NCBI RefSeq assembly: GCF_022063185.1
Contig: NZ_CP091913.1
Coordinates: forward strand, 1,132,501 to 1,196,500
DNA length: 64,000 bases
Source of the DNA: Nostoc sp. UHCC 0870
Lineage (GTDB): Bacteria > Cyanobacteriota > Cyanobacteriia > Cyanobacteriales > Nostocaceae
Reading direction: 5' to 3'
A program made the position numbers and the translations under genes. Shown one piece after another: positions 1 to 64,000 of the stretch. The notes below the pieces were generated by a model that saw only the letters and a list, made by a program, of their open reading frames with translations, searched no databases and was not told the origin of the DNA. Positions within the stretch are counted from its first letter, which is position 1, and every line of letters starts with the position of its first letter.

Positions 1-2
1 TA

Positions 3-797
3 TTAGGCGCGATCGCCATATGGATTATTGGTCAAAGGTTGATTGATTTTGGCTTAAAATTACTACGGCGCGCTTTCCGCAGCCAAAATATTGAGCCGAC
101 ACTAATTAGCTATTTACTGAATATCGTTTCAGTAACGCTAAAAATTATCCTAATTGTGGCAATTCTCGGCTTTTTTGGCTTTGAAACTACTTCTTTTGCT
201 GCATTGTTAGCCGCACTTGGTATCGCCATTGGTGCAGCCTGGAGTGGATTATTAGCAAACTTTGCGGCTGGTGCTTTTTTAATGATTTTTCGTCCCTTTA
301 AGACAGGTGACATGATATCAGCCGCAGGTGTAATAGGAAAAGTGGCAGAAATTGGACTGTTTACAACAACAATAAATACACTGGATAATGTGATGACTAT
401 TGTCGCCAATAATAAAATATTTGCTGACAATATTGAGAATTTTTCTGCTAACCCTTACCGTCGTGTTGATCTTAAAGCACAACTACATCACAGTGTTGAT
501 CACAACGAAGCAATTAGGCTATTAAAACAACGCATTAGCCAAATTCCCAATGTGTTAAATAACCCAGCCCCAGATGTAGATATTTTGGACTTTAATCTAG
601 CAGGAACTGTATTAGCGGTGCGTCCCTATTGTAATAATGAACATTACTGGCAGGTTTATTTTGATACGAATAAAGTCATCAAACAAACCTTTGGTGAGGC
701 TGGTTATCCTGTTCCTGAACAACGTTACGCATTTACTGGCAATTCTGAAGATGGTACTAAGCCTTTTATCTCCTCTACATCTTTGAGAAATTTATAA
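3..797 (+). CDS. MscS-family mechanosensitive ion channel (5' end outside window)
   Basis: The reading frame is open from base 3 to the stop at 795-797, so the start lies upstream of the window; the internal TTG at 39 is not the true start. The visible part has two hydrophobic segments. The second is rich in Gly and Ala (around LGIAIGAAWSGLLANFAAG), like the pore-lining helix of MscS. It is followed by the beta-domain pattern RPFKTGDMI...GKVAEIGLFTTTI...IVANNKIF that is characteristic of the family. Known members release solutes from the inner membrane under osmotic downshock. The C-terminal alpha/beta domain is present and the protein ends normally. The family call is firm; the gated solute and any extra N-terminal domains cannot be seen. 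Confidence 0.9.
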   Translation, partial: LGAIAIWIIGQRLIDFGLKLLRRAFRSQNIEPTLISYLLNIVSVTLKIILIVAILGFFGFETTSFAALLAALGIAIGAAWSGLLANFAAGAFLMIFRPFKTGDMISAAGVIGKVAEIGLFTTTINTLDNVMTIVANNKIFADNIENFSANPYRRVDLKAQLHHSVDHNEAIRLLKQRISQIPNVLNNPAPDVDILDFNLAGTVLAVRPYCNNEHYWQVYFDTNKVIKQTFGEAGYPVPEQRYAFTGNSEDGTKPFISSTSLRNL

Positions 798-805
798 GAC
801 TATAA

Positions 806-862
806 GTTTGTAGTAAGGACTTTAGTCCTGATTTTCTAAGCACTAAAGTGCTTACTACAAAC
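806..862. repeat. Dispersed hairpin repeat, GTTTGTAGTAAG type
   Basis: GTTTGTAGTAAG at 806-817 is the exact reverse complement of CTTACTACAAAC at 851-862, with an inner imperfect hairpin between. A longer, decayed relative lies at 11483-11580. It lies just after the MscS stop and could also act as a transcript end, though no T tract follows. Confidence 0.7.
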
Positions 863-875
863 CCCAGATTCTAAC

Positions 876-1121
876 CTAATTCATGTGAGAGCGATCGCAA
901 TGATAAGGATACAGCCACTCACACCGAAACAGCCCCCGTGTATGCTTTTCTATAAAAGTGCCAGCGTGGCGACTTTTTGATATATTAATTCCAGCTTTTG
1001 TTTTAATTTCGTATAACCAAGGAAAGGCGGCTAATAAAGTAACCATTGTTACAACAATATAAATAAATTTGGGTTTTGATTTACTTATTTTTCGGGAATT
1101 GCTGTGAGGGTTTTGAGGCAT
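876..1121 (-). CDS. Small hypothetical membrane protein
   Basis: An 81-codon frame that I do not recognise. It has a basic N-terminus (SNSRKISKSKPK) followed by one clear hydrophobic segment (FIYIVVTMVTLLAAFPWLY, about residues 19-37) and a Cys/His-containing tail. The layout suggests a single-pass membrane protein with a cytosolic N-terminus. No convincing ribosome binding site precedes the ATG, and nothing in the neighbourhood suggests a role. It could be a chance frame. Confidence 0.35.
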   Translation of the reverse strand: MPQNPHSNSRKISKSKPKFIYIVVTMVTLLAAFPWLYEIKTKAGINISKSRHAGTFIEKHTRGLFRCEWLYPYHCDRSHMN

Positions 1122-1354
1122 AAAGTCTAAAACTGACAGTTAATTCAAAACCCATGCTAGCTTAAATTTTAAAATGTCGCTGTTGATAAATAAAATATCC
1201 GACTTCTGGAAGGATGCAACTGGCGAATGGTGGGTCTGATCCCTTATTTAGTCATACATACAACTATATATGAAAAAAAATCTGTCGGATACAAACCGAC
1301 AGATTCAATAGAACTAATTTGTGAAATTGATAAACTTTGCAGTTCTAGCAAAGA

Positions 1355-1592
1355 TTATGGTGTCCAAGGTGTGACAAACTTAAAGGTAGTATCATTCTTG
1401 TACAGGGTATCAGTAGCCTGGGGATCAATCCACAACTCATAGTTGCGGTGACGAATATAGCGATTCGGATAGTTGAAAGATGCAAATGACACAGCAGTTG
1501 TGTCTGCTAATCCAGGTTTGGGACAGAATGTGGCATCGGCTTGGAATAAAGCTGTGTTATCGTTTTGATTGGCTTTCAAACGATAACCTTGA
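1355..1592 (-). pseudogene. 3' fragment of the galactose-oxidase-like gene, cut off by the IS
   Basis: This is the C-terminal 70-odd codons of the AbfB-like (arabinose-binding beta-trefoil) domain whose first part is at 2926-4699. After removal of the IS and one copy of the target duplication, the reading frame continues without a shift: GYRL from the upstream part joins KANQNDNTALFQADATF here. The trefoil repeat SFASFNYPNRYIRHRNYEL mirrors SFESVNVAGKFLRHQGYRL in the upstream part, confirming that both belong to one domain. The fragment has no start of its own; the apparent ATG at 1603 lies inside the IS. Confidence 0.85.
1576..1592. repeat. Target-site duplication, left copy
   Basis: TCAAACGATAACCTTGA occurs here and again at 2926-2942, directly flanking the IS. 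Because both ends of the duplication (TCA...TGA) could instead belong to the element's inverted repeats, the true duplication is between 11 and 17 bp. Either way it is long, and the lower figure fits IS4-type elements. Confidence 0.85.
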
Positions 1593-2925
1593 GGGGGCGA
1601 CAAAGAAGTTAAAGAGGCTGCTGTATAAGCATCATAGCCATCACCCCCTGCTGATAAAATGCCTGCTTATTGCGAACGGCAGCCATCATTTCCAAGACCA
1701 ATTCCTGACACCCATTCAGAGAGATTATCCAATTGTATCCGTATAAACCTATCCAAAAGGCACTATGTCTTTTTCTATTTCTTTTCAGCTCACTTGGACG
1801 ACAAACATAAGATTGTTGTCTAGAAAATTGAGTTTTCTGACCTTGTAACCATGCAGAAGTCATTGCTATAGCAATCAATAAAATCAGGCGGATAAGCCTA
1901 TCAGGAGAAGCTTGAGAACCCTCTAAATTATAGCCACCAGTTTTACAATCTTTAAACATAGCCTCAATCCCAAAACGTTGACCATATATTTTGACAGCAG
2001 TTGATATATCTGTCAGATTAGTTGATAAATACCAAGGTTCTTTCTCTTGTTTACCACGATATTTTCGTTTCCAATAAACTGCTAAATTACAACGACCAAA
2101 ACCCTGATTTTGTGTGAGATTAACCTTTTGAAAGAATCTGCGGTCGCCAGGGGAAATTGAAATCGTATGTAAGGGTTGAAATTTTTGTCTTTTTTCTCGA
2201 AAAGTAGTATCTTTTTTTTGTCGGAAAACATACTTCAACCCTTGACGGTGTAACCAACTGGCTAATTCAATTCCCTGAAATTCTCTATCCCCAATTACAA
2301 CTAATTGATAATGTTTCAATAGCCGGATTACTGGACGTAATACCTTTTGTTGTTCTTGAAGGTTACTGCAACCATCTTTCTTAAGTACACACCAATATAT
2401 TGGCAATGCCCTTTTTTGATAAATGACGCTCACCATGAGAATATTATTATCTTTCCATTGGGTTCTATCCAGGGCAATAATCAATTGTGATTTGGGTTTG
2501 AATAGACGTGATAATATTTCTTCAATAATGGGAAACCATAGTAAAACTACACTCAACGCATTCGATTTGAGAAATCTTTGTAAGTGACGACGACGGCTAT
2601 TTTGTTGTATTGGTAAAGGTAGAGTAGCAGCTAATCTTTCAATTTTGACTTCTTTTTGATTTTGTAGTAACCATACCAGCATTTTTAGGGTAATTAATTG
2701 TGTCTTACTCAGGTACTTTTCTAAGATTTCTTGATAGAATTGGGGCAGCATTTATTTGTGTGGTCTTGTTAACTTCACGAGACCATTCTTTTTTACCATC
2801 AAACTGCCCCTTCTAAGTAGCGGTCTAATAACCGCACAGCATTGTCAATAAGAATCGTTTTTTTTGAGAGGGTATTTTACTTGAATGCCTCTCCCTGTAA
2901 TACTTTGACTATTCTTGTCGCCCCC
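1593..2925 (-). mobile_element. Complete IS4-type insertion sequence, about 1333 bp
   Basis: The element is bounded by imperfect terminal inverted repeats: GGGGGCGACAAAGAA at the left and, read inward from the right, GGGGGCGACAAGAAT. It contains one intact transposase gene and is flanked by a direct repeat of 11-17 bp. It interrupts the AbfB domain of a secreted oxidase gene. The perfect duplication, intact termini and unbroken transposase all suggest a recent insertion. Confidence 0.93.
1609..2751 (-). CDS. IS4-family transposase
   Basis: This 380-residue DDE transposase shows the expected catalytic triad: D95 in LDRTQWK, D155 in IGDREFQG, and E263 in the family signature Y256-x2-R259-x3-E263-x6-K270 (YGQRFGIEAMFKDCK). 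That Y-R-E-K signature places it in the IS4 group. It fills nearly the whole element, as expected for a single-ORF IS. The frame is undamaged, so the element may still be mobile. The exact subgroup cannot be assigned by eye. Confidence 0.93.
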   Translation of the reverse strand: MLPQFYQEILEKYLSKTQLITLKMLVWLLQNQKEVKIERLAATLPLPIQQNSRRRHLQRFLKSNALSVVLLWFPIIEEILSRLFKPKSQLIIALDRTQWKDNNILMVSVIYQKRALPIYWCVLKKDGCSNLQEQQKVLRPVIRLLKHYQLVVIGDREFQGIELASWLHRQGLKYVFRQKKDTTFREKRQKFQPLHTISISPGDRRFFQKVNLTQNQGFGRCNLAVYWKRKYRGKQEKEPWYLSTNLTDISTAVKIYGQRFGIEAMFKDCKTGGYNLEGSQASPDRLIRLILLIAIAMTSAWLQGQKTQFSRQQSYVCRPSELKRNRKRHSAFWIGLYGYNWIISLNGCQELVLEMMAAVRNKQAFYQQGVMAMMLIQQPL

Positions 2926-4699
2926 TCAAACGATAACCTTGATGGCGGAGGAATTTACCCGCAACATTCACTGACTCAAAGGAAATACACTGCTGATTTG
3001 CTAACCCCGGTACTACTTTAAATGTCGTGCTATTTTTGTCTACAGCACTACTGCTAACATTCACCTGTTTGATATAGCCAAGTGAATTAGTTTCACCAAC
3101 ATAGTGACTGGAAAAATTCAATGATTGGATGGACTGCCTACTATATAGTGGTACTTGGACGTTGGGTGGAGTTACAGGGGAAGGATTACCACCTACTTGG
3201 ATGATTTTCGATACGGAAGGCACACCAGCCGAGTTGACTAAAAACAGCATATAGTAACCTGGTGGTGCAAGATTAGCATTTGCAGGTGCTGTTACATTCA
3301 GTGTAGTCCCGGATTGGGTAAAAGATAGGGGTACTAAACGCTGGTCGAAGTTAGTTGCATGGGTGACTGCACCTAGTTTAATCAGATGACCTTTGGTAAT
3401 ACTGGCGGCTTGTGGTGATGTGACAGTAAAAAATTGACCGTAGCCAATAGCATCTGGTGCAGAACTGATTGTGGGACGCGCCGCAGGAGTACCATCAAGG
3501 TTAAACAGATAAGGTGGGGAAAAAACCTCTGCATTTTGTTCATTGTGTCCTGTAGCACCACAAGGGCCACATACACCACCAGCCACCACTACACGACCGT
3601 CAGGTAATAATAAGGCGGTGGAGTGATACTGGCGGGGTTTAGCCATACTGGCGACTGTTTTCCACTGTCCCGTGGCGGGATTCCAGATTTCACCTGCATA
3701 GACTGCGGTATTGAGGTCAAACTGCGATCCTGGTTGTCCATCTTTGCCGTTGGGGTTAGAGTTACCACCAGTGACTAAAACTTGACCATCAGCCAGAATT
3801 GTCAGGTTTTGCTGTCGTCGTCCATAGGTGAGATCCCCAGTTCTGGAGACGACGGGTTGATTGCCATTGATATCAATCGCATAGGTACTTTTCGGTGCGG
3901 GGCCTCCACCTGCTACAAGGAATTTCCCTGTGCTGTACATCGCATAGCTGCCATAGTCGCGGAAAATCCCATCTCGTTCGCCAACGGTTGTAATACTACC
4001 TGCACCGTTGGTATCGATGTAGCGCATGGAACTTTCTGGCCCGACATAAAATATCTTGCCGTTGGGTGCTAACTGTGTCCACGGAAAATAAGATGTGTTG
4101 TCAATAAAACCTTTGGGTAATGCAAAGGGAATTTTGGCACTGCTTAAACTCCGCCATGTCCCAGATTCAAATATTTCTGGTGTATCTGCATCTATGGGAT
4201 AAGAACCACCAGTTACTAAGATGTTGCCGTTAGCCAGTAGGGTAGAACTGGGATAGTATCGCCCAGTATTCATACTCTGATGCAGTGACCACTGGTTGCT
4301 TTGATTGTCAAAGATGTGTGTGGTATTGTCTGCAACTCCCACAGTTCCCGTGACTGTAAATACTTTCCCGTCTGGTAATTGGGTATGGGGGGCGCAAAAT
4401 AACTCCTCTCCTTGTAAAGAGGCGTTGGAATTGAGTTCAGTTTTGCTATTGCTAACTGGATTCCAGAGGATAGTTTTGTTGGTTGCGCCTCCAAATCCGT
4501 TATTGGTGCTATCCCAGGCGAGGACATTACCATCGGGCATGAGTGTGAGGTGTACGCCATACACTGGCCAAGGGTCAACCCCAGACCATTGACCAAGAGA
4601 TGCGGCGGCTGGTGTTTGGGCATATAGTACACCATGAGTAACAGCGATCGCTAATGTAACTATCGCTGCCATAATTTGCAAATGCAGTTTGAATTTCAT
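2926..4699 (-). pseudogene. Secreted galactose/glyoxal-oxidase-like copper radical oxidase, 5' part, interrupted by the IS
   Basis: The protein begins with a Sec signal peptide (hydrophobic stretch 9-26, probable cleavage after YAQ at 28). A Kelch-type beta-propeller and an Ig-like DUF1929 domain follow, then the first part of an AbfB trefoil. All galactose-oxidase active-site positions can be placed: C102 (FCAPH, the thioether cysteine), Y149 (RYYPSS), Y358-H359 (RQYHSTALL) and H447 (VTHATNF). Family members oxidise alcohols or aldehydes to give H2O2 using Cu and a Tyr-Cys radical. The IS truncates the last domain and adds a few foreign residues (RGRQE) before a stop at 2909. The catalytic core is intact, so a truncated enzyme could still be made and secreted. 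The undamaged gene would encode about 665 residues. Confidence 0.85.
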
Positions 4700-5181
4700 T
4701 CAATTTCGGGATGTCTGGAAGATGCTAATGTCAATATTTTCAAGATTGGCAATTTCCTGTATTCCACAGAGCAAATACTGAGTGGATGTAGACAGAAAAA
4801 GATGTTCTCATAACTGAAATTACCAAACTCTAAAACTAAACAAAATTATTTATTGGATAAATTTTGTGAAACTTTCGTAAATTTAAAACACATAAAACGT
4901 GATTACTTAATGCTATAAAAATACAATTTTTATTAAATCTAAACAAAAGTATTTTTTCCCTATCTCCGATTAAAAACAGGACTTATGCAAGTGTCACAAT
5001 CGATGGTTGGTGCGTGACGCTATAAGTCTCATTACTGCGTTCAAATATTTCCCAGTGTCACACAACGGCAATAAAGCGGGAGGAAAATCCACACCGCTTT
5101 TTGCCTCCCCTACATAAAAAATATGTCAGTTGCGTAAGTCCTAAAAAAGTCTTTAAAAATCCACAGGAATAGGAGGATAGT
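4700..5181. other. Intergenic region with a MITE-like element
   Basis: This 480-bp gap separates the 5' end of the oxidase gene from the 3' end of topA. Its left part is AT-rich and presumably holds the oxidase promoter, though no -10/-35 pair stands out. Most of the right part is the inverted-repeat element described separately. Confidence 0.6.
4978..5142. repeat. MITE-like element with AGGACTTAYGCAA ends
   Basis: AGGACTTATGCAAGTGTCA at 4978-4996 pairs, with three mismatches, with the inverted copy TGTCAGTTGCGTAAGTCCT at 5124-5142. The interior has no coding potential. At 165 bp with 19-bp ends it has the form of a miniature inverted-repeat transposable element. A-rich sequence flanks both ends, so a short target duplication cannot be defined. 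Confidence 0.75.
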
Positions 5182-7359
5182 CTAACTTTCCTTCCCCGCT
5201 CCTTCCTTCCCCAATTCCCCAAACTTAGGACTCCACCAGCCTTTTTGCGTGCTGAAATAGGCGACATCTTGATGTTTCTTGTCTTGGCGTGACTGGGGAT
5301 GAGAACACCGTAGCATGGTTTTGGACTGTCCATCTTTGGTGTAACTATACTCCTCTAAAGGCTGTTTGCATACAGGGCAAGGATAGGAAGTTACCTTAGT
5401 AGGCGGCTTTGGCTGATTCTCTCCTGGGCTGGCTTGATTTCTGGGTGCTTCCCAAGTTTTACTGCGATCGCTCCAAAACAGTACAATGTTGGCACAGCCA
5501 CTAGTACACTTGAGAAAATACTTTTTCTTAACTTTACTGCTCTTAATCTTCGAGAGAAAATTGTTACACTCAGGGCAACGCGTCCTAGAGGTTTCATACT
5601 GGCGTGTAGCAGATGCCGTAATATTTGACACGCCCACCACTACAGTTTTAGCTTTGGTGAGTGCTGGGACAAAGTAATCCTGATTCCAAGTAGTGAGATA
5701 TTGCTGCCAGCCTTGTTTACCGTGAGCGATCGCATCTAGGGCATCTTCCATCTTAGCGGTGAATTCTGCCTCTAGTAAATCCGGCAGTGCTTTTTGTAAA
5801 AAGGCATCAACTTCTAATCCTAAAGCTGTTGGTTGTAAGCTACCCTTCGCTAACTCTACATAACCCCGATGCTTGAGGGTGGCGACAGTAGGCGCATAGG
5901 TACTGGGACGACCAATGCCTTTACGTTCCATTAGCTGCACCAATTTGGGTTCACTGTAGCGTGGCGGCGGTTGTGTCTGTTTTTGCTCAAAATTGGCATT
6001 TTCCAAATTTAGAGCCTGTCCCTGCTGCACAGAAGGTAAAACAGAATCTTTGCTGAGATTATTCCAATACTTGGCATAACCATAAAATTCTATGACTTGC
6101 CCTCTAGCTTGCCACAACAGATTCCCTGACTGAGTGACCACTTGAGTTTTACGGAGTTGGGCAGAACGACATTGAGAAGCAACTGCCCGTTTCCAAATCA
6201 TCACGTATAAATTAAATTCATCGGCTAGTAATTCAATTCGTAATTGTGCTGAGGGACGAAACACGTCTGTAGGGCGAATTGCTTCATGGGCTTCCTGTGC
6301 AGATTTACTGCTGCGATGCTTGGCTACTTGGGGTGGCACATTCTGCGGGTCGTTTTGTTCCAACCACTGACGCGCACTCGCACAAAATTCAGGACTCAAT
6401 ATCACTGAATCTGTTCGCATATAAGTAATTAGCCCAGCCTCATACAATTTTTGCGCCACCTGCATAGTTTTGTCTGGGGCAAATCTCAGCTTAGAACCGG
6501 CGGCTTGTTGCAAAGTCGAGGTGGTAAAGGGTGGGGGTGGTTGGCGTTGTACTGTCTTACCTTCCACCTGGATAATTTGGTGCGGATATTTTCTTGCTTC
6601 CTCTACTAACCTTATGGCTTCTGCTTCCGACAGCACACGCTTGGATTCTGGTGCTTTTGTTGTATTATCTGCGGCATCATCATGGATTTCTGCTGCTTGT
6701 TGTTCTGCTTCTGGCGTTGAGTTTGCTAGACCTTTGTAAAAAGCCCGAAAACCTTCGGCATAATCTACCCAGACATTCCAATAGTCTTGGGGAACAAAAG
6801 TTTGAATCTCTCTTTCGCGCTGACAAATCAGATGTAATGTAGCACTTTGAACTCTACCGACACTTTTAGCACCGTTATTCAATGCCCAAACTAGGGGGCT
6901 ACCCTTGTAACCTACCAACTTGTCTAGACAGTCACGGCATAATCCCGCACCTACTAAATTAAAGTCTAGCTTTCTGGGGCGAGCGATCGCAGACCTCACA
7001 GCTGATGGTGTAATCTCGGTATATATCACCCGTTTTGCATCACGTAATCCTAGCACTTCTTTGAGATGCCAGGCGATCGTTTCTCCCTCCCGGTCTGGGT
7101 CAGTTGCCAAGACAACTTCATCAACCTGCTTAGTAAATGCCTTTAGCTGCTGAATTGTCTCCTTAGCCCGTTGGTCACGCGGCACATAGTTGCATCGCAC
7201 ACTACCGCCATCCATACTAAATCCCAGTGAATCCTCACCTTCATTGCTGAGTTCTCGAATGTGACCACAACTAGCACGGACAATCCAGTCTGCACCAAGA
7301 ATTTGACTAAGTTTTTTAACTTTACCAGGGGATTCAACGACTAGAAGACGTTTCACCAT
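5182..7359 (-). CDS. topA: DNA topoisomerase I (type IA)
   Basis: A 725-residue type IA topoisomerase that relaxes negative supercoils through a 5'-phosphotyrosine intermediate. The N-terminal TOPRIM domain has E9 (LLVVESPGK) and the acidic triad DPDRE at 87-91. The catalytic tyrosine is Y313 in AGLITYMRTDS. A long variable linker (about residues 215-245) is rich in Ala, Asp and Glu. The C-terminus has two cysteine clusters, CPEC...C...C near 600 and CPVC...C near 660, which are zinc-ribbon-like. It is shorter than E. coli TopA (865 residues) because it has fewer C-terminal zinc and basic modules. The ATG at 7359 starts directly at the conserved MVKRLLVVESPGK. It is transcribed divergently from the J-domain gene; the 110-bp spacer holds several TAC/GTA-rich near-repeats (7400-7440) that may be promoter elements. 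Confidence 0.96.
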   Translation of the reverse strand: MVKRLLVVESPGKVKKLSQILGADWIVRASCGHIRELSNEGEDSLGFSMDGGSVRCNYVPRDQRAKETIQQLKAFTKQVDEVVLATDPDREGETIAWHLKEVLGLRDAKRVIYTEITPSAVRSAIARPRKLDFNLVGAGLCRDCLDKLVGYKGSPLVWALNNGAKSVGRVQSATLHLICQREREIQTFVPQDYWNVWVDYAEGFRAFYKGLANSTPEAEQQAAEIHDDAADNTTKAPESKRVLSEAEAIRLVEEARKYPHQIIQVEGKTVQRQPPPPFTTSTLQQAAGSKLRFAPDKTMQVAQKLYEAGLITYMRTDSVILSPEFCASARQWLEQNDPQNVPPQVAKHRSSKSAQEAHEAIRPTDVFRPSAQLRIELLADEFNLYVMIWKRAVASQCRSAQLRKTQVVTQSGNLLWQARGQVIEFYGYAKYWNNLSKDSVLPSVQQGQALNLENANFEQKQTQPPPRYSEPKLVQLMERKGIGRPSTYAPTVATLKHRGYVELAKGSLQPTALGLEVDAFLQKALPDLLEAEFTAKMEDALDAIAHGKQGWQQYLTTWNQDYFVPALTKAKTVVVGVSNITASATRQYETSRTRCPECNNFLSKIKSSKVKKKYFLKCTSGCANIVLFWSDRSKTWEAPRNQASPGENQPKPPTKVTSYPCPVCKQPLEEYSYTKDGQSKTMLRCSHPQSRQDKKHQDVAYFSTQKGWWSPKFGELGKEGAGKES

Positions 7360-7514
7360 AGCACCCGCTTGTTAATAACAGAAGCAACTTTTTATCTTAC
7401 ATCTAGTATTTACGTACTATCAATACTTACATACTAAATGTATCTTGTATCAGTTGATTTCTACATACCTTGACAGTTATTCTGCTTAAAGCCCTCAATT
7501 TACCTACACCTCCC

Positions 7515-8576
7515 ATGCCTCGCAAAATTGCGTCTCCACCCCGCACCAGTAAAACAACACCCTTGGCTCTTTCGGAGTTACATATCCGCTTAGAGGGATT
7601 AGAAAAGGAACATCAATCCCTATTGAAACAAATTAAGAGAAAGCGAACAGAACTAAAGAATTTTGTTGAACAGATGCGTTCTTTAGCCACGGAAATATTT
7701 CACAAAGCCAACCCCAATTTCCAAAAAATGGCAGAACTCGACCAAGAAATTCATGCTCTGTTCAAAGAAATTTTGACTAAAAGAAAGTTCGGCAAAAAAA
7801 CAAAAAAGAATATAGAAGCAGTTTATCAGCAACTCCAATTAACAGGAATCATTAGTTTGAAATTTAATCATCCTGATGCAGATACAGAACTAGATGAACT
7901 GTTTGAAAATCTCCGTCCTCAAGATGATGGTTCTCAAGAGACAGGTGAAGACCGCCATCAAGCTTGGGAAACACAACAATCTCTAGAATCTCCTTCAGCA
8001 ACTAGAACTGAGGAATCTAGAAAAGTTCGTCAAACATTTTTGAGGTTAGCAGAGATTTTTCATCCTGATAAAGTCCAAGATAACGAAACTCTTCAGTACC
8101 ATACTGAAATCATGAAGGAAATCAACAAAGCTTATCAAGAAGGGGATTTAGCAAGACTATTAGAAATCGAGCAAAAGCATCAAGTTGGTGAATCTATCGA
8201 TAACAATAGCGAAGATGATTTAACTCGCAAATGTAGAACGCTAGAACAGCAAAATGAAATTCTACTCAATCAATATGAGAACTTGAAACAGGAACTACGT
8301 TCAGCCAAAAATACTCCTGAAGGCGCAATGGTCGCCGATGCGCGTAAAGCAGCTAAACAAGGCATTGACTCTATTGATATGATGCTGGAGACAATAGACA
8401 CTCAAATTAATGTCATCACGCAAGTTCGTGATTTTGTCCAGAATTTCCGTGACCAGAAATTGACAATTAAAGAATTTCTCAGTAGTCCAGCAACTCTACG
8501 CTCATTGAATGAGGAAATGATGGAAGATATGCTTGAGCAAATGATGTCAGAATTAGACGGAATCATCGTATTTTAA
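7515..8576 (+). CDS. J-domain-like coiled-coil protein
   Basis: Residues about 170-220 form a short J-domain-like module: FLRLAEIFHPDKVQ has the HPD motif needed to stimulate Hsp70 ATPase, followed by KEINKAYQEGDLARLLEIE, as in DnaJ-type helices III-IV. It is flanked by long charged helical regions (about 30-130 and 230-350) that look like coiled coils. A TTG at 7470 would extend the frame by 15 residues, but no ribosome binding site supports it. The ATG at 7515 (MPRKIASPP) is preferred, giving 353 residues. The likely role is as co-chaperone or adaptor for a DnaK; the client is unknown. Confidence 0.8.
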   Translation: MPRKIASPPRTSKTTPLALSELHIRLEGLEKEHQSLLKQIKRKRTELKNFVEQMRSLATEIFHKANPNFQKMAELDQEIHALFKEILTKRKFGKKTKKNIEAVYQQLQLTGIISLKFNHPDADTELDELFENLRPQDDGSQETGEDRHQAWETQQSLESPSATRTEESRKVRQTFLRLAEIFHPDKVQDNETLQYHTEIMKEINKAYQEGDLARLLEIEQKHQVGESIDNNSEDDLTRKCRTLEQQNEILLNQYENLKQELRSAKNTPEGAMVADARKAAKQGIDSIDMMLETIDTQINVITQVRDFVQNFRDQKLTIKEFLSSPATLRSLNEEMMEDMLEQMMSELDGIIVF

Positions 8577-8704
8577 AGATAAAATCAGGCGCAGACTGTA
8601 CTCACTCTTAACTTGCACCATTCTCAATAATCGTAGGTTGAGCAATGCCGATGACCTAAAAATCTTGGCTGGAGCGAATTTTCATCCACCTTACTTTAAT
8701 TGCA

Positions 8705-8801
8705 ATAAAAAAAGGCTTGGTTTAACCAAGCCTTTATATATACCAAGCATTTACTACACCAAGATTAATTTAAACCTACTCTTACTTTAGTTCATCTTCC
8801 T
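8705..8801 (-). ncRNA. Candidate sRNA unit 1 of a tandem family
   Basis: On the minus strand, a -10-like TATACA (8808-8813) precedes a conserved block, AGGAAGATGAACTAAAGTAA, and later TTTAAATTAA. The unit ends in the hairpin AAAGGCTTGG-n5-CCAAGCCTTT (8711-8735) followed by a T run, a classic Rho-independent terminator. The predicted RNA is about 97 nt. The bounds are inferred from the promoter-like box and the terminator. Confidence 0.6.
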
Positions 8802-8852
8802 AGAGACTGTATACAAATCATCTCAAAACTGATATGTGCTAAATTAGTGGAT

Positions 8853-8957
8853 AATAAAAAAGGTTTGGCCTTCAACCAAACCTTTATAATTGCTGTGCTT
8901 AACAACGTACAAAATTAATTTAAAACGACTGTCTTCACATATCATCTTCCTTGAGTA
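8853..8957 (-). ncRNA. Candidate sRNA unit 2 of a tandem family
   Basis: It shares AAGGAAGATGA and TTTTAAATTAATTTTG with unit 1. It ends in the minus-strand hairpin AAAGGTTTGG-n7-CCAAACCTTT (8859-8885) with a T run. The stem differs from unit 1 by compensating changes on both arms, which argues for selection on RNA structure. Confidence 0.6.
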
Positions 8958-9049
8958 TGTATCAATACCTTGCTATAAATGGTATATTGATAAACTTTCC
9001 ACATTTAACTTCTCAGCAATCAATTCCATGCACAAAAAAAGTAATAAAA

Positions 9050-9154
9050 AGTAAAAAGAGGCTTGAGTAATGACTCAGCCTCTAGGCATACCAGGTGTTT
9101 ACCATATGCTTTTAATTTATGCCTAAGTTGAGAATAATTCATCTGTCAAAAAGA
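9050..9154 (-). ncRNA. Candidate sRNA unit 3 of a tandem family
   Basis: The minus-strand 5' box TTGTACACATC and core CAGATGAATTATTCT correspond to the other units. ATGGTAAACACCTGGTAT resembles unit 5. The terminator is AGAGGCTGAGT...ACTC-AGCCTCT (9057-9083) with a one-base bulge, then a T-rich tract. Confidence 0.55.
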
Positions 9155-9227
9155 TGTGTACAAAACTTTGAAAATCTGGTATGCCATACTAGAATGCTAA
9201 TTCAGAATTATCGGGACTACTAATTAA

Positions 9228-9330
9228 AAGAAAACCCTGGGTTATATTCCAGGGTATACACACGTTTTTCAGGCATTAACAGTCTAAATTCTACCTGGTT
9301 AAAACATTTATATCCCCCATCTAGGGAAAG
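9228..9330 (-). ncRNA. Candidate sRNA unit 4 (divergent member)
   Basis: This is the least similar unit. It keeps the spacing and ends in the minus-strand hairpin ACCCTGG-n7-CCAGGGT (9234-9255) followed by TTTTCTTTT, but the conserved AGATGAAC core is not evident. It may be a decayed or diverged copy. Confidence 0.4.
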
Positions 9331-9444
9331 ATGCTGATTCAGTCCTTACGTAATAATTAGCAAATTATTTTCAAAGAAGTATTTACAATTTTTTTTATTA
9401 ATTAAAGTTGTAAATATTAAATTGAGAAATTGTTTTTTAAATTT

Positions 9445-9545
9445 TTACAAAATAGGCTTGGATAATAACCAAGCCTATAAATACCAAGAGTTTACCATAT
9501 GTTAGGTAATATATTTATAATCTTACTTTAGTTCATCTATCAAAA
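9445..9545 (-). ncRNA. Candidate sRNA unit 5 of a tandem family
   Basis: The core TAGATGAACTAAAGTAAGA is identical over most of its length to unit 1. The 5' box is TGTTTACATATC. It ends with the stem ATAGGCTTGG-n7-CCAAGCCTAT (9452-9478), then a T-rich tract on the minus strand. Confidence 0.58.
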
Positions 9546-9649
9546 GATATGTAAACATATCCTAAAATCTACTGAAGCAAGTTTCTAAATATACATTTAT
9601 TAGAAATGATATAAATATTTTTCACATGATAAACCAAAATTTGTATACA

Positions 9650-9757
9650 TATAGAAAAGGTTTAGCCAGTGCTAAACCTCCATAGAAAGCAGTTATTCGA
9701 CACACCAGAACTAATTTAAAACTACTCTTGTTTCAGGTCATCTTCCTAAAGGATGTG
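9650..9757 (-). ncRNA. Candidate sRNA unit 6 of a tandem family
   Basis: The core AGGAAGATGACCTGAAACAAGAGTAG and the TTTTAAATTAG block match unit 1. The terminator is AGGTTTAGC-n4-GCTAAACCT (9658-9679), followed by TTTTCTAT. This unit is nearest the tRNA-Ser gene, which lies upstream on the same strand. Confidence 0.58.
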
Positions 9758-9903
9758 TTTAAATGTCCCTTTTTTTGATAGCTCAGGGAAGTAACCTCCA
9801 AGCTTGACTGTGCGCTTTTTGAGGTACTCAAAATTCATGCAAAATATATGTCATTGCGATCGCAATAACAAGAAACATATCCTACAGCTTAGATGAGAGT
9901 GAA

Positions 9904-9988
9904 CGGAGAGGGGGGGATTCGAACCCCCGTTGAGTTTCCCCAAAACGCATTTCGAGTGCGTCACCATCAACCACTCGGACACCTCTCC
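9904..9988 (-). tRNA. tRNA-Ser (anticodon CGA)
   Basis: Read on the minus strand, the acceptor stem GGAGAGG pairs with CCTCTCC. The anticodon loop is CTCGAAA in the stem ACGCA/TGCGT, giving anticodon CGA for UCG codons. There is an extended variable arm, as expected for tRNA-Ser, and the T arm holds GGTTCGAATCC. The discriminator is G and the CCA end is not encoded. All cloverleaf stems close. Confidence 0.97.
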
Positions 9989-10475
9989 AGATATTAACTC
10001 ACGGGTTTGAGTGAGTTTAGGAAACTACTGAGACTCAGTTCCCTCTTGTCATCATAGCATCCCTTCACCCCCGCAACACTGCCAACGCTGCGGCTGCGAA
10101 CACTTCCTTTCTGTTTTTAGCCCCTCTCCTCAATAAAATCCAACAAATCCTCTGGGGTGTGGGTATCTTCCTCAACCTTAACGTTAGGATTATTAGTTTA
10201 GTTATCAAGATTTACCTAACTCAAGATTTTGGTAGTCTATTCAGATGTAAGAAAAAGTGAGATAAGTCTTATGAGTCTTATGAGTAGCGATCGCCCGCGA
10301 CGGAATTGGCATAATTCTACACCAAGATAATCTGGTTAAATCCCTAACAAATCAAAATGCTAAAACTCACAAAAAATGTAATATTTATAACTGAAATTCA
10401 AGTATTTCAATTTTTGTTTGAGATTTAAAAGCCCCAAAACCTTAATTTTACCAGTCATACAACTAAAGGATGCTC
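9989..10475. other. Intergenic region, tRNA-Ser to arsM
   Basis: This gap of almost 500 bp must hold the tRNA promoter (minus strand) and the arsM promoter (plus strand). The stretch 10330-10440 is AT-rich. I see no clear ArsR-type operator, coding frame or terminator. Confidence 0.5.
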
Positions 10476-11444
10476 ATGACTTATCTAGAAACAACCGCTA
10501 AATTTTATACTGAAGTTGCCGAAACACCACAAGTTGGTTTGTGTTGTGTCCAAAGCAGTCCTCTACAGCTACCTGGACTCAAAATTTCCACCCAAATGCA
10601 GGAAATGAACTATGGTTGCGGTACGACTGTTCATCCCACTGAACTAGCTAACGACCCAACTGTACTTTATGTAGGTGTAGGCGGTGGCTTAGAAGCACTG
10701 CAATTTGCTTACTTCTCCCGCCGTCCAGGGTCAGTGATTGCGATTGAACCAGTGGCGGCTATGCGGACAGCAGCCATGCGTAACCTAGAACTTGCTGCTC
10801 AAGAAAATGCTTGGTTTGAGCCGAACTTTGTCGAAATTCGAGAAGGAGATGCTTTTGCTTTACCTGTTCCCGATGCTTCTGTAGATTTAGTAGCACAAAA
10901 TTGTCTCTTTAATATTTTTAAACCAGAAGATTTACACCGAGCTTTACAGGAAGCATTTCGAGTGTTAAAGCCAAATGGACGCTTATTAATGAGTGACCCC
11001 ATTGCGAAGCGTCCGATTCCCGAACATCTGCAAAACGATGAACGACTGCGGGCGATGTGTTTATCGGGAGCAATGACTTATGAGCAATATATTGAACATC
11101 TTGTAAAGGCTGGCTTTGGTCAAGTAGAAATTCGGGCGCGTCGTCCTTACCGCATCCTCAATCGCCAAAATTATAATTTAGAAGCACATTTACTTTTAGA
11201 AAGTCTCGATTCTGTAGCCTTTAAAGTGCCAATTCCTGAAGATGGTGCTTGTATTTTTACAGGTAAAACAGCAATTTACACTGGAATAGAACCCTTATTT
11301 GATGACCAAGCAGGACATATTCTGCAACAAGGAGTACCTGCGGCGGTATGTGATAAAACTGCTGCCAAATTAGCTGCATTCAATCCAGAAGAAATACTGA
11401 TTACAGATTCAACTTGGCATTACAACGGTGGTGGCTGTTGTTAG
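10476..11444 (+). CDS. arsM: Arsenite S-adenosylmethionine methyltransferase
   Basis: A 322-residue class I methyltransferase. The SAM-binding motif VLYVGVGGGLEALQFAYF is near residues 67-84, followed by IAIEPV and GDAFALPVPDASVDLV. Cysteines that could bind As(III) include the CC pair in VGLCCVQSS (about 23), C48 in MNYGCGTT, C189 in AMCLSG, and a C-terminal GGGCC. It is paired with arsS, so the expected role is stepwise methylation of arsenite to the dimethylarsenic precursor of arsenosugars. Of the two ATGs, 10476 is chosen because AAAGGA sits five bases upstream; for 10470 the ribosome site would overlap the codon. The family call is strong. Confidence 0.92.
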   Translation: MTYLETTAKFYTEVAETPQVGLCCVQSSPLQLPGLKISTQMQEMNYGCGTTVHPTELANDPTVLYVGVGGGLEALQFAYFSRRPGSVIAIEPVAAMRTAAMRNLELAAQENAWFEPNFVEIREGDAFALPVPDASVDLVAQNCLFNIFKPEDLHRALQEAFRVLKPNGRLLMSDPIAKRPIPEHLQNDERLRAMCLSGAMTYEQYIEHLVKAGFGQVEIRARRPYRILNRQNYNLEAHLLLESLDSVAFKVPIPEDGACIFTGKTAIYTGIEPLFDDQAGHILQQGVPAAVCDKTAAKLAAFNPEEILITDSTWHYNGGGCC

Positions 11445-11482
11445 CTCTTCTTATTGAAGTAATAAGGCATAAATAATGAACG

Positions 11483-11580
11483 GTTTGTAGTAAGGACTTT
11501 AGTCCTGTCTTTTCTAAGAGACGCGACGCATAACTTGCTTATTTGTAAGAAGAAAAAAGAGGGCTATAGCCACTTACTAC
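11483..11580. repeat. Decayed copy of the GTTTGTAGTAAG hairpin repeat
   Basis: GTTTGTAGTAAGGACTTTAGTCCTG matches the repeat at 806-862, but the right half is expanded and degenerate, ending in CTTACTAC. It sits between arsM and arsS and may allow separate expression of the two genes. Confidence 0.6.
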
Positions 11581-11678
11581 TAACTTAATTGCCATATTAT
11601 TAAGTAAACCAATATAGTTTTATTTCTGCCCACCAAATACCTTGGTTTGGTTTTTATATAAGAAATTGAAGGTGAAAA

Positions 11679-12698
11679 ATGGTACAACAAAAAGTAATTC
11701 CTTTATCCTTAGATACGGTCATCACACCTTTTAGCAAAAAACTGGAGTTACCCCTAACTAAAAAGCAAATTACTGTTTTACAAATCAATTTGGGTAAACG
11801 CTGTAATCTAGCTTGTAGCCACTGTCACGTAGAAGCAAGCCCAATACGTACTGAAGAACTTTCTCCAGAAATTTGCAACCAATTAATTGAATTAATCGAG
11901 AAATTTCCCCAAATTAAAATTGTAGACCTGACAGGTGGCGCACCCGAAATGTTATATGGTTTTAAACCAATTGTCGAAGCGGCGCGAGCTAATGGTAAAC
12001 AGGTAATTGTTCGCTCTAATTTGACTATTTATTTTGAAGCAGGTTTTGCAGATATCCCCGAATATTGCGCTCAAAATCAAGTCAGAATTGTGGCTTCTCT
12101 GCCTTGTTATCTCTCTGATAACGTTGATAAAATGCGGGGAAATGGTGTGTATGATGCTTCAATTCGCGCTCTGCAATGGCTGAATAGTCTGGGTTATGGT
12201 GAAGACCCTAATTTAATCCTTGATTTAGTTTATAACCCTCAACTTCCCGTTACAGATAACTTTTCTCTCACCCCCAATCAAGCTAGTCTGGAACAAGATT
12301 ACAAAGAATTTTTACAAGAAGATTTTGAAATTTGTTTTAATAACTTATTCGCCATTACAAACCTGCCAATTGGACGGACTAAGTTGTATTTAGAACGCAA
12401 GAAACTGTACAGACCTTATCTCCATTTTTTAGCAGCGAATTTTAACTCTACTACCGTTGAACATTTAATGTGTAGAGATGAACTTTCTATTGACTATCTA
12501 GGTAATGTCTATGACTGCGACTTTAACCAGATGGAAAATCTACCATCAAGAACTCATGATGGCGAAATACTAACTGTTTCTAAGTTATTGGCATCTGGCA
12601 CATTAGACTTAATTAAAGAAATCAGAACTGCACATTATTGTTACGGTTGTACGGCTGGATGTGGTTCTAGTTGTGGTGGCATTTTAGTTGAAAGTTAG
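11679..12698 (+). CDS. arsS: Arsenosugar biosynthesis radical SAM protein
   Basis: The radical SAM cluster motif CNLACSHCH (CxxxCxxC) is at residues 42-50, followed by LTGGAPEM. The C-terminus is rich in cysteine (CRDE..., YDCDF, YCYGCTAGCGSSCGG), matching a SPASM-like auxiliary-cluster domain. Length (339) and C-terminal pattern fit the ArsS family, which makes the 5'-deoxyadenosyl-arsenic bond of oxo-arsenosugars. It follows arsM on the same strand with 234 bp between, occupied by a dispersed repeat. The ATG is preceded by GAAGGTGAAA, an acceptable ribosome site. Confidence 0.94.
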   Translation: MVQQKVIPLSLDTVITPFSKKLELPLTKKQITVLQINLGKRCNLACSHCHVEASPIRTEELSPEICNQLIELIEKFPQIKIVDLTGGAPEMLYGFKPIVEAARANGKQVIVRSNLTIYFEAGFADIPEYCAQNQVRIVASLPCYLSDNVDKMRGNGVYDASIRALQWLNSLGYGEDPNLILDLVYNPQLPVTDNFSLTPNQASLEQDYKEFLQEDFEICFNNLFAITNLPIGRTKLYLERKKLYRPYLHFLAANFNSTTVEHLMCRDELSIDYLGNVYDCDFNQMENLPSRTHDGEILTVSKLLASGTLDLIKEIRTAHYCYGCTAGCGSSCGGILVES

Positions 12699-12704
12699 CT
12701 ATTA

Positions 12705-12726
12705 GCCTAGAACTTAAGTTCTAGGC
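12705..12726 (+). terminator. Hairpin after arsS
   Basis: GCCTAGAACTTAAGTTCTAGGC is a perfect palindrome starting six bases after the arsS stop. No T run follows, so it may stabilise the 3' end rather than terminate. Confidence 0.45.
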
Positions 12727-12749
12727 GGGATAAGGGTTCAGCGTAAAAA

Positions 12750-12875
12750 TGTTGGACTTGTGTGTACACCGTAGGCAAGCAAAGAGGGAGCTATGATATA
12801 CCTCATGTGATTAGGAAACGATATACGCTGCGTTGGCGCAGCCTTTGTCTACGACACGCTCCGCGAACGTAGAGA
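12750..12875. repeat. Mosaic of dispersed repeats
   Basis: Three repeat pieces abut. ACTTGTGTGTACACCGTAG is also the end of the element at 51171-51325. TATACCTCATGTGATTAGGAAA reappears inverted at 38821-38842. GCGTTGGCGCAGCC with CGACACGCTCCGCGAACG is of the same palindromic family as 19979-20106. No gene is supported here. Confidence 0.65.
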
Positions 12876-12940
12876 AGAAAGTCAATCTAAAATCCCCTGT
12901 ACCAACGCGCTATTATGCCGCGATCGCTCAGTTTTTTATA

Positions 12941-13312
12941 CTAAAACTCTTGGTAATCCAAGTATTTACATTTTTCATCCTCCACAAGCTTACGCAAAAT
13001 TTGCAGTGTTTTCAGCTTATAGGTGGTATCCATATATTCTTGCTTTGAGGGCGAGCTACCTAACTTATTCAACACCTCATCACTTTCTTGAACAATTACG
13101 TCTCGAAAGAAATCACTCAACTTTCTGCGATTTCCACCTTCAAGAAGAATTACAGCAATTTTCACAGGTTCTCCATCAGGTTTCATCTCTATTTCTTGAG
13201 GCTTTGCAATCTTAGAAAAGTCTGATTGCTCAAGCCATTTGTAAAAGTCCTGTGAAACGTCAACTGAATCAACCGTTGTTTTATCTTGTGAATAAAATAC
13301 GATATCCAACAT
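12941..13312 (-). CDS. Unrecognised 123-residue protein, last gene of the AAA cassette
   Basis: I do not recognise this protein. It is mixed alpha/beta in appearance, starts MLDIVFYSQDK and has a Lys-rich helical C-terminal half (YKLKTLQILRKLVEDEKCKYL). Its ATG overlaps the stop of the preceding gene (TAATG), and GGAGGAAGG lies just upstream inside that gene. The two are therefore almost certainly translationally coupled. It has no signal peptide or membrane segment and is probably a cytosolic partner of the cassette. Confidence 0.75.
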   Translation of the reverse strand: MLDIVFYSQDKTTVDSVDVSQDFYKWLEQSDFSKIAKPQEIEMKPDGEPVKIAVILLEGGNRRKLSDFFRDVIVQESDEVLNKLGSSPSKQEYMDTTYKLKTLQILRKLVEDEKCKYLDYQEF

Positions 13313-13518
13313 TAGCCTTCCTCCTGAGCTTCAGATTCCATAAACAATTTCTCAGGGACATTTTCTGCATATGCTACATCATGCTCATCAAAGAGTTTTT
13401 TTGCTGGCTTTGTGATTATCCCTGTGGTTAAGACAGCAGATACACCTCCCTTATTAATAATCTTTTTTGCTAAGGTTGAATCAATCTGTTTACGAGTTTT
13501 AATTTCAATGTATGGCAT
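13312..13518 (-). CDS. Unrecognised 68-residue protein with Mrr-like sequence pattern
   Basis: The pattern IEIKTRKQ...GGVSAVLTTGIITKPAKKLFDEHDVAYAEN loosely resembles the end of a restriction-endonuclease-like core: a strand carrying E-x-K, a helix, then TTG-x-(F/I)-T-x-x-A-x-x-(L/F). This is only a visual resemblance, and the protein is too short for a complete nuclease fold. It could equally be a small antitoxin or adaptor. It overlaps the next gene by the TAATG junction and follows the 75-residue gene by nine bases. Confidence 0.7.
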   Translation of the reverse strand: MPYIEIKTRKQIDSTLAKKIINKGGVSAVLTTGIITKPAKKLFDEHDVAYAENVPEKLFMESEAQEEG

Positions 13519-13527
13519 CTATATGTT

Positions 13528-13755
13528 CTAAGACTTATTGTACTCAGAGTTAATTTGGCGAACAATTTCCTTCACCCTGGGTTCATCCTCAGAGTTGTAA
13601 TAAAGAATATCGCCTCTAGAATCATCGCCTATGGTTCTCTCACAAGGAATTCCCTCTGCTTTCAACCTATTAATGACCCAGGTGATGAAATCTCTGTGGG
13701 CTTTCAGGCGGTTAATTTTTTTGTCTTCATCTGTTTGCCATTCTCTGTCTGCCAT
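13528..13755 (-). CDS. Unrecognised 75-residue protein of the AAA cassette
   Basis: A charged, helical protein (WQTDEDKKINRLKAHRDFITWVINRLKAEGIPCERT...) of unknown function. Two ATGs are possible. The one at 13755 (MADREWQ) is preferred because GGAG lies nine bases upstream; the one at 13770 has no ribosome site. With this start it still overlaps the end of the AAA gene by 29 bp, which implies coupling. The tail (DILYYNSEDEPRVKEIVRQINSEY) is acidic. Confidence 0.7.
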   Translation of the reverse strand: MADREWQTDEDKKINRLKAHRDFITWVINRLKAEGIPCERTIGDDSRGDILYYNSEDEPRVKEIVRQINSEYNKS

Positions 13756-14701
13756 TTGTAAATTCTCCATAAGTTATGTTTAAATGTTCGTCAGTTGAGA
13801 AACTTTCTTCAAAAAGCTTGAATAACTTATCTCTAATTGAAATTTCTTTGTCTTCACAAATGACATCAATCAATAAATTTTTATAAAGAGTTTTTATATC
13901 ACCTGATTTGAAAGCACGACGTTTATAAATATCATATAGCTGCTTTAAATCTTGCTCTTGAGGAGTGTAGTTAATCGGTTGACTCAAATATTTAATATAG
14001 ACACAAAAATCATCCCAGCAAAGATTAGCATCAACAGAATACTTCAGAGAGAACCTACGTATTACGGCTGTATCGATTAAATTATCTACATTAGTAATAC
14101 CAAGCATAATCATTTTTTTACTTGAGGATGGATGTAGCCTATCAAGCTCTAATATTAAAGTTGTCATCGCTCGACGGATAGCATCATGCTCTTGAACCCT
14201 ACTACGGCTCATACAGAAAGAATCTAGTTCATCTAGCACTAGAAATGCAGATGAGTCATCTGAACAAATTTTTCGTAAATCCTCGAACGCTTGCTCTAAA
14301 TTACGGGATGATTGTCCTAAAGCAGGATCAAGCATCTTACCAATATCAATAGTGTAAAAATTAATTTCGTTAGTGACTTCTTTTTTAAGACGGTCAAACA
14401 GTAAATGACAAAGAGTAGTTTTGCCTGTATTTGGTGGTCCGCAAAGAAGTATTGAAGGAACTAAATCATAAAATATAAATTCTTTTACTCTCTGAGTATC
14501 TGCTGTTATTACAGCTTTACAAAACCGAAACAAATGCTCCTGAAGGGAATCTAGTCCAAATAATCTGTGTTGGAAGATTCGCTTTTCTATTTCGGCATGA
14601 GATATATGCTGTAGTCCACTAGCTTGTTGAATATAGTCAACCATGTAAGATTTTTCGGTGTAATATGCTACTTTATAGCATACGATAAGATTATATGACA
14701 T
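13727..14701 (-). CDS. AAA-family ATPase, first gene of an uncharacterised cassette
   Basis: Counting from the TTG at 14707 (326 residues): Walker A GPPNTGKTT at 90-98, Walker B FLVLDELDSF with D159-E160, sensor-1 asparagine in GITNVDNL (206), and arginine finger pair in AVIRRFSL (217-218). The D-x-A-x-x-RRF pattern is that of classical AAA proteins (Cdc48/katanin-like), which remodel or unfold proteins. The N-terminal ~80 residues are not a recognised adaptor domain. ATGs occur at 14701 and 14644; neither has a good ribosome site, so the start is uncertain. It heads a four-gene minus-strand unit with overlapping reading frames. Codon use is AT-rich compared with its proB neighbour, which may indicate acquisition. 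Confidence 0.8.
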   Translation of the reverse strand: MSYNLIVCYKVAYYTEKSYMVDYIQQASGLQHISHAEIEKRIFQHRLFGLDSLQEHLFRFCKAVITADTQRVKEFIFYDLVPSILLCGPPNTGKTTLCHLLFDRLKKEVTNEINFYTIDIGKMLDPALGQSSRNLEQAFEDLRKICSDDSSAFLVLDELDSFCMSRSRVQEHDAIRRAMTTLILELDRLHPSSSKKMIMLGITNVDNLIDTAVIRRFSLKYSVDANLCWDDFCVYIKYLSQPINYTPQEQDLKQLYDIYKRRAFKSGDIKTLYKNLLIDVICEDKEISIRDKLFKLFEESFSTDEHLNITYGEFTNGRQRMANR

Positions 14702-14945
14702 CCTCAAAATCCGAATTTTGCAAGATTCTTCATCTACTGCCCCACAAGTAATCTAGTTAGTTATTTATCCCTGAAAATTTTCAGCCCTGAGAATTGAAAA
14801 AGACAGTAAGGTTCATTTGTTGGTAAGGAGCGATCTGCGGGCTTCTAAGACGATGCAGGAGCGTATATTTAAATTTCACAATAAGGTTGGTTTCACCCAC
14901 CCAAGCCGAAGCTATTAAACACGATTTCTAGGCAAGACTTTTCTT

Positions 14946-16055
14946 TTAAGTCAGAACTAAGTTATCCCGGTGAATGACAGTTTCCGCACCGGCATAACCT
15001 AAGATTGCAGGAATGTCTCTAGAGTGACACCCGCAAATCTTTTGCAGGTCAGTGCTATTGTAGTTAACTAGTCCTCTGGCAATCTCTTGACCGTTGACAT
15101 CACATAATTGCACTGCATCTTGGCTGTCAAATTCGCCTTCAATGGTTTTAATGCCAGCTGCTAATAAAGATTTACCTGCTTCGACAATAGCAGCGATCGC
15201 ACCTGTATCTAAATATAATTTCCCCAGAGGTACAAGACCATAAGCAATCCAGCGTTTACGCGCTGAGGTTGGTTCTGGTTGGGGTTGAAAATGTGTACCA
15301 ATGGCTTCCCCTTGTAAAATCTTCTCGATGTTACGCGGGAATCTTCCCTGTGTAATCACGGTACGCACTCCCGCCGCGATCGCAATTCTCGCTGCTGAGA
15401 TTTTTGTCACCATACCACCAGTACCCCATTGTGAACCTTGAGAGCCTGTTTGCACTTGTAATTCTGCCAATTCTTTCATGCTCGTCACTAGAGAAATTGG
15501 TTGCGCGTCGGGTACAGAACGGGGATCGGCAGAGTACAATTTATCGACATCGGTAAGCAAAAATAACCAATCTGCTTCTACAAGGCTGGCTACCAATGCG
15601 GAAAGGGTATCATTGTCGCCAAATTTCAGTTCATCGATGGCTACGGTGTCATTTTCGTTCACTACAGGAATTACTCCCAATCCCAGCAGTTCACCAAAAG
15701 TATTGTAGACATTGAGATAGCGGCTGCGCTGGACTAAATCGCTACGGGTCAGCAAGACTTGAGCAATTGGCTGTTGCAAGGTGGTAAATAAATCATCATA
15801 CACCCGCATTAATCGCCCTTGACCAACGGCTGCTACTGCTTGTTTTAGTGCGATCGCTTTGGGACGTTCGGTTAAACCCAAACGCGCACAACCCACTCCC
15901 ACAGCCCCAGAAGATACTAAAATAACTCGATTACCCTGCTGTCTTAAATCAGTCAGGGTTTCTGCTAAAGTGGCGATCGTGGAAAGTGCCAGTTGTCCAC
16001 TCTGTGGTTGAGTTAGGCTAGATGTGCCGATTTTGACGACAATTGTTTTGGTCAT
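14946..16055 (-). CDS. proB: Glutamate 5-kinase
   Basis: A 369-residue amino-acid kinase that phosphorylates glutamate as the first step of proline synthesis. Visible motifs are KIGTSSLT at the N-terminus, [29 protein letters not shown] and [15 protein letters not shown]-terminal PUA domain follows from about residue 275. Length and domain order are standard for bacterial ProB with a PUA domain. No proA is in the window. The gene is monocistronic on the minus strand, with an unrelated cassette downstream. Confidence 0.97.
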
Positions 16056-16342
16056 TAGTCAATCCCCTTTGGGGAATTCAAAATTCAAAATACCCTATCG
16101 GGTTCGCGGTAGCGTCTCGTTAGAGAAGCAAGCTACAAAATTCAAAATGAAAATCCCCATAAATTGCAAAACGCCAGTCCTTCTATAAGTGAAGGCTGAC
16201 GCTTTACTGGTTTATTTTTATTTGTTATGAGCTAGGGTCTTTTTTGGCTGACCCCATGTTATTAATACCTATAATCTCCGATTTTTTTTGGCTCACGGGT
16301 TTTCTTAATTATTTTTTTAGATTTAGATTGTTTAAGCATTTA
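16056..16342. other. Intergenic region with repeat fragments
   Basis: It contains several AATTCAAAAT pieces and a CGGGTTCGCGGTAGCG palindromic fragment of the dispersed repeat type. CCTTCTATAAGTGAAGG forms a small hairpin near 16180-16195. No gene is supported. Confidence 0.5.
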
Positions 16343-16882
16343 TTAATCTTTGTGAATTTTTGTGTCCTGGGAGATGATCGAAGCTCCGAGGATTTCCGAG
16401 AACCAAACTTCAAAGTTGCGAATGGGATGGGAGCGCAGAGCAGCATCAGGATGGACAATGGGTTCTACCAAAATGGTAAACATATCTAAGCGATTCCCTG
16501 CCACGACATCAGTAAACAAGCGATCGCCTACCATCCCCACTTCATGCACAGGTAAATCCATCGCCTGGAGTGCAGAGCGAATTTTTCTGCGGGAAGGCTT
16601 GGCTGCACCTAGGTAGTATGGCAGGTTCAGAGAGCGAGCAATGCTACCAATTCGGGCTTCGCTCAAGTTATTGCTCACCAAGCAAAGCGATGTACAGATA
16701 CGCATTTGCTCTACCCAGTCCTTGAGTTCTGGGGAGGCTGCTCCGACTCTAATCGGTACTAAAGTTTCATCGACATCCAACACCAGCCCTTTCAGCCCAT
16801 AATGTTGAATAATTTTTGGTGTAAGGTTCAACACAGAACCATGCAAAACCAAATCAGGCTGTACGAGCTTGTTCCAAGTCAT
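16343..16882 (-). CDS. YqeG-family HAD-IIIA phosphatase
   Basis: The 179-residue HAD fold shows motif I LVLDVDETLVP (residues 33-43), motif II LVSNN, the motif III lysine in AKPSRRKI, and motif IV VGDRLFTDV. This is the YqeG subfamily, present in Firmicutes and cyanobacteria and related to the plant plastid phosphatidylglycerophosphate phosphatase PGPP1, so a lipid-phosphatase role is plausible. It is followed upstream on the same strand by the DUF3727 gene (22-bp gap), then ruvX, so these may be co-transcribed. Confidence 0.9.
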   Translation of the reverse strand: MTWNKLVQPDLVLHGSVLNLTPKIIQHYGLKGLVLDVDETLVPIRVGAASPELKDWVEQMRICTSLCLVSNNLSEARIGSIARSLNLPYYLGAAKPSRRKIRSALQAMDLPVHEVGMVGDRLFTDVVAGNRLDMFTILVEPIVHPDAALRSHPIRNFEVWFSEILGASIISQDTKIHKD

Positions 16883-16904
16883 AGTTAATAGTTATTAGTC
16901 ATTG

Positions 16905-17477
16905 TTATTCAACTTCGTTAAAAAGTTGCTCTTCTAAAAGCGGTTGCACTTCGCGGAACTCTTCTGGAGAGAGTAATACAGGTTCGCCACTTTTTGCTAT
17001 TCTGGCAAAAAACAGCAGTGGATCAAGCGGCGTATAAATTGCGTACTCCTGCTCTTGATGATAAAAGGTGGTAAGTAATTGTAATTGCTCTGGTTCTAAA
17101 TCTGCCTCGTCTTCTTCGATTTCTAGAGTAAAAAGTTCTGAATCTTCTACTGGTGGTAATTCACCAGCAACTGTCAAAGCGTAAGCAGTGTTTTTTAGTA
17201 ACAAGTTCTGCTCGGCTAAGACAGCTTGAGCTGTGCTAAAAATTTCGTCAATTATGGCATCATCTTCTACCAGAACAGCTTCTTCTTCTTCGTCATCACC
17301 TTCCCAAGCAAAAATTTCGATGGGTGAATCTACAGGAAGCAACAAAACATATTCCTGTCCATCTGCTGAAAGCGAATGTTCTATATAACATTCAAGGGTT
17401 CGCCCCTTATCATCAGTCAAAGTGATGGAACCTGTGGGAGCTTGATCGTTATTTTCAGAAAATGGAGAAGAAAACAT
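16905..17477 (-). CDS. DUF3727 family protein (DUF1292-like), cyanobacterial
   Basis: The start at 17477 (MFSSPFSENN) is preferred; the frame extends to 17555 but those residues look non-coding. Two similar acidic beta-rich halves are visible: ITLTDDKGRTLECYIEHSL...EYVLLLPVDSPIEIF and YHQEQEYAIYTPLDPLLFFA. The protein is strongly acidic (EGDDEEEEAVLVEDDA). Function is unknown; DUF1292-type proteins in Firmicutes sit beside the ruvX homologue yrrK, and the same neighbourhood is seen here, with ruvX just upstream. Confidence 0.82.
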   Translation of the reverse strand: MFSSPFSENNDQAPTGSITLTDDKGRTLECYIEHSLSADGQEYVLLLPVDSPIEIFAWEGDDEEEEAVLVEDDAIIDEIFSTAQAVLAEQNLLLKNTAYALTVAGELPPVEDSELFTLEIEEDEADLEPEQLQLLTTFYHQEQEYAIYTPLDPLLFFARIAKSGEPVLLSPEEFREVQPLLEEQLFNEVE

Positions 17478-17617
17478 AGCTAATGGATGAAACTTGATAA
17501 GTACCAACAGTTGTGAAAATCTATTTGCTGTTTTATGACCAATAATGTCAAGCAAATAGCTTTAGATTTAAATACAACTGCTGTGTAACAGCTTTCAGAA
17601 TATCATGTTCAAAGGTA

Positions 17618-18079
17618 TCAATACTCTACAGATACTTCTGAACTGTGGATAATAGCTCGTTTACTATCTAGCCACTGCTGCAAAATTAGAGATGCAGCTT
17701 TGCGATCGATTAAACCTTTATTTCGTGAAGGTGAGCGATTTTCCGCTATGAGTAGTTGCTCGGCTTGAAAAGAAGTTAGTCGCTCATCGACATACTCTAT
17801 AGGCAGTTGTAGAGCTTTCGCCAGTCTATTGGCAAATTTTTGGACATGGCGAGCCTGAAACCCTATAGACCCATCCATTGAATAGGGTAAACCTATAACC
17901 AGCACCTGTACTTCGCGTTCATGAACTAAATTACGGATTTGCGCCACATCTTGGTCAAAGGATGTACGCTCCAGAGTTGTAATCCCAGTAGCAATTAATC
18001 CCGTGCGATCGCATCCCGCAATGCCAATCCGCTTGCTACCTACATCTAATCCCAATGCTGATATATACTTTGTGGTCAT
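17618..18079 (-). CDS. ruvX: RuvX/YqgF Holliday junction resolvase-like nuclease
   Basis: A 153-residue RNase H-fold protein. The three acidic positions are in LGLDVGSKRIGIAGCD, YVDERLTS and IDRKAASLILQQWL. YqgF homologues are implicated in pre-16S rRNA 5' maturation and possibly in junction resolution. ATG at 18079 opens the conserved N-terminus directly. It is the upstream member of the ruvX-DUF3727-yqeG run. Confidence 0.94.
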   Translation of the reverse strand: MTTKYISALGLDVGSKRIGIAGCDRTGLIATGITTLERTSFDQDVAQIRNLVHEREVQVLVIGLPYSMDGSIGFQARHVQKFANRLAKALQLPIEYVDERLTSFQAEQLLIAENRSPSRNKGLIDRKAASLILQQWLDSKRAIIHSSEVSVEY

Positions 18080-18080
18080 T

Positions 18081-18104
18081 AGTTATCAGTTATCAGTTAT
18101 CAGT
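18081..18104. repeat. STRR heptamer block AGTTATC
   Basis: Just over three units of AGTTATC lie between ruvX and the GNAT gene, overlapping the 3' end of the latter. Confidence 0.8.
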
Positions 18105-19353
18105 CCTGCTTTCCATCCGTTGATTCATGTTGACAAGATGGATCAATGTTACAGTTTTTGCACCCAAAATTAACTGATTCTGACTGGTGTTTAACAGGGA
18201 TTTCTGAGGCTTGCTGCTGTCTAACTTCTGCCCAAGACATCCCACCGGGTATGGGTTTACGGGCTGGTTGTAAGCCTTGAAGTACGTCAGTCCACTGAAT
18301 ACCTTCTAAGGAAACCAATTTTGATTCCCGGAGTTTGTGCCACACAGAGCGGGACATAACTAATGTATGTTCTATGCGTTTCGCGCCAATGCGCTCTAAA
18401 TACTCTTCTCTTTCTGGCTGATAGTCAGAAGAGGCTAGTTTTAACCCTTGTTGTGGAAAATCTTGAGCAATGCGAGCCAACTGAGCCAGTAGCTCTGGAT
18501 ATAGCCAAGTATAGGCAGGATGGACGGTGAGGGTGGCGACGTGGGGGGTTTCGCCTTTGCGATCAAGCTGCACCTGAAAATAGCCTATGGCGGCTTTGCG
18601 TTGGGGTTCAAATACGTAGCCACTGACTACTTCGGTTTTTGTTACCCATTGCTTAATAGCATCAGACAATGCAGCGAACAAAGTGGTTTTAAAATCACGG
18701 TTGTTGCGATCGAATACTTGACGCACTAAGGGCGGCATTGATGCTGTATCTAATTGATATAGTAACTGAGCATCAGCATTGCTTACAGGTAGAAGGTTAG
18801 GCAAGTCTGGCTCGGCTTGCGCTAGTTCCGTGAGCAGTTCCGGCTCTATTTCCCAGTAAGTCATTTCTGCTAGACGCTGAAATCCATTTTGGCGATAAAG
18901 TGCCAGCGATTCTAGATCATTTACATTCACTTCTAATAACCAAGTCCGAGCTTCTAAAATCGACTCGAAGCAATGGCGTAAGAGTTGCGAACCAATTCCT
19001 TGCTTATCAGCACCTCGATCCAACACCACCCGATCAACGCGCCAAGTGCTGCGTGTCCGATTGAACGGTGATACTTGAATCATCCCTAAGAGCATTCGCC
19101 CCTGTTCAGCCACATAAGCACAGAAACGATATTTTAGCGGGTTAGGAAACCAACTCAAAAATCTGAGTAACCCATACCAGCGATGCAACAATTCCATTTG
19201 CTGCTTCACAACGCTCACACCGTTGGGAGACAAGGCGGCGAATGACTCTTGAGATATGCGCTCAATTCCATCCAGATCCCGGTATTGGACTGGCCGAATG
19301 ACAACGCTGAGGTTTTGGGGAAGTAAGGAGTTCATTTTAATTTGGGCTGCCAT
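18100..19353 (-). CDS. GNAT-family N-acetyltransferase, two-domain
   Basis: A 417-residue protein. The N-terminal GNAT domain (about 15-170) has the acetyl-CoA loop region DRGADKQGIGSQLLRHCFE and the typical ALYRQNGFQRL near its end. A second degenerate GNAT-like half follows (about 190-330). The tail is Cys-containing (FGCKNCNIDPSCQHES), which is unusual and could bind metal. The substrate is unknown. An internal ATG at residue 7 is an alternative start. The stop lies at the edge of an STRR block. Confidence 0.82.
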   Translation of the reverse strand: MAAQIKMNSLLPQNLSVVIRPVQYRDLDGIERISQESFAALSPNGVSVVKQQMELLHRWYGLLRFLSWFPNPLKYRFCAYVAEQGRMLLGMIQVSPFNRTRSTWRVDRVVLDRGADKQGIGSQLLRHCFESILEARTWLLEVNVNDLESLALYRQNGFQRLAEMTYWEIEPELLTELAQAEPDLPNLLPVSNADAQLLYQLDTASMPPLVRQVFDRNNRDFKTTLFAALSDAIKQWVTKTEVVSGYVFEPQRKAAIGYFQVQLDRKGETPHVATLTVHPAYTWLYPELLAQLARIAQDFPQQGLKLASSDYQPEREEYLERIGAKRIEHTLVMSRSVWHKLRESKLVSLEGIQWTDVLQGLQPARKPIPGGMSWAEVRQQQASEIPVKHQSESVNFGCKNCNIDPSCQHESTDGKQD

Positions 19354-19464
19354 ATAGCCTTAACTAACTGGGAAGAAAGGAACTGCTGCAATTATCTTAA
19401 CGGCTTTCCGTTCTTTACTATTGCTCCAAAAGGGTGATTTTCGTCACTAAATACTTAAAAATAG

Positions 19465-19518
19465 AAAAAGCAGACCTGTTGAGTAGATTTTTGGTATTCA
19501 CCCAACATTATCTGCTTT
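19465..19518 (-). terminator. Large hairpin, likely terminator of the 69-residue gene
   Basis: AAAAGCAGA (19465-19473) pairs with TCTGCTTTT (19510-19518), with an inner TGTTG/CAACA stem. T-rich tracts flank both sides, so it may work in both directions. Confidence 0.6.
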
Positions 19519-19627
19519 TATTTTATTTGCTTTTTTTGTTAATTATATTTTTTCTTAACTAGACATCTCCTAGAAATGGAGTATCAACCTGACTACATAA
19601 AGCTTTTATCTTCTTTCTCGGAGCTAT

Positions 19628-19837
19628 CTAGTATAAACCCTGACGAGAAACCAGCTTTTCAACGGTGGCTTGGGTTTGATGTAACAATTGTTCTCTACTG
19701 TCTTCTTGTGTTGGCTTGAGGGTTGGAAGCAGATTGCGAGCTTGTAGAGTCATGTGCAACTGTAGATGAGCAACGTATTCACTGATATCTTCGTTTGTTA
19801 AAACCGCGCCCTTGGATAAATTTGATTCCATTGCCAC
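19628..19837 (-). CDS. Small conserved-looking hypothetical protein, 69 residues
   Basis: I do not recognise it. It is a helical, Gln/Leu-rich protein (EYVAHLQLHMTLQARNLLPTLKPTQEDSREQLLHQTQATVEKL). The GTG at 19837 is supported by AAGGAG six bases upstream; an ATG two codons later is too far from it. A hairpin lies downstream, so it looks like a genuine one-gene transcript. No membrane segment or signal. Confidence 0.65.
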   Translation of the reverse strand: MAMESNLSKGAVLTNEDISEYVAHLQLHMTLQARNLLPTLKPTQEDSREQLLHQTQATVEKLVSRQGLY

Positions 19838-19978
19838 TGTGTTCTCCTTATCTCTAGTGCTGTTTCTTCACATCATAAAAACTTATCATGTTGTTTTGCT
19901 GGGCTTCTTAATTTGCAATGAAGTTTAACGGTTGTTTGCAAAAGAGGGATTGGGGACAAATCAATTCAAAATTCAAAA

Positions 19979-20106
19979 TGACGCTCTCTACGAGACGCTG
20001 CGCGTTAGCGGAGCTTTCGCTTTAGCGATACGCGGACTCGCTCTAAGCGTTGGCGCAGCCTCTCCGACAGGAGAAGCTATGCCGAAGGCTTTACGCTACG
20101 CTAACA
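19979..20106. repeat. Palindrome-rich dispersed repeat cluster
   Basis: The region is a run of short GC-rich palindromes (CTACGAGACGCTGCGCG, GCGTTGGCGCAGCC, GGAGAAGCTATGCC) typical of Nostocales intergenic repeats. It creates a spurious plus-strand open frame (19932-20333). Confidence 0.7.
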
Positions 20107-20623
20107 AAATTCAAAATGAAGACAACGTAAGAGTTTTGTTGATTTGGAATGGGTGGTTCTCTTACAAAGTTTGGCGGGACGGAAACCGACACCGCCACGC
20201 CACTTGCTACAACCGGACGAACCCCGGCAACGCAGTGGCTCAACTTTGCGCTTATTTACGCCCTGCTGTACTAGTGAAAAATTTTTATTTGATCAGGGTA
20301 TATTTTCTGGAAGTGACTTTATTGACTTTGTAGTGTCTTAATAGTTCTACTCGGTACTCAGTTCTTTTCTCTATAGCCAATAGTTTGGAGAAAATCCTGA
20401 TTTGGCAATGATTGCGAGCATTTTCTTGCTATGTCAAACATTGCAAACATGACTAGAGTAAATTCTGATATTTAGTGAAGTTTCCGCTAAGAATACTAAA
20501 TTTTTTTACTTGGGAAACAAATTCACACCCAGCCTAGTCAGGAAATATACGAAGATTGACAGACCAAAATCTGGTCGAAAATTTTCAATCAAGACTGTAA
20601 AAATACCCAAAGGAAGTGGAGTT

Positions 20624-21226
20624 ATGAATAATCAAAATTTCAAGCAAACATCTATCAAGTTTGCACAAGTTGCTTTGGCTACAACTACTGTATTAATGAC
20701 AGCTGCTATTAGTCCTGCCTTGGCTAACAAAGTTGAAATTTTAGGTGCAGATTACGGTGGTAATGGTTGTCCTGGCGGATCTGCTAGTGTGAGCGTTAGC
20801 CCCGATGGTCAAGAGTTAAGTATTCTTTTTGATGATTTTGCAGCCCTAGGGAATAACGCCGCACAAAGACGTAAAAGCTGTAATTTGAGTATTCCAATTA
20901 AAGTACCCCAAGGCTTTCAAATTTCGCTCTATGATGCTGATTATCGGGGCTATGTTGCTCCCGGTACAACTGGAAGACTAAGAGCAGAATACTTTTTTGC
21001 TGGTCAGCGTGGGCCTGTTTTTGCCAGGACATTTAGAGGCGAAACTGACTACAACGTTCGAGATAAATTAGCGACTGTGGCTAATGTTTGGTCACGCTGT
21101 GGTGACAGTCTAAATATGCGGGTGAATGCTTCGATGACAGCTAGTGGTCAAGGTATGGCGACTGTTGACTCCTTTGATCTTGCACATCGTGGTTTGGTTT
21201 ATCACATCAAATATCGCAAGTGTTAG
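20624..21226 (+). CDS. Secreted DUF4360 domain protein
   Basis: The start at 20624 (MNNQNFKQ) is chosen because AAGGAAGTGGAG precedes it; the frame is open to 20510 without a ribosome site. A Sec signal peptide (about residues 12-34, ending SPALA) precedes a beta-rich mature domain with GGNGCPGGS and ALGNNAAQRRKSCNLSIPI and paired cysteines, as in DUF4360. Family function is unknown; members are small secreted proteins. There is no operon partner. Confidence 0.85.
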   Translation: MNNQNFKQTSIKFAQVALATTTVLMTAAISPALANKVEILGADYGGNGCPGGSASVSVSPDGQELSILFDDFAALGNNAAQRRKSCNLSIPIKVPQGFQISLYDADYRGYVAPGTTGRLRAEYFFAGQRGPVFARTFRGETDYNVRDKLATVANVWSRCGDSLNMRVNASMTASGQGMATVDSFDLAHRGLVYHIKYRKC

Positions 21227-21474
21227 TAGATAATTACTAATTCGTAATTAGTAATTAAGAGGGTAAAATCCTTTACTTTACTTGACTTGTTTTGAACGTA
21301 TTGATGCACTGTTCCATTAGGGCTAAAAGCGATCGCCCACAATATATCTTCATGACGGGAGCAACTTGAGGGAGCAGCCATCTCCACCCGTTGCGAGTAA
21401 ATTACCTTGGGGTTTAACTGCGATCGCATTGCAGAGTATTCATCTAGAAACTCATTATACTTTAAGTCTGCCAA
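21223..21474 (-). pseudogene. Possible WD40-repeat gene remnant
   Basis: The frame contains DILWAIAFSPNGT, which is the start of a WD40 blade, but nothing else of a propeller. Its 3' end runs into an AATTACGAATTAG-type repeat. It is most simply a leftover fragment of a WD-repeat gene, or a chance frame. Confidence 0.25.
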
Positions 21475-21512
21475 GAAATTTATTTTTTGGCAGACTCAAA
21501 GTTGCAGATGTT

Positions 21513-21655
21513 AGAGGGTGTTTGAAAAGTCCCCTTTGATGTCATGCTGACGAAGGAAGCATTCCAGTATAACGGTGAAAACGCGGATTCTTCCTTCCGC
21601 AAAGCTCCACTCAGAATGACAAAGGATACCTGACAAAACTTTTCAAACATCCTCT
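21513..21655. repeat. MITE-like inverted-repeat element, 143 bp
   Basis: AGAGGGTGTTTGAAAAGT (21513-21530) and ACTTTTCAAACATCCTCT (21638-21655) are inverted copies with one mismatch. Inner arms (TGTCATGCTGA / TCAGAATGACA) also pair. It lies between the WD40 remnant and the Coq4 gene. Confidence 0.8.
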
Positions 21656-21722
21656 TAATGTAGGAATGTTTAACACTGCTTGAGTTCTACACTCTCTGCG
21701 AGGTAAAAAGAGGAAACTCACT

Positions 21723-22349
21723 GTGCTGCAAAAATTTAAACAAATCTCAGCAGTTTTTACAGCCAAAAAATTAGGAAAATTTGGTGATTTTGCCATTCTT
21801 AAGTCTGATTTATTCGGGGCTAAAGTTGCTCCTGAAGTGGCTGAAAAATTACAATCAGTGGAGGGATATTATCCTCTAATTGATTTGGATAAATTAAGGC
21901 AATATCCTCTAGGCACATTCGGCAGAGAATATGCCGATCATATGCAGATGAATCATCTTAAAGCACTGAATATTAGTCCAGAATTAGTGGATGTTGCTCA
22001 ACGCAATGTCTTTGCTTTACGCTACGCTGTCACTCACGATATTTTTCACGTTTTACTCGGTTTTGATACTACCTACGCTGGAGAAATTGGCGTATTGGCA
22101 TTTGCTGCGGAGCAAAACTATAGTAAATCACTCAAAATTAGCTTAAAATTAGCTCAATTTCTCTATCCTATACTTGCGCCCCAACAAAGCCAGATGATTT
22201 GCGCTAACCTAAACAAAGGTCAAAAACTCGGAAAGAAAGCAGATTTTTTGTTGGGTTATCGTTTTGAAGAACATTGGCAAGAACCTATTGAGGAATTAAG
22301 AAAGTCTCTAGGATTAGTAGAAGTAACGCCCCATAGACATCTTGCTTAA
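21723..22349 (+). CDS. Coq4-family protein
   Basis: A 208-residue protein with the Coq4 metal motif HDxxHx11E: H105-D106-x2-H109-x11-E121 in THDIFHVLLGFDTTYAGE. The N-terminus GFREYADHM-like stretch (GTFGREYADHMQMN) is also typical. In eukaryotes and proteobacteria Coq4 acts at ring carbon C1 in ubiquinone synthesis. Cyanobacteria make plastoquinone, so the substrate here is unclear. The gene starts with GTG at 21723, preceded by AGAGGAAA. It is followed after 36 bp by a cytochrome P450 gene, suggesting a shared oxidative pathway. Confidence 0.85.
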   Translation: MLQKFKQISAVFTAKKLGKFGDFAILKSDLFGAKVAPEVAEKLQSVEGYYPLIDLDKLRQYPLGTFGREYADHMQMNHLKALNISPELVDVAQRNVFALRYAVTHDIFHVLLGFDTTYAGEIGVLAFAAEQNYSKSLKISLKLAQFLYPILAPQQSQMICANLNKGQKLGKKADFLLGYRFEEHWQEPIEELRKSLGLVEVTPHRHLA

Positions 22350-22385
22350 AATGCAGTCTCAAAATTCAAAATAGGAGCATTAATC

Positions 22386-23768
22386 ATGATTAATATTAAA
22401 GATAAAACTACTGATCAAAATATCCCTAACTTACCAGCTAAACCCAGTATACCTAGATGGCTGCAAACATTTAGAGGAATTACTAACCCGGTATATTATC
22501 TCAATAAAACTACACAAAAATATGGAGATATATTTATATCAGAGTTTAATAATTTTCCCCCACAAGTAATTATTAGTAATCCCCAAGCAATTCAAGAATT
22601 ATTTACTGCTGATGCTCAATTATTTGATGCTGGTAAAGGTAATTATCTAATTCAACCCTTAGTAGGGGCTAACTCGTTAATTTTGCTGGATGGCGATCGC
22701 CACTTAAAACAGCGTAAACTTTTAATGCCCCCCTTCCACGGTGAACGGATGCGGGCTTATGGTGATTTAATCCGTGATATCACCAAGCAAGTCACCAGTA
22801 AATGGACTGTAGGACAGCCATTTATCGCCCGTCCCAGTATGCAGGATATTTCTCTACAAGTAATTTTACGGTCTGTATTTGGGTTGGAAGAAGGGGAACG
22901 TTACCAACAAATCAAGCAAGTCTTAACTGAGATGTTGGATACTTTTAACCAACCTTTGAGTGCTGTTTTCTTATTTTTCAAATTTTTGCAACGAGATTTA
23001 GGTGCTGGGACACCTTGGGGTCGGTTTTTGCGCCGCCGCCAGCTACTTGATGAGTTGATTTACCAGGAAATTAATGAACGTCGCCACCAAGTTGATGCTG
23101 AAAGTGAAGATATTTTAAGTTTGTTGTTGTCTGCGCGTGATGAACAAGGTCAACCCCTGACTGATGTTGAGTTACGGGATGAGTCAATGACTATGCTATT
23201 TGCTGGACATGAAACTACTGCGATCGCTTTATCTTGGGCGTTATACTGGGTTAATTATTTGCCAGAAGTGCGGGAAAAATTGCTGCAAGAACTCAATTCA
23301 ATTGATATAACCAATGCAGACCCCGCAACAATTACTCAACTACCTTATTTAAATGCTGTCTGTTCAGAAACTCTGCGAATTTATCCAGTAGCTTTTTTTG
23401 CTTTTCCCCGCATTCTCAAAGCACCAATGAAATTCCAGGGCTATGATTTACCGAAAGGAATGATGATTTCTCCTTGTGTTTATTTGACTCATCATCGTCC
23501 AGATATATATCCTGAACCTGAGCAGTTTAAACCAGAACGGTTTCTAGAGAGCCAGTTTTCTCCCTATGAGTTTGTACCTTTTGGTGGTGGAAATCGTCGT
23601 TGTTTAGGTATGGCATTTGCTCTGTTTGAAATGAAGTTAGTTTTAGCAACAATTCTCTCAAATTACTCTCTAGAATTGCTCGATAAAGTTCCTCTCAAAC
23701 CTGTGCGCCGTGGTGTAGTTTTTGCGCCTAATGGGGGCGTGAATTTGATGGTGAAGGAGAAAAGGTAA
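22386..23768 (+). CDS. Cytochrome P450, CYP110-like
   Basis: A 460-residue soluble P450. The I-helix oxygen-binding motif AGHETT is near residue 273, the ExxR motif ETLR near 328, and the heme loop FGGGNRRCLG near 399 with the cysteine ligand near 406. There is no N-terminal membrane anchor. The overall pattern resembles cyanobacterial CYP110, whose members hydroxylate fatty acids or terpenes. It is probably co-transcribed with the coq4-like gene. No terpene synthase is nearby, so the substrate is open. Confidence 0.92.
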   Translation: MINIKDKTTDQNIPNLPAKPSIPRWLQTFRGITNPVYYLNKTTQKYGDIFISEFNNFPPQVIISNPQAIQELFTADAQLFDAGKGNYLIQPLVGANSLILLDGDRHLKQRKLLMPPFHGERMRAYGDLIRDITKQVTSKWTVGQPFIARPSMQDISLQVILRSVFGLEEGERYQQIKQVLTEMLDTFNQPLSAVFLFFKFLQRDLGAGTPWGRFLRRRQLLDELIYQEINERRHQVDAESEDILSLLLSARDEQGQPLTDVELRDESMTMLFAGHETTAIALSWALYWVNYLPEVREKLLQELNSIDITNADPATITQLPYLNAVCSETLRIYPVAFFAFPRILKAPMKFQGYDLPKGMMISPCVYLTHHRPDIYPEPEQFKPERFLESQFSPYEFVPFGGGNRRCLGMAFALFEMKLVLATILSNYSLELLDKVPLKPVRRGVVFAPNGGVNLMVKEKR

Positions 23769-23884
23769 AAATCTTTAACCACAGAGACACTAAGACACGG
23801 AGGGAAAAAGAGTTAATTGTACTCATATTCAACCACGCTCATTTATCTGTATCATATGTTCAGATAAAAGGGGAGATATTCAAG

Positions 23885-25177
23885 ATGTCCGTTACCAATT
23901 CATCACCCCAACTGAAACGAGAGTTAGGGGTTTTTGGGGCGACACTGATGGGGTTGGGTTCGATTGTTGGGACGGGTGTCTTTGTCAGTATTGGCATTGC
24001 GTCCGGTATTGCAGGGACGGCGGTCATTTTGGCGGTAGCAATTGGGGCAATTGTGGCTACTTGCAATGGACTCAATAGCGCGCAACTTGCAGCTAATCAC
24101 CCAGTTAGTGGGGGTAGTTATGAATATGGTTATAAATATCTCACTCCTGCTTTTGGTTTCACCGCAGGTTGGATGTTTTTAGTAGCGAAGACGGCTTCGG
24201 CGGCGACGGCTGCTTTGGGTTTTGCTGGTTACTTACTAAATCTCTTGGGTGGGAGTTCTGATTGGGTGATTCCTATAGCTATCTTGGCTGTAGTAATTAT
24301 GACTTTGGTTGTGTTGAGTGGAATTAAACGTTCTAATCTGACTAATATAGTTATTGTCTCGGTAACGCTGTTATCTTTGGCGTTCTTTATTTTGGCTTGT
24401 CTACCCCGTGCGGTGGAACAGGGAGTTAATAATTTAACACCGTTTTTTAGTAGTTCTCCAGGGGCAGTGCTTCATGCTAGTGCTTTGATGTTCGTGGCTT
24501 ATACTGGCTATGGACGGATTGCAACTATGGGGGAAGAAGCCCGTTCTCCGAGGGAAACGATTCCCAAAGCGATGATTGTTTGTTTGTTCGTCACTATGTT
24601 GCTGTATATAACAGTGGCGACGGTGGGAATTGGGGCTGTGGGTGTGGAGACTTTGGCAAATGCTACAGGGGAAAAAGCCGCGCCGTTGGAAGTTGTCGCC
24701 CGTACTGTAGGGGGTACTGGTGCGGCTGTGGTTTTAGCTATCGGTGCAATAACAGCCATGCTAGGGGTGTTGTTAAATTTAATTTTGGGCTTATCCCGCG
24801 TACTATTGGCAATGGGTAGACGTGCAGATGCTCCCAGATTTTTAGCACATCTAAATCGAGAACAAACAGCACCCTATTGGGCTGTGATAGTTGTGGGAAT
24901 TGCGATCGCTCTTTTAGTATTATTAGGCAATGTTAAAACAACATGGTCGTTTAGTGCCTTTAGCGTCTTAATTTACTACGCCATCACCAATTTTGCCGCT
25001 TTAAGACTCCCAGCTTCAGAACGCCTGTATCCTGTGTGGATAGGTTGGATAGGGCTTTTATCTTGTTTATTCTTAGCCTTCTGGGTAGAGTCTGCGATTT
25101 GGCAAGTAGGTTTAGGTTTGATTGTAGCAGGATTAATTTGGCATCAGATCAGGCGATCGCTATTCCAGCACAATTAA
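23885..25177 (+). CDS. APC-superfamily amino acid permease
   Basis: A 430-residue integral membrane protein with about 12 hydrophobic segments. The N-terminal GLGSIVGTGVFVSIG is the substrate-binding TM1 motif of APC transporters, followed by NHPVSGGSYEYGYKYL. It ends with a hydrophobic tail and a short basic C-terminus. It is probably an amino acid:proton symporter; the substrate cannot be read. An intrinsic terminator follows at 25277-25292. Confidence 0.9.
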   Translation: MSVTNSSPQLKRELGVFGATLMGLGSIVGTGVFVSIGIASGIAGTAVILAVAIGAIVATCNGLNSAQLAANHPVSGGSYEYGYKYLTPAFGFTAGWMFLVAKTASAATAALGFAGYLLNLLGGSSDWVIPIAILAVVIMTLVVLSGIKRSNLTNIVIVSVTLLSLAFFILACLPRAVEQGVNNLTPFFSSSPGAVLHASALMFVAYTGYGRIATMGEEARSPRETIPKAMIVCLFVTMLLYITVATVGIGAVGVETLANATGEKAAPLEVVARTVGGTGAAVVLAIGAITAMLGVLLNLILGLSRVLLAMGRRADAPRFLAHLNREQTAPYWAVIVVGIAIALLVLLGNVKTTWSFSAFSVLIYYAITNFAALRLPASERLYPVWIGWIGLLSCLFLAFWVESAIWQVGLGLIVAGLIWHQIRRSLFQHN

Positions 25178-25234
25178 TAATTGAAATTTCCCTAGCTTGT
25201 GAAACTAGATTAACAGTTTTATCAAAAATTAGTC

Positions 25235-25259
25235 TTTGGTTAATTAAATATTAACCAAA
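25235..25259. promoter_or_regulatory. Palindrome TTTGGTTAAT-n5-ATTAACCAAA
   Basis: A near-perfect inverted repeat just after the permease gene. A second copy of the same palindrome family lies at 25365-25392, immediately before phnC. Confidence 0.45.
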
Positions 25260-25276
25260 ATATGCAGCAAAAAACA

Positions 25277-25292
25277 GAGGGTACAAACCCTC
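25277..25292 (+). terminator. Terminator after the permease gene
   Basis: GAGGGTACAAACCCTC forms a 6-bp stem followed by CATTTTATTTAT. Confidence 0.65.
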
Positions 25293-25364
25293 CATTTTAT
25301 TTATGTATTTTTATAATTGGCTCATTCATTAGACTGATAATTAAGTAACTAAATCATAAATTAT

Positions 25365-25392
25365 CCTTGGGTTAATCATTTATTAACCAAGG
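25365..25392. promoter_or_regulatory. Palindrome CCTTGGGTTAAT-n4-TATTAACCAAGG upstream of phnC
   Basis: This inverted repeat ends about 40 bp before the phnC start and matches the core of 25235-25259 (GGTTAAT...ATTAACC). The half-site TTAACC resembles a cyanobacterial Pho-box unit, but the arrangement is inverted, not the canonical direct repeats. It is a candidate operator for the phosphonate transporter. Confidence 0.5.
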
Positions 25393-25430
25393 AATATTAA
25401 TGTTAATGATAGACATTAATATGTCAAAAA

Positions 25431-26228
25431 ATGGCAAGTACAGTGGCTATCGAAATTAATAATCTTTCTAAGAGATTCAAAGGTAAGACAGCAGTCAAAA
25501 GTGTATGCTGCACAATTAATGAGGGAGAAATGGTTGCCCTTATAGGTGCATCTGGCTCAGGTAAATCTACCCTTTTGCGCCATATCAATGGCTTACATAT
25601 TGGAGATGCAGGCACAGTTTTTATTTTTGGCACTGTTCTACAAAGCAAGGGAAAATTACACTCTAAAATTAGGTTTTTACGAAGCCAGATAGGCTGTATC
25701 TTCCAACAGTTCAATTTAGTCAATCGGCTAACAGTTATTGAAAATGTTCTTGTTGGTAACTTAGCAAGGTTGTCTATTTTACGCTCAACATTACATTTAT
25801 TCACCAAAGAAGAAAAAACCCAAGCTCTGGCTGCACTAGAGCAAGTAGGGATTCTAGAACACGCTTATAACCGCGCATCTAAGCTGTCTGGAGGTCAACA
25901 GCAACGGGTAGCGATCGCCCGTTGTTTAGTCCAAGGAGCGAAAATATTGCTTGCTGATGAACCCATTGCGTCCCTAGATCCTGAGTCGGCGCGTAAAGTC
26001 ATGGAGTTACTCGTGCAGCTAAATAGCCAAAGCGGAATTACTGTAGTGGCTTCCTTACATCAGATTCAAATGGTGCGTAATTACTTTGATCGAGCGATCG
26101 CACTCAGAGATGGCGAAGTGATGTTTGATGGTGCAACGGTAGAACTAGATGATAAAAAACTCAATGAAATTTACGGTGCAGCAGCAGAAGAACTGGTGAT
26201 GCGAGGACATGGCGAACTACTCGTATAA
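25431..26228 (+). CDS. phnC: Phosphonate ABC transporter ATP-binding protein
   Basis: A 265-residue ABC ATPase with Walker A GASGSGKST (about 38-46), signature LSGGQQQRVAIARCL, and Walker B ILLADEPIASLDP. It lies directly upstream of the binding protein and permease of the PhnCDE type and supplies energy for phosphonate or phosphite/phosphate-ester uptake. The ATG at 25431 begins the protein; two in-frame upstream codons add nothing. Confidence 0.92.
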   Translation: MASTVAIEINNLSKRFKGKTAVKSVCCTINEGEMVALIGASGSGKSTLLRHINGLHIGDAGTVFIFGTVLQSKGKLHSKIRFLRSQIGCIFQQFNLVNRLTVIENVLVGNLARLSILRSTLHLFTKEEKTQALAALEQVGILEHAYNRASKLSGGQQQRVAIARCLVQGAKILLADEPIASLDPESARKVMELLVQLNSQSGITVVASLHQIQMVRNYFDRAIALRDGEVMFDGATVELDDKKLNEIYGAAAEELVMRGHGELLV

Positions 26229-26338
26229 TTTGCGCCGATTTCAACATCACTAATACTACAAAATAATTGTGCTAGAAGACAAATCCTGGATGTTTAAATA
26301 CGTTAGCCTCAAAAACCTAATTAACTGAGTAACTCATC

Positions 26339-27340
26339 ATGGAAAGAAGATTATTTATTCAACAGGCTTCTTTGTTTACTGTAACTTTGGCAAGTGCCAA
26401 AATACTTGCAGCTTGTAGTTCTAATGCTGATAATAGTACCGCAGCAATTAAAGAAATTAACTTTGGTGTTCTATCTACAGAATCTCAAGCTAATCAAAAA
26501 CCGATTTGGGAACCTTTCGCTGCGGCTATGTCTCAAGAAATTGGCATTCCTATTAAACCTTTCTATGTTACACAGTATGCAGCAGTCATAGAAGCCATGC
26601 GCTTTGGTAAAGTGCAAGCAGCTTGGTTAGGTGGTAAATCTTATATTGAAGCAGCAAAAGTTGCTGATGCAGAAGCCTTTGCTCAGGTTGTGAGTGCAGA
26701 TGGTACTAGAGGCTACTACTCTCATTTAATTGCTAATAAAGATAATCCTATTGCTGCTGAAGCTATAGCAGCAGGTGGCGATAAATATGTGATCAAAAAT
26801 GCAGCTAATCTTACCTTTGCTTTTAATGATCCTAATTCTACCTCTGGTTTTTTAGTTCCTAGTTACTATATCTTTACTAAAAATAATGTTGACCCCAAAA
26901 AAGCATTTAAACGCCTAATCTTTGCTGGTAGTCATGAAGCTTGCGCTCTGGCCGTAGCTAATAAACAAATAGATGTAGCTACTGTCAGCAATGAAGCATT
27001 ACGTCGTCTAGAAAGTACCAATCCTACAGCTAGACAGAAGATTGAAATTATTTGGAAATCTCCTCTAATTCCTAGTGATCCAATTGTTTATCGTCAGGAC
27101 TTACCAGCAGATATCAAAAAGAAGTTGCAAAACTTTTTCTATAACTACAAAGATGCTAAAGTTTTAGCCCCATTTAAAATTGCTGGTTTTGTACAGGCTG
27201 AAGATAAAAATTGGCATACAATTCGAGAACTAGAGATTGCTAAAAAAATCCAAGAGACTCAATCTAAAGAAAATCTTAGTGAACAAGAAAAACAACAAAA
27301 AATAGCCGAACTCAATCAGCAACTCAAAAAAATTCCATAA
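26339..27340 (+). CDS. phnD: Phosphonate ABC transporter substrate-binding lipoprotein
   Basis: A 333-residue periplasmic binding protein with a lipoprotein signal: basic MERRLF start, hydrophobic stretch, and lipobox LAAC with the lipidated cysteine near residue 26. The body has the PhnD pattern VLSTESQ...PIWEPFAAAM...AAVIEAMRFGKVQAAWLGGKSY, and later FNDPNSTSGFLVPSYY, the loop that binds the phosphonate group. The C-terminal 30 residues are a charged Gln/Lys-rich helix, longer than usual. Confidence 0.93.
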   Translation: MERRLFIQQASLFTVTLASAKILAACSSNADNSTAAIKEINFGVLSTESQANQKPIWEPFAAAMSQEIGIPIKPFYVTQYAAVIEAMRFGKVQAAWLGGKSYIEAAKVADAEAFAQVVSADGTRGYYSHLIANKDNPIAAEAIAAGGDKYVIKNAANLTFAFNDPNSTSGFLVPSYYIFTKNNVDPKKAFKRLIFAGSHEACALAVANKQIDVATVSNEALRRLESTNPTARQKIEIIWKSPLIPSDPIVYRQDLPADIKKKLQNFFYNYKDAKVLAPFKIAGFVQAEDKNWHTIRELEIAKKIQETQSKENLSEQEKQQKIAELNQQLKKIP

Positions 27341-27364
27341 CATTACATTTATAGGTAGAACAAA

Positions 27365-28189
27365 GTGCGATCGCAACATCAAATAATTACTAACGCATCT
27401 CCTAACGTAGTAGCAATGTTAGAGAAAGAAGCAAAGCTTGTAAGTATCCAAAAAGTTTTGTTTCTTTTAGTGATTGCTGCTGTATTAATTGTTGCCTATA
27501 ATCAAAGTGAGTTAGATTTCCCCGTACTTCTGCAACGGGGGGACAACATGGTGGAATATATACGTTCATATTTTCCCCCAGACTTTAACGATTGGAATTA
27601 TTATTTCTCAGAAACGCTGATTACTATATCAATGGGAATTTGGGGAACTTTAATGGCAGCGATCGCAGCTGTTCCTCTATCCATCCTAGCATCTAATAAT
27701 ATGTGTCCTGTATGGGTTGTACAACCAACACGCCGCCTCTTAGATGCTATGCGTGCTATTAACGAAATTGTCTTTGCACTGATATTTGTAGTTGCTGTAG
27801 GGTTAGGGCCGTTTGCTGGAGTTTTGGCCTTATTTGTGCATACTACTGGTGTTCTGGGTAAGCTGTTCTCAGAAGCTGTAGAATCAATTGAACCAGGCCC
27901 CGTAGAAGGAATTAGAGCCACTGGTGCAAGTCAGATTCAAGAAGTTATTTATGGAGTGATTCCCCAAGTTATGCCTTTGTGGACTTCTTTCACTCTCTAC
28001 CGATTTGAGTCAAATGTGCGTTCTGCTTCGGTGTTAGGAATTGTTGGTGCTGGTGGTATTGGGGTTTCACTGTATCAGAGTTTTGGTTCATTTGAATATC
28101 AAAAAGTCTGTGCAATTCTCATAATTTTGGTTATTACTACTGGCACTATTGATTTACTCTCTGCAAAAGTTAGAGAGTGGTTAGTTTAG
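27365..28189 (+). CDS. phnE: Phosphonate ABC transporter permease
   Basis: A 274-residue inner-membrane permease with six hydrophobic segments. The EAA loop region GPVEGIRATGASQIQEVIYGVIPQ contacts the PhnC ATPase. The start is GTG at 27365, 24 bp after phnD. It is the last gene of the transporter unit; the C-P lyase genes begin again at phnG after the ssl1498-type gene and phnF, both on the other strand. Confidence 0.93.
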   Translation: MRSQHQIITNASPNVVAMLEKEAKLVSIQKVLFLLVIAAVLIVAYNQSELDFPVLLQRGDNMVEYIRSYFPPDFNDWNYYFSETLITISMGIWGTLMAAIAAVPLSILASNNMCPVWVVQPTRRLLDAMRAINEIVFALIFVVAVGLGPFAGVLALFVHTTGVLGKLFSEAVESIEPGPVEGIRATGASQIQEVIYGVIPQVMPLWTSFTLYRFESNVRSASVLGIVGAGGIGVSLYQSFGSFEYQKVCAILIILVITTGTIDLLSAKVREWLV

Positions 28190-28227
28190 GGTTTCTCTCT
28201 GCGTTGCACCCTCGTCTCAATCCCAAT

Positions 28228-28255
28228 AAAAAACCCCGGCGAAACTAACCGGGGT
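28228..28255 (-). terminator. Intrinsic terminator of the ssl1498-type gene
   Basis: Read on the minus strand, ACCCCGGTTAGTTTCGCCGGGGT is followed by a T run: a GC-rich stem with a poly-T tail. On the plus strand the same stem may also mark the end of phnE. Confidence 0.8.
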
Positions 28256-28310
28256 AAAGGGGAGAAGTTCAAATGACGATGAATGATACCGATACAGAAA
28301 CCTAAAAATA

Positions 28311-28481
28311 TTAGCTAATACCCAATGCAACCAAAACTAGAGTTGTGACAAGCAATGTAGCAAACGCACCCTGCAAAGCATATTGACGTTGTTGCTCTTT
28401 GTTGGGGTAGGTAGCGTAGTACATTTTGGGTTCATTAGCGTAGTTATTTAAAACGCCTGCTTCGTTAATGGTTGTGTACAT
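28311..28481 (-). CDS. Ssl1498-family light-harvesting-like protein, 56 residues
   Basis: The protein starts MYTTINEAGVLNNYANEPKM and ends in one hydrophobic helix (about 38-55, ATLLVTTLVLVALGIS). It matches the small thylakoid proteins of the ssl1498 family found across cyanobacteria, associated with photosystem assembly or chlorophyll handling. It has a proper terminator 60 bp downstream. The gene interrupts the phosphonate cluster and has no obvious link to it. Confidence 0.88.
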   Translation of the reverse strand: MYTTINEAGVLNNYANEPKMYYATYPNKEQQRQYALQGAFATLLVTTLVLVALGIS

Positions 28482-28619
28482 AATGTTTTCCTGTATTTGT
28501 TACTTTATGTAAACTAATTTAACAATATTGTTACAAAAAGTCAATAGAGATTGACAAAAATAGTGAATAAGTGTAATCAGAATTACTTATGTTGGAGAAT
28601 TTTCTGAGGGGATAGGCGA

Positions 28620-29336
28620 TCAGTCATTTTCAAAAAATAACTCCATGCGATCGCCTCGCAGTCGCGTTACACCATATTCAATCACGTGACCGGCTTGATC
28701 AACGTTGACTGATTCGGCTAACAAGATGGGTTGATTGAGGGGTAGTTGTAGCCACTTTGCATCATGAGGCTGGACTAGACGAGCAGAAACGCAGGTACTA
28801 CGGCGTATATGGTCACATCCATATATCTGTTGTAAAAACTGAGATATTGATTGCTGTGCTTGCAAAATCTTGATATTTTTCGGCTCTAAGAAATCTGGGA
28901 ATCGCTTCAGGGGAAAATATCCAGTACCTACACTAATGGGTTCTTCATCCGCTAAACCTAAACGCTCAATTAACGCTACCGGCTCACCGTAAGCAATCTC
29001 TAATCCTTGAGCAACAGCATCATCGGCAGGTACTTCTAAAACACGTAATAGTTGAAACCTCGCTTGCCAACCCTGCGCTTTCAGCGTTTGGTTGTAACGC
29101 ACACGCTTACCAATAGCATAGCGGATGGTTTTAGCCGCTACAAAAGTACCGCGTCCCCTGTCAACTCGTAACAATCCTTCATTTTTGAGGAGAGCGATCG
29201 CCTGTCTGAGAGTATGGCGATTCACTGCAAACTGTTCCGCTAACTTGCTTTCGGTTGGTAGTTGTTCCCCAATCTGATACATCCCTTGATGAATGTGTTG
29301 TCTCAGTTGGTCAGCAATCTGGGCATAAATAGGCAT
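28620..29336 (-). CDS. phnF: GntR/HutC-type regulator of the phosphonate genes
   Basis: A 238-residue regulator. The winged helix-turn-helix (residues about 5-68) has LPTESKLAEQFAVNRHTLRQAIALLKNEGLL and a wing DRGRGTFVA. A UTRA effector domain follows (about 80-235). It is transcribed divergently from phnG, with a 118-bp shared promoter region containing an inverted repeat, the usual set-up for an autoregulated PhnF repressor. The effector is probably a phosphonate or phosphate ester. Confidence 0.92.
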   Translation of the reverse strand: MPIYAQIADQLRQHIHQGMYQIGEQLPTESKLAEQFAVNRHTLRQAIALLKNEGLLRVDRGRGTFVAAKTIRYAIGKRVRYNQTLKAQGWQARFQLLRVLEVPADDAVAQGLEIAYGEPVALIERLGLADEEPISVGTGYFPLKRFPDFLEPKNIKILQAQQSISQFLQQIYGCDHIRRSTCVSARLVQPHDAKWLQLPLNQPILLAESVNVDQAGHVIEYGVTRLRGDRMELFFEND

Positions 29337-29368
29337 TATTTCTTTCCTGTATCAATATTAGATTGTCA

Positions 29369-29418
29369 ACTTGTCAAAATTGCGTTAATCTACTCTCATC
29401 TAGATGTCTAGACAAGTT
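29369..29418. promoter_or_regulatory. Candidate PhnF operator region
   Basis: AACTTGTC at 29369 is mirrored by GACAAGTT at 29411-29418, and TGTCTAGACA (29405-29414) is a perfect 10-bp palindrome. Both lie in the phnF/phnG divergent spacer, where an autoregulator would bind. Confidence 0.5.
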
Positions 29419-29454
29419 AAGAATAGTTTAAAACAAAATACTACAAACTGACTT

Positions 29455-29913
29455 ATGCCTACTGTGATGCAGCGACAAGCATGGATGGCAACATTAGCGA
29501 AAGCCGAGTTAGAGCTATTAGAAAAACTGGTAAATAAATTAGGCAATTTGCCCAAATATAGCTTTTTACGTTCCCCAGAGATTGGTCTAGCAATGGTGCG
29601 GGGACGCGCTGGGGGTACGGGACAAGCATTTAACTTGGGAGAAATAACCATGACTCGCTGTGTTGTGCAGTTAGAGAGCCAAGGAGAAGAAGCAATACCT
29701 GGATTTGGTTATATCGCCGGGCGATCGCACCGTCATGCAGAACTAGCTGCTGTTTGTGATGCGTTATTACAAATCCCAAATTGGCACGATCAAATTCAGG
29801 CTGAAATCATTCAACCCTTGCAAGCAGAATACCAAAAGCAGCAGGAACTCAAGCAGCGTCAAGCAGCCGCCACTCAGGTCAATTTCTTCACGATGGTGAG
29901 GGGGGAAGGGTGA
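29455..29913 (+). CDS. phnG: C-P lyase core subunit PhnG
   Basis: A 152-residue PhnG protein: MQRQAWMATLAKAELELLEKL at the N-terminus and FLRSPEIGLAMVRGRAGGTGQAFNLGEITMTRCVV in the middle are typical. In the C-P lyase core complex PhnG binds PhnI, PhnH and PhnJ; together they first make a 5'-triphosphoribosyl-phosphonate. The start ATG at 29455 sits under the PhnF operator region. The C-terminus is Gln-rich and the stop is followed at once by an STRR block. Confidence 0.94.
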   Translation: MPTVMQRQAWMATLAKAELELLEKLVNKLGNLPKYSFLRSPEIGLAMVRGRAGGTGQAFNLGEITMTRCVVQLESQGEEAIPGFGYIAGRSHRHAELAAVCDALLQIPNWHDQIQAEIIQPLQAEYQKQQELKQRQAAATQVNFFTMVRGEG

Positions 29914-29916
29914 ATC

Positions 29917-29979
29917 AATTCGTAATTCGTAATTCGTAATTCGCAATTCATAATTCGTAATTCGCAATTCGCAATTCTT
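29917..29979. repeat. STRR heptamer block ATTCGTA/ATTCGCA
   Basis: About nine degenerate units of the 7-bp repeat AATTCGT/AATTCGC lie between phnG and phnH. They are of the same type as blocks at 31324, 32521 and 41888. Confidence 0.85.
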
Positions 29980-30007
29980 CAAAATTCAAAAATTGGATTA
30001 TTGATTA

Positions 30008-30610
30008 ATGTCAAATATAGTTACACATTTACCTGGCTTACAAGACCCAATCCATGATGCCCAACAGACGTTTCGGGCGTTGTTAGATGCTAATGCTCGA
30101 CCGGGGACAGCTTATCAGATAAATGCTGAAATGAGTGTACCTTTAGGTTTAACGCCTGCTTGTGGGGCTGCTTGTTTGACGTTGCTGGATTTGGATGTTG
30201 TTGTATGGCTACAGCCGAGTTTTGACACTGAGGTTAGGGCTTGGTTGTTGTTCCATTCTGGCTGTCGCTTTACGCAGTATCCAGAGGAAGCTGACTTTGC
30301 CTTAATTCAAGATTTAACAGCGTTGCCAGAGTTATCTATTTTTAACTGGGGGACAGCAGAAAAACCAGAAGCCTCGACAACTCTATTGGTACAGGTAGAA
30401 AGTTTTGAAATGGGTCAATCTGTTTTGTTAACAGGTGCAGGAATTTTAGAGCAGCAAGCGATCGCTCCTACGCTTTCCCTTGATTTTTGGGACTTCTGGA
30501 TGCAAAATCACCAACTGTATCCACAAGGTTTAGATATATTTTTATTTACAGAAAATTCAGTAATGGGACTACCACGCACAGCAAAGCCAGAGATATACCA
30601 TGAATCTTGA
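30008..30610 (+). CDS. phnH: C-P lyase core subunit PhnH
   Basis: A 200-residue PhnH protein: LPGLQDPIHDAQQTFRALLDANARPGT near the N-terminus is the family hallmark, and VLLTGAGI...FWDFWMQNHQLYPQGLDIFLF marks the C-terminal half. PhnH is a structural component of the PhnGHIJ complex. It overlaps the following GNAT gene by 11 bp, so translation is probably coupled. Confidence 0.93.
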   Translation: MSNIVTHLPGLQDPIHDAQQTFRALLDANARPGTAYQINAEMSVPLGLTPACGAACLTLLDLDVVVWLQPSFDTEVRAWLLFHSGCRFTQYPEEADFALIQDLTALPELSIFNWGTAEKPEASTTLLVQVESFEMGQSVLLTGAGILEQQAIAPTLSLDFWDFWMQNHQLYPQGLDIFLFTENSVMGLPRTAKPEIYHES

Positions 30611-31052
30611 TATTCGTATTGCTAGCCGTGATGATTGGCCTGTATTAAATGAGCTTTATGCTGACATGGATGATGAGTCAGTTTTACCAAGCGATCGCGC
30701 AGAAAAAATCCTGACAGAAATCGCACAAGTTCCTAACTACCACATTTATATTACTTGTTTAAATCAGCAACCTGTAGGTACTTTTAGCCTTCTTTATGTG
30801 CCGACAATGATGCACCGAGGTTATCACAAATTTGCAGTTTTAGACGCAGTGACAGTCATTGCTCAAATGCGGGGACAGGGGATTGGTAGCCAAATGGTAA
30901 AAACCGCGTTGCAAATCAGTGCTGAGGCTGGATGTTATAAAGTCACACTCTCTTCCAATTTAAAACGCGATTCTGCCCATCAATTCTATCAATCACTAGG
31001 CTTCGAGCAGCACGGCTGGAGTTTTAAATGCGTAATCCAACCAAGTCAGTAA
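30600..31052 (+). CDS. GNAT acetyltransferase of the phosphonate cluster (PhnO-like position)
   Basis: A 150-residue GNAT with the acetyl-CoA loop QMRGQGIGSQMV near residue 95 and a C-terminal HQFYQSLGFEQHG. Being coupled to phnH, it may act like PhnO, which N-acetylates aminoalkylphosphonates so that C-P lyase can use them safely. Sequence alone does not separate PhnO from other GNATs; the assignment rests on context. Confidence 0.8.
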   Translation: MNLDIRIASRDDWPVLNELYADMDDESVLPSDRAEKILTEIAQVPNYHIYITCLNQQPVGTFSLLYVPTMMHRGYHKFAVLDAVTVIAQMRGQGIGSQMVKTALQISAEAGCYKVTLSSNLKRDSAHQFYQSLGFEQHGWSFKCVIQPSQ

Positions 31053-31110
31053 AGCAAAAATTGTGGAAATAAAAAATAAATAATGGAAACCTAAAAACCC
31101 GATTAAAGCC

Positions 31111-31277
31111 TAACTTACGCCGTGTGCAAATTTCTCTCAAACCTAACCCCCAACCCCTTCCCTACAAGGGAAGGGGAGCAAGATTTAAAGCCTCTCTCCT
31201 TGCAGGGGAAAGGTACTCTACGAGAAGAGCTTCGCTCTATGGAGAGGGGGTTCAAAAATAAGTTGCACATCGCGTTA
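31111..31277. repeat. MITE-like element, TTAACGCGATGTGCAA-type ends
   Basis: ACGCCGTGTGCAA at the left pairs roughly with TTGCACATCGCGT at the right. The interior contains CCCCCAACCCCTTCCCTACAAGGGAAGGGG hairpins in pieces. A second copy, lacking its right end, is at 36311-36424; shared interior blocks include GGAAGGGGAGCAAGATTTAA. Confidence 0.75.
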
Positions 31278-31323
31278 ACTTTCTAAATCAAAAATTACGT
31301 AGCTTGCTTCTCGCTTTGCGAGT

Positions 31324-31362
31324 ATTACGAATTACGAATTACGAATTACGAATTACGAATTA
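31324..31362. repeat. STRR heptamer block AATTACG
   Basis: Five and a half perfect units of AATTACG end seven bases before the phnI ATG, so they occupy the ribosome binding region. Confidence 0.9.
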
Positions 31363-31368
31363 AAAATC

Positions 31369-32529
31369 ATGCCATACGTTGCAGTCAAAGGTGGGGAACA
31401 GGCAATTCAAAATGCAGAAGCACTGCTGCAAAACCGACGCAGAGGTGATCCTGCTATTCCTGAATTGAGTCTAGACCAGATTGAACAACAACTGACCCTA
31501 GCAGTAGAAAGGGTGATGTGTGAGGGTAGTTTATATGACCGAGAATTAGCAGCCCTGGCTATTAAACAATCTTGGGGTGATTTAGTCGAAGCGATTTTCT
31601 TATTACGCGCCTATCGGACAACACTACCCCGCTTTTACTACAGCCAGCCCTTAGACACCAGCAAAATGCAAATTCAACGCCGCATTTCTGCCATCTTTAA
31701 AGATGTACCAGGAGGGCAAAGGTTAGGGACTACCTTCGACTACATCCACCGCCTACTAGACTTTAAGTTGATAGCAGAAGGACAAGTTCCTACAGCACCA
31801 GAAGCAGAAGCAATTACAGAACCAGTTCCCCGTGTAATTGACACTTTAGATCGTGAAGGATTGATGCAAGCAGAAGAGCAGGGGAGCAGAGGGGCAGGGG
31901 GCAGGGGGCAGGGGGCAGGGGAAGAATTTTTCAATAATCCCCAGTCAACAGTCAACAGTCAACAGTCAACTATCAACAGTCCCCAACCCTTTGATTTAAC
32001 TCGCCAACCATTGACTTTTCCTGCTGGACGGGATGCGAGACTGCAAAATCTAGTGCGTGCAGATGAGGGTTTTCTGCTGTCTCTGGCGTATTCTACACAA
32101 CGAGGTTACGGCAGAAACCATCCTTTTGCGGGTGAGATTCGCATGGGGGAGGTTGAGGTGGTGATTTGTCCAGAAGAATTGGGATTTGAAATTGCGATCG
32201 CAGATATTACCGTTACTGAAGTGCAAATGGTTAATCAGTTTAAAGGTAGTAAAGAATTACCTGCTCAGTTTACCCGTGGCTATGGACTTACCTTCGGTTA
32301 CAACGAACGTAAAGCCATGTCGATGGCGTTAGTAGATAGAGCAATGCGAGCGGAGGAATTAGGGGAAACTGTTGAAGGCCCAGCCCAAAGTGTGGAGTTT
32401 GTACTTTCCCACTCCGACAATGTGGAAGCCCAAGGTTTTGTCCAACATCTCAAACTTCCACACTACATAGACTTTCAATCTGAGTTAAATTTGGTGCGAA
32501 AAATTCGACAGCAGCAGAACAATTCGTAA
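31369..32529 (+). CDS. phnI: C-P lyase core subunit PhnI, with repeat-encoded insertion
   Basis: A 386-residue PhnI: MPYVAVKGGEQAIQNAEALL is the canonical N-terminus, and GYGRNHPFAGEIRMGEVEV and FTRGYGLTFGYNERKAMSMALVDRAM are canonical C-terminal blocks. PhnI is the nucleosidase-like subunit that, with PhnGHL, attaches the phosphonate to ribose C1. E. coli PhnI has 354 residues. The extra length is near residues 171-205, where Gly/Gln- and Ser/Asn/Gln-rich sequence is encoded by two heptamer repeat blocks. The frame is kept. Confidence 0.94.
   Translation: MPYVAVKGGEQAIQNAEALLQNRRRGDPAIPELSLDQIEQQLTLAVERVMCEGSLYDRELAALAIKQSWGDLVEAIFLLRAYRTTLPRFYYSQPLDTSKMQIQRRISAIFKDVPGGQRLGTTFDYIHRLLDFKLIAEGQVPTAPEAEAITEPVPRVIDTLDREGLMQAEEQGSRGAGGRGQGAGEEFFNNPQSTVNSQQSTINSPQPFDLTRQPLTFPAGRDARLQNLVRADEGFLLSLAYSTQRGYGRNHPFAGEIRMGEVEVVICPEELGFEIAIADITVTEVQMVNQFKGSKELPAQFTRGYGLTFGYNERKAMSMALVDRAMRAEELGETVEGPAQSVEFVLSHSDNVEAQGFVQHLKLPHYIDFQSELNLVRKIRQQQNNS
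31881..31980. repeat. Two STRR blocks inside phnI
   Basis: GGGGCAG-type heptamers at 31881-31921 and AGTCAAC heptamers at 31942-31980 lie within the coding sequence, giving the residues GAGGRGQGAG and STVNSQQSTINS. They are the same repeat class seen elsewhere only between genes. Confidence 0.88.
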
Positions 32530-32597
32530 TTCGTAATGGGCTGCGCCCCGCTACGCTAACGTAATTCGTAATTTAGAAATTTAGATGGTGTAAGTAA

Positions 32598-33806
32598 GTG
32601 ACAACAACACAAAATATTCAAATATTGTCAAACCTGACTAATACAAAAATTGCTATTCAAGGAGTAAGTGTATTAACTCCTGATGGTTGGGTTGAGGATG
32701 CTACGGTTTTAATTGAGGATGGGCAATTTATTAAGATTGATCAGGTAATTAGTCCTGATGGATTTCATTTGGTGAATGCTCAAGGACTCCAGATGTTACC
32801 AGGAATTATTGATTTACATGGTGATGCTTTTGAGAGGATGATTTGTCCTCGTCCGGGAGTTAATTTTCCTTTACCAATAGCGATCGCCGATAATGACCGT
32901 AATCTCTTAGCATCTGGTATCACTACTTTTTATTGCTCAATCACTGACTCTTATGAACCAGGGTTACGCAGCCGTGATTCTGCCCGTGCTTTAATTGAGT
33001 TCATCTTAGGGACGGGTAAACAAGTTTTAAATTGCAATCATCGTATTCATATTAGACATGAAGAGGCAAATATAGCAGAACATCAAGAGTTGTGTGATTG
33101 GATGGTATCCGGTCGCGTGCATCTTTTGTCTATCAACGATCACTTACCACCCCCAGGGAATGAAAAGAGATTGAGCCGCTATCTCAATAGTGTGAAGCAA
33201 AGATCATCTATGTCTATAGAGGAGATTGAAGAGTTAATCAATCAAGTCACAGCACGACGACATGAAGGAGATCCACAAATCAAAGAACTGGTGGATTTAG
33301 CCCATACATACAGTATTCCTCTGGCTTCTCATGATGATGATAGCTCTGAAAAGGTCGCACTTAGTCAGCAACGGCGAGTAGCGATCGCAGAATTTCCGGC
33401 GACTGTAGACTTAGCTGCTCAATCTCGTGAATATGGTGCAGCAGTCCTCATGGGTGCGCCTAACTTAGTGCGTGGTGGTTCTCACTTAGGTTTGATGAGT
33501 GTAGCTGAGGCGGTGAAACATAACGTTATCGATTGTCTCTGCTCAGATTATCATTACCCTTCCTTGTTTTACGCCCCCTTCAAACTTCAAGAATTAGGCT
33601 TAATGTCCTTTGAACAAGCATGGTCATTAGTTTCCAGCCGACCAGCAGAAGCAGCCGGAATTAGCGATCGCAAAGGTAAAATCGCTCCAGGTTTAGACGC
33701 TGATTTCCTATTGATATCTCCTGATAATTCGTTACCATCGGCGATTACTGCGATTTCATCTGTATATGTAGCCGGACAAGAAGTCGCTCACTATCAAATT
33801 CTCTAG
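32598..33806 (+). CDS. phnM: PhnM-family amidohydrolase, copy 1
   Basis: A 402-residue metallo-hydrolase. Metal-site motifs are IIDLHGDAFER (HxD-like), HIRHEEANI, SINDHLPP, ASHDDDSSE and CSDYHYP. PhnM in E. coli removes pyrophosphate from the triphosphoribosyl-phosphonate. This copy has HGDAFER where the classical enzyme (and copy 2 at 37247) has HTDNLER. It starts with GTG at 32598 without a strong ribosome site. Two copies in one cluster suggest specialisation. Confidence 0.88.
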   Translation: MTTTQNIQILSNLTNTKIAIQGVSVLTPDGWVEDATVLIEDGQFIKIDQVISPDGFHLVNAQGLQMLPGIIDLHGDAFERMICPRPGVNFPLPIAIADNDRNLLASGITTFYCSITDSYEPGLRSRDSARALIEFILGTGKQVLNCNHRIHIRHEEANIAEHQELCDWMVSGRVHLLSINDHLPPPGNEKRLSRYLNSVKQRSSMSIEEIEELINQVTARRHEGDPQIKELVDLAHTYSIPLASHDDDSSEKVALSQQRRVAIAEFPATVDLAAQSREYGAAVLMGAPNLVRGGSHLGLMSVAEAVKHNVIDCLCSDYHYPSLFYAPFKLQELGLMSFEQAWSLVSSRPAEAAGISDRKGKIAPGLDADFLLISPDNSLPSAITAISSVYVAGQEVAHYQIL

Positions 33807-33826
33807 ACTTTTCCCAATCCCCAACA

Positions 33827-34390
33827 ATGAAACCTACTATCGAAAGCATTATTAACCTATTCACCGAAAAAGGTTCTCAATTGTATGGTGCAGAAGCCGT
33901 CAGCCAGCTAGAACACGCCTTGCAATGTGCTAGCCTCGCTGAAAAATCAGGTCAAAGCCATGAATTGATTACGGCTTGTCTACTCCATGATTTAGGACAT
34001 TTAATTCATGACTTGGGTGATAATCCAGCGACCAAAGGTATAGATGATCAACATGAACATCGAGCCATACCATTACTACGAAAGATGTTCAGTCCAGCAG
34101 TCACAGAACCAATTAGGCTTCATGTCACAGCCAAACGCTATCTTTGCTCAGTCATTCCTGAATATTGGGATAGTCTCTCAGCCGCATCCAAACGCAGCTT
34201 AGAACTACAAGGAGGTATATTTTCCCCAGAACAAGCAGAGCAATTCATTGAGCAACCCTACGCCCAAGATGCAGTGCAGTTAAGGATTTTTGACGATAAA
34301 GCTAAAATCCCAAATCTACCAACACCTGATTTAAATCACTTCATCCAATTTATGACCGCCTCCTTAATATCCCTAATCCCTAGCCAGTAG
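33827..34390 (+). CDS. PhnZ-like HD-domain phosphonate oxygenase
   Basis: A 187-residue HD-domain protein of the kind named for phosphonate operons. Key PhnZ positions can be matched by spacing: Y20 and E23 (LYGAE, lid and substrate contact), H30, H54-D55 (LLHDLGH), H76/H78, H99 and K103 (RLHVTAKRYL). In PhnZ these bind a mixed-valent di-iron centre that oxidatively cleaves a 1-hydroxyphosphonate. No PhnY-type hydroxylase is in the window, so it may act on a naturally hydroxylated substrate or a partner encoded elsewhere. It lies 20 bp after phnM copy 1. Confidence 0.85.
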   Translation: MKPTIESIINLFTEKGSQLYGAEAVSQLEHALQCASLAEKSGQSHELITACLLHDLGHLIHDLGDNPATKGIDDQHEHRAIPLLRKMFSPAVTEPIRLHVTAKRYLCSVIPEYWDSLSAASKRSLELQGGIFSPEQAEQFIEQPYAQDAVQLRIFDDKAKIPNLPTPDLNHFIQFMTASLISLIPSQ

Positions 34391-34423
34391 TGGCGTAGCA
34401 AGCCTTAAATGTTGCAAAAAAAT

Positions 34424-34518
34424 TGTAGGTTGGGTTGACGTAAGGAAACCCAACACCAACATCTATATTGAGTTTCCGAGATCAATGTTGGGTTGCGCTC
34501 CGCTTAACCCAACCTACA
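34424..34518. repeat. Inverted-repeat element TGTAGGTTGGGTT
   Basis: TGTAGGTTGGGTT at 34424-34436 is mirrored by AACCCAACCTACA at 34506-34518. Inner GAAACCCAAC/GTTGGGTT arms also pair. It separates the HD gene from phnJ. Confidence 0.8.
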
Positions 34519-34612
34519 TTTAATGTACTATTTTAGCCTTGCCACGCCAGTAGAGTGTGTTAAGCCGCAGGCTAACGCACCGCACCAGATTCTCTTCCAT
34601 ATCGCAATCGAA

Positions 34613-35476
34613 ATGAATATTTCGCCCCAATCCCCAGAAACAGGCTTTAACTTCGCCTACCTAGACGAGCAAACAAAGCGTTCCATTCGCCGCGCCTTAC
34701 TCAAAGCCGTAGCGATTCCAGGACATCAAGTTCCCTTTTCTTCCAGAGAAATGCCTATGTCTTACGGCTGGGGTACTGGTGGGATTCAGGTGACGGCTGC
34801 TGTAATTGGTCAAACTGATGTCTTGAAAGTCATTGACCAAGGTGCAGACGACACTACAAACGCTGTAAATATTCGTCGCTTTTTCAAAAAAGTTTGTGGA
34901 GTCAAGACAACAGAACGCACACAGGAAGCAACTTTAATTCAGACTCGCCATCGCATACCTGAAACACCATTACAGGAAGGACAAATTCTAGTTTACCAAG
35001 TACCAATTCCCGAACCCTTGCGCTGGCTAGAACCATCATCTGTAGAGACAGGCAAAATGCACGCCTTAGAAGAATATGGGGCTATGTACGTCAAGCTTTA
35101 CGAAGACATCACCACTCATGGACACATTGCCACATCCTACGACTATCCGGTAATGGTGCATGACCGTTATTTGATGAGTCCCAGTCCCATCCCGCGCTTT
35201 GATAACCCCAAAATGAATATGAGTCCAGCCTTGCAATTATTTGGTGCAGGGAGAGAAAAACGCATATATGCAATTCCACCCTACACCAAAGTCAGAAGCC
35301 TCGACTTTGAAGATCATCCCTTCACCGTCGAAAAATGGGATAAAGCCTGCGAGTTATGCGGTTCTACAGAAAGCTATTTAGATGAGGTAGTCATTGACGA
35401 CCAAGGTGGGCGAATGTGGATTTGCTCTGATACAGATTTTTGTAATAATTCAAAATTTAAAATTTACAGCCGATGA
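34613..35476 (+). CDS. phnJ: C-P lyase catalytic subunit PhnJ
   Basis: The radical SAM-type enzyme that breaks the C-P bond of ribosyl-phosphonate, releasing alkane and cyclic phosphate. The iron-sulfur cysteines follow the PhnJ pattern CELC-x21-CSDTDFC (C-x2-C-x21-C-x5-C). Other hallmarks are GFNFAYLDEQTKRSIRRALLKA, VPFSSREMPM and YGWGTGGIQ. ATG at 34613 (MNISPQSPETG) matches the usual N-terminus; the 30 codons upstream look like repeat-derived sequence. The stop overlaps the phnK start (ATGA). Confidence 0.96.
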   Translation: MNISPQSPETGFNFAYLDEQTKRSIRRALLKAVAIPGHQVPFSSREMPMSYGWGTGGIQVTAAVIGQTDVLKVIDQGADDTTNAVNIRRFFKKVCGVKTTERTQEATLIQTRHRIPETPLQEGQILVYQVPIPEPLRWLEPSSVETGKMHALEEYGAMYVKLYEDITTHGHIATSYDYPVMVHDRYLMSPSPIPRFDNPKMNMSPALQLFGAGREKRIYAIPPYTKVRSLDFEDHPFTVEKWDKACELCGSTESYLDEVVIDDQGGRMWICSDTDFCNNSKFKIYSR

Positions 35477-36243
35477 AGCCTCTTTTACAGGTTCACCAAT
35501 TGAGTAAATCTTACGGTGCAATTAAAGCTTGCGATCGCATTTCGTTTAATCTTTATCCTGGACAAGTTCTTGGCATTGTGGGAGAATCCGGTTCGGGTAA
35601 GTCTACTTTGCTGAGTTCTATTGCTAATCACATTACTGTTGATCAAGGTAATGTTACTTATAATAATCGTAGTGATGAAGACATAGAAGTTTTTCAACTT
35701 GCGGAAGCTAAACGACGTTTATTAATGCGAACAGAGTGGGGTTTTGTCCAACAAAATCCCCGTGATGGTTTGCGAATGCGGGTGAGTGCGGGAGCAAATA
35801 TCGGTGAACGCCTTCTAGATATTGGGGTGCGGCACTACGGCAATATTCGGGATGAAGCCGCCCACTGGCTACAACAAGTAGAAATTGACCCAGCACGGAT
35901 AGATAATCTGCCAATCCAATTTTCGGGAGGGATGCAACAAAGATTACAACTCGCCCGTGTGTTAGTAACGCGTCCTCGGTTGATTTTGATGGACGAACCA
36001 ACAGGTGGGTTAGATGTCTCAGTACAAGCCAGGTTATTGGATTTATTGCGATCGCTTGTCCGCAATTTTAATCTCAGTGTCATCATAGTCACCCACGATA
36101 TCGGCGTAGTGAGGCTACTAGCACACAGATTAATAGTCATGCAACAAGGACAAGTAGTGGAATCAGGTTTAACTGATCAAGTGCTTGATGATCCACAACA
36201 TCCATACACCCAACTATTAGTCAGCGCAGCTTTAACACCATGA
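35473..36243 (+). CDS. phnK: C-P lyase ABC-type subunit PhnK
   Basis: A 256-residue ABC protein: Walker A GESGSGKST (about 37-45), signature FSGGMQQRLQLARVL, Walker B LILMDEPTGGLD and H-loop IIVTHD. PhnK docks on PhnJ of the core complex and is not a transporter ATPase; WGFVQQNPRDGLRMRVSAGANIGERL is specific to PhnK. Coupled to phnJ by an ATGA overlap. Confidence 0.95.
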   Translation: MKPLLQVHQLSKSYGAIKACDRISFNLYPGQVLGIVGESGSGKSTLLSSIANHITVDQGNVTYNNRSDEDIEVFQLAEAKRRLLMRTEWGFVQQNPRDGLRMRVSAGANIGERLLDIGVRHYGNIRDEAAHWLQQVEIDPARIDNLPIQFSGGMQQRLQLARVLVTRPRLILMDEPTGGLDVSVQARLLDLLRSLVRNFNLSVIIVTHDIGVVRLLAHRLIVMQQGQVVESGLTDQVLDDPQHPYTQLLVSAALTP

Positions 36244-36480
36244 TGAGTTGTGAGTGCTGAGTGCTGAGTGCTGAGTGCTAAGTATTGAGTGTTGAGTGTT
36301 GAGTTATTAGTTAACGCCGTGTGCAACTTTCTCTCTAACCTAACCCCCAACCCCTTCCCTACAAGGGAAGGGGAGCAAGATTTAAAGCCTCTCTCCTTGT
36401 AGGGGAAAGGTTTGGAGAGGGGTTTTATTATTTTTTCTCCTCTGTCACCTGTCACCTATCACCTATCACCTGTCACCTAA
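36244..36480. repeat. STRR blocks and a truncated MITE copy between phnK and phnL
   Basis: GAGTGCT-type heptamers run from 36249 to 36303, the second copy of the 31111 element from 36311 to 36424, and TCACCTG/TCACCTA heptamers from 36438 to 36480. No gene is present. Confidence 0.82.
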
Positions 36481-36489
36481 CCTTTAACC

Positions 36490-37215
36490 ATGCAATCATT
36501 AACTCTTAACCATCAACTAGTACACTTTCCTAACCAAGCACTTTTGCAAGTGGAAAACTTACGAAAAACTTTTACTCTGCATCAACAAGGAGGAATACAG
36601 CTATCAGTTTTAGAAGCAATATCTTTGACAGTTAATGCTGGAGAATGTATCGCTCTTTCTGGAGAATCTGGTACTGGTAAATCTACATTTATGCGTTGTT
36701 TATATGCTAATTATCGCGTTGATAGTGGTTCAGTTTGGGTAAAGCATGAGGAATCTTGGCTTGATTTATGTCAACTCGCGCCCCACGAAATTTTAGCAGT
36801 GCGACAAAAAACTATAGGATACGTCAGCCAGTTTTTAAGAGTCATTCCCAGAGTACCAGCCTTAGACGTTGCCGCCGAACCACTGTTGGAATTAGGCGTA
36901 AATATAGATGTTGCCTATAACAAAGTTAAAGACTTATTTCGTCGTCTCAACCTCTCAGAAAGACTATGGAATATTTCCCCCACTACCTTTTCTGGAGGCG
37001 AAAAACAACGGGTAAATATTACTCGTGCATTAGCAGTTGATTATCCAATTTTGCTACTAGATGAACCAACATCAGCCCTAGATGCTACCAATCGTCAAAT
37101 AGTTATTGAACTATTACAAGAGCGAAAAAATCAAGGTTGTTCATTAATTGGAATTTTTCATGATGAAGAAGTGCGATCGCAACTCTGTAACCGTGAATTA
37201 ATTTTTAACAGGTGA
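36490..37215 (+). CDS. phnL: C-P lyase ABC-type subunit PhnL
   Basis: A 241-residue ABC protein with Walker A GESGTGKST, the PhnL-specific segment IGYVSQFLRVIPRVPALDVAAEPLLELG, signature FSGGEKQRVNITRAL and Walker B LLLDEPTSALD. PhnL associates with the PhnK-bound core and is needed for the first ribosylation reaction. The gene follows a 246-bp repeat-filled spacer. No strong ribosome site precedes ATG 36490. Confidence 0.94.
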   Translation: MQSLTLNHQLVHFPNQALLQVENLRKTFTLHQQGGIQLSVLEAISLTVNAGECIALSGESGTGKSTFMRCLYANYRVDSGSVWVKHEESWLDLCQLAPHEILAVRQKTIGYVSQFLRVIPRVPALDVAAEPLLELGVNIDVAYNKVKDLFRRLNLSERLWNISPTTFSGGEKQRVNITRALAVDYPILLLDEPTSALDATNRQIVIELLQERKNQGCSLIGIFHDEEVRSQLCNRELIFNR

Positions 37216-37246
37216 CAGGTGATAGATTGAAAAATTACGAATTATT

Positions 37247-38383
37247 ATGAGCGAGCAAATTTATACTAACTATCGTCTGCAACTACCAGATCAAGAAATT
37301 CTGGGTACTTTGTTAGTACGAGATGGATTGATTGCTGATATTCAACCAGGGATTGTGAGTCAGGGTCAAAATGGTGAGGGAGATTATCTTTTACCAGGAT
37401 TGATTGAGTTACACACCGATAATCTCGAACGCTGTATGTCTCCCCGTCCGGGTATTCGCTGGCCTTTAGCAGCCGCAGCCGTTTATCATGACCGAGATTT
37501 AGCCAGCGCGGGAGTCACAACAGTCTGTGATGCGATCGCAATTGGGGATGTAGCAGCTGGTTCTCCTCGCTTATCTAACTATGCGCCGATGATTGATGTC
37601 ATCTCCCAAGGACAAGCAGCCGGACGCTTTTGTGTGGAACATCGCCTGCATTTACGCTGTGAACTGGCTTATGAACAGGTGTATGAAATTACAGCACAGT
37701 ATACAAATCATCCTCTGTTGTCAATGATTTCATTGATGGATCACACCCCTGGCCAACGCCAGTTTATCAGGTTGGACAAGTTTAAAGAATATTACATGGG
37801 TAAACACGGTGTGACGGCTGACCAAATTGACGAGTTTATTTTGATTCGTCAGCAAAAACAAGAAATATATGCTCAAAAAAATCGTACAGCTTTAGTAGAA
37901 CTTGCCAAAACTCAAGGTATTTCTTTAGCTAGTCATGATGATGCTACTGTAGAACACGTCCAAGAAGCAGTGCAAGATGGAGTAGTCTTAGCTGAGTTCC
38001 CCACTACCTTAGAAGCAGCTAAAGCAGCACACAGCTTAGGGTTACAAGTTTTGATGGGTGCGCCTAATTTAGTCTTGGGTGGTTCTCACTCTGGTAATGT
38101 TTCCGCAATGGAACTGGTGTTACATAATTTAGTGGATGTGATTTCTTCTGATTACGTTCCTCAAAGTCTATTGCAATCCATCTGGATTATCGCCCATAAG
38201 ACTGGCAAGCCTATTTACCAAGCTATGGAATTATTTACTAGTAACCCAGCTAAAGCCATTAATGTATTTAGCGATCGCGGTAGTCTAGAGATAGGCAAAA
38301 GAGCCGATTTGATCACTGTTCATGATGATGGTATCGTACCCCGCCTGAGTGCAACTATCTGCGGAGGCGATCGCGTCGCTTAA
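37247..38383 (+). CDS. phnM: PhnM, triphosphoribosyl-phosphonate diphosphatase, copy 2
   Basis: At 378 residues this has the length of E. coli PhnM. Motifs are LIELHTDNLERCMSPRPG, CDAIAIGD, HLRCELAYE, SLMDHTPGQRQF, ASHDDATVEH and SSDYVPQSL. This is the classical type, and together with phnL forms the end of the cluster. No phnN or phnP follows, so later steps must be encoded elsewhere or bypassed. Confidence 0.93.
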   Translation: MSEQIYTNYRLQLPDQEILGTLLVRDGLIADIQPGIVSQGQNGEGDYLLPGLIELHTDNLERCMSPRPGIRWPLAAAAVYHDRDLASAGVTTVCDAIAIGDVAAGSPRLSNYAPMIDVISQGQAAGRFCVEHRLHLRCELAYEQVYEITAQYTNHPLLSMISLMDHTPGQRQFIRLDKFKEYYMGKHGVTADQIDEFILIRQQKQEIYAQKNRTALVELAKTQGISLASHDDATVEHVQEAVQDGVVLAEFPTTLEAAKAAHSLGLQVLMGAPNLVLGGSHSGNVSAMELVLHNLVDVISSDYVPQSLLQSIWIIAHKTGKPIYQAMELFTSNPAKAINVFSDRGSLEIGKRADLITVHDDGIVPRLSATICGGDRVA

Positions 38384-38421
38384 TTCATCTCCAGATGAAC
38401 CTCGTCATGACGAATGAAGAA

Positions 38422-38691
38422 TTACGAACTAGAAACATCATCCATCAAGCCAACTTCGAGTTGCTTTTTCGCTGCTTTTAACTGTTTCCAAAGAATTTTA
38501 ATTTCATGGTAAGCCTCTTGGGGTGACATTTTACCATTAGTCTGCAAATTACTGATATAACTCACCCGTTGAGCAAACTCTTGAAGATTGGCGTTAAACA
38601 CTAAATACTCTGGCTTGAATTGACCATAATAACAACTACGGGGATATAGAAAGTCAGAGAGGTTAGAGAGAAAATCTGATTGTTCTGACAT
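38422..38691 (-). CDS. Small conserved-type cyanobacterial protein, 89 residues
   Basis: I recognise the general type (short cyanobacterial soluble proteins starting with FLSNLSDFLYPRSCYYGQFKPEYLVFNANLQEFAQRVSYI) but no function. It is a predicted helical protein with an amphipathic KILWKQLKAAKKQLEVG helix near the C-terminus. It is transcribed towards the end of phnM and not linked to it. Confidence 0.75.
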   Translation of the reverse strand: MSEQSDFLSNLSDFLYPRSCYYGQFKPEYLVFNANLQEFAQRVSYISNLQTNGKMSPQEAYHEIKILWKQLKAAKKQLEVGLMDDVSSS

Positions 38692-38820
38692 TTTTACTCA
38701 TACCTTTTATTAGTTTCAAGCCAGACTCAAGAATGACCAACTGTGTTGGGGATAATTTTATATCAAATTAATAAAAAAAAATGTATTTTGGGTGACGTTT
38801 TTCTGAAATATATATAGCAT

Positions 38821-38889
38821 TTCCTAATCACATGAGGTATATTATAGCCTCCTCCCTGCTTGCGGGGAGGGGGTTGGGGGTGGGGTTCT
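38821..38889. repeat. Dispersed repeat pieces
   Basis: TTCCTAATCACATGAGGTATA (inverted relative of 12797-12817) abuts CCTCCTCCCTGCTTGCGGGGAGGGGGTTGGGGGTGG in part. The second piece recurs at 47492-47535 and 52641-52712, and partly at 47155-47190. Confidence 0.75.
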
Positions 38890-38953
38890 TGTACCTCACT
38901 AAAGCGATAACCGCCATAGCACTCCTATTTGATTTATGATTGCTATTTTAATT

Positions 38954-41887
38954 TCAACTAGAAGTTAATTGTTCTGCAACCTGAGCAATAATTTCCTCTA
39001 ACGTGCGGAGTAATTCTTGCTCGTTGTAAGGTTTAGAAAAATAAGCTCTCGCCCCCAATTGCATAGCTAATTGTCGGTGCTTATCACTACTACGAGATGT
39101 CAACATCATTACGGGGATATGTTTAGTTGTGGTGCTAGAGTTAATTTTATCTAAGAAACCATAACCATCAAGACGGGGCATTTCAATATCACAAATCACA
39201 CCTTGGACTTGTAAACCATCAGTTAACTTTTCCCAAGCATCTTGACCGTCTTTGGCTTGCTCTACTTGATACCCTCCTTTTTCTAGGGTGAGTGCTAAGA
39301 AACGGCGGACATTAATGGAGTCATCAATGATTAAAATTGTACCTTTCGACTGAATAGCGGGTGCTGGTGTTTTACCACTATTAAAAAACAGAAATGGTGT
39401 TTTTAACCTAGCTGATGGTAATTGATGGTTTTTGGGGGTACGCTGATCATTGGCAATCCAATACAGCAACTCATTGGTATTAACTAAAGATACTACCCGC
39501 CCATCACCCAAAATTGTGCAGTTACTAAAACCTGTGGGTAGGGGTATATTGCCCTCAACTTGGCGAATCGCAACTTCTTGCTCACCCCAGCACCTATCTA
39601 CTTCGATGGCGACTGGTTGATTTCCTGGGATGATTAACACACTAGTAGCATTAATGGCGGGGGGTGTTTCTAGTTCTGGGCTATCGTAGCGTGGGCAGTT
39701 AAACTCTAGATAGTTACCTAGGCGAATTAATGGCAGTGTAGACCCTTGCCAGTTGATGACTTCACTACCGGAGGTGGAGATAATTTGCTCGGTTTGCAGT
39801 AAAAACAGTTCGGCTACGACATCGGTAGGAAATGCCAAGAGCATTTTATTGCTTTCTACTAACAGCACTCGCGCCATAGATAGGGTAAATGGCACAGATA
39901 AGGTAAAAGTTGTACCAACGCCTGCTTCTGTATCAACTTTGATATCGCCACGCACTAATTTAAGGTTGTTACGAACTACGTCCATCCCCACACCGCGACC
40001 AGATAAGGCTGTAACTTGGTCGGAGGTGCTGAACCCTGGTTCAAAGATGAGTGATAATAGTTCTTCGTCGGTAGCGTGAACAAGTAAAGCTTCATCTATT
40101 CCCATCCCCATAGCGCGGGTGCGAATTTTCTCTACAGGAATACCTCGACCATCATCACGCATGGTAATGATGGTGCGATTACTTTGGTGAGTGGCGGTAA
40201 TTTCAATTAATCCTTGTTCTGGTTTACCCACGGCGCGGCGGGTGGTTGGTTCTTCGATACCATGATCGAAGGCGTTTCTTAAAAGGTGCATTAAAGGATC
40301 ATTTAATGCTTCTAAAATGCTGCGTTCGATTAAGGTATCGCCGCCTCTGACGTGTAGCTGGACATTTTTACCGTATTCAACATTTAAGTCGCGGATGGCT
40401 CTGGGGAAACGTTCCACTAAATCCGAGATGGGACGCATTCGGATGTGGTTGAGTTTGGTTTGTAATTGTTTTGATGTTTTATTGAGTTTGCGGGTAATTT
40501 GGTCTGTGTCGTCAACGCTGAGTTGAATATCTGTGGCAACTTCTTGCACTTGGACAATGGTTTCCATGACGACTTGCGATCGCAAGTTTAATTCAGTATG
40601 GGGATTTTCTTCATTCTGGGCTAAGGACTGACTAACAGAGATAAAATTCCTGGCAGATGTTTGATTATATGCTGTCCGCAACTCCTGATTTTCTCGCTCT
40701 AGAGTCCGCACGCGCTGATTTAAATTACGCACTAGTTTACGTAGTTTTTCTAGTTGGGAATTTAGTCCGTTACGCTGGACAATTAATTCTCCAAATAAAT
40801 CATTGATTTTTTCTAATTGCTTGCTAGGAACTCGGACTGAATTTTCTTGTTGATGTTCGCGGTCTTTGTCGCTTGGGGATTGGGGACTGGGGACTGGCGA
40901 CTGGCGACTGGGGACTGTTTCTGCTTTTTCAGCAAATATTGTGTTTATTTCGGCAAAATCAACTGTTGTTAGTTCATGATTAATATTTTCATTGTTGTAA
41001 GCTAACCCAGCATTAATAAATTCTGTGGCTGGGGTGTCATATTCTGGAACTTCATCAATATTTGTATAAATTGGGGGTGGGATTTCGGCTGGCTGAGGTG
41101 CTGATGCTAACTCATCTAAATCTAGGGTTGTAGGTAAATTATCTCGTTGATGAGTTAAGACCAAAGCTTGCGATCGCCGCCATGCTTTTAAGGCTAATTG
41201 GGCAATTGACCAGATGCGATGACCTGATGCGTTTTCTATATGATATTTAATAGATTCACAAAGCTGGGTAAAAGCGGTGAGTTGCAACATTTCCCCCAAC
41301 CCGCCTAATTCTACCGCCATAGTTGCGACTTCTGACTGCAAGCCTGGCTGGGATTGTTCGGCTAAAAGTGATTGCAGACGCTGTAAATATTCATCTACTT
41401 CAGTTTCAAACAGCAGGGGAATAATATCTTGCCCCTCATCTGTAGATAAGATGGTAGCGGCATCTTCTGGGGTAGGGTCGCCCAGGCGATCGTGTAATTC
41501 ATCAAAAACAGGATAACAAAAAGTTGTTAACCACTGTTCTTCTATAGTATTTCCTTCTGCTAGTAATGCCACAATTTGCCGCAACCAATCTACAGCAGTA
41601 AGTAGAGAACTTTGTAATTGGGTGTCAATTGCTAAGGAATTTTTACTAGTTTTTAAAACTTTAAAAGAATCTTCTAAACGATGGGCTAAATCACTCAAAG
41701 CCCGAAAACCCATCATCGCTGCGCCCCCTTTAATCGAGTGAGCAGCCCTTAAAGCTCCATTGATTTTATCTAAATCAATCCGGTGATAAATATCAATTTC
41801 TAATAACACCACTTCGAGGGTATTAATGTAATCTGTTGCTTCTTCCAGAAATTGCATCTGGATTTCTAATTCTTTATCTTTTGACAT
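38954..41887 (-). CDS. CheA-type hybrid histidine kinase (CheA-REC)
   Basis: About 977 residues from ATG 41887; the upstream frame to 41926 is translated STRR sequence. Order: Hpt domain with phospho-histidine H50 (AAHSIKGGA); a long linker; a coiled coil (about 360-410); P3 dimerisation; HATPase with N box LRNAFDHGIEEP and G box GRGVGMDVV; CheW-like P5 domain; and a C-terminal REC domain (IIDDSINVRRF, CDIEMPRLDGYG, SKPYN). This is the PilL/HmpE-like arrangement of cyanobacteria. It is the last gene of a five-gene chemotaxis unit. The linker holds an in-frame heptamer-repeat stretch (40873-40917). Confidence 0.94.
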   Translation of the reverse strand: MSKDKELEIQMQFLEEATDYINTLEVVLLEIDIYHRIDLDKINGALRAAHSIKGGAAMMGFRALSDLAHRLEDSFKVLKTSKNSLAIDTQLQSSLLTAVDWLRQIVALLAEGNTIEEQWLTTFCYPVFDELHDRLGDPTPEDAATILSTDEGQDIIPLLFETEVDEYLQRLQSLLAEQSQPGLQSEVATMAVELGGLGEMLQLTAFTQLCESIKYHIENASGHRIWSIAQLALKAWRRSQALVLTHQRDNLPTTLDLDELASAPQPAEIPPPIYTNIDEVPEYDTPATEFINAGLAYNNENINHELTTVDFAEINTIFAEKAETVPSRQSPVPSPQSPSDKDREHQQENSVRVPSKQLEKINDLFGELIVQRNGLNSQLEKLRKLVRNLNQRVRTLERENQELRTAYNQTSARNFISVSQSLAQNEENPHTELNLRSQVVMETIVQVQEVATDIQLSVDDTDQITRKLNKTSKQLQTKLNHIRMRPISDLVERFPRAIRDLNVEYGKNVQLHVRGGDTLIERSILEALNDPLMHLLRNAFDHGIEEPTTRRAVGKPEQGLIEITATHQSNRTIITMRDDGRGIPVEKIRTRAMGMGIDEALLVHATDEELLSLIFEPGFSTSDQVTALSGRGVGMDVVRNNLKLVRGDIKVDTEAGVGTTFTLSVPFTLSMARVLLVESNKMLLAFPTDVVAELFLLQTEQIISTSGSEVINWQGSTLPLIRLGNYLEFNCPRYDSPELETPPAINATSVLIIPGNQPVAIEVDRCWGEQEVAIRQVEGNIPLPTGFSNCTILGDGRVVSLVNTNELLYWIANDQRTPKNHQLPSARLKTPFLFFNSGKTPAPAIQSKGTILIIDDSINVRRFLALTLEKGGYQVEQAKDGQDAWEKLTDGLQVQGVICDIEMPRLDGYGFLDKINSSTTTKHIPVMMLTSRSSDKHRQLAMQLGARAYFSKPYNEQELLRTLEEIIAQVAEQLTSS
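40873..40917. repeat. STRR heptamer block inside the cheA-like gene
   Basis: Six units of GGGGACT/GGCGACT encode the Ser/Pro/Gln-rich stretch SRQSPVPSPQSPS in the linker between the Hpt and dimerisation regions. The frame is kept. Confidence 0.85.
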
Positions 41888-41976
41888 AATTATATTAATT
41901 CGTAATTCGTAATTAAGATTGGGCATTAGATTTTTTCCCCTGCCCCCTGCTCCCTGCTCCCTACCCCCTCTACCGT

Positions 41977-44220
41977 CTAACTCACTTTAAAAGTCCCAAC
42001 GGTTTCTTGTAACTGGTGGGAAATTTCTACGGTTTGTTGCAGAGATTGGGCAACTAAATGAGAAGAATCGCTGGTGCGTTGTGACACAGCCGCAACATCT
42101 TGCATTAGTTGGCTGACTCTTTGTGATGTTTGTACCTGGGATGCAGTAGCTGTAGAAATTGACTTAATTAAAAAGTCAATTTGCTGCGATACATCTAAAA
42201 TTTGGCTCAGGCTTTGCTTGGCTTCTTCGACAATTTGCGTACCTTCTCCTACTTGAGTAGTGCCAATTTCCATTGCTTTGACTACTTCGCTGGTTTCCCG
42301 TTGGATGTTCTCTACAATATATTCAATTTCTTGGGTGGCTGAGGCACTTCTGGCGGCTAATTCGCCGATTTCTTCAGCGACGACAGCAAAACCTTGGCCT
42401 TCTTCCCCAGCACGGGCGGCTTCAATACCGGCATTAATTGCTAGTAAGTTGGTTTGGGTGGCGATTTGGTTAATGATGGAGACTACACGAGAAATTTGTT
42501 GCGAAGATTCCCCTAAGCGTCTAACTTTCCGGGATGTTTCACCGACGGTTTCCCGCAAAGATAGGATGTTCTGTACTGTTAAATCCATTGCTTGTCCGCT
42601 TTTGGTGGCGGTGTTGGCTGCGTGGTTAGCCACAATTGCAGCCTGTTCTGCGCTGGCGGCTACAGCCTGCATGGAATAAGTCATGTTGTCAACAGCATCA
42701 AGAGTACGGTTGATTTGTTCTGCTTGAGTCAGGGCTGCTTCTGCTAGTTGGTGAATTGCGCCTTCATTAGAACCAATGGCTGTATTTAATTGACTAGCAG
42801 CTTGTTTAACTTGGGTGACAATATCCCGGAGGTTTTCGACAATAGAGTTGAAAAAGTCGGCAACAGTGCCTATTTCGCCTGCTGTCACGTCGGCGCGGAC
42901 TGTCAAGTCACCTCTAGCTGCACCTTCTACATTACTCAGCAGTTCTAAGAGTTGTATTTGTAGTGCTTCTTGCCCTTCGCTACTAAAGTTGTGGGCTATA
43001 ACTGTCTTTTGCTTGGATAAAATCTGCAAATGTTCTCCTACTTGGTTAACATTGGCTGCTAAAAGTCCTAATTCGTCGGCGGTGGTCACTTCTACACGGG
43101 TGTTGAATTCCCCATGACTCAGCTTTGTTAAGGCGGCATTCGCTTTGTAGAGTTGCTGTGTGGTACGCTTGGCTAACCAAACTGCGATCGCACCTACAAG
43201 ACCAGCTGTGATCACTGTGCCAATGGCTATTGTCCACAATAATTGTCTTTGGGGCTGCCACAAAATGTCTGCATTTGTGGTTAATAAAACTTGCCAGTTG
43301 AGGTTAGGTAAACCTTCTAGTCGTGGTGATGGTACGTAACTATAAAGTTTTCCATCTGTGATTAAACTATCGGTTTTTTGATAAGCTAGAAGTGGCGATA
43401 AATCAGGATAAGCTGTTTTTATTTGTTTACCTAATAATTCCTTATCTGGACTGAGAAATACTTTGCCTGACGGGTCAAGTAAACTGTATGTATGCCCATT
43501 AGCGACGTAATTTTTCATCGCTGCTTCTAAAGATTTTATCGGCATCCGCACGCGAACTACAGCAATTGTTTCATCGGTGACTGTATCTTTAACTGGTGCA
43601 GCTATGTAAATATTTGTTGTTTCCGGTTGACTAATAACCGGAGTATTTCTTTGTAGAGTTGTTTGAAAATAATTCTGATATCTTTCCGTATCTAAGGGTT
43701 CACCTGTAGATTGGAGAATTACCTTACCTTCAATATCAAATACAGCTATGCTGTCATAGTTTTGATTAATCTGGAGAATTTGATTAAGCAGTGCTTGCTT
43801 TTCTGTATCAGTGGTGATGTTCCTCACCCTAGAATTAGTCAGAAATGGTAATTTAGCGAGAGTTTGAATATCGTGATAACGTTCTAAAATATATCGGTTA
43901 ACTGTATTAGCTAAACCCGTGGCTTGGGTTTGTTGCGCGTTGGTGACTTGCTGGGTAATGGATTTATTAAAGAGATTATAGGCGATCGCGCCGATAGTAA
44001 ATACAGGTAGAGTCCCAAGTGCGATCGCTAAAATTACCCCTTTTGTTCTCAAACTCAATCGTTGCACATAATTAACTAAATTCTCTAAAGAATTACGACT
44101 TGTTTGAGGATTAATCACATTTGGCAGTTTAACTATACTAGTTGTATTTTTTTGATTGACAATAAATGGTTGATTATTTTGAGAATCTCCACTATTAGCC
44201 ATGTCAGTTTTATGAAACAT
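41977..44220 (-). CDS. Methyl-accepting chemotaxis protein
   Basis: A 747-residue transducer. TM1 (about 60-83, [20 protein letters not shown]) and TM2 (about 328-350) bracket a periplasmic dCache-like sensor domain with the pattern [20 protein letters not shown] and [20 protein letters not shown] region follows and then the signalling tip [25 protein letters not shown]. The ligand is unknown. It ends [12 protein letters not shown], as in PilJ-like cyanobacterial MCPs. A Ser/Asn-rich N-terminal extension precedes TM1. Confidence 0.95.
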
Positions 44221-44284
44221 AAATTAATTTTCCTAACTATTTAAAGAGAACACAAACCAATTTTTGATTTATAGCAACTAACCG

Positions 44285-44782
44285 CTATTTATACAAAACT
44301 GCTGAATTAACAATCGCCTGGGCATCTAATACTAAAAACACTTCTTCTTGTTGTGCCACGCAACCCTGTAAATAAGGAACTAAACTAGATGCTACCTGAC
44401 CTATAGGAGAATGAATTTCATCTGGCATAAATTTAGTTATGCCTTTAATTTCTTGCACCACTAATCCTAAAATTAGTGATTCCACCTTAATCACAACAAC
44501 GTTATATTGCCGCAGCCTATTATCTAAGGATTCTAAATTGAGTAATCTTGGCAAATCAACAGTCCAAATAATGCGGCTGCGCCAATTCATTAAGCCTAAA
44601 ATACAGGCAGGCATATTTGGCATAGGAGTTATAGTATCAACAGGTAAAATTACTGCTTCTTGTGTATGAGTCATTGCTAAAATAGCAGATGTCTGTTGAT
44701 TTAGTTGAAACTTCAGATAAGTATCTCCTAATTTATTTTGATGCTGATTTGTCGCCAAGATAGCTTGAGAATTATTTTTCAT
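44285..44782 (-). CDS. CheW-like coupling protein
   Basis: A 165-residue single CheW domain: YLKFQLNQQTSAILAM, MPACILGLMNWRSRIIWTVDLPRLLNL and VVIKVESLILGLVVQEIKGI are in the expected order. It links the MCP to the CheA kinase and lies between the cheY-like gene (4-bp gap) and the MCP gene. Confidence 0.93.
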   Translation of the reverse strand: MKNNSQAILATNQHQNKLGDTYLKFQLNQQTSAILAMTHTQEAVILPVDTITPMPNMPACILGLMNWRSRIIWTVDLPRLLNLESLDNRLRQYNVVVIKVESLILGLVVQEIKGITKFMPDEIHSPIGQVASSLVPYLQGCVAQQEEVFLVLDAQAIVNSAVLYK

Positions 44783-44786
44783 CGAT

Positions 44787-45164
44787 TTAAATCACCACTG
44801 ATTTAATAGCACGCAACAAAAGTTCACGGGTGTATGGCTTAGTTATATACTCACTAGCACCTTGTTTCATTGCCCATAAACGATCAATTGCTTGATTTTT
44901 AGAACTGCAAATAACTATCGGTACTTTTGCCGTAATGGGGTTTCTTTTTAGAGAACGACATAATTCAAACCCACTCATTCCCGGCATAACTACATCAGTC
45001 ACAATCACATCTGGCTTTTGTTCTAAAGCTTTTTCTATGCCTTCTTTTGCCCCAGAAGCCTTAATTACGTTGTAACCACTTTCTTGAAGATAGTGGCTCA
45101 TCAATTCTAATTCACTGGGCGAATCTTCTACAATTAAAATTGTTACTACTAAAGTCAAACTCAC
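44787..45164 (-). CDS. CheY-like response regulator (PilH type)
   Basis: A 125-residue stand-alone REC domain with acidic pocket E/D in ILIVEDSPSE, phospho-acceptor D in VIVTDVVMPGMSG and lysine in YITKPY. It is the second gene of the chemotaxis unit. An STRR block (CCTGTCA, 45184-45218) separates it from the upstream PATAN regulator. Confidence 0.94.
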   Translation of the reverse strand: MSLTLVVTILIVEDSPSELELMSHYLQESGYNVIKASGAKEGIEKALEQKPDVIVTDVVMPGMSGFELCRSLKRNPITAKVPIVICSSKNQAIDRLWAMKQGASEYITKPYTRELLLRAIKSVVI

Positions 45165-45183
45165 TGTTAAATCTCCTTAAATA

Positions 45184-45218
45184 ATCACCTGTCACCTGTC
45201 ACCTGTCCCCTGTCCCCT
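45184..45218. repeat. STRR heptamer block CACCTGT
   Basis: About five units (TCACCTG/TCCCCTG) between two response-regulator genes. Related blocks are at 36438 and 52559. Confidence 0.85.
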
Positions 45219-45224
45219 TCTTCC

Positions 45225-46274
45225 CTACCCAAGATGTTTAAACACAATTTTCAACAATTCTGATTGATTAAACGGTTTTGTTAAATAACCTGAAGACCTG
45301 ACCATTTTAGCTTTTGCTCTGTCAATAAATCCTGTTCTGCCAGTCACCATAATGATTGGTGTATTTTTAAAAGCTGAATGTCTTCGCAATAAAGAACATA
45401 ACTCATAACCATCTAAATTTGGCATTTCTACATCTAATAAAATTAAATCCGGCTTACATCGGAGAATTTGCATCAAAGCCTTGACCGGATCATTGATAGT
45501 CACCACGGCAAATACATTTTCATCTAAAAAACTTTTAATAGAATTTAATACTGTTTGACTATCATCTATACAGGCAATAGTATATAAACTTCTTCGCACT
45601 AACCGAGGGCTATCAACTGGATCTAAATTATTTGATTTAGGTACTGTTTGACTATTTGGTTGCTGCGGCTGAGTTTGTGGTGGTTTATTTGTAGGTACAA
45701 CCGGAGAACTTCCCGCACTATTAGATGTAGATGGAATGCGTTGTCGATTTCTTAACTGCCTTTGACAGTGTTCAACTAATACACGTAAGTCTAAATAACA
45801 AAATTTTGGTAGTTCTTCCCACGCAGTTTCAGGATAAAATTCATAGCTTCCTTCTTTTAAAACTAGAAATGATTCCAGCACTTCTTTAGCTAATTCTTCT
45901 ATGAGAATTGCTGCTTGTTTGGAAGTAATATAGTCTTGATTGACTAACCAGCAAATCGCTTGGTAATCAGCATAAGCTAAAGACTGACTTTCATCTTGGG
46001 GTTCAAACATCAAGCGCATTTGCACACGAGTCCCACTGTTGAGATGAGGAATTTTTTGACTCAAGTGCCGCAGGTGACTATCAAGACGATCAAATAGCTT
46101 ATCTGAATATGAGGCATAGGTAAGTTTACCTTGCTCTAGATTAATTGTCCAAAAAGCTATGTCTGTAAATATGCGTAAACATCCAGTAGCATGGCGACTA
46201 GTTAGCTGTGCTAATAAAGATATGGGATGTAGTTTCTGGATTAACCTGTAGCTACTTATAGGAGTTGTGTTCAT
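45225..46274 (-). CDS. PATAN-domain response regulator (PatA/PilG/TaxP1 type)
   Basis: A 349-residue protein. The N-terminal PATAN/DUF4388-like domain (about 10-190) contains LLAQLTSRHATGCLRIFTDIAFWTI. It is followed by a Pro/Gln/Asn-rich linker and a C-terminal REC domain (IACIDDSQTVLNSI, LILLDVEMPNLDGYE, YLTKPFN). Relatives are the heterocyst-pattern regulator PatA and phototaxis regulators that steer type IV pili. It is the first gene of the five-gene chemotaxis operon. Confidence 0.93.
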   Translation of the reverse strand: MNTTPISSYRLIQKLHPISLLAQLTSRHATGCLRIFTDIAFWTINLEQGKLTYASYSDKLFDRLDSHLRHLSQKIPHLNSGTRVQMRLMFEPQDESQSLAYADYQAICWLVNQDYITSKQAAILIEELAKEVLESFLVLKEGSYEFYPETAWEELPKFCYLDLRVLVEHCQRQLRNRQRIPSTSNSAGSSPVVPTNKPPQTQPQQPNSQTVPKSNNLDPVDSPRLVRRSLYTIACIDDSQTVLNSIKSFLDENVFAVVTINDPVKALMQILRCKPDLILLDVEMPNLDGYELCSLLRRHSAFKNTPIIMVTGRTGFIDRAKAKMVRSSGYLTKPFNQSELLKIVFKHLG

Positions 46275-46792
46275 GTTTTCTTTACTTCAGCTAAATTTGT
46301 TTAGCAGTTTTACCACAATTCCTATCAAGGATCAGTTAATAGTTTTTTGTAATCTTACATACAAATTTTTGAACCCAAGACTTGTGGTTAAACCCCATGA
46401 AAATCATGCGTAAGCTATTGTTGCTGTAGTTACTTGTACTTAAATTAATAGGCACTGAGTAGGATTAAGTCAACAAAAGGTAAAGACTCTAAAGAATCAC
46501 ATACCTTATGAGTAACTTTTAATTCATAAACACTGAAATAATAATGCAAAATTAACAGAATTTAACTTAGCGTTGGTCAGTATTTACACTTAAAAAATTT
46601 CTAATTAACTTAATTCAGGCTGATTTTTAAAATTACTTCCGTAAAATTACGGCACTTTTCTAGAAAATCCCTGAAAATTACCTCAACTGCTGCTGCTGCA
46701 ATTGTGCATATAGTTCCCTATTTGCAAGCGGATATTATTGCATGATTAAAATTCAACGGGCTATTTGCTGTATTGGGTTTTGAAGGGTAATA
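46275..46792. other. Intergenic region upstream of the chemotaxis operon
   Basis: A 518-bp AT-rich gap that presumably carries the operon promoter. I see no clear terminator, repeat or small gene in it. Confidence 0.5.
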
Positions 46793-47410
46793 CTAACTCT
46801 GCAACATAGCTACAATCTTTGCCAACGCACCATCAATTGCATTCAAAATATCCTCATTTCTCAAACGTACCACCAGCAAACCCAAACTTTCCAAAAATTC
46901 CTGGCGGATAGCGTCTTCCTCTTGGGTATAGTCGTGAATCTCACCATCCACCTCCACAACTAAACCTGCTTCCCTACAATAAAAATCTACAATAAAGCGG
47001 TCAATTGCGTGTTGACGGCGAAACTTTAACCCTAAAAGTTGTTTGGATCTCAAATTTTGCCATAGTTTTTCTTCTGCAAGTGTAGGTTCACGCCGCATCT
47101 GTCGCCCCAGTGGCTTGAGTTTCTCCCAGAGGGGTGGCGAAGTTTGCCAAGATACCCCACCCCCTAGCCCCCTCCCCGCAAGCGAGGAGGGGGAAGAAGA
47201 GGTGGAGGAAGAGGAGGTGGAGGAAGACGAGGGGGGGGAAGACGAGGGGGGGGAAGACGAGGGGGGGGAAGACGAGGTGAGGGAAGAAGAGTTGAGGGAA
47301 GAAGAGTTGAGGGAAGAAGAGTTGAGGGAAGAAGAGTTGAGGGAAGAAGAGTTGAGGGAAGAAGAGGGGAAAGAATAAAAGGGGGGATTTGGGTGTTGAT
47401 CTTGGGACAT
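46793..47410 (-). CDS. DUF559-type endonuclease with repeat-encoded Ser-rich N-terminus
   Basis: The C-terminal ~115 residues are a standard DUF559 (Vsr-like, PD-(D/E)xK fold) protein: LRREPTLAEEKLW-type helix (MRREPTLAEEKLWQNLR), LGLKFRRQHAIDRFIVDFYCREAGLVVEVDGEIH and a final LLVVRLRNEDI. The N-terminal ~85 residues are repeats: six copies of SSSLN/T, then SSSPP and SSSTS, followed by a translated dispersed repeat (LAGRGLGGGVSW). The start at 47410 includes all this; a GTG-type start nearer the domain is possible. Confidence 0.82.
   Translation of the reverse strand: MSQDQHPNPPFYSFPSSSLNSSSLNSSSLNSSSLNSSSLNSSSLTSSSPPSSSPPSSSPPSSSSTSSSSTSSSPSSLAGRGLGGGVSWQTSPPLWEKLKPLGRQMRREPTLAEEKLWQNLRSKQLLGLKFRRQHAIDRFIVDFYCREAGLVVEVDGEIHDYTQEEDAIRQEFLESLGLLVVRLRNEDILNAIDGALAKIVAMLQS
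47155..47375. repeat. 15-bp minisatellite next to a dispersed repeat, inside the DUF559 gene
   Basis: From about 47281, GGAAGAAGAGTTGAG is repeated five to six times; GGAAGACGAGGGGGG variants occupy 47225-47280 and GGAAGAAGAGGTGGA variants 47192-47224. The left end abuts the CCCTCCCCGCAAGCGAGGAGGGGG hairpin repeat. The unit is a multiple of three, so copy-number change preserves the frame. Confidence 0.9.
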
Positions 47411-47491
47411 TTAGTTACACTTTGCTGCTAGTCTTTCCTTATTTTTCCCAGAATGAAATTAAGTCAGTCAGCGCAACGCAACCAAATTCAT

Positions 47492-47535
47492 AGCCCCCTC
47501 CTCGCTTGCGGGGAGGGGGTTGGGGGTGGGGTTCT
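47492..47535. repeat. Dispersed hairpin repeat, copy
   Basis: AGCCCCCTCCTCGCTTGCGGGGAGGGGGTTGGGGGTGGGG in outline; relatives at 38848 and 52641. Confidence 0.75.
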
Positions 47536-47548
47536 ACCACCGACATCA

Positions 47549-49690
47549 TCATTCAGACACCCTCTCAAACCTTTCCCTGACTTCTTCCACCGTCATCCCC
47601 AAAATATTAGCCACCGCTTGCAATAGACTCTCATCTTGGGTAGCTTGATAAAAACTAGCCAGATTGCTGATCGAAAGACCTAAATCATGTTCGTCATTAA
47701 ACTCAAACGTAATCTGTAAATCTTCCAGGTAATAGGTTTTGGCTTGTTCTATCTCTCCCCATTCCTTTGCAACCTGACCAAGTTGGTAGTAGGTACTAGC
47801 TTGGCTATAACGATCGCCAAATTCAATTTTGATATCCAAAGCCTGTTGATAATAGGTTTTGGCTTGTTCCCATTCCCTTAATTGCTGGGCTACACTTCCC
47901 AAATTATTGTAGGTGCGGGCTTGGCTTAAGCGATCGCTATATTCAATAAAGATATCCAAAGCTTGTTGATAATAAGTTTTGGCTTGTTCCCATTCCCTTA
48001 ATTCTTGGGTTAGTATTCCTAACTGTCCGTAGGTGCTGGCTTGGCTTAAGCGATCGCCAAATTCAAGTTTGATATCTAAAGCTTGTTGATAATAGGTTTT
48101 GGCTTGTTCCCATTCCCTTAATTCTTGGGCTACTTTTCCCAACTGGTGGTATGTGCTGGCTTGGCTTAAGCGATCACTAAATTCAATAAAGATATCTAAA
48201 GCTTGTTGATAATAGGTTTTGGCTTGTTCCCATTTCCTTAATTCTTGGGTTAGTATTCCTAACTGTCCGTAGGTGCTGGCTTGGCTTAAGCGATCGCCAT
48301 ATTCAATAAAGATATCCAAAGCTTGTTGATAATAGGTTTTGGCTTGTTCCCATTCCCTTAATTCTTGGGCTACGATTCCCAACTGGTGGTATGTGCGGGC
48401 TTGGCTTAAGCGATCGCTATATTCAATTTTGATATCCAAAGCTTGTTGATAATAGGTTTTGGCTTGTTCCCATTCCCTTAATTCTTGGGCTACCATTCCC
48501 AAGTTGTGGTATGTGCGGGCTTGGCTTAAGCGATCGCCATATTCAATAAAGATATCCAAAGCTTGTTGATAATAGGTTTTGGCCTGTTCCCATTCCCTTA
48601 ATTCTTGGGCTACACTTCCCAAGTTGTGGTAGGTGCGGGCTTGGCTTAAGCGATCGCCTATCTCTTGGTAAATGTTTAAACACTGCTGATAAAAGGTAGT
48701 AGCTTCTGAAAATTTTCTCAATTTTAAATAAGCATTACCTATCTTCAATAATGCAATATTTTCACGGCGGCGATTTTCTATCTGTCTAGAAATCAACAAT
48801 GATTCTTCATAATACTTGATTGCTGTTTCAAATTGCCTTTCTTGAGAGTAAGTATCACCTAATGTATTAATAACTTCTGATTGGAATAATCCGTCTTGAA
48901 AATTCTCAGCAATCTTTTTGGCTGCTTCTAAATATTCTCTAGCTTTTTCTGGCTTTATCTGGCTCAAATAAGCACGCCCTAGCTGATGTAAAATATTACT
49001 ATAGCTGCGGAGACTACCTTCTGTTGGCTGTTGCCCAGTTGGGTTATGTTCCATTAACAGACGGTGTAATATATCTATTCGTTCTTGCTTTTCTGGCGGT
49101 TCTAATCTATCTATGATCTCACTATTTTGAGTCTGACTAATAGCGTTTTCTATAGTTTTATTTGGTGTTTTAAAGCGAAATATTCCTGAACGCCAAGCCC
49201 AAAAATCAGGTGCAAATTTAGCTAGGCGCGTGATGGCATAGTCTGGCAGAATAAATAATATGGGATGAGGTACACTTCTTTTATAAGCATCCCGCACAAA
49301 ATTTAAGTCTTGTAAAACTGGCGGGTAGTCACCAAAAACACCAATAGCATTTTCTAAGCCTCTGACAATCAAGACTAACTTTTTATTCGCTTCTACCTGA
49401 ATATGAGCTAATCTTTGGACAATTTCATCTCGCAAAAATCGCAGATTAGCATCCTGAGAATTGACAATAAAAAATTGAATATTTTCACATTCTGGGTTAT
49501 TTTGCAACGCTGCAATTAATAAGTCTACATCTGGTGGAAAGTTAACTTCCACAAAACCAAGTGTAAACTTTTCTGCAAAGTCTATAAAAGTCAGTAACTC
49601 AGCAAAAGATTCTTGATTAATTGTGATAAATTGCCCAAGTTCTGCACTATTGACTTGTGAGTGCTGCAAGGGCTTTTTGGAAGAACTCAT
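47549..49690 (-). CDS. Tetratricopeptide-repeat protein, partner of the upstream NTPase
   Basis: A 713-residue protein. The first ~190 residues form a non-TPR alpha/beta domain (VEVNFPPDVDLLIAAL...KKLVLIVRGLENAIGVFGDYPP...HPILFILPDYAITRLA) resembling a P-loop-less NTPase sensor. About twelve TPRs follow from residue ~230. Seven consecutive repeats are nearly identical 40-residue units built on REWEQAKTYYQQALDI. The tail is LLQAVANILGMTVEEVRERFERV. The gene overlaps the end of the NTPase gene by 44 bp, so the two are coupled. TPR arrays of this kind bind proteins and are common in STAND-type sensors. Confidence 0.88.
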   Translation of the reverse strand: MSSSKKPLQHSQVNSAELGQFITINQESFAELLTFIDFAEKFTLGFVEVNFPPDVDLLIAALQNNPECENIQFFIVNSQDANLRFLRDEIVQRLAHIQVEANKKLVLIVRGLENAIGVFGDYPPVLQDLNFVRDAYKRSVPHPILFILPDYAITRLAKFAPDFWAWRSGIFRFKTPNKTIENAISQTQNSEIIDRLEPPEKQERIDILHRLLMEHNPTGQQPTEGSLRSYSNILHQLGRAYLSQIKPEKAREYLEAAKKIAENFQDGLFQSEVINTLGDTYSQERQFETAIKYYEESLLISRQIENRRRENIALLKIGNAYLKLRKFSEATTFYQQCLNIYQEIGDRLSQARTYHNLGSVAQELREWEQAKTYYQQALDIFIEYGDRLSQARTYHNLGMVAQELREWEQAKTYYQQALDIKIEYSDRLSQARTYHQLGIVAQELREWEQAKTYYQQALDIFIEYGDRLSQASTYGQLGILTQELRKWEQAKTYYQQALDIFIEFSDRLSQASTYHQLGKVAQELREWEQAKTYYQQALDIKLEFGDRLSQASTYGQLGILTQELREWEQAKTYYQQALDIFIEYSDRLSQARTYNNLGSVAQQLREWEQAKTYYQQALDIKIEFGDRYSQASTYYQLGQVAKEWGEIEQAKTYYLEDLQITFEFNDEHDLGLSISNLASFYQATQDESLLQAVANILGMTVEEVRERFERVSE
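47800..48660. repeat. Near-identical 120-bp tandem repeats inside the TPR gene
   Basis: Seven copies of a 120-bp unit, each containing GCTTGTTGATAATAGGTTTTGG and TTGGCTTAAGCGATCG in outline. They differ at a few positions that recur in alternating pattern (FIEYG versus KIEYS/KIEFG). The similarity at DNA level shows recent duplication or gene conversion. Confidence 0.9.
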
Positions 49691-50993
49691 TTTGTTTTAC
49701 CACGGGATTGGGGTAATTCCAACGTTTATTGCCGTTGTACTCTAAGACTGAAGTGTTAAACAGCATCAATTGACCAATTTCATCTTTGCTCACGTCTTTA
49801 TTGATGCACACTTGCGCTAAATGTTGATAATGTTCTTCAGGGATAAATCTTTCAAAACCAAATTGCTGTTGTTTGATAGCATATTCCACATCTTCAGCAG
49901 TAATTTTGGGATGTTTTTTAGTGCTAGCAGTTTGACAAGCACTCCGCATCATCTGCATAAGTTGACGGACATGACCACCACTAGCTTTAGTTAACTCTAG
50001 CAATTCTTGGCGAGATACAAATACAGCATCAACATCTACGCGCTTCTCTATCAAACTAGCAACCGCATCTAATCCGGCTTGATTGTAGTTTAAATTGCAG
50101 ACATCACGTTCAAATTCATAGATATTCACCATTGGCACAATATGAGGATTCCCATCAAACTGACATAGGGGATTTTTGGGTGAACAAAGAATAGAAATTG
50201 GTACTGTATAAATAATTGTACAGTGGAGTTCTTGTAACTGAGCTGCGTAGTCAAAAAATAAATGATCTGCAACCGCAGGGGGAACTCTATCTAGGTTATC
50301 AAAAATAATCAGTAAGCCTTTAAACTCAGGAAATTTTTTTCTAAGTTTAACGTAAGCATCACCCAGTAATAGGTTAATATCTGCCTTCAGGCGTGATAAG
50401 TCTTTTTCTAAAGTTTGGCGAATTGTAGTTTTTTGTTTATCAGAACCTTTAATCTGCGCTAGCAATTTCACCATTAATTTTGCGATAAATGGTGCTTGTG
50501 GTTGGAGGGTTGCTTCTCCCTCAATGCTGACAGATTTTTCTACACTTTCTTCTGTCTCTTGAGTAATTTCTTTAAACCAAGATTCAAAATTTTGTAATAA
50601 TGCTTTATCAAAATTTAAGCCTAATTTTCTTAACTCATATTCTACTTGCTTGATAACTATTAAATATAAATCTGTATAGTTAGCATCATTAATATCTGTT
50701 TCTTCATTTACTTCTAAATAAATAACATGATAATTTTCTTGCCAAAGCGTTTGAATACGTTTTAGCTCTGTACTTTTACCACACCCACGATGCCCAGTAA
50801 ATAGAATTGTGGTAAAGTCTGAGGGTTCTTGAAACTCTAGAAGTGTACTAACATTATCCACTGCTGAAGTTTTGCGGACTGCGGATAAATCGACATAGTA
50901 TTTTTCTATATCTTCACCTTCTAAGGGTTCAACGCTACAAGCTTGAAAGGCTGATTTCAGAGTATTAGCACGTTGAAAATTAGGTATGGCCAT
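49647..50993 (-). CDS. P-loop NTPase, Orc/Cdc6-STAND-like
   Basis: A 448-residue ATPase with Walker A GHRGCGKST (67-75), Walker B LLIIFDNLDR (D232) and a C-terminal winged-helix-like region (KASGGHVRQLMQMMRSAC, then ITAEDVEYAIKQQQ). The N-terminus PNFQRANTLKSAFQACSVEPL is a short leader. The layout resembles Orc1/Cdc6-like AAA and STAND-type regulators. It precedes and overlaps the TPR gene, suggesting a two-protein signalling NTPase in which the TPR partner senses or recruits. No effector domain is evident in either protein. Confidence 0.82.
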   Translation of the reverse strand: MAIPNFQRANTLKSAFQACSVEPLEGEDIEKYYVDLSAVRKTSAVDNVSTLLEFQEPSDFTTILFTGHRGCGKSTELKRIQTLWQENYHVIYLEVNEETDINDANYTDLYLIVIKQVEYELRKLGLNFDKALLQNFESWFKEITQETEESVEKSVSIEGEATLQPQAPFIAKLMVKLLAQIKGSDKQKTTIRQTLEKDLSRLKADINLLLGDAYVKLRKKFPEFKGLLIIFDNLDRVPPAVADHLFFDYAAQLQELHCTIIYTVPISILCSPKNPLCQFDGNPHIVPMVNIYEFERDVCNLNYNQAGLDAVASLIEKRVDVDAVFVSRQELLELTKASGGHVRQLMQMMRSACQTASTKKHPKITAEDVEYAIKQQQFGFERFIPEEHYQHLAQVCINKDVSKDEIGQLMLFNTSVLEYNGNKRWNYPNPVVKQNEFFQKALAALTSQ

Positions 50994-51391
50994 TGTTTCT
51001 AGTTAATTTATAAATATAAATACTCAATGAAAGAATTTTAGGCGATCAGCTACCCTGATTTTTCACGTTATGTAGAAAAGTTGACGGGAAACCTAACCCC
51101 CTAACCCCCTTCCCTGGTGGGAAGGGGGAATATGTAGAGACGCTGCATACAACGTCTCTACAGTTATAGGCTACGGTGTACACACAAGTTATCGAATCAC
51201 TATCAGTCCTCTGTTTAACCCACCCTAACCCTCCCCTTGGAAATGGGAGGGAACTAGATTTTCCGGTTTCCCCCCTTTCCAAGGGGGGATTAAGGGGGGT
51301 AATTCGACTTGTGTGTACACGGTAGGTGAACGGGGAGAGGTACTCTTGTAGCCGCGACTTCTAGTCCTGCGGCATTTTTGGCAAATAAATC
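50994..51391. other. Intergenic region filled with dispersed repeats
   Basis: It holds a TGTAGAGACG/CGTCTCTACA hairpin (51133-51162), a MITE-like element (51171-51325) and CCCCTAACCCCCTTCCC-type fragments. The open frame on the minus strand here is repeat-derived. No gene is supported. Confidence 0.7.
51171..51325. repeat. MITE-like element with CTACGGTGTACACACAAGT ends
   Basis: CTACGGTGTACACACAAGT (51171-51189) is mirrored by ACTTGTGTGTACACGGTAG (51307-51325) with one mismatch. An end of the same family is at 12756-12774. The interior holds GGGAGGG/CCCTCCC and CCTTTCCAAGGGGGG hairpins. Confidence 0.75.
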
Positions 51392-51913
51392 TCAGGAAGC
51401 CTTGGCTTCCAAAGACTTGAGCAACTCAGTATTTACACCAGATTCACGAGTCAGGGCAATTTTGCCAGTGCGAGCAATTTCCCTAATCCCAAACTTTTGT
51501 AGCACCTGCACGATCGCCACCATCTTACCAGGATCGCCCACAACTTCTAAAGTCAGGGAATCTTCTGCTACATCTACTACACGCGCCCGGAATATCTGAG
51601 CTAGTTCGATGACTTCAGAACGGTTGCTGCTAGTAGCGTTCACCTTCAAAAGCATCAATTCTCGCTCTACACAAGGGGTTTCTGTAATATCCTGCACCTT
51701 GAGGACATTGACCAACTTGTATAGTTGTTTAGTGAGCTGTTCAATTACGCGATCGTCACCAGGTACAACCATCGTAATGCGGGAAACTCCCCCCTGCTCA
51801 CCCGAACCAACTGCGAGGCTTTCGATATTAAAGCCACGACGCGCAAACAAACTAGCAATGCGGGAGAGAACCCCCGCCTCATCTTCTACCAAAACTGAAA
51901 GGGTATGTTTCAT
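51392..51913 (-). CDS. ilvN: Acetolactate synthase small (regulatory) subunit
   Basis: The protein begins [36 protein letters not shown], an ACT domain that binds valine for feedback control of branched-chain amino acid synthesis. The second domain ([32 protein letters not shown]) is also standard. I place the start at 51913; four extra codons upstream lack conservation. Length (about 173) is normal. ilvB is not in the window, as is common in cyanobacteria. Confidence 0.96.
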
Positions 51914-52197
51914 CTTTGCCAACACAGACTCAGGAAGCTATTGCTAACGCAAACATTAACTAATAGCCACCTGACACGTACTGCTTACTAAGTGAATAAA
52001 TATAAGTCTTGTCCCTTATTTTAAACTCAATACCTGCACCTGTTCTATTCTTCTCTAGCAAAAAGTTAGGTCTACATCATACTGAAAGCATATGTTTTGA
52101 GGAGTGCATATCTTTTTGTGGACAGATGTGCATAGTTTACCAAACATCTATGATATCCGTATTATTAACACTATGCAGTTTCAGGAGGATGAAATTT

Positions 52198-52551
52198 ATG
52201 AGTTGGCTCAAAAGAATTTTTGGTATGGAAAAACCCCAAAACGCCCAAGTAAATCCCTCCCCCCAAGTACCGCAAGCGGCTACTTCCACTGCTACCCAAT
52301 CAATTCCACCAGAACGTTTGGGGTTAAATGGAGAATATGACCAAAGTGGTTTAGCAAAGCGGGTAGCATTGGCATTTGATCAGGATGCACAACTAAATAG
52401 TATAGATTCCCTGTGGGTAGCTCAGACTGCTGGGACTGTAGTGTTGAAAGGCAAAGTTCCTAACCAAGAAGTTCTCAACAAAATGAGGTCTGTAGCCCAA
52501 AATGTACACGGTACTACATCTGTTGATACTGCTCAAGTTACCATTGGCTAG
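52198..52551 (+). CDS. BON-domain protein
   Basis: ATG 52198 is preceded by AGGAGG at nine bases; the frame continues upstream without support. The 117-residue protein has a Pro/Gln/Ala-rich N-terminal linker (about 12-38) and a BON domain: KRVALAFDQDAQLNSIDSLWVAQTAGTVVLKGKVPNQEVLNKMRSVAQNVHGTTSVDTAQVTI. BON domains bind phospholipid or other membranes. No signal peptide is visible, although MSWLKRIFGM is amphipathic. Confidence 0.88.
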   Translation: MSWLKRIFGMEKPQNAQVNPSPQVPQAATSTATQSIPPERLGLNGEYDQSGLAKRVALAFDQDAQLNSIDSLWVAQTAGTVVLKGKVPNQEVLNKMRSVAQNVHGTTSVDTAQVTIG

Positions 52552-52558
52552 TTGAAGA

Positions 52559-52605
52559 AGGTGATAGGTGATAGGTGACAGGTGACAGGTGACAGGTGAT
52601 AGGTT
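52559..52605. repeat. STRR heptamer block GGTGATA/GGTGACA
   Basis: Six to seven units directly after the BON gene. Confidence 0.88.
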
Positions 52606-52640
52606 ATGTCATGTTCGCTTCATTCCTGACGAAACCCGAA

Positions 52641-52712
52641 GAACCCCACCCCGCCACAGCTACGCTTTGTCTCCCCTCCCCGTTCACGGGGAGGGGTTGG
52701 GGGTGGGGTTCT
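52641..52712. repeat. Dispersed hairpin repeat, interrupted copy
   Basis: GAACCCCACCCC...CCCCTCCCCGTTCACGGGGAGGGG...GGGGTGGGGTTC forms a long inverted repeat between converging genes, so it may also help end transcription. Confidence 0.7.
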
Positions 52713-52719
52713 TTGACAG

Positions 52720-53640
52720 CTAAATCCCTCCATCTTGAAGAGATTGATCAATCCAGTTTAAAATGGCTTGGTTGACTTGCTCTGGACATTCATCATGGGG
52801 ACAATGACCTACATCTTCTAAGTTAAGTATTTGTAGCCGTTCATTATATTGAGCAAATCGACTGGCTAGTATAGGCGGGACAAAGCGGTCTTTTTGTCCC
52901 CAAATTAGTAACATGGGAATTTTGATATTTGGTAACAGTGCTTTCACACTTGGACTAAAATTAATAGCGATCGCAGCTTTAAATAATGCACTAAAAGCAC
53001 GGGCTGAACCCCTATCTTGGGGAGGCCCAGCTAAAATATCTATCAGTTCGTCAGTAATTGCTTCGGGATTCGCATAAGCCAAACTAGCCCAGCGACGTAA
53101 TACACTGGGTTGACGCACAAAGTAAAATACAGGCTTTAACACTAGTGGAGAAGCGACAATATTTTTGATTGTCTTCACCAAAGGACGCAGAATAGGCGGA
53201 ATAGCTTCTTGCTCTAATGATGGGTCAGGTAAACTCATCATGACAATCCCTTTTACCATATCTGGATGAGCTGCGGCGGCGGCTAAGGAAACTAGAGAAC
53301 CATTGGAATTGCCCACTAATACCACTGGTTGACGGATAAAAGCTTGCCAAAACTCATATACCTGCTCTACCCATAGTTCTATACTGTAGTTGGCGGGAGC
53401 TTTTTCTGAACCCCCAAAACCGAGCATATCGAGAGCATAAACTGTGTGATGTTCGCTTAATGCTTCTAAGTTATGTCGCCAATGACCAATAGAAGCACCA
53501 AAACCGTGTAATAAAATCAGAGGCGTTGTTTTTTGGTGATTTTGACTGGCGCGAATATAGGTATAACGAATTTGCCAACCACGCCATACCCAGTCCCTTT
53601 GATTCCCAACTCTTTCTTGCCAGTGTACTGCGATCGCCAT
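52720..53640 (-). CDS. Alpha/beta-hydrolase
   Basis: The fold is clear: LILLHGFGASIGHWRHNLEAL (oxyanion region), nucleophile elbow VLVGNSNGSLVSLAAA, acid in LLIWGQKDRFVP and catalytic histidine in VGHCPHDECPEQVN. The 306-residue length and the HGFGAS...GNSNGS pattern resemble cyanobacterial and plant chloroplast hydrolases of the pheophytinase-like type, but substrate cannot be assigned. The start at 53640 (MAIAVHWQ) is preferred; seven earlier codons lack a ribosome site. Confidence 0.9.
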   Translation of the reverse strand: MAIAVHWQERVGNQRDWVWRGWQIRYTYIRASQNHQKTTPLILLHGFGASIGHWRHNLEALSEHHTVYALDMLGFGGSEKAPANYSIELWVEQVYEFWQAFIRQPVVLVGNSNGSLVSLAAAAAHPDMVKGIVMMSLPDPSLEQEAIPPILRPLVKTIKNIVASPLVLKPVFYFVRQPSVLRRWASLAYANPEAITDELIDILAGPPQDRGSARAFSALFKAAIAINFSPSVKALLPNIKIPMLLIWGQKDRFVPPILASRFAQYNERLQILNLEDVGHCPHDECPEQVNQAILNWIDQSLQDGGI

Positions 53641-53661
53641 GTCGCTTCCCTCCGAATTCAA

Positions 53662-53995
53662 AATTGAATATAATTGAGGACTTAACTTCTATTCTAAAGA
53701 TAGGGGAATGTTGACTATTAACTATCATTAAACGAATTGAAAAATAATTGTTACAATAGTTAATGGTTCTCTAGGTTGTGTGATTTAAATTAACTATTGC
53801 AGAGAAATTCTCTGAGAGTGAGTAGAATAGCAAATACAGAGAGAACATATCACTCTGTGGACTAGCTAACCCAAAACTATAGACTTATGATCAAGTCATT
53901 AGTTATTTTATTGTTGTGCTTATGAGCCACACCAACCAAAATCAAGTTAATTCAGTCCAAGCCAAATTCTTAGCAAAGGAATCCCATTAACTATA
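53662..53995. other. Divergent spacer and infC leader
   Basis: Short hairpins such as AGAGAAATTCTCT (53801-53813) and repeated AGAGAG segments lie 150-200 bp before infC. This leader may take part in the autogenous control known for IF-3 genes; nothing more specific is visible. Confidence 0.4.
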
Positions 53996-54529
53996 ATGCC
54001 TGTGATTGAGAAAAAAAGAACTCGCGATCTGCCCCAAATTAACGAAAGAATTCGCTTCCCCAAAATTCGAGTCATTGACACTGACGGCTCTCAGCTAGGA
54101 ATTCTGACTCCCCAGGAAGCTCTGCAACTAGCAGAAGACAAGGAGCTTGATCTAGTGCTGCTCAGTGACAAGGCCGATCCGCCAGTATGTCGGATTATGG
54201 ACTATGGGAAATATAAGTTTGAGCAGGAGAAGAAAGCGCGGGAAGCCCGGAAAAAGCAGCACACAGCCGATGTGAAAGAAGTTAAGATGCGTTACAAGAT
54301 AGAAGAACACGACTACAATGTGCGTGTTAAGCAAGCAGAACGCTTCTTGAAAGATGGTGATAAAGTCAAGGCGACTGTGATGTTCCGGGGGCGAGAGATT
54401 CAACACAGTGACTTAGCAGAAACCTTACTCAAGCGGATGGCTACAGATTTAGAGCCATTCGGTGAAGTACAACAAGCACCTAAAAAGGAAGGGCGCAACA
54501 TGATGATGCTGATTTCGCCCAAGAAATAA
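53996..54529 (+). CDS. infC: Translation initiation factor IF-3
   Basis: A 177-residue IF-3: N-terminal domain with [29 protein letters not shown], basic linker [13 protein letters not shown], and C-terminal domain with [26 protein letters not shown] and [14 protein letters not shown]. It binds the 30S subunit and checks the initiator codon. Here the start is ATG, not the AUU used in E. coli. No rpmI-rplT follows; the next gene is a transporter. Confidence 0.98.
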
Positions 54530-54647
54530 TTAACAGTGCTGAGTAAGTTCAGTCAAGTAATTTGCTACTGAAAATATTAAATCTGATAGTCCTGAACTCT
54601 GAGTGGGAAACATAATACTCAGTTGTTCAGGACTTTTGCCATTTTTA

Positions 54648-57600
54648 ATGGAATTGAAAAATAATTCGTTGGCTGCAAAGAATAATTTGCTAGCACAACT
54701 ATTAAAATGGGTGAATCTACGACCAGAAGAAGGCAGACGGACTTGGATGATGTTTGCCTTTTATACAACTGTATCTATAGGGTTACGATGGGCAGAAGAT
54801 AGTACAGTCGCACTGTTTTTAGATGAATACGGGGTTGGGCCATTACCTTGGATGTATATAGCTAGTGCTTTTATGGGTGTCGCACTAGTTTTTTTGTATT
54901 CTTGGTTACAAAAGGTTTTTCCTTTACGCTGGGTAGTGGTGGCGATCGCACCTTGTATGGTCGCACCATTAATCTTGCTAGTATTACTACACTGGAAATT
55001 ACATATTTCTTACCTAGCGGTGATTCTGGTGTTTTTATTGCGGCTATGGGTAGATTCTTTATATGTAGTCAATGACCTCAATACTTCTATTGTCGCCAAT
55101 CAACTATTTAATATTCGTGAAATTAAACGCACCTACCCCATAGTTAGCAGTGGTTTACTAGTCGCAGATGTAATTAGTGGCTTTAGCTTACCTTGGTTGC
55201 TGCAATTTGCTCGACTCAATCGTGTAATTATCATCGCCTGTGGGGTGATTATCTTAGGTTCAGCAATTCTGGCTTATTTAACCTATCAGTACCGAGATGC
55301 TTTTCCCGATGCACCACAGCGTATCTTTCCCCAAGAAGAAGCCTCACGACACCGCCGCCTCGAAGCCCCACTCAAACGTTATACATTACAGTTATTTGCC
55401 TTTGTTGGTCTTTTGCAAGTCATTGGGTTATTAATCGATTTTCAATACCTGCAAGAACTAAAATTAAACTTGGGTGACACAGAACTAGCAGGCTTTTTAG
55501 GCTTATTTGGTGGGATTGTCGGACTTTGTGAGTTAGCGACTCAGTGGTTTATCTCCAGCCGCCTGATTGAACGTTTTGGGGTGTTTTTTAGTGCAGCCCT
55601 TTTACCTGTGGCTGTAGGCTTTGTTGTCCCAGGAGTGATTGCGGTACTGAATATATTACCGGGAATGCAATCCGTTGCTTTTTTCTGGGGATTGGTAGGG
55701 CTGAAATTTACAGATGAACTGCTACGTTATACCTTTGTTGTTAGTAGTGGCCCTGTATTATACCAACCCATACCAGAGCGGATTCGCAGCCGGATGCAGA
55801 CTTTATCTGGAGGTTCAGCCGAAGCGATCGCTACAGGGTTGACTGGATTGGTAATATTTTTGACTGTGGTTATTGGGGGAAAATTTGTAGCTGCACCCGT
55901 CCAAAAATGGATATTTATTGCCGAGACAGCCATTGTAGCAGTTGCTTGCTTGCGCGTAGTTTGGGTATTGCGATCGCGCTATGTAGATTTATTAGTCTTG
56001 AGTGCAGAACGCGGAGAACTGAGTGCTTCTAAGGTGGGATTACGCGCCTTTAAGCAAGCAGTAGTCAAAGCTTTAGAAGAAACAGGTAACGCCGCCGATA
56101 AACATTCTTGTATTGACCTATTAGCCCAAATTGATCCCCAAGGGGCAGCTGAAATTTTAGCAGGATTACTATTCAAACTCACCCCTGACTTACAGCATCG
56201 CAGTTTAGAGGTGATGTTAGCAGTAGGTGCAAAACCTGAATATGTCTCAGAAGTGCGTTGGTTGTTAGAACGACACCCTAGTGTGGTCAATCCAGAAGTT
56301 TTTGCTTTGGCGTTGCGTTATGTCTGGCTAGCGGAAGCGCATCCTAATCTCGGTCTCCTAGAAGAATATCTCCACCCACGAAACCACTCACTCATCCGTG
56401 GAACTGCTGCTGCTTTGCTACTACGTCAAGGAACACCAATGCAAACAGTAGCAGCCACCAAAACCTTACGTTCGATGCTGACTCACAAGCAAGAACTAGA
56501 AAGGATGAATGGAGTCAAAGCTTTAAGAGAAGCAGTATATTTACAAGCCTTGCGGATTCACATCCCCAATCTGTTACAGGATGAATCCCTACGGGTACGC
56601 TGCGCTGTTTTAGACATGATTGCAACCAACAGAATGGAGGAATATTATCCAGCACTTTTAAAAGCACTTTACTACAAATCAACCCGTGATACGGCCATGC
56701 GTGCCTTAGTTAAAATGGAGAATGAAGCATTGGAGATGCTGCTAAAATTAGCCACCAATGTTTACAAACCAGAAGTATTGCGGATGTATGCTTGGCGGAC
56801 TATAGCCCATATCTCCACCCTAGAGGCACTAGACACTTTATGGTTACATTTAGAATCATCTTGGGGTGGGACTAGATATCATATTCTTCGCAGTTTATTA
56901 AAAATTCAAAAACAATCAGAAGTTACCAATTTAGTAGATCGATTCCAGCACAGTCGAGTAGAAAGTTTAATTGACCAAGAATTAAAATTTTTAGGTGAAA
57001 TTTACGCGGCGTACATAGACTTACAACCACAACAAAGGTTAGAAAATTATCAAACACAAGAGCGAGTTTTGATTGTCTACGAATTATTACAACGCGCTTT
57101 ATCAGAAATGGAATGGGATATTAAAGAGAGATTACTGCTGTTATTGCGCCTATTATACTCCCCAGAAAAAATGCAGGCGGCAGCTTTTAATTTACGGTCT
57201 GAGTCAGGGACTAACTTAGCACGGGGCTTAGAGATATTAGAGCATACAGTCAACTTACCCACCAAATCATTGCTGTTGAATATTTTAGATCAGCGATCGC
57301 CCCAAGAGAAACTCCCTTATCTTATAGAAGCTGGATTTATGGAATATCAACCGTTTACACCCAGTGATAGACTGCGCCGGATGCTGAGTTTAGGGAATTT
57401 TTTCTCAGATTGGTGCTTGGCTTGCTGTTTTCATTTTGCTCAAGTCAACCGCATTCGCCTGACCATTAATGAAATTTTACAAGCTTTGCGCCATCCTACA
57501 GGCTTTGTGAGAGAAGCGGCGATCGCTTATTTAAGTGTAGTATCTCAGCGCGTCCTCTTAGAACTGCTACCGAAATTACAACAAGATTCACATCCCCTTG

Positions 57601-57686
57601 TAGCCACTCAAATCCAAGAGTTAATCAAGAAAAACCCAACTAAAAGTTATGTTGACGCAATCTATTCCATATCTGATCCTGTCTAA
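54648..57686 (+). CDS. Nucleotide-transporter/MFS-like membrane protein fused to a HEAT-repeat domain
   Basis: About 1012 residues. The N-terminal half (to ~410) has around 12 hydrophobic segments with an ATP:ADP-antiporter/MFS-like layout (RPEEGRRTWMMFAFYTTVSIGLRWAEDSTVALFLDEYGVGPLPWMYIASAF). The C-terminal 600 residues are helical, with HEAT-type repeats such as LRVRCAVLDMIATNRMEEYYPALLKAL and FVREAAIAYLSVVS. Membrane proteins of this type occur in cyanobacteria without known substrate. A GTG at 54603 would add 15 residues; ATG 54648 is preferred. It is downstream of infC but probably has its own promoter. Confidence 0.78.
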   Translation: MELKNNSLAAKNNLLAQLLKWVNLRPEEGRRTWMMFAFYTTVSIGLRWAEDSTVALFLDEYGVGPLPWMYIASAFMGVALVFLYSWLQKVFPLRWVVVAIAPCMVAPLILLVLLHWKLHISYLAVILVFLLRLWVDSLYVVNDLNTSIVANQLFNIREIKRTYPIVSSGLLVADVISGFSLPWLLQFARLNRVIIIACGVIILGSAILAYLTYQYRDAFPDAPQRIFPQEEASRHRRLEAPLKRYTLQLFAFVGLLQVIGLLIDFQYLQELKLNLGDTELAGFLGLFGGIVGLCELATQWFISSRLIERFGVFFSAALLPVAVGFVVPGVIAVLNILPGMQSVAFFWGLVGLKFTDELLRYTFVVSSGPVLYQPIPERIRSRMQTLSGGSAEAIATGLTGLVIFLTVVIGGKFVAAPVQKWIFIAETAIVAVACLRVVWVLRSRYVDLLVLSAERGELSASKVGLRAFKQAVVKALEETGNAADKHSCIDLLAQIDPQGAAEILAGLLFKLTPDLQHRSLEVMLAVGAKPEYVSEVRWLLERHPSVVNPEVFALALRYVWLAEAHPNLGLLEEYLHPRNHSLIRGTAAALLLRQGTPMQTVAATKTLRSMLTHKQELERMNGVKALREAVYLQALRIHIPNLLQDESLRVRCAVLDMIATNRMEEYYPALLKALYYKSTRDTAMRALVKMENEALEMLLKLATNVYKPEVLRMYAWRTIAHISTLEALDTLWLHLESSWGGTRYHILRSLLKIQKQSEVTNLVDRFQHSRVESLIDQELKFLGEIYAAYIDLQPQQRLENYQTQERVLIVYELLQRALSEMEWDIKERLLLLLRLLYSPEKMQAAAFNLRSESGTNLARGLEILEHTVNLPTKSLLLNILDQRSPQEKLPYLIEAGFMEYQPFTPSDRLRRMLSLGNFFSDWCLACCFHFAQVNRIRLTINEILQALRHPTGFVREAAIAYLSVVSQRVLLELLPKLQQDSHPLVATQIQELIKKNPTKSYVDAIYSISDPV

Positions 57687-58365
57687 AAAATAGCCCAACT
57701 TTTCATCAATCAGGGCGTTCTTTATATTCTTTGTGCTTAATGCCTTATAGTACTTTTGGTCTATGCCTTTTGAAGACTAACTATATTGCTTGTTATTGAT
57801 TAATTTCATCGGCATAACATGGTTAATTGCTTGTTTACAGATATCATCACTATTCTGGCAGGCAGCATAATCATCATGAAAAAGGTTCTACCTGAGAAAG
57901 AGGTTAAATTATTTCTAGTCCGTGAAAATCCCAATATTAGAGTAGGCAAGATTTGGAATTTGCTTTTCTAATCAAGCAACTTAGATGGAAATGAATTCAC
58001 TATTTTTTAGTTATGAATTTTAGGGATAATTTCATCTGTTGTGTTTTCTTGTAAATCTGACCAATTCAGCTAAATCTATGCTCAGTCTATTACTTATTAG
58101 ACTCCCTTAAAGCCTATTGACGGGCTAAAGCTATTTCAAAGCTTTTGTAGCGAATTGGCCTAAATTATCCGCCTTTTGGCTTAATCCGCTTTAGTTCAAA
58201 CTGCTTCATCTGTAAACGAAAGAATTTTTGTTTATAGACCTTAAATGGCTATTGCCATTTGCTCTCTCTTAAAGAATGTAGATTTACCCTGGACGACTAG
58301 TTTGCACAACTCTTTTGCCCTTTACCGTCAAATAAGTCGCTAGAGAACTAGAAGGGAAGAAAATT
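57687..58365. other. Long intergenic region before the S8 protease cassette
   Basis: A 680-bp AT-rich gap with no convincing conserved gene. One 50-codon frame (57819-57971) is noted separately. The last 100 bp must carry the promoter of the protease gene. Confidence 0.5.
57819..57971 (+). CDS. Possible 50-residue peptide
   Basis: ATG 57819 opens a frame with a hydrophobic start (LFTDIITILAGSIIIM) and a Lys/Glu-rich tail (KKVLPEKEVKLFLVRENPNI). A second ATG at 57876 would give 31 residues. There is no clear ribosome site and I do not recognise it. It is listed only because it precedes a protease gene. Confidence 0.2.
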   Translation: MVNCLFTDIITILAGSIIIMKKVLPEKEVKLFLVRENPNIRVGKIWNLLF

Positions 58366-59742
58366 ATGATTAGCCCCATCTCATCAATTAATGGGTCAGA
58401 GACAACGGGAAGATATCTAGTATTATTGCGTGAAAATGCAATCGATTCAGGAATCCGCACACTGCGTGATTACACTGGGAACAGGAGAGTTGCTAGAGCA
58501 GCCGACTTTGAGAAAAATGCCGTTACCGCAGAGCAATTAGAGCAAACAGATACCACAATATTTGACAATTTGGGTGTTGCTGTTTGTACTCTCGACCCAG
58601 AACAGTTGCAGTCACTCCATACTGCGAGTGATGAAAGTAGTCCGATTGCTGTCATTGAAGCAGAGAGAGTTGTTTACGCTTTAAACGGTCAAGGATTGGG
58701 GGGTATTGTTGAACAACTAGCACCCAGGACTACCACTAATCCGGCAATGGAATACCTCAAAGGCTACCGAGATGCTGTGGATAGGCTCATAGATCATCTA
58801 GCACCCACAAATGGTACTACCAGGATGTTGCCTATGCCCGGTATGCAGGTGGTGGACGAAACAATAGCAACATGGGGACTACAAATCACAAAAGTCGTCA
58901 ATTCCAAATTTAGTGGACGGGGGATTAAAGTTGCCGTTCTCGACACAGGGTTCGACTTGACTCACCCTGATTTTGCCGGACGGAGGATAATCAGCAAATC
59001 GTTCATAGCTAACCAAGAGGTGCAAGATAGAAACGGGCATGGAACTCACTGCATCGGTACAGCTTGCGGTCCCCTTTCTCCTACTATCCCCCCGCGTTAT
59101 GGCATTGGTTACGAAACAGAAATCTTTGCCGGAAAAGTTTTAAGCAATCAGGGACGTGGGACTGATAGCGAAATCTTAGCAGGCATTGAATGGGCGATCG
59201 CCAATGGCTGCCCAATTGTCTCAATGTCTCTGGGAGCGCGTGTATTTCCTGGACAGAGGTACTCAGGGGTGTTCGAGGTTGTTGCTGATCGTGCGCTCCG
59301 CAATGGGATGTTAATTATCGCTGCGGCTGGTAACGATAGTGAGCGACATTTAGGCATAGTTGAGCCAGTTAGTCACCCAGCTAATTGTCCCTCGATCATG
59401 GCTGTAGGTGCGATTGACTCTCAACTGGAAGTTGCTTACTTTTCTAATGCTGGGCTTAATACCAATGGTGGTCAGGTCGATATTGTCGCTCCAGGGGCTG
59501 AACCGAGAACACCGGGGGGTAGTTCGAGAATTGATGTTCATTCAAGCTATCTGATGCCAACGAGGTACAGAAGGCTTAGGGGTACAAGTATGGCTGCACC
59601 CCATGTTGCTGGTATAGCTGCTCTGTATGCTGAGGCTATAGGGGCTACTGGCCGTGTTCTCTGGAATCGACTGACTCAAAATGCTCTCAGATTGCCTCTA
59701 CCTTCAGTAGATGTTGGGGCTGGACTTGTTCAAGCACCTTAG
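58366..59742 (+). CDS. Intracellular S8 (subtilisin-like) serine protease
   Basis: A 458-residue subtilase with catalytic triad D193 (VAVLDTGFD), H225 (RNGHGTHCIG) and S408 (RGTSMAAPHVAG), and oxyanion N323 (AAAGNDS). The N-terminal ~105 residues look like an I9-type propeptide (RYLVLLRENAIDSGIRTLRDYTG...VIEAERVVYAL). No signal peptide is present, so it should act in the cytosol. The ATG follows GAAGGGAAG. It is the first of five co-directional genes. As a putative effector it could be held inactive by its propeptide, or by the I9-like protein encoded next. Confidence 0.93.
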   Translation: MISPISSINGSETTGRYLVLLRENAIDSGIRTLRDYTGNRRVARAADFEKNAVTAEQLEQTDTTIFDNLGVAVCTLDPEQLQSLHTASDESSPIAVIEAERVVYALNGQGLGGIVEQLAPRTTTNPAMEYLKGYRDAVDRLIDHLAPTNGTTRMLPMPGMQVVDETIATWGLQITKVVNSKFSGRGIKVAVLDTGFDLTHPDFAGRRIISKSFIANQEVQDRNGHGTHCIGTACGPLSPTIPPRYGIGYETEIFAGKVLSNQGRGTDSEILAGIEWAIANGCPIVSMSLGARVFPGQRYSGVFEVVADRALRNGMLIIAAAGNDSERHLGIVEPVSHPANCPSIMAVGAIDSQLEVAYFSNAGLNTNGGQVDIVAPGAEPRTPGGSSRIDVHSSYLMPTRYRRLRGTSMAAPHVAGIAALYAEAIGATGRVLWNRLTQNALRLPLPSVDVGAGLVQAP

Positions 59743-59889
59743 AAGATTTTTCCTATCTTCTCACCTGAAGACCGTACTTCAACCATCCTTAGACTATACC
59801 TTGGGATGGTGAGTACCTATTTTAGCAATGCCGACTTAGCTGATAAGCATTGCAGTTTCTACTCCATAAAGCGGTAGGGAATTGTTGAT

Positions 59890-60129
59890 ATGTCAAATGT
59901 TAATTTATCAATTGCAGTTGATGAAAAATACATAGATCATATCCAGGAAGTAGCTCAAAACTTAGAGTCTTCTGGAATGAATGTTGGACAACTGTTGGAG
60001 AATCTGGGAATTATAACTGGTTCATGTGATTCTGAAAAAGTGGATGCTCTTGCTCAAGTTGAAGGAGTCTCTCATGTGGAACTGTCGCGAGAATATAAAT
60101 TACCACCACCGGAATCTGATGTCCAATAA
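59890..60129 (+). CDS. Stand-alone I9-inhibitor-like protein
   Basis: A 79-residue protein with the ferredoxin-like I9 pattern: LSIAVDEKYIDHIQEVAQNLESSGMNVGQLLENLGIITGSC then ALAQVEGVSHVELSREYKLPPPESDVQ. Such proteins resemble a free subtilase propeptide and can inhibit or fold the protease in trans. It lies 147 bp after the protease gene, with an ACCATCC/GGATGGT hairpin (59782-59810) in the gap. Similar proteins are sometimes mis-annotated as aldolases. Confidence 0.82.
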   Translation: MSNVNLSIAVDEKYIDHIQEVAQNLESSGMNVGQLLENLGIITGSCDSEKVDALAQVEGVSHVELSREYKLPPPESDVQ

Positions 60130-60207
60130 TAATAGACCAGAAACTATATGCAGACGCTAAATTTCTATATTCTTACAAAAGTAAACTTCCCATGAATAGG
60201 AATTAAT

Positions 60208-60669
60208 ATGTCAAACAAAATTAGCTTAAATGAATTTATTTCTCAAGTTAAAGAGGACTTGAAACCTACAGAAGATACACCAATCTTCTTTTTGGAAAAA
60301 GCAGAATTAGAGATTCATGTAGCAGTTTCAAAAGTGGGTTCAGTTGAAGGCGAAATCATGGGAAAATCTGACTTAAAAATTAGTGTACTAGGTGTGGATT
60401 TCTTCAAAATCGGCGAATTTCAAGCTAGTGGTAAAGCATCTGGAAGTCTAGAAAGAAAAGATATACATACTATAAAAGTGACCCTTGTACCAATTTTTAA
60501 TAATGAAGAGATAAAAACTAGTTTAACCGAAAATCAATTGATAGAAATAAAAAGAGCTATCAAGAGAAAAATAATGCGGGGAGAGGAGGAAGACCATAAC
60601 ACTAATTTAAGCGAAACAGAACTAGAAGAAAAAAATAAAGCTACTAAAAACAAAAGAATGCGTGGATAA
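60208..60669 (+). CDS. Trypco2-domain protein
   Basis: A 153-residue protein. Residues 1-110 match the trypsin-co-occurring domain 2 pattern: SLNEFISQVKEDL, an FFLEKAELEIHVAVSK strand, a Gly/Ser-rich GEFQASGKASGSLE region and DIHTIKVTLVPIF. Trypco domains were described beside trypsin-like proteases and STAND/conflict ATPases and are thought to be adaptor modules. Here the protease is a subtilase. The C-terminal 40 residues are a Lys/Glu/Arg-rich helix ending KNKRMRG. Confidence 0.8.
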   Translation: MSNKISLNEFISQVKEDLKPTEDTPIFFLEKAELEIHVAVSKVGSVEGEIMGKSDLKISVLGVDFFKIGEFQASGKASGSLERKDIHTIKVTLVPIFNNEEIKTSLTENQLIEIKRAIKRKIMRGEEEDHNTNLSETELEEKNKATKNKRMRG

Positions 60670-60690
60670 AAAAATAAAAATGAACCTTCA

Positions 60691-62376
60691 ATGTTTAAGA
60701 AAAAAATATTGATTTTAACAGCCAGCCCAGAAAATCATCTCAGGTTGCGGGTAGATAAAGAAATTAAAGCGATCGAGCAAGAATTAGATCGCTCTAAAAA
60801 TCGCGATAAGTTTGAAATTATTCCTAAATTGGCAGTGAACCCTGGCGACTTAATTCGGGTTCTAGAAGCCGAAAAACCAGAGATTGTCCATTTCTCTGGG
60901 CATGGAAAGCAGGCAGGTTTAGTTTTTGAGAATGAAGCAGGACAGTCTCAGCTAGTGAGTGCAGAAGCTCTGGCAAGGCTATTTAAGCAATTTAGGAATG
61001 AAATTCAGTGTGTTCTCTTAAATGCTTGCTATTCCGAATTTCAAGCTCAGGCAATCAACGAACACATTCATTACGTGATTGGTATCAGTAATCAGATTGA
61101 GGATACAGCAGCCATTAAATTTGCCGTCGGTTTTTATGCCTCCCTAATTGCCGGTCGTACCTATAAAGATGCTTATGACTTTGGTTGTATTGCTCTCGAT
61201 CTGGAGGGAATACCGGACGATTTGATCGACTTTAAGGAAAATACTCAATCCAATTTAACTGTTCCACGACTTCCCGAAAATCCCCCGACAACTCACCATT
61301 ATCTAAATATTATTAACGCCTTAAAGAGCGGAAGATTAATTCCATTCATTGGCCCGGGGTTTAACTTGTTTGACGAACAGTTAACGAATCAGAGACTCAG
61401 TGAAATTGAACTAGCAGATTACTTAGCCCAGAATTTAGGAATAACCTCTCCCTATGAAGATTTAGTAGGTGCGCCGTGTCCACTCTGCCTTGTCAGTGCA
61501 GATGATCTGCCAACCGATTGTCCTGTTAAGAAAGCCCTGCTGCAAGGCACAATTACAGCTTGTCCACTCGCTAACGAACAGGCACTTGCTCTAGCGAAGA
61601 TGAATCTTCAGTGCCTTGCTCAATATGTCCAGCTTACCTTCGGCATCAAGGATGTTTACGAAAGGTTGTACGAACTTTTGAGAGGGAAATACAGTCCTAG
61701 TCGATTTTATTTGTTCTGGGCTAATCTCCCTGAAAAAATGGAAGAAAAGCAATATCCTTTGCCTTACCAATTAATCGTGACCACCAATTACGATGATATG
61801 TTGGAACGGGCTTTTAGAGCAGCTAATCAACCGTTTGATTTAGTGTTCTATGTAGCAGAAGGCGAAGAGGTGCGTGGTCGATTCAAATATAAGCCGTTTG
61901 AAGAGAAAGCCCGTCCCATTGACAAGCCCAATCAATTGGAAGTCATCAGCAAAGCAAAAGATCGTCCAGTTATTCTCAAACTCTATGGCGTAGTTGATTT
62001 AATTGAGAGTCAACAGTGTAATTTTGTCATTACTGAAGATCACCACATCAATTATTTAGTCTACCGAGAGATTGGACAACTGCTGCCTAAGGATATTTTG
62101 GAAATTTTATGGGAAAGTCATAACATCTTGTTTATGGGTTTTAACCCCAGCGATCCTGATCTGCGGGTTATCATCAATCGAATCTGGGGAGAGCGGCTAG
62201 TTGGGCAAAAATCTTGGATGATCCATCAATCGAAGCCAGGGGAGCTAGATAAAACCTTCTGGAATAAGCGACAGGTAGAACTGATCGATAGCCGCTTAGA
62301 AGATTACTGTACTGACTTAGCCAATGGGATAGAAAAGCTGTCACCCAAGAAGTCCCTATATGAGCTTTGGAGTTAA
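60691..62376 (+). CDS. CHAT protease-SIR2-like fusion protein
   Basis: A 561-residue protein. The CHAT (caspase-like) domain (1-170) has the dyad H71 (VHFSGHGK) and C113 (LLNACYS). A SIR2-like domain (about 205-540) follows with LIPFIGPGFN (217-225), TTNYDDMLERA (N366) and MGFNPSDPDLR. Where SIR2 NADases usually have KLHG, this protein has KLYG (Y432). Between SIR2 motifs there are four cysteines in the spacing C263-x2-C266-x10-C277-x13-C291. CHAT and SIR2 are both known death effectors in bacterial immunity. The gene is 21 bp after trypco2 and 4 bp before the STAND gene. Confidence 0.9.
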   Translation: MFKKKILILTASPENHLRLRVDKEIKAIEQELDRSKNRDKFEIIPKLAVNPGDLIRVLEAEKPEIVHFSGHGKQAGLVFENEAGQSQLVSAEALARLFKQFRNEIQCVLLNACYSEFQAQAINEHIHYVIGISNQIEDTAAIKFAVGFYASLIAGRTYKDAYDFGCIALDLEGIPDDLIDFKENTQSNLTVPRLPENPPTTHHYLNIINALKSGRLIPFIGPGFNLFDEQLTNQRLSEIELADYLAQNLGITSPYEDLVGAPCPLCLVSADDLPTDCPVKKALLQGTITACPLANEQALALAKMNLQCLAQYVQLTFGIKDVYERLYELLRGKYSPSRFYLFWANLPEKMEEKQYPLPYQLIVTTNYDDMLERAFRAANQPFDLVFYVAEGEEVRGRFKYKPFEEKARPIDKPNQLEVISKAKDRPVILKLYGVVDLIESQQCNFVITEDHHINYLVYREIGQLLPKDILEILWESHNILFMGFNPSDPDLRVIINRIWGERLVGQKSWMIHQSKPGELDKTFWNKRQVELIDSRLEDYCTDLANGIEKLSPKKSLYELWS

Positions 62377-62380
62377 TTCT

Positions 62381-64000
62381 ATGGGTGAAGTACCTTACCT
62401 GGGTTTAAATCCATTTTCAGAAAAAGACGCACCATTCTTTTTTGGCCGGGATGAGCAAAAAAGAGCGATCGCCAGAAATCTTCGGGTTTCGCGTCTGACA
62501 GTCCTGCTGGGGGAAAGTGGAGTAGGCAAGAGTTCCATTCTGCAAGCTGGCGTTGTTCCCCAGTTCCACCGAGATGGCGAACAACACCAACAAGAGCATG
62601 ATGGTAAGCCTTTGTGGGCTGTTGTTGTGTTCAATGCCTGGCACAGTGATAATCCGTTGATGCTACTAGTAAACGAGATTCGGCATTCTGTTGCCGCAGC
62701 ATTAAAAATTGACCCGGCTAGCTTGAAAGATGAGGCAACAATCACCGAAAGTCTGCAAACCTGGACAGAGATGTTGAGTGAAGAGCCAGAAAGAGGTCAA
62801 ATTTTTATTATTCTAGACCAATTTGAGGAGTACTTTCAGTATCACTCACAGGAGTCTGGCGAAGAAACATTCGCCGATGAGTTTCCCCGATGGGTCAATC
62901 GTCCCAGCTTGTCGGTCAATTTCCTCATTGCCATGCGCCAGGATGCTCTAGCTAAACTCAATCACTTCCAGGGACGAATTATCAATATATTTGATAATCA
63001 ACTGGTACTCCAGCGTCTTGACCGACCTTCAGCACGAGACGCAATTGTCAAGCCAATTGGGCAATACAACCTGCAACAGATTATCACCAACCACTTTATG
63101 ACCTCGCGACTCACCCTACTTTCTACACCTAGTATGGAAAAAAGTCGCATCCTCAAGTATGGTGTTGTCCATCGCTTGCAGCAGATCGCCCAGCAAAATC
63201 TGCACAATCAGAGCGTACCTCAAATAGCTACTGTTATTTTTAATTACTGGCGTGGTAATCCGGTCGTTAATTTAAAACAGCAGGTGGATAACGACATCAG
63301 AAAAATCTTTCCCGATGTCCAAGTTCCTCAAGCCGGGACTTCATTGGCTCAAACCTTGCAGGAGTGGGCGGAGCATATCAGTGGTAAAGAAGGAAAAGGT
63401 AAACTTTTTATTATCCTCGACCAGTTTGAAGAGTTTTTCCAGTATCAGCAGCCAGACATGGAAGAAGGAAGCTTTGTTGCCGAATTTGCCCGTGCGGTCA
63501 ATTATGCTGAACTACCTGTCCATTTCCTGATTGCTATCCGTGATGAGGCATTAAATTTACTCAAATATTTTGAACAGCGCATCCCTGGTATTTTTGACAA
63601 CCACTTGCGTATTAAAGAACTAGAAGAAGACTCAGCGATCGCTGATTTAGTCAAACCGATTGAAGAACCAACCGACAAAACAAGCCAGGCGATCGCGATC
63701 GAACCCGAACTAGTTGAGGAGGTCTTAAATCAGGTTCAGGTGGGTATGGTTTCTCTCATCGAAACTGATCAGGGTAGGATAAGTATTCCTTCTACCTCCC
63801 AAGAAAATATAGAAATTGAAGCTCCCTTTCTAGAACTGGTAATGGAACGCCTCTGGAAAGAAGAGATCGGCAAAAAAGGCTCACACTGCCTACGGTTAGA
63901 GACACTGAATCAATTCAGCATTCCAGAGAAGAATATAACTGCCGCCCAAAGGATCGCTAACGAGCATCTAAGTGAACAGATGAATATTCTCTCAGACAGA
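62381..64000 (+). CDS. STAND NTPase (nSTAND1-like), 3' end outside window
   Basis: The frame is open from ATG 62381 to the end of the window (540 codons, no stop). YLGLNPFSEKDAPFFFGRDEQ is the usual nSTAND1 start. Walker A GESGVGKSS lies near 43-51 and Walker B IFIILDQFEEYF near 136-147. The module is then repeated: LLSTPSMEKSRIL near 246-258 stands where the P-loop should be and lacks its glycines, and LFIILDQFEEFF recurs near 338-349. FLELVMERLWKEE near 485 leads towards the winged-helix region. A C-terminal sensor (often WD40 or TPR) is expected beyond the window. Confidence 0.88.
   Translation, partial: MGEVPYLGLNPFSEKDAPFFFGRDEQKRAIARNLRVSRLTVLLGESGVGKSSILQAGVVPQFHRDGEQHQQEHDGKPLWAVVVFNAWHSDNPLMLLVNEIRHSVAAALKIDPASLKDEATITESLQTWTEMLSEEPERGQIFIILDQFEEYFQYHSQESGEETFADEFPRWVNRPSLSVNFLIAMRQDALAKLNHFQGRIINIFDNQLVLQRLDRPSARDAIVKPIGQYNLQQIITNHFMTSRLTLLSTPSMEKSRILKYGVVHRLQQIAQQNLHNQSVPQIATVIFNYWRGNPVVNLKQQVDNDIRKIFPDVQVPQAGTSLAQTLQEWAEHISGKEGKGKLFIILDQFEEFFQYQQPDMEEGSFVAEFARAVNYAELPVHFLIAIRDEALNLLKYFEQRIPGIFDNHLRIKELEEDSAIADLVKPIEEPTDKTSQAIAIEPELVEEVLNQVQVGMVSLIETDQGRISIPSTSQENIEIEAPFLELVMERLWKEEIGKKGSHCLRLETLNQFSIPEKNITAAQRIANEHLSEQMNILSDR

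What the first reader, a model, noticed from the sequence alone, without database searches (positions are those of the whole stretch)
63112..63480. Duplicated STAND core with a dead second P-loop
The segment with LLGESGVGKSSILQAGVV and IFIILDQFEEYFQY is repeated about 203 residues later as LLSTPSMEKSRILKYGVV and LFIILDQFEEFFQY, and flanking blocks (VVFNAW/VIFNYW, IFDNQL/IFDNHL, IVKPI/LVKPI) also match. The second Walker A has lost its glycines, so only one half should bind NTP. A built-in active/inactive pair in one chain is unusual for a STAND protein and may act as an internal pseudo-dimer.
Basis: seen in the sequence. Interest (0 to 1): 0.8.

Follow-up and report, generated by a model that had tools for sequence, protein, structure and literature searches.

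The report
STAND switch with decayed duplicate core
A cyanobacterial immune-type switch protein carries its engine domain twice, and the second copy keeps its shape but has lost parts of the engine, in different ways in different lineages, next to a partner protein in which another enzyme domain also looks disabled.

Summary
The repeat is real: residues 34-233 and 239-434 of a 1048-aa nSTAND1-WD40 protein align at 40% identity, score 307 against at most 58 in 1000 shuffles. The second core (B) models as a P-loop/AAA+ fold. The dead P-loop is not the constant feature: of 20 tandem proteins found, 13 keep a textbook Walker A in B. Constant is that 20 of 20 B copies lack the N-terminal FFGR motif of A. 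Beyond that B loses different elements by lineage (P-loop, strand-4 arginine, Walker B); 5 of 20 keep all three, against 20 of 20 A copies. B is under purifying selection in the close pairs tested. In 20 of 20 tandem loci the gene directly follows a SIR2_2 gene, in 19 fused to a varying effector domain (here CHAT); the SIR2 catalytic histidine is replaced in 36 of 40 partners, all 20 tandem ones included. Best reading: a two-gene conflict-type switch; A is the NTPase, B a maintained pseudo-NTPase core inserted before A's lid, the degenerate SIR2 an effector-carrying adaptor. The pseudo-dimer is neither shown nor excluded. New variant of a known kind.

The parts
62360..64000 (+). nSTAND1(A)-nSTAND1(B)-lid/winged-helix region-hydrophobic segment-WD40 gene; continues beyond the window (whole gene L010:5361-8507, 1048 aa)
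62438..62449 (+). FFGR motif (hhGR-type) N-terminal to core A, residues 27-30; absent from B
   Evidence: sequence; 19 of 19 A and 0 of 19 B in the alignment, 20th protein by eye
62459..63058 (+). Core A (residues 34-233), working NTPase by motifs
62510..62533 (+). Walker A of core A, GESGVGKS
62801..62836 (+). Walker B block of core A, IFIILDQFEEYF
63023..63103 (+). Predicted long helix joining A and B (model residues 214-240)
63074..63661 (+). Core B (residues 239-434), duplicated P-loop fold with degenerate NTP site
63116..63145 (+). Degenerate Walker A of core B, LLSTPSMEKS
63404..63439 (+). Walker B block of core B, LFIILDQFEEFF, intact
63692..64000 (+). Region after B that directly follows core A in single-core relatives (lid/helical region)
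   Evidence: alignment with single-core relatives; VIA alignment of model 2..524 to ORC2 10..293, 261 residues
60691..62376 (+). Partner gene: CHAT domain fused to SIR2_2 domain; overlaps the nSTAND1 gene by 17 bases
   Evidence: Pfam CHAT 35.0 bits, SIR2_2 65.5 bits; coordinates
61984..61986 (+). Tyr codon (KLYG) in place of the SIR2 HG histidine
   Evidence: sequence
60208..60669 (+). Trypco2 protein, upstream neighbour
   Evidence: Pfam 38.5 bits; also upstream in L023, L024, L025

Best explanation
The gene encodes the NTP-dependent switch of a two-gene conflict-type (probably anti-invader) system. Core A is the NTPase. Core B is an intragenic duplicate inserted between core A and the lid region that follows it. 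B came without the FFGR segment, then lost other NTP-site elements, different ones in different lineages, and is kept by selection as a non-catalytic structural domain. Inferred mechanism: a ligand on the C-terminal WD40 propeller lets core A exchange nucleotide and the protein assemble; B serves as a fixed interface in that assembly or as dock for the partner; the partner's SIR2 domain, which has lost its catalytic histidine, acts as adaptor that brings copies of the fused effector (here the CHAT peptidase) together. Shown: duplication, fold of B by model, motif pattern, purifying selection, invariable linkage in the loci seen, histidine replacement. Inferred: assembly, roles of B and SIR2, anti-invader function.
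For: Duplication. P-loop fold of B. Motifs: A intact in 19 of 19 for FFGR, Walker A, Walker B Asp, strand-4 Arg; B 0, 13, 18, 12 of 19; a 20th (G927) has A intact and B one residue short in Walker A with Arg to His. All three of Walker A, Asp and Arg: B 5 of 20, A 20 of 20. Single-core relatives keep strict Walker A in 50 of 55 and 8 of 9. On the B tree the losses need at least 2 (Walker A), 2 (Arg) and 1 (Walker B) changes. Omega of B 0.13-0.40 in the finite pairs (A 0.04-0.24). B is one side of a branch in the tree, support 94/93. VIA rows for the tandem model run from model residue 1-19 to 512-539 over 219-275 aligned residues, as expected if A plus the post-B region make one ORC-like unit. 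Partner directly upstream, same strand, in 20 of 20 tandem loci. HG column over 40 partners: Y 28, F 6, H 4, C 1, R 1; tandem only Y 18, F 1, C 1. Effector domains.
Against: Five of 20 B copies keep Walker A, Asp and Arg and could bind nucleotide; Walker B Asp is kept in 19 of 20 B and the P-loop Lys in 20 of 20. A duplication private to the window's clade is not rejected (AU p 0.145), though it is for the second clade (p 0.00018). The HG motif is not strictly needed in SIR2 defence proteins: PaAvs5-1 works with NG (PMC12931631, passages), so Tyr/Phe SIR2 activity is untested rather than excluded; most window-clade SIR2s keep TTNYD. L135 keeps His although fused to a trypsin domain, and L108 lost it without a recognised effector. 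No function of any member was measured.
Confidence: 0.5

Rival explanations
1. B is a second nucleotide-binding (perhaps non-hydrolysing, sensor-type) core in most of the family, and the window's clade simply lost the P-loop recently; the family works with two nucleotide sites.
For: 13 of 20 B copies keep GxxxxGK[ST], 19 of 20 the Walker B Asp.
Against: FFGR is absent from 20 of 20 B; 8 of the 13 P-loop-intact copies lack the strand-4 Arg or the Walker B Asp (7 Arg to His, 1 Asp); B evolves about twice as fast as A at non-synonymous sites in several close pairs.
Confidence: 0.2
2. B is an invader (nucleic-acid) receptor, as proposed for inactive STAND domains in general (PMC8195603, passages).
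For: Inactive STAND/ORC-like fold in a conflict-type system; solved-structure matches are led by ORC/Cdc6 and TnsC, which only shows the fold.
Against: Net charge of B is mostly negative (median -6; A -3; 19 proteins); a WD40 propeller is already there as candidate sensor; no iSTAND-type sheet insert after strand 4 in the model.
Confidence: 0.1
3. Internal pseudo-dimer: B packs on A like the neighbouring subunit of a ring and replaces it.
For: Two cores in one chain joined by a long predicted helix; combined model pTM 0.77; precedent of active/inactive STAND pair in trans, nSTAND2 (PMC8195603, passages).
Against: No coordinates or inter-domain error available, so the interface was not seen; in most P-loop-intact clade II proteins B lost the arginine that a neighbour or sensor would use.
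Confidence: 0.15
4. B is a neutral leftover: a duplication that became structurally entangled, with no role of its own.
For: Losses differ among lineages; single-core relatives with the same partner type exist.
Against: Purifying selection on B in three clades; open frame kept in all 20.
Confidence: 0.05

Closest known systems
nSTAND1 NTPases (Pfam PF20703; named in PMC8195603)
   Same: Both cores match the family; domain order core, helical region, sensor repeats
   Different: Core present twice, the second lacking FFGR and part of the NTP site; the two papers held that use the word nSTAND1 were seen as passages only and show no such tandem there
Inactive STANDs: iSTAND/iSTAND2 of MoxR-vWA systems, BrxB-like iSTAND of BREX (PMC7159879, PMC8195603, PMC12839542; passages)
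   Same: STAND fold with eroded NTP motifs in a conflict system
   Different: Those passages describe separate proteins or fusions with other parts; here the inactive core sits in the same chain as its active parent, keeps Walker B, and shows no sheet insert after strand 4
nSTAND2 two-gene system (PMC8195603, passages)
   Same: Active plus inactive STAND thought to form a mixed ring
   Different: There in two genes; here in one chain
FtsH ternary systems (PMC7159879, passages)
   Same: Two AAA+ copies in one chain, one without P-loop
   Different: FtsH type, first copy dead with P-loop and Walker B lost; here STAND type, second copy, losses vary
AVAST type 5 / Avs5, SIR2-STAND (PMC12931631, passages)
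   Same: SIR2_2 domain coupled to a STAND NTPase; some lack the HG histidine
   Different: One chain, nSTAND3, SIR2 is the effector; here two genes, nSTAND1, SIR2 mostly fused to another effector domain

Membership tests
nSTAND1 (PF20703) | Score above the family's curated cut-off | tested here: met
   180.3 bits against 27.1, two stretches
nSTAND1 (PF20703) | FFGR motif, Walker A, Walker B Asp, strand-4 Arg in core A (motif names recalled) | tested here: met
nSTAND1 (PF20703) | Same motifs in core B of the window protein | tested here: not met
   FFGR and both Walker A glycines missing; Asp and Arg present
P-loop NTPase fold (core B) | Fold of solved P-loop/AAA+ domains | tested here: met
   Model pLDDT 82.3; 1w5t_A Foldseek E 4.3e-6, VIA Z 14.6, rmsd 5.2, 181 residues; Avs3 8dgc_A Z 12.0, rmsd 4.8, 176 residues
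iSTAND (BrxB-like) | Both Walker A and Walker B eroded | tested here: not met
   Walker B of B intact
iSTAND (BrxB-like) | Three-stranded sheet insert after strand 4 | tested here: not met
   Model shows one short strand (185-187) after strand 157-164; the feature is from passages of PMC12839542
SIR2_2 NADase (partner) | Family match | tested here: met
   65.5 bits, cut-off 24.5
SIR2_2 NADase (partner) | HG catalytic histidine | tested here: not met
   KLYG; profile aligns it with KxHG of ThsA, DSR2 and a SIR2 protein, entries naming H171A of DSR2 and H146N of KomC
SIR2_2 NADase (partner) | NAD hydrolysis | not testable with these tools
   -
CHAT peptidase (partner N-terminus) | Family match and His/Cys pair (SGHG, NACYS; motif recalled) | tested here: met
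   35.0 bits, cut-off 24; residues read
AVAST type 5 | SIR2 and STAND in one chain, nSTAND3 | tested here: not met
   Two genes, nSTAND1
Anti-phage defence system | Protection against phage | not testable with these tools
   PADLOC profile hits are to parts only: chat 3.1e-18, ThsA 2.9e-7 for the partner

The most novel reading that the evidence does not exclude
A modular two-gene STAND platform built on two retired enzymes: a SIR2 domain that lost its NADase histidine when it became the carrier of interchangeable effectors (CHAT, phosphorylase, calcineurin-like phosphoesterase, TIR, trypsin, ParA-like, hydrolase), and, in part of the cyanobacteria, a second STAND core that was duplicated and retired by different routes to serve as fixed interface in the switch.
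Probability: 0.4. Interest if true: 0.75.

Novelty: new variant of a known kind. Interest (0 to 1): 0.6.

Why it matters
If right, it shows an immune-type switch that carries its own inactive copy, so the question what inactive STAND domains do can be tested within one protein, by comparing closely related one-core and two-core members with the same kind of partner. The partner adds a second case of enzyme-to-adaptor change: three of five partners without a recognised extra effector keep the SIR2 histidine, one of 34 with one does (Fisher p 0.004, relatedness not corrected).

Tried and rejected
Random similarity: rejected by shuffles. Frameshift or pseudogene: the frame is open over 1048 aa and in homologues. 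B not a P-loop fold: rejected by model. Conserved dead P-loop: rejected, 13 of 20 intact. Nucleic-acid-binding B: weakly disfavoured by charge. A remnant of B in the single-core protein L012: its extra stretch of about 35 residues looks a little like B, but sister proteins L064 and L065 lack it; left open. B on plasmids: tblastn found no match at 1e-8 in the plasmid collection. No close solved relative by sequence for the window's SIR2 part alone; a 19-row profile found ThsA, DSR2 and others. The A2 profile against solved structures gave one significant sequence, 2qen. A survey outside cyanobacteria was not done: the call for it failed; the non-cyanobacterial loci come from the one genome-contig scan and are all single-core, several being contig fragments. 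Literature: searches listed no paper that I could recognise as describing a tandem nSTAND1 or an effector-carrying SIR2 without histidine; only five papers were opened, all as passages, and the library lacks most subscription journals.

Rows dropped before counts: loci taken as duplicates of the same protein by equal frame length and match coordinates (L001, L002, L011, L020, L034 = window gene; L035, L036, L038, L048, L110 = L023, L025, L026, L027, L024; L013 and L021 = L037). B is weakly detected in L068 and L074 (B profile pieces of 35-38 and 20 bits); both are counted. Partner L131 is cut by a contig end and was not scanned for effectors. Effector labels under Pfam cut-offs: hydrolase in L103, CHAT in L126 and L132. 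In the B tree two long branches meet (L068, L070; warning), so the number of Walker A losses is a lower estimate under a weak tree; the Walker B label there also counts the Gln-to-His/Tyr changes of L027, L047, L073.

Full report
Observation. The frame 62360-64000 leaves the window; the complete gene in the window's own genome is 1048 aa. Residues 34-233 (core A) and 239-434 (core B) align with 78 of 194 identities, score 307 against a maximum of 58 in 1000 shuffles. Pfam gives nSTAND1 in two stretches and WD40 repeats. A hydrophobic stretch peaks at residues 656-674 (mean hydropathy 1.76). The best close relatives are in Nostoc (91% and 82% identity).

Fold. B alone, with 12 aligned sequences, models at pLDDT 82.3 and pTM 0.81 with the strand-P-loop-helix order expected. 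Foldseek's best solved match is archaeal ORC2 (1w5t, E 4.3e-6). VIA-align gives Z 14.6 (rmsd 5.2, 181 residues) for ORC2, 12.8 (4.5, 171) for the STAND-like 2fna and 12.0 (4.8, 176) for Avs3. The A+B model (539 residues) has pLDDT 81.1 and pTM 0.77, with one long helix from A into B. Its top VIA rows run from model residue 2 to 524 over 261 residues of ORC2 10-293 (Z 16.1, rmsd 3.6). I read this as core A plus the region after B forming one ORC-like unit with B skipped; only first and last aligned residues are given, so this is an inference. It agrees with the single-core relatives, where that region follows core A directly.

Homologues. Tandem proteins were found in 14 of 217 genomes of the family (confirmed on the fetched loci), 6 of 388 of the order sample (two of these also in the family set) and 3 of 378 of the class sample. 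Only the best loci were fetched, so these are lower bounds. With Stenomitos and others from the genome-contig scan there are 20 distinct tandem proteins, all cyanobacterial.

Motifs. In the 19-protein alignment core A has FFGR-type GR, GxxxxGK[ST], Walker B Asp and strand-4 Arg in 19 of 19; core B has them in 0, 13, 18 and 12 of 19, and the P-loop Lys in 19 of 19. The 20th (G927) has an intact A and a B with a P-loop one residue short and His for Arg. B of the window, Nostoc and Stenomitos relatives lost Walker A glycines (L023 and L024 keep GKS); L068 and L070 lost the second glycine; eight have Arg to His; L074 lost the Walker B Asp, L073 has an altered one. Five of 20 keep Walker A, Asp and Arg. 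Single-core relatives keep strict Walker A in 50 of 55 and 8 of 9; the exceptions have Ala for the first Gly (5) or lack the Lys (L118). Fisher tests A against B: p 0.008 for Walker A, 8e-7 for all three, not corrected for relatedness.

History and selection. B is one side of a branch in a 57-row tree (94/93) while A mixes with single-core proteins. Holding A and B of the window's clade together is not rejected (p 0.145); for the second clade it is (p 0.00018). So one old duplication is favoured, not proven for the window's clade. Omega of B is 0.13-0.24 in the window's clade, 0.26-0.34 and 0.19-0.40 in two others; A gives 0.10-0.20, 0.04-0.18 and 0.14-0.24 (one B pair saturated). B is thus kept by selection but freer than A.

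Surroundings. The upstream gene 60691-62376 is CHAT-SIR2_2 and overlaps the nSTAND1 gene by 17 bases; before it lie Trypco2, a 79-aa frame and an S8 protease, after the STAND gene a radical-SAM maturase. In 40 loci with this partner (20 tandem, 20 single-core) it lies directly upstream on the same strand in 40 of 40, gaps from -72 to +115 bases to the stop-to-stop frame; the loci were picked by the nSTAND1 core, and three fetched single-core neighbourhoods gave no such partner in the stretch held (L105 cut by the contig end; L138 and the region around it) or could not be judged (contig fragments such as L030-L032). Fused effectors by Pfam: CHAT, PNP_UDP_1, Metallophos, TIR, trypsin, ParA-like and, below cut-off, a hydrolase. 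Among the 20 tandem loci 19 have such a domain; L027 has none on the same frame, with CHAT on a frame upstream.

SIR2. A profile of 19 partners matches ThsA, DSR2 and KomC structures and aligns KLYG with their KxHG. Over 40 partners the position is Tyr 28, Phe 6, His 4, Cys 1, Arg 1; none of 20 tandem partners has His. Of 34 partners with an effector domain one (L135, trypsin) keeps His; of five without, three (L028, L029, L134). TTN is TTC or alike in L033, L100, L102, L106, L107, L130 and L137. PaAvs5-1 is active with NG instead of HG, and Ala or Gln there abolished protection (PMC12931631, passages); Tyr or Phe has not been tested as far as I saw.

Interpretation. Most likely a conflict-type switch: WD40 sensing, A as NTPase, B as non-catalytic part of the assembly, partner SIR2 as adaptor for the effector. 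The general setting is known: nSTAND1, inactive STANDs, FtsH pairs, Avs5 (PMC8195603, PMC7159879, PMC12839542, PMC12931631; passages). What I did not find described is the tandem with variable loss in one chain and the effector-carrying SIR2 without histidine; ten searches of one open library are a limited test.

Noticed in passing
60691-62376: The SIR2 domain of the partner has Tyr for the catalytic His; across 40 related partners 36 lack His while the fused effector domain varies.
   Followed up: yes
58366-60129: S8 protease (Pfam 160 bits) followed by a 79-aa frame with a weak, below cut-off match to a protease prodomain (CspB_prodomain, E 0.0033); both also in L025. Possibly a protease with a separate propeptide-like inhibitor.
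   Followed up: partly
L010:8522-9990 (beyond the window, about 65521-66989): Radical-SAM maturase matching GrrM/OscB (545 bits) preceded by a 90-aa frame with a signal-like start, similar frames in L023 and L025: candidate peptide-modification pair next to the system.
   Followed up: partly
L012:1-2274 (-): Single-core relative with about 35 extra residues where B would sit; could be a B remnant, but sisters L064 and L065 lack it.
   Followed up: partly
47549-50993: Adjacent minus-strand genes: a P-loop ATPase-like protein (GHRGCGKST) and a protein with many TPR-like repeats; not scanned against any family library.
   Followed up: no
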